From Chitinophaga pinensis (GTDB lineage Bacteria > Bacteroidota > Bacteroidia > 2-12-FULL-35-15), in NCBI GenBank assembly GCA_945865315.1, contig CAMBDK010000020.1, forward strand, positions 1 to 33,370: a stretch of DNA of 33,370 nucleotides, read 5' to 3'. Positions 1 through 33,370 of this stretch are shown piece by piece. Position 1 is the first letter of the stretch; every line of letters begins with the position of its first letter. The notes under the pieces were generated by a model, which was not told the DNA's origin, searched no databases, and was given only the letters and a program-made list of their open reading frames with translations. The position numbers and the translations under genes were made by a program.

Positions 1-212
1 ACAAATCCAAAAAAAAAATAGCAGAAGGGCATTGCATAAAAATTTCCAATAAGTCAATAGTAATTTAAACTTTTTTTTATTTTTATTTTGTTAATAACTA
101 TTGCACCTAAAGTAATTTACATATATTTACACCATAATACCCGATAATACTGGATGTATAGAGATTATACATTTTTCGAATATAAAATACCGCATTTAAT
201 TAGAGATATAGA

Positions 213-1646
213 ATGGAGAAAGCGTTTTTAAAAGTTTGGGATGGCTGCTTGGAAATAATTAAAGATAATGTTAGTTCTCAAAGTTTCAAAACTTGGTTCG
301 AACCTATTAAACCAATAAAATTAAGTGCTAGTGTTTTGACAATTCAAGTACCTAGTCAGTTTTTTTATGAATGGTTAGAGGAACATTACATTACTTTATT
401 AAAAAAAACCATAAAAAAGGAATTAGGAGTGGCAGGTCGTTTAGAGTATAGTATAATTATGGAAAATAATTATACTAATTCATCTAAGCCATATACTGTT
501 AAAGTTCCTACGGGAAATAAAAAAGAATTGAAAAATCCATCTGTAGCAATGCCGATAGATTTAAATCAAAATACAATTCGTAATCCTTTTATTATTCCTG
601 GGCTAAAAAAAGTAAATGTTGAATCACAACTAAATGTAAACTACACCTTTGAGAATTTAATTGAAGGGGACTGTAATCGTTTGGCTCGGTCTGCCGGTTT
701 TGCTGTAGGCAATAAACCTGGTGGAACAGCATTTAACCCCTTATTAATATATGGAGGAGTAGGATTAGGGAAAACACATTTGGCCCATGCAATTGGAATT
801 CAAATAAAAAGTGAATTTCCAAATAAAACTGTTCTTTACGTTTCATCTGAAAAATTCACCCAGCAGTATATTGATTCTGTTCGTAACAATAATCAAAATG
901 ATTTTGTTCATTTTTATCAGATGATTGATGTATTGTTAATTGATGATGTTCAGTACTTTGCAGGAAAAGAAAAAACCCAAGACGTATTTTTTCATATTTT
1001 TAATCATTTACATCAAACAGGCAAACAAATAGTTTTAACTGCAGATAAAGCGCCTGTAGATTTGCAAGGATTTGAAGTACGATTGCTTTCACGTTTTAAA
1101 TGGGGATTGTCTGCTGATTTGCAAACGCCTGATTTAGAAACACGTATTGCAATTCTTGAAAAGAAAGTTTATTCTGATGGCATTGAGATACCAAAAGAGG
1201 TGCTTGAATATCTTGCATATAGTATTACAACAAATGTTCGTGAGTTAGAAGGCGCACTTATTTCCTTGCTTGCACAGTCATCCATGAACAGAAAAGTTAT
1301 TACACTAGAACTTGCCAAACAGATGATTGACAAGTTCGTGAAAAACACTGCTCGTGAGGTATCAATAGATTATATTCAAAAAGTTGTATGCGATTATTTT
1401 GATATGCCAATTGAATTATTAAAATCAAAAACGCGTAAGCGTGAAGTAGTTCAAGCACGTCAAATATCCATGTATTTCGCTAAGAGTATGACTAAGTCGT
1501 CCCTATCAACAATTGGTTTGCATTCAGGTGGGAAAGATCATGCTACAGTGCTTCATGCATGCCGAACGGTTAACAATTTAATAGATACTGATAAGCGATT
1601 TAAAGTTTATATTGATGAACTTCATAAAAAAATAACTATCCTGTAA
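213..1646 (+). CDS. dnaA: Chromosomal replication initiator protein DnaA
   Basis: 477 aa; Walker A GGVGLGKTHLAHAIG, Walker B VLLIDDVQYFAGKEKTQ, and C-terminal DnaA-box-binding region ending GGKDHATVLHACRTVNNL. Confidence 0.98.
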   Translation: MEKAFLKVWDGCLEIIKDNVSSQSFKTWFEPIKPIKLSASVLTIQVPSQFFYEWLEEHYITLLKKTIKKELGVAGRLEYSIIMENNYTNSSKPYTVKVPTGNKKELKNPSVAMPIDLNQNTIRNPFIIPGLKKVNVESQLNVNYTFENLIEGDCNRLARSAGFAVGNKPGGTAFNPLLIYGGVGLGKTHLAHAIGIQIKSEFPNKTVLYVSSEKFTQQYIDSVRNNNQNDFVHFYQMIDVLLIDDVQYFAGKEKTQDVFFHIFNHLHQTGKQIVLTADKAPVDLQGFEVRLLSRFKWGLSADLQTPDLETRIAILEKKVYSDGIEIPKEVLEYLAYSITTNVRELEGALISLLAQSSMNRKVITLELAKQMIDKFVKNTAREVSIDYIQKVVCDYFDMPIELLKSKTRKREVVQARQISMYFAKSMTKSSLSTIGLHSGGKDHATVLHACRTVNNLIDTDKRFKVYIDELHKKITIL

Positions 1647-1661
1647 TATATTTTTAAAAAT

Positions 1662-1702
1662 AAAAAAACAGCTATTTCAGTTTTTGAAAGGCTGTTTTTT
1701 TA
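1662..1702 (+). terminator. Intrinsic terminator after dnaA, possibly bidirectional
   Basis: aaaaaaacagc...gctgttttttt: A-tract/ACAGC paired with GCTGT/T-tract just after the dnaA stop. Confidence 0.6.
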
Positions 1703-1761
1703 TTTCTTAACAATTGGTAATTCAATTTTTTTATAACAATTGATGTTGTAAAAAGATAAAA

Positions 1762-2244
1762 TTAAAAGCGGCCGCACAAGTGTGGCCGATATTTTTTATG
1801 ATACCTTGGCAACCAACTTTTAATACGTTTTTTCATATTAATAGTATATTTATTATACTTCATACTCTGTTTTTTTATTCTGTTAACTGCATTATCATCA
1901 TTAAATAATAAAGTAGATTGCTCAATTTGCTCGATGGGCTGTGAATAGGATACTTCAAAACGCATGTGGAAAGCATTTTCCAATGTAGATTCAATATTTT
2001 GATTTTGTTGTAATTTTTGCTTAGCAGTAGGCGCTACTTTTGTCTGATAATAAGGATCTGTATTAATAAAATCGTGAGCACTATTTAACTGAACAGGATC
2101 GTCACCAATTATAGAAACTACAGAAGAGTTATATTCATCTGGTTTTTGAGCCATTAAATGCATGCTAATAATTAGCAGATAACTAAAATAATAGTATTTT
2201 ATATTTATTTGAATCACCATATTACAATTTAAGTAAAAGAACAA
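1762..2244 (-). CDS. Hypothetical protein, probably exported
   Basis: ORF with a hydrophobic N-terminus (YYYFSYLLIISMHLMAQ). Start uncertain; Met9 (about 2220) is an alternative. No family recognised. Confidence 0.55.
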   Translation of the reverse strand: MFFYLNCNMVIQINIKYYYFSYLLIISMHLMAQKPDEYNSSVVSIIGDDPVQLNSAHDFINTDPYYQTKVAPTAKQKLQQNQNIESTLENAFHMRFEVSYSQPIEQIEQSTLLFNDDNAVNRIKKQSMKYNKYTINMKKRIKSWLPRYHKKYRPHLCGRF

Positions 2245-2560
2245 AAAAATTTAATTAAAAACAAGTTCAAACTTAAAATATGTTCTTGCCTTTTTTTATT
2301 GCAGTATTTTTTAAAGCAGCTTAAAAAATAAACACTTTCCAACATTCTCTGATTTTATAATTACAATTTTTAAAAAGAACTTGAAAAACAGTTCAATTCT
2401 AATGTCCTATAAATAGAAATATTAATTTAATTATTTGCACCTTCAATGCTAATAAATTTGAGCTCGCAGATTTTATTTTATAAAGGTATATTAATCTAGT
2501 TACTATAAAAATAAGGGAATTACTAATCAAAAGAGTATTCAAAATTATTATCTTTACCTT

Positions 2561-3175
2561 ATGACAACAATTATAATAATAGTTATTACCGTTATTGTTT
2601 CCATGATATCAATGGATAATTATGCATTAAAAAACAAATTGATGTTTAATGCATATATGATACATAAGCGAAAAGAATGGTACCGGTTTTTCTCAAATGG
2701 ATTAATTCATGGCGACTGGATGCACCTTGCCTTTAACATGTTCTCTTTATATATATTTGGAGGAAGTGTAGAGGCTATGTATAAAGATACTGCTGTTTAT
2801 GGCAGTAATGGTCTTTTATTTTTTATTCTTTTATATGTTGGAGGCTTGGTTATGTCCTCTATATATTCTTATGAAAAACACAAAGACAATATTTATTATA
2901 ATGCTCTTGGAGCATCTGGAGCGGTTTCAGCGGTGATTTTCGCATTTATCATTTTAGCGCCAACACAAAAAATGATGTTACTAATATTGCCAATACCAAT
3001 TCCCGCCTATATTTTCGGCTTATTATTTTTAGGAGTGGAATATTATATGGGGAAACGAGGACAAGGCCAAATAGGTCACGATGCGCATTTTTGGGGTGCA
3101 ATATTCGGAATTACTTTCACCATTATTTTGAAACCTAGTTTAATTCAATTGTTCATTTTACAAATTACGGAATAG
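2561..3175 (+). CDS. Rhomboid family intramembrane serine protease
   Basis: HGDWMHLAFNMFSLYIFG, catalytic GASGAVSAV, and a C-terminal GHDAHFWGAIFG His motif in a multi-TM protein. Confidence 0.9.
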   Translation: MTTIIIIVITVIVSMISMDNYALKNKLMFNAYMIHKRKEWYRFFSNGLIHGDWMHLAFNMFSLYIFGGSVEAMYKDTAVYGSNGLLFFILLYVGGLVMSSIYSYEKHKDNIYYNALGASGAVSAVIFAFIILAPTQKMMLLILPIPIPAYIFGLLFLGVEYYMGKRGQGQIGHDAHFWGAIFGITFTIILKPSLIQLFILQITE

Positions 3176-3262
3176 TTATTTTAGTATTTAGAAGCTATCA
3201 ATTTTTTTATTTATTTATATTTCAAAAGCATAATGGTTTAGTGAAACTTTATTATTTTTAAA

Positions 3263-3763
3263 ATGAACAAAGCAATATTTTTAGATAGAGATGGTGTAAT
3301 AAATTCGGAGCGAGGGTATACCTATAAATTAGAAGATTTTTTAATATTGCCCGATTTAATAGAAACTTTACAATTGTTTCAACAGAAAGGCTATTTATTA
3401 ATTGTTGTTTCTAATCAGAGTGGAATAGCAAAAGAGTTATATAAACAGAGCGATGTAGAATTATTACATAATTATTTGATTAATGAATTAAATAAGAATA
3501 ATATCCGACTTTCAGAAATTTATTATTGCGTTCATCACCCTGATGTTTGCAATTGTATTTGTAGGAAGCCTGATTCTTTATTTATAGAAAAATCCTTAGC
3601 GCGATTTCAAATTGATGCAAGAAAATCTTATTTTATAGGAGATAAGGAGCGAGATGTGGAAGCCGCAGAAAAAGCAGGAGTAAAAGGTATTTTAATTGAA
3701 GCCAATAGTTCATTGAAAGCTGTTTTTAATTTTATAGAAACTTTACAAAATTCATCAATTTGA
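3263..3763 (+). CDS. HAD-IIIA phosphatase, D-glycero-D-manno-heptose-1,7-bisphosphate 7-phosphatase-like
   Basis: FLDRDGVIN, VVSNQSGIAK, CVHHPDVCNCICRKPD Zn-site-like loop, and YFIGDKERDVEAAEKAG. Confidence 0.85.
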   Translation: MNKAIFLDRDGVINSERGYTYKLEDFLILPDLIETLQLFQQKGYLLIVVSNQSGIAKELYKQSDVELLHNYLINELNKNNIRLSEIYYCVHHPDVCNCICRKPDSLFIEKSLARFQIDARKSYFIGDKERDVEAAEKAGVKGILIEANSSLKAVFNFIETLQNSSI

Positions 3764-3787
3764 TTATACAGCTGATGACATAAAACG

Positions 3788-4630
3788 ATGGAGCAATTTA
3801 TAAACCATAATGGAACTATTTTAGCGGCAGATCACCCCGTTTTTCTATATAATAATAGAGGATTTTGTTATGGAGATGCTATTTTTGAGACTATTCGTAT
3901 TGCCAATCATAAACCACAATTTTTAAAAGAACATTTCCAACGTTTATTTTGGGGGATCAGTTTTTTTAAGATGCAAATGGAGGAACAATTAAATCAATCT
4001 TTTTTTGAAGATGCTATAATAGAACTTGCTAAAAAAAATAACTTGAATGCAGATGGTAGGGCTAAACTTACTATTTATAGAAATCAGGGAGGACTTTATT
4101 CGCCAGAGAATAATACTATTTCTTATTTAATAGAAATTTCCACTTTGCTTACGGATGGTTATAAACTTAATATTAAAGGGTTTAATATAGATTTATACAC
4201 AGAAATAAAAAAATCTCAAAATATTTTATCGTCGATTAAATCGAACAACTGTGCTATTTATATAATGGCAAGTATTTATAAAAAACAAAATTTACTTGAT
4301 GAATGTATTTTATTTAATGACAAAGGATGCATTACTGAAGCAATCAGTTCAAATATTTTTGTAGTAAAAAATGGGGTATTATATACACCTGAAATCTCCA
4401 GCGGATGTATTGAAGGTGTGATGCGTAAAAAAATTATAGATATAGCTAGAGATAATCACATTGAAGTTTATGAATTATCCATGCTGCCAAATGTATTATT
4501 AGAGGCCGAAGAATTGTTTTTAACAAATGCTATAAGTGGCATTCAGTGGGTGTTAGCTTATAAACAGAAAAAATATATTAATACAACAGCAATCCGATTA
4601 ATAGAAAAACTAAATGAATTAATATATTAA
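3788..4630 (+). CDS. Aminotransferase class IV (PabC/IlvE/Dat-like)
   Basis: YGDAIFETIRI, ECILFNDKGCITEAISSNIFVVKNG, and EELFLTNAISGIQWV are typical of fold-IV PLP enzymes. Confidence 0.88.
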   Translation: MEQFINHNGTILAADHPVFLYNNRGFCYGDAIFETIRIANHKPQFLKEHFQRLFWGISFFKMQMEEQLNQSFFEDAIIELAKKNNLNADGRAKLTIYRNQGGLYSPENNTISYLIEISTLLTDGYKLNIKGFNIDLYTEIKKSQNILSSIKSNNCAIYIMASIYKKQNLLDECILFNDKGCITEAISSNIFVVKNGVLYTPEISSGCIEGVMRKKIIDIARDNHIEVYELSMLPNVLLEAEELFLTNAISGIQWVLAYKQKKYINTTAIRLIEKLNELIY

Positions 4631-4699
4631 TATGCAGTGCATTAATTTTACTAGATAACACCATCAGTTTTTTTTAAAAAAGTTTAAATTAGAAAGAAT

Positions 4700-4948
4700 T
4701 TACTTGTTTTTATGCCTTTCTTTAGCACCTTTAAAGGATAAAAACATTTCATTAAAATGGCCCATTAAATTCTTTAAAAACTCTTCATCTACTAAGGCCG
4801 TAATCCCTTCAATACCTTCTATATCAGCATGTGAAATTTTGAAAATTTGTTCCATTTGTCCAGCTTCAAATTTTATCTGATATTTATCATTCATAGAAAA
4901 AATTGAAATACTTATTTTGGGGTGGGGGATAGTGCCTATAATTCGCAT
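4700..4948 (-). CDS. Hypothetical protein
   Basis: 82 aa ORF with codon-like composition and no competing ORF. No recognised family. Confidence 0.6.
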   Translation of the reverse strand: MRIIGTIPHPKISISIFSMNDKYQIKFEAGQMEQIFKISHADIEGIEGITALVDEEFLKNLMGHFNEMFLSFKGAKERHKNK

Positions 4949-5123
4949 AATTTTTTATTTCCTCTTAATCTCTAATTATGGATGAATGTATATTATTAAA
5001 TTTAAAAATTATTTTATGATAGTTAATTTTTGTCGAATAAAATAGGAACTTAATTATAAAAAATCAAGCCTATTTATTTGAAGTCGACTATTCTAATTAA
5101 TTAAATAAAGCTATTAAAAGGCT

Positions 5124-5540
5124 TTAAGGTTTATATGGTCCACTTCGGAAAAAGTTTGTTCCTTTATCCCCTTCGTTTTTAATTTTTGTTTGGATTTTAA
5201 ATGCAAGTTCAGCAAAGTGTTGAAGTTTACTATTTTTTAAAAATATAGCTGCCTTATCATCGCCGTTAATAAAGTTAGCCATTGCAGCCCAAATAAATTC
5301 CTTTTTGTCCATTAATAATGCAAATGCTTTTTTATCATCCCACACGGCACTTACAAATGTAACAAGTATAAAATGTTTTTTAATTAACAAAGATTCAATT
5401 GCTTTTGTATGGCGGCATGCAGCATCTTTTAATAAAACTAGTTCTTCAAAATTGTTTTCTAGTAACCAATATTTGGCACTTGGATTGCCATCAATCCATT
5501 CGCTTGTTTTATCAATTGCTTCCTTTGAATATAATAACAT
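5124..5540 (-). CDS. Hypothetical protein
   Basis: 138 aa ORF with a plausible soluble protein composition. The antisense ORF 5305..5640 looks spurious. Confidence 0.6.
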   Translation of the reverse strand: MLLYSKEAIDKTSEWIDGNPSAKYWLLENNFEELVLLKDAACRHTKAIESLLIKKHFILVTFVSAVWDDKKAFALLMDKKEFIWAAMANFINGDDKAAIFLKNSKLQHFAELAFKIQTKIKNEGDKGTNFFRSGPYKP

Positions 5541-5639
5541 TAATTATAGGATATTTAATTTAAGTAAAATTAAAGATAAAAAAATTGGATTTTATAAATT
5601 CATTAAAATAGATATTATACAAGTGAAGTTTTCGAAATA

Positions 5640-5790
5640 ACTCCCGCAAATTAAATGGTTCAAAAACTGTGTATTTTTCTTTTGTCTTGATACAAAAGAA
5701 ACAAAAAATCAAGAACAAACGATTCCTCCCCACCTGCAACCCTGCATCGCGTTTGTTCATTCCTCAAGCGCGTTTTTATAAGGATATTTT
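5640..5790. repeat. Probable dispersed non-coding palindromic element
   Basis: Two nested perfect inverted repeats: TTTCTTTTGT/ACAAAAGAAA (5676-5685 / 5692-5701) and GAACAAACG/CGTTTGTTC (5713-5721 / 5750-5758). Short spurious-looking ORFs on both strands. Confidence 0.5.
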
Positions 5791-5892
5791 TTGCAAAAAA
5801 ATGAAATCATCTGTTTTTATTAATATATCTGTTTTGTCGAAATTATTTTGAAAGATTTACTAAGAGAGACAAAAAATATAATAATTAATATT

Positions 5893-6390
5893 TCAGAAAC
5901 ATTTAAAATAGTCAAATGGCTCTAAACAATTATTACATCGATATAAAGCTTTACAAGCGGTGGATCCGAATTGTGATATTATATTTGTATTTAATGAACC
6001 ACATTGAGGGCAATTTAATTCTCTCACTTTCCCCATTAACAGACCTTTATCAATGCTACTATGATTAGGTGGAGCAATACCATAAATGCGTAATTTTTCT
6101 TTGGCGCTTTCATTTAACCAGTCGGTTGTCCATGCAGGAGAATATACTAATTCAACTTTTAAATTACTAATTCCAATTGCGTTAAGTTTAATTTTAATAT
6201 CATCTTCAATAACTTTCATAGCAGGACAACCGCTATAAGTAGGCGTAATTAGGACAGTACATAGCATGTCATCCAAAATTACAGCACGTAAAATTCCTAA
6301 ATCAAAAATATTGATAACAGGAATTTCGGGGTCTGGAATTTCTGACAGAATATTAAAAATTTCTTCTTTAGTATGTATTTTGGTATTCAT
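5893..6390 (-). CDS. paaD: 1,2-phenylacetyl-CoA epoxidase subunit PaaD
   Basis: DUF59/MIP18-like N-terminus (IPDPEIPVINIFDLGILR, ITPTYSGCPAM) and a C-terminal zinc ribbon (CPQCGSLNT...CKALYRCNNCLEPFDYFKCF). Confidence 0.92.
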   Translation of the reverse strand: MNTKIHTKEEIFNILSEIPDPEIPVINIFDLGILRAVILDDMLCTVLITPTYSGCPAMKVIEDDIKIKLNAIGISNLKVELVYSPAWTTDWLNESAKEKLRIYGIAPPNHSSIDKGLLMGKVRELNCPQCGSLNTNIISQFGSTACKALYRCNNCLEPFDYFKCF

Positions 6391-6468
6391 TCTTAGGTAT
6401 GTATATTGTTAATCCTAAAATATAGGTTTTTACATTTGTAGTATTATTAACAAAAGTATCAAAATATA

Positions 6469-7227
6469 TTACCATGTTGCTCCTGGGTAAGAACGTGCAA
6501 TACATTGCATTTCGGCTAATAAAAAACCTAAATGTTCGCTATGCTTTCCTTCTCTGCTGCCTTTTTGTTTGATAGCAGTTGTTGGTATTAGTAATGTAGC
6601 TTCCAAAATAACTTCGTTCACACGTTTGTTCCAGCTGTTTTTTATTGAATCTAAATCTACTGCAATGCCTTCATTAATTAGCAGTTGATCAACAGCATCC
6701 ATATCAAATAAATCGGGTACGTACATCCAAATATCATTGAATGCGGTCTGCAATCGTTGATGGCTTTCCGCTGTGCCATCTCCCAGGCGGTAAATCCATT
6801 CGGTAGTATGGCGCAAATGATAAGTAATTTCTTTATGTGATTTAACAGCGATAGCTGCAATGGTATCGTCTTTGCTGTTTTTTAAGGCCTCGTATAAATA
6901 GAAGGTATAAACATCATATAAAAACTGCCTTGCTAAAGTGCATGCATAATCGCCATTAGGAAGCTCTGTTAATAATAAATTTCTGTAATCACGTTCGTTG
7001 CGTAGGTATGCCAAATCATCTGCGGTTCGATTTTTACCTTCCACCTGAGCAGCATAAGTTAAAAGCGAATTTGCATTTCCAACAAAATCTAAAGCTATAT
7101 TTATTAAAGCGATGTCTTCCTCCAAAATTGGTCCATGGCCGCACCATTCAGAAAGGCGGTGCCCTATAATTAAACTGCTATCACCAAGGCGAAGAAGATA
7201 TTCAAATTTTGCTTGTTGTATATCCAT
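6469..7227 (-). CDS. paaC: 1,2-phenylacetyl-CoA epoxidase subunit PaaC
   Basis: LGDSSLIIGHRLSEWCGHGPILEEDIALINIALDFVGNA, DDLAYLRNERDYRN, and EITYHLRHTTEWIYRLGDGTAESH. Located between paaB and paaD. Confidence 0.95.
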   Translation of the reverse strand: MDIQQAKFEYLLRLGDSSLIIGHRLSEWCGHGPILEEDIALINIALDFVGNANSLLTYAAQVEGKNRTADDLAYLRNERDYRNLLLTELPNGDYACTLARQFLYDVYTFYLYEALKNSKDDTIAAIAVKSHKEITYHLRHTTEWIYRLGDGTAESHQRLQTAFNDIWMYVPDLFDMDAVDQLLINEGIAVDLDSIKNSWNKRVNEVILEATLLIPTTAIKQKGSREGKHSEHLGFLLAEMQCIARSYPGATW

Positions 7228-7298
7228 TTTAAATAATGATAATTAAGTATTGATTTTTAGAAGTATAATAAAATTAAAACCGATTTCAAAAAGCTAAT

Positions 7299-7586
7299 TT
7301 AAATGTATTTTACTCCATCTGGTATTTTATAAAATGTAGGATGTCGGTAAGCCTTATCATTTGATGGTTCGAAAAATGCACCCTGATCTTCGGGGCTTGA
7401 CGCAGTAATTGTATTTGCTGGGACAACCCAAATGCTAATTCCTTCATTTCTACGAGTATAAACATCGCGTGCGTTTTGAATCGCCATTTCAGCATCGGTA
7501 GCATGTACGCTACCTACATGCTTGTGAGGTATGCCCGGATTACCTTGAACAAATACTTCCCATAATGGCCATTGTGTATCACTCAT
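7299..7586 (-). CDS. paaB: 1,2-phenylacetyl-CoA epoxidase subunit PaaB
   Basis: WPLWEVFVQGNPGIPHKHVGSVHATDAEMAIQNARDVYTRRNEGISIWVVP, a typical PaaB sequence. Confidence 0.95.
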   Translation of the reverse strand: MSDTQWPLWEVFVQGNPGIPHKHVGSVHATDAEMAIQNARDVYTRRNEGISIWVVPANTITASSPEDQGAFFEPSNDKAYRHPTFYKIPDGVKYI

Positions 7587-7855
7587 ATATGTATATTATT
7601 ATATTTTTTTTTTCTAATATTTTCTAAAAATAATTAATAGAATTAAATAACTGAAATTTTTAATTTATTAAAAAATAAATATTTTTTTTAGTTTTTAAAA
7701 AATGTTTGTTATTTTATTTGATACCGGCTTAATCCTATGTTTTTATTAAAAATAACTTATCCACAAAGATACATAATTAAATAAAATAATAACTTTGGAT
7801 TGCTTCAAATAAGCAATATCATAAGCCCAAGAAAATAGCTAAAGAATGGGGCATA

Positions 7856-10423
7856 TTAAAATTTCATTATCATCCTTAAATTCAATTGCCTTTGAGTTAA
7901 ATAATTAGGTACTGCATATTGCCTATTGGTAACATCTTCAACCCAAATATAAGATACTACGTTGTTTGTACCCAAAAGATTAAAAACTTCCAAACTTAAC
8001 CAAAGAGATTTTAAATATTTAGATGGGGCATTATTTTTCATCTTTCTATCTTCCCTTAATGCCTGATAAGAAAAGCCTATGTCTACCCTGCGGTAAGATG
8101 GCATTTTTAAGGTTTGTTTGTATCGTTGTGAGTTAGGAGGGCCAAATGGAACGCCACTCCCAAATAATAAATTCAGATGCATTTTTAAGTCTGGGATACC
8201 AGGCATTTTATCTTGAAAAAACAGTCCAAAATTAACCCTTTGATCAGTGGGACGAGGGATATAGCCAGGTTCAAAACGTACACTATCAGTAATAATATTA
8301 TTGAATGTATAATTGGGAATAATTTTTTTACCATCGCTATTGAAATAATCATAATAAAAATCATCCTTTAAATCTTCACGTGTTTGCATTATTGAAATAG
8401 AAGCCCAGGATTCCAAACCAGTTACAAATTCACCATTAACTTTTAAATCGATACCTGTAGCGTACCCGCGGGCATTATTTTTTGCCAAATAGCGAATTCT
8501 AACATTATCAACTTCGTAAGGAATTAAATTATCTAAATATTTATAATAAGCTTCAGCAACAAATTTAAAAGGACGTTTCCATGAATTAAAGTTGTAATCA
8601 CTTGTTAAAACGAAGTGAATAGATGTTTGTGCTTTTATATCATAATTTATTTCACCTTTTTTATCGCGTAATTCCCTGTAGAAAGGAGGCTGATAGTAAT
8701 ATCCCGATGAAAATTTAAACAAAAAATCTTTATTCCAATTGGGTTTATATCCAAAGGTAGCACGTGGTCCAAATAATCCTTGTTTATTTAAGTCCCAATA
8801 ATTTAAGCGAAAACCACCTACAAAAGAAAATAAGGAGGAATCTTTCAGATTTTTTTTCCATACTCCCTGTAAAAAACCTGATACCCTATTAGATGAAATA
8901 TTTATTTTTTGTTTGATAATATTTTGTAGGATTATTTCTTGTGGGTTGCTTATGGGCATTGAAAAGTCAGCACTATCAATGTACTTCCATTCGCTTAATT
9001 TATCTGATATTAATTCATTAGAATATTTTGTACCCCATAATAACTGTTGACGACCAACTGAAAAAGAACCTTTATGTTCAGCACTAAATACATATGCTTC
9101 AAGATTTGTTCGGGCATGATTTAAAAACGTACCAACACCTCTGTTTCCTATTACATCACCAAAACTCGGTTTGCCAAAATCTGTTTCAAGTTCATCAATG
9201 AAATATTGCCCTTGAATATCAAAAGCTTCACTCTCTTTGCTTTTAAAAATAGAACCTGTAAATTTTAAATTCAATGTTTTATTCCTATTGTTATAATTGG
9301 AAGACAAGGCCCCCATCATTGTTGTAAACCTATCGACTTCTTGACCATCGAAATAAATTTTTAACCTTAGGGCTTGGTTTAATGTACCAAAATCTGTTTC
9401 ACGATTTTCGGGAACAATCTGATATTTATTGGTAGCGATATTCCCTAAAAAACCAAGTTCCCATTCTGGACTTAAATCGTAAGTAATATATGATTGTATA
9501 TCGCCAAAAAATGGTTTGTATTGGCCTTTTGTATCTAAGCCATTTAATATGTATTGATTAGTTTTATAACGTGCACCAATTAACCAACTAAGTCGGTAAT
9601 TTTTTGTGCTACCTTCGAGATGAAGGCTGGTGCCTAGCAAACTACCGGAAATGGTACCAGCGAATTTGCGTGGTTTTCGATATTGAATATCCAATACAGA
9701 CGACATTTTATCACCATACTTTGCTTCAAATCCACCAGCCGAAAATAAAACGGAGGATACCAAATCGGGATTAACAAAACTTAAGCCCTCCTGCTGACCT
9801 GAGCGAACAAGAAAAGGACGGTATACTTCAATGCCATTTACATAAACTAAATTTTCATCAAAATTGCCACCACGTACAGAGTAAGAAGAGCTTAATTCAT
9901 TACGGCTAGAAACACCTGGAAGCGTAAATAAAATCGCATTAAAATCCTGACTAGCTGTTGGTATATGCTTAATATGTAAAGGGTCAAGCCGCGTAATTTC
10001 AAAAAAACGGTTATTATCGCTAACTTCAACTTCCTTAATAAGATTTTTAAATGTTAATGATTTACTTAAATCTAATTTTTGATTAGGAGCAAGCTTAAGC
10101 TTAAACTGTTCCTGGTTATAGGAAAGACTATAAAAAACAACTATTATATCTTTATTGGCGGGAATAGAATAATTAAACTCACCATTTTTATTGGTATAAA
10201 CAGGGGCCAAGGAGGATCCGAAAATAGAAACACTAATTTCTTCAATCGGCTCATTTTCTAGGTTAGTAATTTTTCCATAAATTACTGCGCTATCTTGAGA
10301 AAAGGAGGATAAGGAGGATATAAGCAAAAAAATGGTAAATAATTTGCATTTAAGATTCTTTAAAGAGAAAATCTCCAGATATGATTTTTTAATAATTTTT
10401 AAAAGGCAAAAAGGTACTATCAT
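7856..10423 (-). CDS. TonB-dependent outer-membrane receptor with N-terminal carboxypeptidase-like domain
   Basis: CarboxypepD_reg-like N-domain (VIYGKITNLENEPIEEISVSIFG), plug (GVSSRNELSSSYSVRGGNFDENLVYVNGIEVYRP), long beta-barrel, C-terminal LNLRMIMKF. The ORF track begins at 10504, but Met28 at 10423 precedes a signal peptide and avoids overlap with the upstream gene. Confidence 0.9.
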   Translation of the reverse strand: MIVPFCLLKIIKKSYLEIFSLKNLKCKLFTIFLLISSLSSFSQDSAVIYGKITNLENEPIEEISVSIFGSSLAPVYTNKNGEFNYSIPANKDIIVVFYSLSYNQEQFKLKLAPNQKLDLSKSLTFKNLIKEVEVSDNNRFFEITRLDPLHIKHIPTASQDFNAILFTLPGVSSRNELSSSYSVRGGNFDENLVYVNGIEVYRPFLVRSGQQEGLSFVNPDLVSSVLFSAGGFEAKYGDKMSSVLDIQYRKPRKFAGTISGSLLGTSLHLEGSTKNYRLSWLIGARYKTNQYILNGLDTKGQYKPFFGDIQSYITYDLSPEWELGFLGNIATNKYQIVPENRETDFGTLNQALRLKIYFDGQEVDRFTTMMGALSSNYNNRNKTLNLKFTGSIFKSKESEAFDIQGQYFIDELETDFGKPSFGDVIGNRGVGTFLNHARTNLEAYVFSAEHKGSFSVGRQQLLWGTKYSNELISDKLSEWKYIDSADFSMPISNPQEIILQNIIKQKINISSNRVSGFLQGVWKKNLKDSSLFSFVGGFRLNYWDLNKQGLFGPRATFGYKPNWNKDFLFKFSSGYYYQPPFYRELRDKKGEINYDIKAQTSIHFVLTSDYNFNSWKRPFKFVAEAYYKYLDNLIPYEVDNVRIRYLAKNNARGYATGIDLKVNGEFVTGLESWASISIMQTREDLKDDFYYDYFNSDGKKIIPNYTFNNIITDSVRFEPGYIPRPTDQRVNFGLFFQDKMPGIPDLKMHLNLLFGSGVPFGPPNSQRYKQTLKMPSYRRVDIGFSYQALREDRKMKNNAPSKYLKSLWLSLEVFNLLGTNNVVSYIWVEDVTNRQYAVPNYLTQRQLNLRMIMKF

Positions 10424-10445
10424 TTTGGTTGTTAAATTTGGTAAC

Positions 10446-11108
10446 TTAATCTTTCTTTTTAAAATCACCATTTTTCCATGCTTTGATAAATTTTGCCCAA
10501 GCAATAGGGTTCAACAAATTATTAGGTGGCATTTGGCCTGCATAATATAGTTTGCTTTGATATCTTTGTGATGCATATTGCTGATTAGCACTTGCATCCA
10601 TTGCCATGCCTACCATTTGAACTTTTAGGTCGGCACGATCCATGTTTTTTGTTGCCCTGCTTAAATCATCATCAGGTAAATTAAGATTTAAAAAAGCTTG
10701 TTTAAATTGCTCTTTAGAAGGCCATGGGAAAACTTCCATAACATTTAAATAAATGGTATCTTTTCTTAAAACTTGTATTAATGAGTAGGTGTTTGAACTC
10801 AAAGTATCTGGAATAATATAAAGGGCAGCACTGAAGCCAATAGCCGAAAATTCAATTGTATCACTTTCTTGAGCAACAAATGAAAAATATCCAAAATAAT
10901 CACTAATCGTTCCGCGATTCTTATCCTTAATTAAAATACTTGCATAGGGTACCGGCTGCAAATTATTACCTTCCACAACCACCCCTGAAAACTGTATTAA
11001 ATTATGTCCCTTTTTATCTAAGTCTTTATTAGGCTTCCTTTGCTGTGCAAATATTGAGGAAGTTACTAGTGTAATTAAAGTAAAAATAAAATAGATTTTT
11101 TTAAACAT
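10446..11108 (-). CDS. Carboxypeptidase-like regulatory domain protein
   Basis: Signal peptide, then FSGVVVEGNNLQPVPYASILIKDKNRGTISDYFGYFSFVAQESDTIEFSAIGF. Directly upstream of the TonB receptor. Confidence 0.85.
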   Translation of the reverse strand: MFKKIYFIFTLITLVTSSIFAQQRKPNKDLDKKGHNLIQFSGVVVEGNNLQPVPYASILIKDKNRGTISDYFGYFSFVAQESDTIEFSAIGFSAALYIIPDTLSSNTYSLIQVLRKDTIYLNVMEVFPWPSKEQFKQAFLNLNLPDDDLSRATKNMDRADLKVQMVGMAMDASANQQYASQRYQSKLYYAGQMPPNNLLNPIAWAKFIKAWKNGDFKKKD

Positions 11109-11338
11109 TGACCGAAAATTTGTAATTTTTTTAGAAAAAAATATCCATTATTTATTAAGTGCCAATAAGTATATTTGCGAACAAAATTATAATAATAAGA
11201 TAAATTTATTAAAGGCTTCCAAAAATACGTAATTAATAAGTATGTTAATAATTGTGGTCAATTAACTTATAAATAGTAAATATATTGTTTTAAAATTCAT
11301 ATATTCGTTGGTATCAAAATTCTAAACCCCTATTCCTT

Positions 11339-12451
11339 ATGAAAAAAAGTTCTTTTTTTATGGTTGGTATATTTGTCTCCTATTTAATTAAGGCGCAAAG
11401 TCCTATTACTATTGGTTCATCGGATATGCCAAATGTCTCAGATAATATTTTGGTGAGTGTTAATAATACTATTGGACTAAATGATCCAGCGCTTACAGGT
11501 GCAAATTTTAATTGGGACTTTACCTTCTTAAGTCCAACTATGCAGCAAAATGAGGTATTTGATTCTCCACTTTCATTTACTACCCCATATAATTTTTTAT
11601 TTAACCCTTTTAATACTTCCTATGGTAGAGATAATTATGAGTTTTCAACTATTCCTTTGCCAGGAGCTCAAATATCAGCTGCATATGATTTTTACAAAGA
11701 ATCATCATCAGATTTTAAACAAATTGGAGCAGGGTATACTATAAATGATGTTCCTATTCCTTTTTCATATTCGCAAGAGGATATTATTTATAAATTTCCA
11801 ATAAATTATTTGAATACTGAAAGTTGCGATTATAAATATGGTTTTGAAATTCCAGGAGTAGGGTATTATGGCCAGAGTGGTCACCGAATTAATACAGTAG
11901 ATGGATGGGGTACATTAACTACCCCTTTTGGGACTTTTCAAACACTCCGAATTACTTCCACAATAGATGCAGTAGATACGGTTTATAATACAGCTTTATT
12001 ATTAGGTACTAATATTCCAAATCCATTAAAATACGAATATAAATGGCTTGCAAATGGTATGAAAATACCTGTTTTGAAAATTAAAGCGGTTGACATACTT
12101 GGCACAGTTACAGTTAATGATGTGCGTTATATTGATAGTACCAGAGCAGGAGTTCCTCAAGTAGGGATTTTTGAAAATATAGCCAATAACGAACATGTTA
12201 TGGTGTATCCAATCCCTTGTATCAATGAACTTGTTTTGCAATATAATTTACAGAACACCACACTAGTAAATATTTCAATTACAAATGTATTTGGTTCAGT
12301 AGTAGCTATACTTTTTGATGAAATACAAATTGCGGGAGATTATAAAAAATCTATAAACATAACAGATTTGCAATTAAGTTCCGGTATTTATTTTTTAAAT
12401 CACATAACAAACAATCATAAAGAAATTAGGAAAATAGTAGTTGCTCAATAA
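11339..12451 (+). CDS. Secreted protein with T9SS type A C-terminal sorting domain
   Basis: Signal peptide and C-terminus VYPIPCINELVLQYNL...LSSGIYFLNHITNNHKEIRKIVVAQ. Confidence 0.85.
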   Translation: MKKSSFFMVGIFVSYLIKAQSPITIGSSDMPNVSDNILVSVNNTIGLNDPALTGANFNWDFTFLSPTMQQNEVFDSPLSFTTPYNFLFNPFNTSYGRDNYEFSTIPLPGAQISAAYDFYKESSSDFKQIGAGYTINDVPIPFSYSQEDIIYKFPINYLNTESCDYKYGFEIPGVGYYGQSGHRINTVDGWGTLTTPFGTFQTLRITSTIDAVDTVYNTALLLGTNIPNPLKYEYKWLANGMKIPVLKIKAVDILGTVTVNDVRYIDSTRAGVPQVGIFENIANNEHVMVYPIPCINELVLQYNLQNTTLVNISITNVFGSVVAILFDEIQIAGDYKKSINITDLQLSSGIYFLNHITNNHKEIRKIVVAQ

Positions 12452-12557
12452 TATTATTGTGAATATTTTTGCAGAAAACTTGCAAAGAAATATTTTTTTA
12501 TTCTTTGAATTTTTTGATTTTTTTTCATCATTCACCTCATAATTTTAATTTGTAAAA

Positions 12558-13631
12558 ATGTCGAAGTTTCATAACTTAAAAATAAGTGATATCGTGCGTG
12601 AAACAGCAGATGCTGTTTCAATAGCCTTTGAAGTACCGGATATTCTTAAAAGTGAATACATATATAAGCAAGGCCAATACCTTACTTTAAAATTTCATAT
12701 TAATAACGAAGAATTAAGACGTTCCTATTCAATTTGTAGCAGTCCCATAGAAGAGAATGAACTTAGGGTAGCTATTAAAAAAGTAAAAGATGGTAGAATG
12801 TCAACTTTTATTAATGATAAAATAAAAATTGGTGATACCATGGAAGTTATGATTCCAATGGGTAATTTTTACACTGAATTGAATCCTACAAATAAAAAGA
12901 AATATATTCTTTTTGCCGGCGGAAGTGGAATAACACCGATACTATCTATTTTAAAAACAGCATTAAAACTTGAACCTAATAGTACAGTTGCGCTTTTTTA
13001 TGGTAATAATGATGAATCATCAATTATTTTTAAGAAACAATTAGATACATTATGTCAAAACTATCCTGATCGATTAAAAGTATACCACATTCTTTATAAG
13101 GCCCCTCAAAATTATCCTTCAGACCAACAAGGGATGATGACAAAGGAGAAAAGCATCGTATTGATTAATAATTACGTAAATGTTAATAAGGACAATGAAT
13201 ATTTTATTTGTGGGCCTGGCCCTATGATGGACAATGTAGTAGCTGCATTAAATGAATTAAAAATTGATAAAGAAAATGTTCATATAGAGTATTTTTCGGC
13301 TCCGGCAGTTACTGATGATACTCAAAAAATTACAAGCCCTTCAAATAAAAATATTGTTGCAAATATTATTATTGATGGTGATGAGCATATTGTTACATTA
13401 GAAAATAATGAAACAATACTTGACGCTGCTATAAGGGTGGGGATTGATGCGCCATATGCATGCCAAGGAGGCTCTTGCTGCACTTGCCGCGCATTACTGG
13501 AAGAAGGTAATGTAGAAATGGCAGTAAACTATGCATTGTCGGCATCGGAAGTAAAAAAAGGATATATACTCACCTGCCAAAGTAGGCCTACAACACCTAG
13601 CGTGGTGGTAAATTATGATAAAGGATTATAA
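12558..13631 (+). CDS. paaE: Ferredoxin-NADP reductase-type oxidoreductase, PaaE-like
   Basis: FAD-binding RRSYSICSSP, GGSGITPILSILK, YFICGPGPMMD, and C-terminal plant-type 2Fe-2S CQGGSCCTCRALLEEG. The paa assignment is supported by nearby paaBCD. Confidence 0.85.
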   Translation: MSKFHNLKISDIVRETADAVSIAFEVPDILKSEYIYKQGQYLTLKFHINNEELRRSYSICSSPIEENELRVAIKKVKDGRMSTFINDKIKIGDTMEVMIPMGNFYTELNPTNKKKYILFAGGSGITPILSILKTALKLEPNSTVALFYGNNDESSIIFKKQLDTLCQNYPDRLKVYHILYKAPQNYPSDQQGMMTKEKSIVLINNYVNVNKDNEYFICGPGPMMDNVVAALNELKIDKENVHIEYFSAPAVTDDTQKITSPSNKNIVANIIIDGDEHIVTLENNETILDAAIRVGIDAPYACQGGSCCTCRALLEEGNVEMAVNYALSASEVKKGYILTCQSRPTTPSVVVNYDKGL

Positions 13632-13688
13632 TGCTAAACTAATAAAGGATGTTTATGAAATATTAATATCGTTCTGCTGTCCTTTATT

Positions 13689-13829
13689 TGCCGCTGCTAT
13701 ACAATTGATCTGATCCTATCTATTGAAAAAATGGATTGTATTGTATCGAGAAATATTAAAGACTTTCGTGATTGCGAAATTCAAGTATTTTTCACCGTAC
13801 GAGTTGGTGAAGATATTATAATAAACTAA
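13689..13829 (+). pseudogene. Remnant of a PIN-domain-like protein C-terminus
   Basis: Frame ending at TAA 13829 reads ...LSIEKMDCIVSRNIKDFRDCEIQVFFTVRVGEDIIIN*, resembling PIN toxin C-termini of the form (Y/C)I(V/I)TRNxKDF. No intact upstream ORF. Confidence 0.45.
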
Positions 13830-13929
13830 CAATTGTATGCTTCTCCCATTGACCTCAAGAGCTTTGTAAGAAATTTTTGAGGCATGAGAGAAACAAAAAT
13901 ATTAAGAAGCTGGGCAGGGAAATATAATT

Positions 13930-14691
13930 TTAATTTAGCAATCTTTGGCTTACCGCTTCATATAAAATAATACCAGCTGCAACCGATACATTCAATGAAG
14001 CAATTTTACCCATTAAAGGGATTTTTGCTTTTGCATCTGATTTCTGTAAGTATTCATTTAAAACACCATCTTCTTCTGAACCCATAATGATAGCCGTGGA
14101 AACGGTAAAGTCAATTTGGAAATAATGATCTGTTGCTTTTTCGGTACATGCGACAATATTTACTCCACAATCTTTTAAAAAATCAATTGTTGCTTTCATA
14201 TTATCCTCCCGACAAATAGAAATATTATGCACAGCTCCTGCAGAGGTTTTAATAGCATCTGCATTAATTTGTGCAGCGCCATGGGTGGGTATTATAATTG
14301 CATTAACTCCTGAACACTCTGCTGTACGAACTATTGCGCCAAAATTTCGAACATCCGTTATTCTATCTAATATTAAAAGTAATGGTGCTTTTCCACTGGC
14401 AATAATATTGGGCAAAATATTTTTTATCTTTTTATAATTGATGGAAGAAATATATCCCACAGCACCTTGATGGTTTTTTGTTGTAAGGTGATTCAGTTTT
14501 TCCACCGGAACATATTGAAAAACAACATTATATTGTTTCAAAACGCCCATTAATTCACTAAATAATTCGCCTTTTAGGCCAGACTGAACAAGCAATTTGT
14601 CAAGTTCCTTACCTGCTCTTACAGCTTCAATAATAGGCCTTAATCCGAAAATTAAACTGTCATCTTCTCGTTTTTGTTGTTTGGTTTGCAT
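13930..14691 (-). CDS. rlmB: 23S rRNA (guanosine-2'-O-)-methyltransferase RlmB / TrmH family
   Basis: FGLRPIIEAVRAGKELDKLLV, LDRITDVRNFGAIVRTAECSGVNAIIIP, IIMGSEEDGV, IPLMGKIASLNVSVAAGIILYEAVSQR. Confidence 0.92.
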   Translation of the reverse strand: MQTKQQKREDDSLIFGLRPIIEAVRAGKELDKLLVQSGLKGELFSELMGVLKQYNVVFQYVPVEKLNHLTTKNHQGAVGYISSINYKKIKNILPNIIASGKAPLLLILDRITDVRNFGAIVRTAECSGVNAIIIPTHGAAQINADAIKTSAGAVHNISICREDNMKATIDFLKDCGVNIVACTEKATDHYFQIDFTVSTAIIMGSEEDGVLNEYLQKSDAKAKIPLMGKIASLNVSVAAGIILYEAVSQRLLN

Positions 14692-14765
14692 TTTATAAAA
14701 ATTTGATTTTGAATTTTATATATAAATTGTAAATATTATTTTTTTAGAATAGTTTTTTAAATAAT

Positions 14766-16031
14766 TTAGTCCTGCAAGTAGGTTTTCCCTTGACGCAAAA
14801 TATCTACAGCATTGTACCACGATTGTTTGAAAACGACGGAACGATCTAATGAAAAATCATTATTTGTAAATGGATTATTCACTTTTAAAAAAGAGTAGGA
14901 AAGTGAGTTAACATTATTTTCTTCACCATAAGTCCATGTTTCATAATTTGCTGTTTTATAAATTAAATTAGGCGAACCATAAATTAAAAAAATCATACCT
15001 CTGTCGGTCTTCCAACCTTCTAAATAAGAAGTGAAATATTGATTAGCATCGAGTACACGATTGTAATACTTACGAATTATTACTTTAGCTCTTTCTTGGT
15101 TACCAGAAATATTCAACCAGAAATTTTCAATTGCAGCTTTTTTATTTGTACTGGAATTTAAATTGTCGAACTCTTGTTTTGAAGTAATAAACCTTAGGGG
15201 ACTAATCATATCTACAGCATTTTTCACTTCTGGGAAAAAGTCAGAATAATTAAATAATGTTAATCCCACTTTGCTAGAAGTATCTAATTGGAAATGATAA
15301 AAACCTTTTTTAAAGGATGAGAAATTAACGGCCCCATCAGTATCTAATTGCAAAGTGAATGCACTATCTTGCTTGTGTTGTAATGGTTTTAACTCAACTA
15401 TTGAAAAAGGAGGCGATGCTAGTGGAAATGAATTGTTATAATATCGTACAAAAATATTTACTGAAATTTTCGATTTATAATTAATTGTAATTTCTTCATT
15501 CATTTTAATATAATTTCGAAATATTGGCGTATCGCTATTTTTATCTTTTACTAAAAAATTTTGTCGATTTAAATCATCGTTCTTTTCAATGGCAAGCGTA
15601 ACAGTAGCATCAATATTACGATTGAGATCTACAACTTTAACACGCAAAAAGTATGTACGACCTTTCATCGCTTTCACATTAATTTTCCCTATTAAGAATT
15701 TATCGGTATTCTCATTATTTAAATCTACAAGCCTAACAGACGTGCTGTCAATTATTACTTTAGAATCATAAGTTGGTAATAAATTATAAGAGATTAATAA
15801 GTTAGAATAAAAATTAATACCATCTTCTCTTTTATACATTATCTCCTTGCTACTGATTTTGAAATGCAATTCGGAAACTGTATCATTAGTATGAAAAATT
15901 GTAAATTCGGGTTGAATCGAATTTGCGTAGTGTTTATAGTTAGTATTTTCACTCGATTTAGTTGTTTTACGACTAATATTGCAAGCTACGATGAATAAAA
16001 AAAGGATTAAAAAGGGGGATATTTTTTTCAT
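14766..16031 (-). CDS. GWxTD domain-containing protein (lipoprotein)
   Basis: Lipobox-like IVAC signal and YLEGWKTDRGMIFLIYGSPNLIYKTANYETWTYGE. Start overlaps the rmuC stop (TAATG). Confidence 0.88.
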   Translation of the reverse strand: MKKISPFLILFLFIVACNISRKTTKSSENTNYKHYANSIQPEFTIFHTNDTVSELHFKISSKEIMYKREDGINFYSNLLISYNLLPTYDSKVIIDSTSVRLVDLNNENTDKFLIGKINVKAMKGRTYFLRVKVVDLNRNIDATVTLAIEKNDDLNRQNFLVKDKNSDTPIFRNYIKMNEEITINYKSKISVNIFVRYYNNSFPLASPPFSIVELKPLQHKQDSAFTLQLDTDGAVNFSSFKKGFYHFQLDTSSKVGLTLFNYSDFFPEVKNAVDMISPLRFITSKQEFDNLNSSTNKKAAIENFWLNISGNQERAKVIIRKYYNRVLDANQYFTSYLEGWKTDRGMIFLIYGSPNLIYKTANYETWTYGEENNVNSLSYSFLKVNNPFTNNDFSLDRSVVFKQSWYNAVDILRQGKTYLQD

Positions 16032-17461
16032 TATCCTTCCGACGCCTCCATGGATAATTGAGACGATATATCATTCTCTAAAAATTTAGCAGGAATTTGC
16101 TTCTCTTTATTAGTTTTAGCACCCAATTTTTTTATAGATTCGATTCTCCTTACAAGATTTCCGCTGCCTGTACTTAATTTATTTAAAGCATCCTGATAGG
16201 CCTTGCTTGAAGCTTCTATCCCTTTTTCTATTTTCTGCATATCCTCAAGAAAACCAACAAATTTATCATATAATTCGCCCCCCTGACGTGCAATTTCTAT
16301 TACATTTTTTGTTTGCCGCTCTTGTTTCCAAAGGGATGCAATAGTACGCAAGGTTGCTAATAAGGTGGATGGGCTAACAATTACAATTTTTCTATCCCAG
16401 GCAAAGCTGAAAAGTTCTTGATCGGCTTGAACAGCAATACTAAAGGAGGATTCAATAGGGATAAAAAGCAATACAAAATCGGGAGTATTAAATTCGGGAG
16501 AGGACTGATAATCTTTGCTACTTAATAATTTCACATGATTGCGGATAGACAATAAATGTTCTTTAGTATATTGTTCCCTATTCTCCTCGTTGGTAGCATT
16601 TACACAAGCTTCATATGCTATCAATGATACTTTGGCATCTATAATTACATGTTTGTTGTCAGGCAGTTTTATTACTGCATCAGGCTGAATGCGATTTCCT
16701 TCACTATTTGTTGTGCTGAATTGTGTAACGTATTCTTGATCTTTAACCAGGCCTGAACGTTCGAGAACTTTTTCCAATATAACTTCGCCCCAATTGCCTT
16801 GTTTTTTATTGTCACCTTTTAATGCTTTAGCTAAATTATTAGCTTCTTCACTTATATGTTTATTCATTTCAATTAGGCTCTTTATTTCTGTTTTTAGAGT
16901 AATTCTATCATCCGATTCTATTTTATAAGCTTTTTCCACTTTATTTTCAAAATCTTTTATTTTTTCCTTCAGCGGATTTAAAATTATTTCCAAGTTGTTT
17001 TTATTCTGTTCCGTAAATTTATGCGATTTGTCTTCTAATATTTTATTGGCAATATTTTCAAACTCTTTTATATATTTAGTATGAATATTTTCTAATTCGG
17101 ATTTAAGGGTGGTTAATTTTTCTTCTTGCGATTGAAATACCTGTTCAGCTTTAGCAAGCCTAATATCAGCTTTATTTGATTTTTCTTTTTCTAAATTAAT
17201 TTCCTTCATTTGTTTTTCACGCTCCGAAATTAATTCTGCAGCTAATTCATTTTTTACAATTTTAAATTCATTTGCCAGTCGATTATAATCTTTTTCTGAA
17301 TTGGCAATATTTGTTTGTAATATGACCTTCTCCTTTTCGAGTTCGATAATTTTAAATTCTAAAACAGCAGCAGCTGTATTTTCGGTTGGTTTTGATTTTA
17401 AAAACAAATAGGCAATTACGAATCCAAAAAGAAAACCTATTGCTATAAATAAAAATTCCAT
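16031..17461 (-). CDS. rmuC: DNA recombination protein RmuC
   Basis: N-terminal TM, coiled coil, then KGDNKKQGNWGEVILEKVLERSGL, PDAVIKLPDNKHVIIDAKVSLIAYE, and FVLLFIPIESSFSIAVQ. Confidence 0.95.
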   Translation of the reverse strand: MEFLFIAIGFLFGFVIAYLFLKSKPTENTAAAVLEFKIIELEKEKVILQTNIANSEKDYNRLANEFKIVKNELAAELISEREKQMKEINLEKEKSNKADIRLAKAEQVFQSQEEKLTTLKSELENIHTKYIKEFENIANKILEDKSHKFTEQNKNNLEIILNPLKEKIKDFENKVEKAYKIESDDRITLKTEIKSLIEMNKHISEEANNLAKALKGDNKKQGNWGEVILEKVLERSGLVKDQEYVTQFSTTNSEGNRIQPDAVIKLPDNKHVIIDAKVSLIAYEACVNATNEENREQYTKEHLLSIRNHVKLLSSKDYQSSPEFNTPDFVLLFIPIESSFSIAVQADQELFSFAWDRKIVIVSPSTLLATLRTIASLWKQERQTKNVIEIARQGGELYDKFVGFLEDMQKIEKGIEASSKAYQDALNKLSTGSGNLVRRIESIKKLGAKTNKEKQIPAKFLENDISSQLSMEASEG

Positions 17462-17776
17462 GTTTCAGTTTTTTAACAAAGTGCTAATTTAAGAATTTAT
17501 TTGGTTAATAAATTAAAGTTTTCCAAATTTAGGTGCTTTATAAACCTTTGTAAAGTCTATATTTTATTAGATTTATTATTTTTTAAGGTTTAAATAAGAA
17601 ATGTAATTATAAAAAAAAGGATTATTTCTTCATGTAGAATTTTTTAATTCAAAATGATGTTATTTTTTCAATTATTTATCATTGTCATAAAGTGAAATTA
17701 ATAATTTCCAAAATTAAAAAGTCTAAATTTTTTTTTAGTAATAATAAATAGTCACTAATTATGAGGCGAGCGCCAT

Positions 17777-19552
17777 TTAAAAATAGTTGACAATACCAAA
17801 ATGTATTTTACCGCTTTTGACTTGGAATTGATTATCAAACTGTTTACCAAGCGCATAATTAATAGAGAATATACCTGCTTTAGTCTCAAAACTTATTCCG
17901 GCACCAAAACTAATAGGAGTATCATTTATATAAGATTTATTATTATTTTTTTCGTAATAAGCACCATCACTAAATAAATATAAATATGAATTTTGTTCTA
18001 ATAAATAGCGATATTCTATTGTAAAGATTGCAAAGGAGGAAGCAAAAATTGATTCTTCATCAAAGCCCCGCAAGGCTTTTAATCCACCTATACGAAATAA
18101 CTCATTCTGGAAAATAGACTCCCCATATATAAATCCAGATTGTATTCCAAGTTTTAAAGTACTCCTATCTATTAAGGATAAATAAAGGCATGCCTCTAAT
18201 TCTGCATTATATTGCGTCGAATTTAATTTTAATTTATCATAGACAATTGGATTTAATGCGATATTTTTTTTTATAGTTTTTGTTCCAACACTAATGTTTC
18301 CATTTATGTAAAATCCTTTTTGAGGGTTAAGCCGATAATCTAATTCTTCATATTTTATACCAATTCCGTACATGTTATTTTGAATATCAGCGTTCGCTGG
18401 CAATGTTGTTAGTTGTTCCAATCCTTTAGATGACAATATGTTAGATACTTTGTTATTGTAAAATATTTTAAAATAATTGGCACCAATAAATATATATTGT
18501 AATCCAAAAGTTTGATTTATATCCAAAAAGGAGGTATCTCTCTTATAGAGTTTGAAATTATAATCTAATCCAAAAGGGGAACGCAATAGAAAAGGGTAAA
18601 CCAACCGTAATTTTAAATCCTGCGTTTGCGTTTGAAGTCTGCGCCAATTCAAATCAATTAATTCGCCTCTTCCTAATCCATTCTGTAATTTTAAACTTAC
18701 ATCCCCCGTTACATTTATTTCACCAGTTTTATTATTTGGCAAAATCCCAATGATACCGTTAAAAGCGCTCGCCTGTTTTGTGTCGAGGTATAAAATTAAT
18801 TTGTTGAAATCATTGTTGAATAATATGTTTGCAGGCTTGTAGGATTTAATAAATGGAATTTCAGCTAATCTTGTATTTACCTGTTTTAACTGAGATTCGT
18901 TGTATAAATTACCTGGTTTTATTTTAAGATAATTGTATATATATATGGTAGAAATTTTTGCAGGACCTTTTATTAAAACACTATCAATTTTTTCTTCTGA
19001 TTCCTTTGATAGGTTAAGTTGTGCTGAAATTTCCCCATTTTTTATAATTATATTATCTAGTTTAATATTGGCAAAAGGATAGCCATTATTTTCATAATAA
19101 GTTATAATTTTTTCCTGTATAAGTCTTATTTCTTTATAATAGATGGCTTTATGATGATATAATTTTTCACGGAAACCTATTTCATTCAATACACTTTCAT
19201 CAACGTTCCCAGAACTTAAATTAGCCCATAAATAATTTATACCAAGCGACAAGTAAGCTTTTTTATAGTTTATCGTTCCTGTTAAACTATCGCAAGAAGC
19301 AGTGAGGTATGCTTTGTCAAAACAATAATTTAAAACATTTTTAATTTCTTTATCTCGGTCTGAAATGTTCTTAAATATTTTTTGGTAATTAAGTGTTTTA
19401 AGAATCGCCGAGTCCTTTAGTGCTATAATTTCTAATCTATAAGCAAGATTTTCAATTGAGGTGGTATCTTTAGATTGTGCATGTCCTATGGCAGGAAAAA
19501 ACGCAACTAATTTTATAACTAAATTAAAAATAAGAATTCTTTGGAAGTACAT
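17777..19552 (-). CDS. BamA/TamA-family (Omp85-like) outer-membrane protein
   Basis: POTRA-like N-half (VLIKGPAKISTIYIYNYLKIKPGNLYNESQLKQVNTRLAEIPFI) and barrel (FRIGGLKALRGFDEESIFASSFAIFTIEYRYLL), C-terminal aromatic residue (HFGIVNYF). Confidence 0.87.
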   Translation of the reverse strand: MYFQRILIFNLVIKLVAFFPAIGHAQSKDTTSIENLAYRLEIIALKDSAILKTLNYQKIFKNISDRDKEIKNVLNYCFDKAYLTASCDSLTGTINYKKAYLSLGINYLWANLSSGNVDESVLNEIGFREKLYHHKAIYYKEIRLIQEKIITYYENNGYPFANIKLDNIIIKNGEISAQLNLSKESEEKIDSVLIKGPAKISTIYIYNYLKIKPGNLYNESQLKQVNTRLAEIPFIKSYKPANILFNNDFNKLILYLDTKQASAFNGIIGILPNNKTGEINVTGDVSLKLQNGLGRGELIDLNWRRLQTQTQDLKLRLVYPFLLRSPFGLDYNFKLYKRDTSFLDINQTFGLQYIFIGANYFKIFYNNKVSNILSSKGLEQLTTLPANADIQNNMYGIGIKYEELDYRLNPQKGFYINGNISVGTKTIKKNIALNPIVYDKLKLNSTQYNAELEACLYLSLIDRSTLKLGIQSGFIYGESIFQNELFRIGGLKALRGFDEESIFASSFAIFTIEYRYLLEQNSYLYLFSDGAYYEKNNNKSYINDTPISFGAGISFETKAGIFSINYALGKQFDNQFQVKSGKIHFGIVNYF

Positions 19553-19710
19553 AGCATAAAGATAAACAAAACAGAATAAAAAATTAACGAATAAAATCAG
19601 TATGTATTATTAAATAAACCAAGAAATATTTTGAAATTCAGATAATAGTGTTAATTTTGTTTAATAAGTGAAATAAAAATTTGTATTAATATTTTTTATA
19701 TTAGAATATC

Positions 19711-20583
19711 ATGTTAAAAGCATTTTCAATTATCGTTGCTATTGTTTTTTTTACAAGCTGTGGCGACTCTGGCAAAGAATCTAACGAAATGCCTGTAGAT
19801 TCTATAAAATCCAGTACAGTTTCAGATGCTGATTTAGGTAGTAAATTGTATAACATACCTTCTCCTATTGAGACTTTTACAATACTTAAAATGTCGGGAG
19901 CAAAATTTGACAAATCTTTGCTTAATGCAGCAAATAATATTGATAAATACGTATCAATTTATTCTAAATCTATCAATTTAGGTGTTTATTCAGCTGATTT
20001 GTCATTTTGTTTATTATATAAAGAAAATCAGGATGTGAATTTTTATCTTAAAAATGTAAATGAATTAACAACATCTCTTGGAATAGACGGCGATTTTGCC
20101 CAATTAGTGTCGCAAAGGCTTAAAGCAAATGCCAATAATTCAGATTCTATATTACAAATTGTATCGGATGCTAGTGTAGATGCATATGTATATTTAAAAG
20201 AAAATCAAAGAAATAGCACTTCAGTTTTAATTACTGCTGGTGGTTGGTTAGAGGCCATGCATTTTATTATAAAAATGGCGGAAACTACTCAAAATAAAGA
20301 TATTATAAGTTTGGTAGCAAGTCAAAGAAACGTAATTAAAAACCTTGTTATAATGCTTTCGAAATTTGAATCAGATGCAGAAATTGCTTCATTATTAACC
20401 GAAATAAAAGATATTTCTGCCATTTATGAAACATTAAAGGAGAGTAAGGATAAATCTACAGTTGCTTCTATTGATAAAAAAATAGTAAGTATTGGAAATA
20501 ATAAATCCTACGAAATATCTAAAGAAGAATTATCAGCGATACGTGAAAAAATAGAATTATTAAGAAATAAATTAACAATTTAA
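19711..20583 (+). CDS. Putative lipoprotein of unknown function
   Basis: Signal MLKAFSIIVAIVFFTSCGDSG with a lipobox-like cysteine; 290 aa helical protein. Confidence 0.8.
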   Translation: MLKAFSIIVAIVFFTSCGDSGKESNEMPVDSIKSSTVSDADLGSKLYNIPSPIETFTILKMSGAKFDKSLLNAANNIDKYVSIYSKSINLGVYSADLSFCLLYKENQDVNFYLKNVNELTTSLGIDGDFAQLVSQRLKANANNSDSILQIVSDASVDAYVYLKENQRNSTSVLITAGGWLEAMHFIIKMAETTQNKDIISLVASQRNVIKNLVIMLSKFESDAEIASLLTEIKDISAIYETLKESKDKSTVASIDKKIVSIGNNKSYEISKEELSAIREKIELLRNKLTI

Positions 20584-20593
20584 TCATAAGGTT

Positions 20594-21058
20594 ATGAAAT
20601 TTTCAGTTAGAACTTCAATGTTCATTTTGGCATTGTTTATTTTATTTTTTTCAATGCATACAACCGTTTCTGCACAATGCAAAACTGTTATTAAAACAGG
20701 AATTAAAAAATTAGCACCCTATACGCATAATGGACAAATAAATAATGTTAATATTAAAAATGGAAAGGTTGCCGAAATTCATTTGAGCTTTTATAAAGGA
20801 TTGTATTATAAACTTCAAATTAGTTCAGAAAAATCAGTAGGGAAAATTAGTTTTAGGGTGCTGGATGAAAATAATGTTGAAGTTTATAATAGCATGGCGA
20901 AGGATGATAATGCCGAATTTTGGAATTTTTATTCAAATTCTGCCCAGGATCTTATTATTGAATTAAAACCAGAAAACAACACTGATAGTGAAGGCTGTGT
21001 AGCTGTTTTAGTAGGGATGCAAATACCAAAAAGTAATAATCCTATCAGGAATTTATAA
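20594..21058 (+). CDS. Secreted protein of unknown function
   Basis: N-terminal signal peptide (MFILALFILFFSMHTTVSAQ); 10 nt downstream of the lipoprotein gene, likely co-transcribed. Confidence 0.75.
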   Translation: MKFSVRTSMFILALFILFFSMHTTVSAQCKTVIKTGIKKLAPYTHNGQINNVNIKNGKVAEIHLSFYKGLYYKLQISSEKSVGKISFRVLDENNVEVYNSMAKDDNAEFWNFYSNSAQDLIIELKPENNTDSEGCVAVLVGMQIPKSNNPIRNL

Positions 21059-21085
21059 TAATTAAATTTTAGGATTAATAAATTG

Positions 21086-21181
21086 CTAGGTTAATATTTT
21101 TCTCTCCCTTTGCATTATTTTATTTGTCAGTTTCTCGTCTTTCACAATTTCATAGATTTGATCGGCTAACCAAGGTGTCAT
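21086..21181 (-). pseudogene. Short ORF tail, possible gene remnant
   Basis: Minus strand reads MTPWLADQIYEIVKDEKLTNKIMQRERKILT*. The same frame continues upstream as KIYNHNAL*LLKVSSDKS with an in-frame TGA. Confidence 0.3.
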
Positions 21182-21235
21182 TGATTTATCACTACTTACT
21201 TTCAGTAATCACAATGCATTGTGGTTGTAGATTTT

Positions 21236-21418
21236 TTAGTGTTCAGAATCTGTAAGGTCGGGAAGAAAAAAAAGAATGAAAGAAGCAATAACAGGCAGTA
21301 TCATACCTATGAAAAACCAAAGCCAGGGCCTTCTACCCATTCGTTTAGCAAAACGTGCTGTTATTATTGGGACACTTAAAAAAATAAGTATTCCTATTAA
21401 AATAATAAATTCACCCAT
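21236..21418 (-). CDS. Small two-TM membrane protein
   Basis: 60 aa MGEFIILIGILIFLSVPIITARFAKRMGRRPWLWFFIGMILPVIASFILFFLPDLTDSEH. The ORF track start at 21505 extends into the upstream repeat and is unlikely. Confidence 0.6.
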   Translation of the reverse strand: MGEFIILIGILIFLSVPIITARFAKRMGRRPWLWFFIGMILPVIASFILFFLPDLTDSEH

Positions 21419-21431
21419 ATATATATTATTT

Positions 21432-21523
21432 GTTAGCCGCGGTTTGCAACTCCCAAAATTTTCAATGGCATTAAGCCTATTGGCAGTTCGACTTTTGCCA
21501 GACACATGTGTTTGTGCGCTGCC
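21432..21523 (-). repeat. Probable dispersed intergenic repeat
   Basis: Minus strand GGCAGCGCACAAACACATGTGTCTGGCAAAAGTCGAACTGCC...GGGAGTTGCAAACCGCGGCTAAC: contains the ACACATGTGT palindrome and GGCAG/CTGCC arms, and is less AT-rich than its flanks. Confidence 0.45.
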
Positions 21524-21526
21524 AAT

Positions 21527-22732
21527 TTATTTCGCAATTATTATTTTTCTTACTGTCAATTTTTCTTTTCCTTGCAGTTTCAAATAATAAATTCCGTTAG
21601 AAAGGTTCTCTAAATTAAATGTATATGGTACTGCTGGTTGAATATTTCTTTCCATGAAAATTTGCTGTCCAACTTCATTTAAAAGTTGTATTTCCAAATT
21701 ATTATTTTCGCTTGGAGCAACAAATATTGTTATATTTTTTTTAGTTGGATTTGGATAATACTCAAATTCAATTTTTTGGTCAATGTTTGCTATCCCTAAT
21801 GCAGTTGGTATATAGGTTGTTACAGTTTCTGTTATTGTATTGTGACCACTATTCGAACCTGTATTTCCTGCCTGAACAGTTCCATAATAATTGGGCCCTA
21901 AAACATATGGATAAACAGGATATAAATTTTCGTCGATAGTAACAAAGTAAGCATAAATCCCATTGGGATAATCAGGCGTTACACAATATCTTCCATTGTG
22001 AATATCCAAATCTCCTGCACCATTTACAAATGTTCTATCTTCAATAAATGCTCCCAATGGATATGTAGCATCTACAGCTGGTCCATTTGTTCGAGTAGTC
22101 CCTGTATTCATAACAAAACTACTTTTCATTCTTTTAATAGCACCTGTGCCGTTTGAATTGGTATAAGCATAAGCTCCATAAATAGGAAAGCCGTCAAAAG
22201 CATATCCAATTATAGGAGAGAAGTGCGTACTGTCAGTATCGTCATACAAACATTTTGGATTTACATGATGATGATATTCGCCACTTGGACCTGGATGTCC
22301 CAAACAATCATCAAAACTTATACCTTCATAAAATAAAGCATCTCTATTCCAAATGCCTGCACTATTATAACTCATTCCGTCTTTTGCGTTAAATATACTT
22401 ACCCCATTGCTCCAAACGCCAATGTGTCCTAAAGGTATATTAATTAAAGTGCCCGTATTTTCATCTGGAGTGCGTGTAATTTTGAAAACAAAATTTTTAT
22501 CCGATGGAATGTTAGGGTTTGCTGTCCAAGGTCCGATTGTATAATCTGGAATACATGTTGAACTTACATAAACATTATTTGTTGAATATTGTACTTGTTG
22601 CACATTGGTTAAAATACCTGCGTAACCAGTTGATCCAGTCGTATTTATTTTCCATGAAGTAATTTCGGGTGATAATTGGGCAAATGCTATGTTTGCGAAA
22701 AAAATTGAAGCTAAAGTGTAAAATTGTTTCAT
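21527..22732 (-). CDS. YHYH domain-containing protein with T9SS C-terminal sorting domain
   Basis: GPSGEYHHHVNPKCLYDD, IIGYAFDGFPIYGAYAY, and DIHNGRYCVTPDYPNGIYAYFVTID, plus T9SS tail YYPNPTKKNITIFV...LSNGIYYLKLQGKEKLTVRKIIIAK. Confidence 0.9.
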   Translation of the reverse strand: MKQFYTLASIFFANIAFAQLSPEITSWKINTTGSTGYAGILTNVQQVQYSTNNVYVSSTCIPDYTIGPWTANPNIPSDKNFVFKITRTPDENTGTLINIPLGHIGVWSNGVSIFNAKDGMSYNSAGIWNRDALFYEGISFDDCLGHPGPSGEYHHHVNPKCLYDDTDSTHFSPIIGYAFDGFPIYGAYAYTNSNGTGAIKRMKSSFVMNTGTTRTNGPAVDATYPLGAFIEDRTFVNGAGDLDIHNGRYCVTPDYPNGIYAYFVTIDENLYPVYPYVLGPNYYGTVQAGNTGSNSGHNTITETVTTYIPTALGIANIDQKIEFEYYPNPTKKNITIFVAPSENNNLEIQLLNEVGQQIFMERNIQPAVPYTFNLENLSNGIYYLKLQGKEKLTVRKIIIAK

Positions 22733-22904
22733 AATTTATAGATTATTATTGTTTGACAATTTTTATTTCAAAAGGTTTAATTTAGTTTTGTTTCAGCATC
22801 GGCTTAGTTTGTTTCCACATTTCGGCTAAATATACAATGTGGCCGCTTTCGTAAAAATAGTTATAAAAATTTTATTTACAAAAATTAATAGTTCAAAATT
22901 TCTT

Positions 22905-23045
22905 TCGCTGTGAAAGGTTTTTGCCACTACCTATTTCAATTGCGAACTAAAATGCTTAATGTTACTGTTAACGGTCATATAAAGTTTTACGGCTACTTGC
23001 AGTTTTTTTGGCTATGTGAAGTTATTCATTTGAGTGCTAACTAGC
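22905..23045. repeat. Dispersed repeat, copy A
   Basis: Aligns with 33201..33333: tcgctgtgaaaggtttttgc..acc.attt..aa.gcgaactaaaat...acggtcata...ggctatg...actagc. Confidence 0.6.
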
Positions 23046-23070
23046 AAAAAAATCTTGTAGTAGCGCGCTT

Positions 23071-23670
23071 TTACCTGCTTGGCTTGTTTGATCGGCTTGC
23101 TAGTATTTGTTCAACCTTCTCGAGTTTGATATTTTTATATTTTAATAAAATTAAAAAATGATACAACAAATCAGCAGCTTCGTTTTTAAATAATTCTTCG
23201 TTGTCATCTTTAGCCTCAATAACCAATTCAATAGCTTCTTCGCCTACCTTTTGAATAACTTTGTTGATACCTTGTTTAAACAATTGGTTGGTATAGGATT
23301 TTTCATCATCACTATCAATGCGTTGGGATATTGTTTGCTCCAAGCTATATAAATAACCTTTGCTGGTTTCTTCATTAAAGCAGGAGGTTGATCCTGTATG
23401 ACAGGTTGGTCCTATTGGTTCAGCTTTAATTAATAGGGCATCCATATCACAATCGAGTTGAATCTCTTTTACAAGCAAAAAATTTCCGGAGGTTTCACCT
23501 TTTGTCCATAAGCGATTTTTTGATCGGCTAAAAAATGTCACTTTCCCTTCTTTTTCTGTTTTATCAAAAGCATCTTGATTCATATAACCTAACATCAGTA
23601 CTTGTTGCGTTAAGTGATTTTGTATGATAACTGGAACAAGTCCGTCGGCTGTATTAAAGTTTATTTTCAT
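23071..23670 (-). CDS. hisI: Bifunctional phosphoribosyl-AMP cyclohydrolase / phosphoribosyl-ATP pyrophosphatase
   Basis: [41 protein letters not shown], then HisE region [30 protein letters not shown]. Confidence 0.97.
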
Positions 23671-24419
23671 CGGATTAATATATTTTCTGTTTTTAAATAG
23701 GTTTTTAAAATTTGAATAGAGATCTCGCCAAAGTGAAATATGCTTGCTGCCAATGCTCCACTAGCTTTTGTTTGCTCAAATACTTCTTTAAAATGCAACT
23801 TTGTTCCAGCCCCTCCGGATGCTATGATAGGAATTTGGAGTTGTTGAGAAATTTTATTGGTAATATCCAATGCAAAACCATTTTTGGTTCCATCATTGTT
23901 CATCGAGGTAAGTAGAATTTCGCCAGCACCTAATTTTTCACCTTCTAATGCCCAATCTATGGTTTTTAATCCAACAGGTATTTTACCTCCATTGCTGTAT
24001 ACATGCCATTCGTTGTTTTCGAATTTTGTATCAATGGCAAGCACTACTGCTTGGCTTCCAAATTGCTTTGCTATCTCTGTAATAAGTTGTGGTCGTTTAA
24101 TGGCCGCCGAATTAATACTCACTTTATCCGCCCCGGCTTTTATAATTGCCGATGCATCTTCCATCGAATTGATCCCTCCTCCAACTGTAAATGGTATATT
24201 TATTTCACGGGAAATTTTCTCTACGAGATCCACTAATGTTTTTCTTTTTTCATTAGTTGCCGTAATGTCTAAAAACACCAGTTCGTCGGCCCCCTCTTCA
24301 ACATATCTTTTGGCTAATTCAATGGGGTCGCCTGCATCACGGATATCTAAAAAGTTGATACCTTTTACTGTTCGTCCATTTTGGATATCCAAACAAGGTA
24401 TAATTCTCTTCTTTAACAT
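23667..24419 (-). CDS. hisF: Imidazole glycerol phosphate synthase subunit HisF
   Basis: [55 protein letters not shown]. Confidence 0.98.
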
Positions 24420-25126
24420 AGTGTACTTAATTCTTTTAATGAAATTTTTTTCTCGTAAATAGCTTTGCCTACAATGGCGCCTTCACAGCCAATAGCTTTT
24501 AATTTTTCTAGGTCTGCAATATTAGATACACCTCCACTTGCTATGAGTTTAATATTTAACTTACTCAATATCTCGGTGTATAATTCGTTAGCTGATCCCT
24601 GTAACATACCATCTTTGTTGATATCAGTACTGATAACGTAATCTACCCCTTTGGCTTGATAATCTTTAATAAAATCAACAACATCTAATTCCGTATTTTC
24701 TAGCCAACCCTGTGTGGCTATCATGCGATTATTGCAATCGGCCCCTAAGATAATTTTGTTTGGTCCATAGGTTTGTATCCATTCTATAAATAATTGTGGA
24801 TTGGTTACGGCTATGCTACCCCCCGTTATTTGTGAGGCTCCATTACCGAATGCAATTTTTAGATCTTCGGTAGATTTTAATCCTCCCCCGAAATCTACAA
24901 TTAATTTGGTTTTTGTTGTAATGTCATTTAATACCTTATAGTTGATGATTTGTTTGGCACGAGCACCATCTAAATCTACCAAGTGCAAATATAGCATGCC
25001 ATTGGCCTCAAACTCCTTGGCAACTTCTAGTGGATTGATGTTGTATATCTTCTCGGTAGCATAATCGCCTTTGGTAAGGCGTACACATTTGCCGTTCATA
25101 ATATCTATGGCTGGTATAATTCTCAT
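24413..25126 (-). CDS. hisA: ProFAR isomerase HisA
   Basis: [63 protein letters not shown]. Confidence 0.98.
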
Positions 25127-25701
25127 AATGATAAAAAATTATTCAATATTATTTCTCCAATCTGGGCCGACTTTTCCGTGTGAAATTGTGTGGCGTAAAA
25201 ATTATCTTTTTGAATAGCTGCGCTAAACGGTAATATATAATTGCAGGTAGCTACCGTATCTTTAACAAGCTCGGCATAATAACTATGAACGAAATATACA
25301 TCATTCGTTTGGCTTATTCCTTTAAACATGGCCCCCGAGGTTTCCAACAAATTATTCCATCCCATATGTGGTACAATATCTATAGGAGGGAATTTTTTAA
25401 CTACGGTGTCAAAAATTCCAAGACATTTTGTATTACCTTCTTCCGAGCTTTTGCACATCAGTTGTAATCCCAAACAAATACCTAATACGGGTTGTTTTAA
25501 CGAAACAATAAGTTTGTCCAACTGATGTTGCTTCAAATAAGCCATGGCTGTACTAGCCTCACCAACTCCAGGGAAGATTACTTTGTTGGCCCTTTTAATT
25601 TCCGAAGGATCATCGGTGATGATGCAGTCAAAACCTAAACGTTTCACTGCATTCTCCACCGATTTGGTATTACCTGCATTGTATTTAATAATGGCTATCA
25701 T
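25123..25701 (-). CDS. hisH: Imidazole glycerol phosphate synthase glutaminase subunit HisH
   Basis: [62 protein letters not shown]. Confidence 0.98.
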
Positions 25702-26789
25702 AAACTTCCTTTTGTACTTGGTATCGAATAATTATTTGTTTTTGTTACGGCCATTTTTATTGTTTTTGCAAAAGCTTTAAAAATGGATTCTATTTTATGG
25801 TGCTCATTATCACCTTCAGCTTTTATATTTAAATTACATTTTGCGGCGTCGCTAAATGATTTAAAAAAGTGCATAAACATTTCTGTTGGCATATCACCAA
25901 TTTTTTCACGATTAAACTTTGCCTCCCAAACCAGCCAAGGCCTGCCTCCAAAGTCAATGGCTACCTGCGTTAGGCAATCGTCCATGGGTAATAAAAACCC
26001 ATAGCGCTCAATAGCCTTTTTACTTCCTAACACTTTTAAGAAGGCGTCGCCTAGGGTAATGGCTACATCCTCTATGGTATGGTGTTCATCAATTTGTAAA
26101 TCGCCTTTAACTTGTATGCTGAGATCCACATTACCATGTTTTGCAATTTGTTCTAGCATATGATCGAAAAAGCCAAGGCCGGTAGAAATATTTGATATAC
26201 CTGAACCATCTAGATTTACTATTACCGCTATATTGGTTTCGGAGGTAGCACGTATTACTTTAATTGTTCGTGGTTGAGTTGCAAGTAAATTATAAATATC
26301 TGCCCAATAGGGTGTGGATAAAACTGCCTCATCATTTATTTCTTTGCTTAAATAAATGGCTTTGCAGCCCAGATTTTTGGCAAGTTGCACATCCGTTAAT
26401 CGATCACCAATTACAAATGAATTGGCCAAATCGTAATTGCTCTTTATGTATTTACTAAGCATGGCTATGCCTGGTTTACGAGTGGGTAAATTATCTTTTG
26501 GGAACGAACGATCTATTAGAATATCAGAAAACTCAATTCCTTCGTTTTTAAAAGCTTGCAATACCTTGTTTTGTGCCGGCCAGAATGTCTCCTCCGGAAA
26601 GGAAACTGTCCCCAGTCCATCTTGATTGGTAACCATCACCAGTTCATAATCAAGTTCTTTGGCTATTCGTGATAAATTTTGGAAAACCCCAGGGTAAAAT
26701 TCTAACTTCTCTAAACTATCGAGTTGTAAATCAATTGGTGGCTCTATTACCAAGGTTCCATCTCTATCAATAAATAATACTTTTTTCAT
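25698..26789 (-). CDS. hisB: Bifunctional histidinol-phosphatase / imidazoleglycerol-phosphate dehydratase
   Basis: HAD domain [18 protein letters not shown] and IGPD domain ([46 protein letters not shown]). True start is at 26789 (4-nt ATGA overlap with hisC), not 26858. Confidence 0.97.
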
Positions 26790-27808
26790 ATGGTGTTTTT
26801 TAAAGCGTTTATCAATTGTTGATTTTCTGCTGGGCTGCCCACAGTTATGCGAATACAATTGTTAACAATGTTATTTCGGTTACGGGTTATTACTTGTTGC
26901 GATACCAATTGGTTGTAAATGGAATTTGCATTGGTGGTCTCTGCCAATAAAAAATTTGCATCCGAAGGATATATCTTTTTAATCACTGGCAATTCCATTA
27001 AGGCTTGCTCTAACCATTTCTTTTGGTCAAGAATAATCTTCTTGTTCTTTTCGAAATCAACCTTATTATTTAATGCATCTATGGCAGCCTCCTGGTTTAG
27101 CTTACTCACATTATAGGGAGGCTTTACTTTATTAAATATAGAAATAATTGGGTTGTTAGCATAGGCAATACCTACTCTGGCAGCTGCTAATCCCCATGCT
27201 TTGCTAAAGGTTTGTGATACTATAAGATTGGGGTATTGTTTGAGTTTTGAAAGATAAGATTCCTGTTTGCTGAAATCTATGTATGCCTCATCTACTAAAA
27301 CAATACCATTGAAATTTTGCATGATTTTTTCTATGTTATCGATGCAATTTCCACTCGGGTTATTAGGCGAACAAATAAAAATTAGCTTTAGGTTCGGTAT
27401 TTTGAGTGTCTTTTCAAACTCCTCTTGGTTGATTTGAAAAGAATCGTTCAAGGGAAGTTTAATCAATTCAACTTCATTGATTGCGGCCGATACATCATAC
27501 ATGCCATAGGTTGGTGAAAATGTTAATGCCTTATCCTTTCCTGGAGTACAAAATATTCTAAATGCCAAATCGATTATCTCATCGCTACCATTACCAATGA
27601 AAATATTTTCTAATGGTATGGATTTATAAGCGGATAATATTTGCTTCAACTCCATTTGGTAAGGATCTGGATACCGATTCAGCGTACCAAATGGATTTTC
27701 GTTGGCATCTAAAAAGGTGCCGTTCTTTCCACTAAACTCATTCCTTGCGCTTGAATATGGCATTAGATGGAGAATATTTTTACGGACAATATTTTCTAAG
27801 TTAAACAT
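26786..27808 (-). CDS. hisC: Histidinol-phosphate aminotransferase
   Basis: [74 protein letters not shown]. Confidence 0.98.
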
Positions 27809-27809
27809 G

Positions 27810-29084
27810 TTATTTGTTTTTTAATCTAATTGTAACTGCATTTTTGTGGGCAAACAATTGTTCTGCTTCCGCCATCAGTTCAATGGATGGTCCAATATTT
27901 TCAATTCCATTTTTTGTGAGTTCTTGAAATGTAATTTTCTTTACAAAACTATCTAACGAAACCCCACTGTAAGCCTTGGCAAATCCATTGGTTGGCAAGG
28001 TATGGTTGGTACCGCTTGCATAATCTCCAGCACTTTCACAACTATAATTGCCTACAAAAACAGAACCAGCATTTGTAATTAATGGTATCAGTTTGTTAGC
28101 TTTATCGTTTGCCAATATTAAGTGCTCAGGTGCATAGGCATTGCTAAATAACATGCAATCTTTAAGACTTTTAAAAACGATGGCCTTGCTGTTTTTTAAG
28201 GCGGCTGTAGCAATAGTTTTACGGGGTAAAACTTTCAATTGTTTTTTTAATTCTATCAATACTTTATTTACAACCTTATCATCATCTGCACATAAAATTA
28301 CTTGGCTGTCGGCTCCGTGTTCGGCTTGTGATAATAAATCAGCAGCAACAAAAGATGGATTACATGTTTCATCGGCAATAACCAATACTTCGCTTGGTCC
28401 AGCCGGCATATCTATTGCAATTCCTATACTTTGTGCCATTTGTTTAGCAGCAGTAACATATTGATTGCCTGGTCCGAAAATTTTATCTACTTGCTCAATT
28501 GATTTTGTTCCATAACTCATGGCTGCAATGGCTTGAATACCGCCTATAGAATTCACCGAGGTAATTCCAACCAAACTTGCAGCATATAATATGGTAGGAT
28601 CTATCTCTCCCTTTTTATTAGGAGGTGTACATAAAATAATTTCTTTGCATCCGGCTATCTTCGCTGGAATTCCCAACATCAACACCGTTGAAAATAGGGG
28701 AGCAGTTCCACCAGGAATATAGATGCCTACTTTTTCGATTGGTCTACTTTCTCTCCAGCAAGTTACACCAGGGGTAGTTTCAATTCTTTTACTTTCTTCG
28801 TTTTGGGCGGCATGAAATTTCTCAATATTTTGTTTGGCAAGTTTTATTGCCTTTTTTAATGCAGGCGACAATTGTTTATTCGCATTTGCAATGGTTTTAG
28901 AATTTACTTGTAAAGATTTTAATTCAACCCCATCGAATTGGGCGCTGAATTTCTTGGCAGCTTTATCTCCATCTTTTTTTACAGCCTTAAATACCTCGTT
29001 AACTAATTTATTAAGGTTCGATTTTTTTACGCTTGGCCTTTCCGTTAGCCTCAACCAATCTTTTGGATTTAAATATGTTTTCAT
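27810..29084 (-). CDS. hisD: Histidinol dehydrogenase
   Basis: VGIYIPGGTAPLFSTVLMLGIPAKIAG, DKIFGPGNQYVTAAKQ, IDMPAGPSEVLVIAD, DLLSQAEHGADSQVIL, SAGDYASGTNHTLPTNG. Confidence 0.98.
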   Translation of the reverse strand: MKTYLNPKDWLRLTERPSVKKSNLNKLVNEVFKAVKKDGDKAAKKFSAQFDGVELKSLQVNSKTIANANKQLSPALKKAIKLAKQNIEKFHAAQNEESKRIETTPGVTCWRESRPIEKVGIYIPGGTAPLFSTVLMLGIPAKIAGCKEIILCTPPNKKGEIDPTILYAASLVGITSVNSIGGIQAIAAMSYGTKSIEQVDKIFGPGNQYVTAAKQMAQSIGIAIDMPAGPSEVLVIADETCNPSFVAADLLSQAEHGADSQVILCADDDKVVNKVLIELKKQLKVLPRKTIATAALKNSKAIVFKSLKDCMLFSNAYAPEHLILANDKANKLIPLITNAGSVFVGNYSCESAGDYASGTNHTLPTNGFAKAYSGVSLDSFVKKITFQELTKNGIENIGPSIELMAEAEQLFAHKNAVTIRLKNK

Positions 29085-29096
29085 AGGTTCATCTAT

Positions 29097-29954
29097 TTAT
29101 ATCACCATTTTTTCTATAGGAACTACCAATATACCTTCTGCCCCTAGAATTTTTAATTGATCGATCACTTCCCAAAATTCATCTTCCTTTACAACAGAGT
29201 GAATACTTACCCAACCAGGTTTAGATAAAGGCAATATGGTTGGGGATTTCATACCCGGAAGTATTGCAGAAATACTGTTAACGGCTGATTCGGGTGCATT
29301 TAACAAAATGTATTTATTTTCATCTGCAGCTCTTACAGCATCAATTCTAAATATGAGTTTATCAAGGATCTGTTGTTTTTCTTTATTTAGTTTCCTATTA
29401 GCTATTAAAACTGCTGTACTCGATGTTACCACTTCTACTTCCTTTAATCCATTCATTAAAAGGGTGCTACCAGTGCTTACAATATCGAATATGGCATTGG
29501 CCAATCCAATACCGGGTGCAATTTCCACACTTCCACCAATTACTTCAATTTCAACTGAAATATTTTTTTCAGTAAAGAACTTCGATAGGATTTTGGGATA
29601 GCTCGTGGCCACTTTTTTATTGTTGAAATATTCTAACCCGAAGTATTCTTCATCTTTTGGAATGGCTAGTGAAAGTTTACATGTTGCAAAGCCCAGCTTT
29701 TTTATGGTAGTAACGTCTTTGTCTTTCTCCCAAACCTCGTTTTCGCCAAGGATACCAATGTCAGCTACACCCTGCTCTACATACTGAGGGATGTCATCAT
29801 CACGCAAGAATAATACTTCAATTGGGAAGTTTTTTGATTCGGCCTTCAGTTTGCGATCTCCATTGGATAGTTGAATGCCACAGGATTTTAGAAGATCTAA
29901 AGATTTTTCGCTTAACCTTCCACTTTTTTGAATTGCAATTTTTAGTTTACTCAT
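29097..29954 (-). CDS. hisG: ATP phosphoribosyltransferase (long form)
   Basis: LKIAIQKSGRLSEKSLDLLKSCGI, LRDDDIPQYVEQGVADIGILGE, DIVSTGSTLLMNGL, and a C-terminal regulatory domain. Confidence 0.97.
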   Translation of the reverse strand: MSKLKIAIQKSGRLSEKSLDLLKSCGIQLSNGDRKLKAESKNFPIEVLFLRDDDIPQYVEQGVADIGILGENEVWEKDKDVTTIKKLGFATCKLSLAIPKDEEYFGLEYFNNKKVATSYPKILSKFFTEKNISVEIEVIGGSVEIAPGIGLANAIFDIVSTGSTLLMNGLKEVEVVTSSTAVLIANRKLNKEKQQILDKLIFRIDAVRAADENKYILLNAPESAVNSISAILPGMKSPTILPLSKPGWVSIHSVVKEDEFWEVIDQLKILGAEGILVVPIEKMVI

Positions 29955-29990
29955 TTTTACTTTTTTGTGCCTGAGAAAACGAATGGGTTA

Positions 29991-30025
29991 GAAACAAAAA
30001 ACCCCATCTGTTTGCTCAGACGGGG
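29991..30025 (-). terminator. Intrinsic terminator between the his leader peptide and hisG (attenuator)
   Basis: Minus strand CCCCGTCTG-AGCAAA-CAGATGGGG-TTTTTTGTTTC: 9-bp stem with one G.U wobble followed by a T-run. The opposite strand would have an A.C mismatch, so it favours minus-strand RNA. Confidence 0.9.
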
Positions 30026-30060
30026 TTTGAAATATGTTTTAGTTACAACACACCAATATA

Positions 30061-30117
30061 TCACCTCGACTGATCGAATAAATGATGGTAATGATGTTGA
30101 AACACAATTAGGTTCAT
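30061..30117 (-). CDS. his operon leader peptide MNLIVFQHHYHHLFDQSR
   Basis: ATG AAC CTA ATT GTG TTT CAA CAT CAT TAC CAT CAT TTA TTC GAT CAG TCG AGG TGA: four His in five codons, followed by a terminator and hisG. Not listed in the ORF track because of its size. Confidence 0.88.
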   Translation of the reverse strand: MNLIVFQHHYHHLFDQSR

Positions 30118-30135
30118 TTTTCTTTTAATTTTTTA

Positions 30136-30165
30136 CAAAGTTAAAAATAATTTTTGAGTACACAA
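30136..30165 (-). promoter_or_regulatory. Bacteroidota-type sigma-A promoter for the his operon
   Basis: Minus strand TTG (30165-30163), 19-nt spacer, TAACTTTG (30143-30136), matching the -33 TTG / N19 / -7 TAnnTTTG consensus. Located just upstream of the leader peptide. Confidence 0.75.
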
Positions 30166-30195
30166 TATTAATAATTTGCTTTACGATAATATTTA

Positions 30196-31032
30196 TCAAG
30201 TTTTCACGCCCATAACAAGTATGTCGTCTGTCTGTTCTGTTTCTTTTCTATATTCCACAATGAATTTGTCTATTGCTATCCCTTGCGCTTGTATTGTTAA
30301 ATTTTGCAATGATAAAAGCAACTCTTTAAAACGTCTTTTAGTAAATTTATTTTCTCCTTCGCCTCCAAACTGGTTTTGAAAACCATCACTGAAGATGTAA
30401 ATATTCTCTCCTGTCTTTAAAGTGAAAGTATGGTTCGTAAATGGTTTACTGTCCTCACTATATCCTATGGATTGTTTGTCTGCCTTGGTTTCTATTAGTT
30501 CATGATTACTGATTAACCACAAAGGATTATTAGCACCAGCCCATTCTAACTTGTTTGTATAAATTTTGTAAGCACAAAGCGAAATATCCATTCCGTCTTT
30601 TATATCTTCTTCGCTTTTACTAAAGTTTTCTTTCACTATTTCTGATGTCTTATCAAGTATTGCAGCTGGTTGTGTTAAACCAAATTCTCTTACTGCTCTG
30701 TTAAGTGCATTATGACAAACTACTGAAACCATTGCGCCTGGCACTCCGTGCCCTGTGCAATCGCAAGCGGCAAACAAAACTAAATCTCCAACGCTTTCCA
30801 TCCAATAAAAATCTCCGGCAACTATGTCCTTTGGTTTGTAAATTATAAATGAGTTTTCTAAATACTGTTTTACTATTTTTTCTGGCGGAAGAATTGCGGT
30901 TTGTATTCGCAATGCGTATTCTATTGATTCAGTTATTTCTCTGTTCTTTTCTTCTACTATGGATTTCTGTTCTGTAATTATTTTATTTTTCTCCAATAGT
31001 TCTTGTCTAGATTTGTGACTCCTACCAAGCAT
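30196..31032 (-). CDS. SpoIIE/RsbU-type PP2C serine phosphatase, apparently truncated at the N-terminus
   Basis: IQTAILPPEKIVKQYLENSFIIYKPKDIVAGDFYWMESVGDLVLFAACDCTGHGVPGAMVSVVCHNALNRAV; the coding-like sequence continues upstream in another frame. Confidence 0.88.
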   Translation of the reverse strand: MLGRSHKSRQELLEKNKIITEQKSIVEEKNREITESIEYALRIQTAILPPEKIVKQYLENSFIIYKPKDIVAGDFYWMESVGDLVLFAACDCTGHGVPGAMVSVVCHNALNRAVREFGLTQPAAILDKTSEIVKENFSKSEEDIKDGMDISLCAYKIYTNKLEWAGANNPLWLISNHELIETKADKQSIGYSEDSKPFTNHTFTLKTGENIYIFSDGFQNQFGGEGENKFTKRRFKELLLSLQNLTIQAQGIAIDKFIVEYRKETEQTDDILVMGVKT

Positions 31033-31283
31033 CTTACCAATTAAAGAATAAGATATTATAACAAAAAAAACCTATACTGGCCATTGTATTGTTCTTCTAA
31101 TTTTAATGCTCTCAATACCAAAAAAACTATAAAAACCAGAATAAATAAATAAACGGTTTTTTTTTCAAACTTATCATACGTTTTCTAATCCCATAAACTG
31201 TTTTTTAATCTATACTTTTTCGCCCATATTATTAAATCCCCTACTGGCTTGCTGATAAAGCTATATTTTAATAAATTTTTCAT
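31033..31283 (-). pseudogene. Disrupted 5' (membrane-domain) part of the PP2C gene
   Basis: Frame from ATG 31283: MKNLLKYSFISKPVGDLIIWAKKYRLKNSLWD*KTYDKFEKKTVYLFILVFIVFLVLRALKLEEQYNGQYRFFLL*. Adding one T to the T8 run at 31063-31070 would join it to FVIISYSLIGKMLGRSHKSRQELLEKN of the downstream ORF. Confidence 0.5.
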
Positions 31284-31383
31284 ATTGTTTTTATTTGATT
31301 TCTTGTCAAGTTTTTTTCGTTACAAAGTTCGTTTGTGTTTTGTATGCTTGCAGATATCGTCAGTTTGTCTAAAAAACTAACCA

Positions 31384-31434
31384 TTACAATCAAATGTTCC
31401 ACAACATTCGATGCCTTACAATCAAATGTTCCAC
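31384..31434. repeat. 19-bp direct repeat, two copies 32 bp apart
   Basis: ttacaatcaaatgttccac at 31384-31402 and 31416-31434. Confidence 0.8.
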
Positions 31435-31634
31435 GCTGCCAAAAAACGGTTCATTTCACCTACGCTTTCCCCATTATCTGTTAGTGGCACATTAAAAATT
31501 CGTATCTACATAATTCAAAAAGAAATCGACCCGCAAGCGGGTATTACCCAATTAAGAGGTTTGCCTTTCAGTTCGGTCGTCCCTCCCTCCTTCTTTGGCA
31601 ACCCCCTTTTCTTTTTTGCTCAAAGCCTTTTGAA

Positions 31635-32645
31635 CTAAGGCAGAAGGACAACGCGAAACCCTATACTGGTGTAGCTGAAGGTGGGGTCGCCGTTGCCGCG
31701 AATAGCAGAGCGGCAGTTCCGAGCGATCTCATCCCAACTGCCGCCACGAATTACGCGGTTAGAGCCGGTATTTGGTCCTGTAGGATTAATTTGTGCAGCA
31801 GTAGGATAAGTTCCGTACCAATCGCTGCACCACTCCCATACATTGCCATGCATATCCTGCAAACCATACCCATTGGCTGTATAAGAGCCTACTGCTTGTG
31901 TGGTGCCCGGATAAGTTGTATTGGTGTTAGTACAAGTATTATAAGGATAATACCAACTGTAATTGGCTTGTGCATCGCTTAAACAAGCTCCTGTATTAAA
32001 GGGCGCACTGGTATTACCCCTACAGGCATATTCCCACTGAGCTTCGCTGGCTAAAGTGCCTCCTGCATAAGTGGCATACTCCGTGGAGCCATACCAGGTT
32101 ACATTTATTACAGGGTGGTTTCCGTAACCTGCAACAGGCACCCATTGGCCTGCTGTGTAATGCAAGCCAAAGTCGTAAGAGCCAGTACTTACATAAATCA
32201 AGGCTTGTGTTGGAAAGGCGCCAGCTGCATACAATCCATTGCTGCTTATGCTTTTTGCATTCAAAAATGCCGCATACTCGGTATTGGTTATCTCATACTT
32301 GCTCATGCGGAAAGCACTGAGCGTTACCTGATATTGGGTTTCATCTGGATTATGATTCACTTCTCCGCTTGGGCTGCCCATGTTAAATGTACCGGCTGGG
32401 ATGTTTACTAACGTTAAATTTAAAGGGTTGGAGCTTGTGGTTGGGCTGTAAAATATTACACTGTCAATTTCATTTATAGCCCGCTGATATACTACATTGC
32501 CAGACTTCATTACATACATCGTGTCTTGCGCTTGCGAAAAGCCTACTGAGAGCGCTAATACAAAAATACTTGCTACTGTTTTTTTTATCGTTTTATGTTT
32601 TATTGTTTTATAAATTTTGTTGTTGTTGTTGTTGTTCCCTTGCAT
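31635..32645 (-). CDS. SUMF1/formylglycine-generating-enzyme-family secreted protein
   Basis: LVNIPAGTFNMGSPSGEVNHNPDETQYQVTLSAFRMSKYEITNTEYAAFL, HPVINVTWYGSTEYATYAGG, DMHGNVWEWCSDWYG, RVIRGGSWDEIARNCRSAIRG, IGFRVVLLP; signal peptide near the N-terminus. Confidence 0.92.
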   Translation of the reverse strand: MQGNNNNNNKIYKTIKHKTIKKTVASIFVLALSVGFSQAQDTMYVMKSGNVVYQRAINEIDSVIFYSPTTSSNPLNLTLVNIPAGTFNMGSPSGEVNHNPDETQYQVTLSAFRMSKYEITNTEYAAFLNAKSISSNGLYAAGAFPTQALIYVSTGSYDFGLHYTAGQWVPVAGYGNHPVINVTWYGSTEYATYAGGTLASEAQWEYACRGNTSAPFNTGACLSDAQANYSWYYPYNTCTNTNTTYPGTTQAVGSYTANGYGLQDMHGNVWEWCSDWYGTYPTAAQINPTGPNTGSNRVIRGGSWDEIARNCRSAIRGNGDPTFSYTSIGFRVVLLP

Positions 32646-33106
32646 ACCTTACAAAAATAAATGCCTTGCGCTAGCAAGGATACATTTACCTGTATAACAT
32701 TTTCATGTGGGTTTTGCTTTTCTTTGTAAACCAATCTGCCATCAATAGTAAGTAATTCTATTATGCATAATTGGTTTCCCTCATTTGTTAGTTGGATATT
32801 CAATACATCAGCTACTGGGTTGGGATATAATTGTATTGCTCCCTGTTTATCAACACTTGCAATAGCAGTAGTTAAATCCTGAAATTTCAAATACCGTATG
32901 TCACTTAATGCGTAAGTATCGGGGATTCCAACAGTTTTAGCTACCGTAATATTGCCAGGTGAAAAATTCAAATTATGGATGTTACTTAGCAAGTAAGAGG
33001 TTTGTGTGCCGCTTGTTTGCTTCACATGCATGGTTTGTGCTTCCAATCCTGTTAGTCCTAATCCTAATAAGAGTAGGGTACTTAATTTAACTTTTTTCTG
33101 TCTCAT
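32600..33106 (-). CDS. Secreted protein with T9SS type A C-terminal sorting domain
   Basis: Start at Met42 of the ORF (MRQKKVKLSTLLLLGLGLTGLEAQ signal peptide). C-terminus LYPNPVADVLNIQL...GIYFCKVCKGTTTTTTKFIKQ. Confidence 0.85.
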   Translation of the reverse strand: MRQKKVKLSTLLLLGLGLTGLEAQTMHVKQTSGTQTSYLLSNIHNLNFSPGNITVAKTVGIPDTYALSDIRYLKFQDLTTAIASVDKQGAIQLYPNPVADVLNIQLTNEGNQLCIIELLTIDGRLVYKEKQNPHENVIQVNVSLLAQGIYFCKVCKGTTTTTTKFIKQ

Positions 33107-33200
33107 TTTTTTTTGTTTTTTGAATTGTGTTTTTTTGAAATGCGGCGCAATTGTAAAACGAATAAATACAATGTTAAAAATAAAATAATGAAATTGTCTG

Positions 33201-33370
33201 TCGTTGTGAAATATTTTTGCTGCGACCAATTTTGAAAGCGAACTAAAATCATGAACTTATTACGGCCATAGCATTTAGGTGCGGTTATGCCCAGTATTTA
33301 CGCACAGATTTTGGCTATGGGATGCAAAACTAGCCATTCAGCGTGGGTTTCTACGAAGAACGATGCTATT
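33201..33370. repeat. Dispersed repeat, copy B (runs to or past the window end)
   Basis: Shares tcg.tgtgaaa..tttttgc, gcgaactaaaat, acgg.cata, ttggctatg and aactagc with 22905..23045; internal inverted repeat ccatagc/gctatgg. Confidence 0.6.

Follow-up and report, generated by a model that had tools for sequence, protein, structure and literature searches.

The region preceding hisG in a Chitinophaga pinensis-assigned assembly very probably contains a histidine-responsive, ribosome-mediated transcription attenuator of the his operon. Sequence and comparative evidence allowed us to recognize its promoter, leader, terminator, and antiterminator pairing, as well as an additional pairing formed by a post-terminator segment. 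The DNA analyzed (the window) comprises all 33,370 nt of a stretch of contig CAMBDK010000020.1 (assembly GCA_945865315.1; source described as an uncultured Bacteroidota bacterium). Switches of this type are well established; the present one is widespread in the class, is absent from Rfam, and carries an extra conserved arm in one large subgroup. The attenuator itself is expected biology, and it is the class-wide scope and the unexplained covarying arm that stand out. The features of the locus are as follows.

30136..30165, minus strand: Bacteroidota-type promoter, with TTG (30165-30163), 19 nt, and TAACTTTG (30143-30136), from the sequence and relatives
30061..30117, minus strand: leader ORF MNLIVFQHHYHHLFDQSR, 18 codons plus TGA (ATG at 30117 to TGA at 30061), from sequence and conservation
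30082..30096, minus strand: regulatory codons CAT CAT TAC CAT CAT (His-His-Tyr-His-His), from the sequence
30064..30074, minus strand: region 2, antiterminator strand ATCAGTCGAGG, inside the terminal part of the leader ORF; pairing with region 3 indicated by minimum free energy (MFE), pair probability, and covariation
30031..30054 (approximate bounds), minus strand: helper hairpin (TTGGTGTG...CATATTTC) separating regions 2 and 3 in the predicted antiterminator fold
30011..30025, minus strand: region 3, the terminator 5' arm CCCCGTCTG plus the loop AGCAAA, common to three mutually exclusive pairings
29996..30025, minus strand: intrinsic terminator, with a 9-bp stem CCCCGTCTG/CAGATGGGG, loop AGCAAA, and a T-run of 6, from folding and covariation
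29969..29981, minus strand: region 5, post-terminator segment CGTTTTCTCAGGC, complementary to 30021-30009 (terminator 5' arm and loop) and ending 14 nt before the hisG ATG
29097..29954, minus strand: hisG, ATP phosphoribosyltransferase, ATG at 29954 (Pfam HisG, 1.2e-51)
23071..29084, minus strand: the remaining his operon, hisD, hisC, hisB (with a HAD phosphatase part), hisH, hisA, hisF, and hisIE (Pfam)

The genes 3' of the attenuator, as assigned by Pfam, are all his genes in the order hisG-D-C-B-H-A-F-IE on the same strand, and the promoter, leader, terminator, and hisG were all found in the minus-strand sequence where the preliminary description had placed them. Of 160 relatives, 126 have a TAnnTTTG element no more than 45 nt 5' of the leader ATG, versus 6 expected from shuffles, and 104 of these 126 also carry TTG at the -33 element. 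The gap between TTTG and the leader ATG is 7 to 12 or 16 to 21 nt in most relatives and 18 nt in the window; judged by this gap, the short 5' UTR suggested earlier (a leader start about 10 to 15 nt from the transcription start) is the rule among relatives. Elsewhere in the window, a long plus-strand ORF at 213-1646 has a translation that, in our own reading, resembles DnaA, and the his operon may thus sit near a replication origin.

The leader was defined as a short ORF of 6 to 45 amino acids with at least four His in six codons, as is expected of a peptide enriched in codons for the product amino acid of the operon, and was searched for within 300 nt in hisG upstream regions collected from the same class, which numbered 198 after reduction to distinct sequences. 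Such a leader was present in 163 of the 198 regions, versus 0.35 on average (maximum, 2) in dinucleotide-shuffled upstream regions and 1 on the opposite strand of the real ones; a looser cut of at least three His in six codons found a leader at 188 loci. Within the window alone, the leader ORF is only mildly unusual, with one leader of this kind compared to 0 to 1 in shuffled windows. We take the observation as real because the combination of parts, and the conservation of that combination, exceed chance. No part of the element is better conserved than the His-rich ORF, which recurs across terminator classes that have no similarity elsewhere.

An intrinsic terminator separates the leader from the first gene of the operon. 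In the window, the hairpin CCCCGTCTG-AGCAAA-CAGATGGGG occupies 30025-30002 and is followed by TTTTTT at 30001-29996; its stem has nine pairs, one of them G-U, and can be extended into the T-run by A-U pairs, giving a fold of -19.1 kcal/mol with this extension included. A hairpin of -9 kcal/mol or lower with a T-run was found between leader and hisG at 156 of the 188 loci bearing a leader by the looser cut. The preliminary description had regarded a lack of conserved His codons or terminators upstream of related hisG genes as evidence against attenuation; leaders at 163/198 loci and terminators at 156/188 show the opposite.

The sequence class of the window consists of 59 loci with CCGTYTGA-type terminators. 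In this first class, the leader ORF contains at its end CTCAGGCG or CTCAAGCG, which can base-pair with the 5' arm of the terminator (CGTCTGAG or CGTTTGAG). The antiterminator (2:3) helix contains one strongly variable pair, which is G-C in 33 loci, A-U in 14, G-U in 3, and A-C in none. Covariation of the 2:3 and 3:5 pairings was evaluated in a structure-blind MAFFT alignment of 51 loci, in which 94% of the 2:3 cells are paired, a value matched by 0 of 300 shuffles and compared with 24 to 45% in slid registers; the terminator stem cells are paired in 95%, also with covariation. On the HisG tree, the variable 2:3 pair has changed at least four times, with the reservation that the sequences share ancestry and provide few supported independent pairs, leaving the sign test with low power. 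An antiterminator, missing from the preliminary description of a histidine attenuator, has thus been found, and it covaries, which strengthens that reading. For a pause or classical 1:2 hairpin between the His codons and the segment after the stop codon, the signal was weak, with P ≤ 0.05 at 14 of 59 loci.

The position of region 2 matches its proposed function. Its start lies a median of 7 nt past the final clustered His codon, and its end precedes that of the stop codon by a median of 6 nt. Region 2 would therefore be covered by a ribosome positioned at the stop codon but should be left exposed by one that has stalled at the first His codons. In folding calculations, which were thermodynamic rather than cotranscriptional and used an assumed ribosome footprint, RNA complete up to the terminator 5' arm with the ribosome at the first His codon gave a mean 2:3 pair probability of 0.96, with values above 0.5 in 55/55 loci. 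The corresponding values for the window were a probability of 0.97 and an MFE of -15.7 kcal/mol, with the helper hairpin bringing the strands together; with the ribosome placed at the stop codon, the predicted fold is the terminator. By comparison and prediction, then, the leader has an antiterminator that excludes the terminator and whose leader strand a ribosome would cover at the stop codon but leave free at the His codons. The antiterminator of the window itself is weaker than those of its relatives: its 2:3 helix has two internal mismatches, U-U and A-C, and an ungapped 8-nt test matched 6 of 8 positions, which is not significant (P = 0.15).

A second class of terminators, GGCTTACC, has the same design in other letters (GGTAAGC/GCTTACC) and serves as a check on the mechanism, since its sequence is unrelated to that of the first class. 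At least six of seven 2:3 pairs are formed in 63 of 66 loci, and the variable pair is A-U in 46, G-C in 8, and G-U in 6. In many loci of this class (e.g., L043, L053, L055, L192, and L208), the leader stop codon and the predicted antiterminator strand (GGTAAGC or GGTAAGT) overlap, which would place a terminating ribosome right on that strand.

From this arrangement, we infer ribosome stalling and a response to histidine that would operate as follows. When histidine is plentiful, the ribosome would reach the leader stop codon and cover region 2; region 3 would then pair with region 4, forming the terminator, and transcription would end after ~130 nt. When charged tRNA-His is scarce, the ribosome would stall on the His codons and leave region 2 free to pair with region 3, the terminator 5' arm, allowing RNA polymerase to continue into hisG-D-C-B-H-A-F-IE. 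In the class of the window, region 5 could take over region 3 (5' arm and loop) after read-through.

Two other accounts of the locus must be weighed. The his operon could be controlled in some other way, by a T-box, a riboswitch, or a protein-bound leader, with the His-rich ORF being incidental. We found nothing in favor of this and consider it very improbable, as neither T-box nor riboswitch models gave a match even at an E value of ≤10 (for the T-box model, in the window), and the ORF is the part most conserved across dissimilar terminator classes. Alternatively, the hairpin could be a leftover terminator of the upstream gene accompanied by a chance ORF: the same-strand neighbor, an unrelated gene with a SpoIIE-like phosphatase domain, does end only 79 nt before the leader. 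However, a promoter and the leader intervene between that gene and the terminator, and the leader is conserved at 163 of 198 loci whose upstream neighbors differ. This refutes the explanation, which we regard as barely conceivable.

In the window and its relatives, no Rfam 15 family was found at threshold. The enterobacterial His_leader model (RF00514) scored 30.2 bits in the window against a gathering cutoff of 49, and 33.1 to 36.5 bits, the latter being the maximum, in relatives (L109, L122, and L124). The element probably works like a his attenuator, yet it is not a member of RF00514. In a plasmid collection, the sole match was to a hisG coding sequence, in Parabacteroides.

The classical model has no counterpart for region 5. 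In the window, 11 of 13 possible 3:5 pairs are formed, with a duplex energy of -14.6 kcal/mol compared to -5.7 in shuffles (P = 0.003), and per-locus shuffle tests gave P ≤ 0.05 in 34 of 36 testable loci of the same class. The segment ends a median of 16 nt, and most often 14 to 16 nt, before the hisG ATG. In the 51-locus alignment, 89% of the 3:5 cells are paired, versus 19 to 39% in slid registers, and 47 cells are changed on both sides, where shuffles average 14.5 and reach at most 25. The loop portion of 3:5, which has no role in the terminator stem, alone accounts for 31 such cells versus 9.3, and on the HisG tree, two loop pairs have changed state at least seven and at least nine times. 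When 3:5 partners are exchanged between loci, the duplex becomes weaker in 86.5% of the swaps, the own partner having the lower energy. Region 5 is missing in a few first-class members (L154, L163, L166, and L169), and in the second class, a post-terminator arm was detected at P ≤ 0.05 in 1 of 36 loci, about the level of chance.

Region 5 is also complementary to the hisG start (ATGAGTAAA) in many loci, with P ≤ 0.05 in 33 of 51, and partly so in the window. We considered this as the primary constraint and rejected it, because 3:5 pairing follows changes in the terminator at loci where the start mismatches (e.g., L004, L137, L158, L164, and L165); since 3:5 is kept where the hisG start differs and pairing with the start is lost, 3:5 is the constrained pairing. 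Region 5 cannot alter termination of its own transcript, because it is transcribed after the terminator; it can act only in read-through RNA or in trans. A covarying arm in this position implies some role following read-through, for which the classical model makes no provision.

What this function may be, in cis or in trans, we can only infer. Our preferred guess, offered with considerable doubt, is that region 5 serves in cis as a memory of read-through that couples transcription attenuation to hisG translation. After read-through caused by starvation, region 5 would displace region 2 from region 3, using the terminator loop as a toehold, and the hisG start would stay open; after leaky read-through, the terminator hairpin would stay folded, and free region 5 would pair with the hisG start, shutting off translation. 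The covariation of 3:5, loop included, and the preference for the own partner in swaps are consistent with such a memory. In constrained folding of 50 loci, the hisG start is predicted to be more accessible in 48 when 3:5 is formed than when 3:4 is formed (0.72 versus 0.55), a gain that arises partly by construction, as engaging region 5 frees its other partner; shuffling region 5 raises accessibility in the 3:4 state, with the native sequence lower at 39 of 50 loci. The loss of start pairing at loci that keep 3:5, and the four first-class members lacking region 5, weigh against it.

Ranked next, and unlikely in our estimation, is an action of the terminated leader RNA in trans: with histidine plentiful, its terminator loop would pair just 5' of hisG on leaky full-length mRNA and repress it. 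The terminator loop is itself complementary to region 5 and covaries with it, and there is a precedent in trans-acting attenuator leader RNAs such as rnTrpL of Sinorhizobium meliloti, a trp attenuator leader RNA that acts in trans; covariation, however, fits cis and trans pairing alike. Leaving the route aside, we tentatively envisage, at somewhat less than even chances, a five-region his leader in which the terminator 5' arm and loop are common to the antiterminator, the terminator, and the post-terminator arm, such that a single histidine-sensing decision, acting in cis or in trans, would determine both read-through and the translation of hisG.

Most of what is known about amino acid attenuation comes from Proteobacteria, cases in Actinobacteria and Firmicutes having been added later, and the enterobacterial his leader is described by a scheme of arms A to F. 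The element reported here resembles the latter (RF00514, weak subthreshold similarity) in having a short ORF of His codons and mutually exclusive antiterminator and terminator structures 5' of a his operon. It differs in its Bacteroidota promoter, its very short 5' UTR, its interrupted His run (HHYHH), the direct pairing of an antiterminator strand in the ORF end with the terminator 5' arm, and the extra post-terminator arm. In its simple leader-ORF/2:3/3:4 logic, it is closer to trp-type attenuators including S. meliloti rnTrpL, which also sets a precedent for a second role of a terminated leader RNA; there, however, the amino acid is tryptophan rather than histidine, and here the second pairing targets the operon's own first gene. 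Vitreschak et al. are said to have mentioned predicted attenuators in Bacteroidetes/Chlorobi in an abstract of 2004, which would be further prior art.

Bacteroidota mostly initiate translation without Shine-Dalgarno sequences. Leader peptide-like small ORFs have been reported in long 5' UTRs of Bacteroides thetaiotaomicron (PMC7366714). Closest to our case, the accessible portion of a study on Flavobacterium psychrophilum describes clues to leader-peptide attenuation 5' of amino acid operons and a conserved structured 5' element before hisG, in this species and other Flavobacteriaceae, with no Rfam match (PMC9723704). This is the same gene in the same phylum, and the Flavobacterium loci in our set (L147, L151, and L152) contain the leader, terminator, antiterminator, and region 5; the accessible portion of that paper gives no pairing scheme, antiterminator covariation, or post-terminator arm. 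A search of the literature on his attenuators in Bacteroidota or Flavobacterium returned only this paper and general works, and no description of antiterminator covariation or a post-terminator arm was found in the accessible literature, the supplement of PMC9723704 aside. The his attenuators of Firmicutes (Bacillus cereus group, Eubacteriales, and Erysipelotrichales) likewise have three to five His codons, a terminator, and an antiterminator 5' of his operons but differ in phylum and sequence, and the parts of that report available to us mention no post-terminator arm (PMC9413887).

Our results suggest that attenuation is the usual logic of his control in histidine-making Bacteroidia, operating with short 5' UTRs and a promoter that is not of the sigma70 type. 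Transcription-translation coupling in Bacteroidota thereby becomes directly testable with one reporter, and a covariance model would annotate many genomes that are now blank in Rfam.

Two groups of loci depart from this design. In Algoriphagus-type loci (L040, L042, L044, L046, L183-L185, L195, L206, and L207), the leader ends in ..HHFHHSS or similar, ~115 nt 5' of hisG; a perfect hairpin (e.g., TTCCTCCTGAGGAGGAA) holds the stop codon in its loop and is followed by a conserved segment similar to GGTGAYGCTGATGACAGGGATTCGGC. We detected no intrinsic terminator in these loci, and the five that were scanned gave no Rfam match; this looks like a different his leader, perhaps translational or Rho-dependent. 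In family f39 (L127, L128, L129, L131, L132, and L134), which shows no clear intrinsic terminator before hisG, the last codons of the His-rich leader fold into a tight hairpin together with the sequence that immediately follows them, for example, ATCGCC-GATA-GGCGAT around the stop codon. Across the class, hisG was detectable in only 131 of 296 genomes surveyed, and its presence varies even within the genus of the window, a patchiness that points to repeated loss of histidine synthesis.
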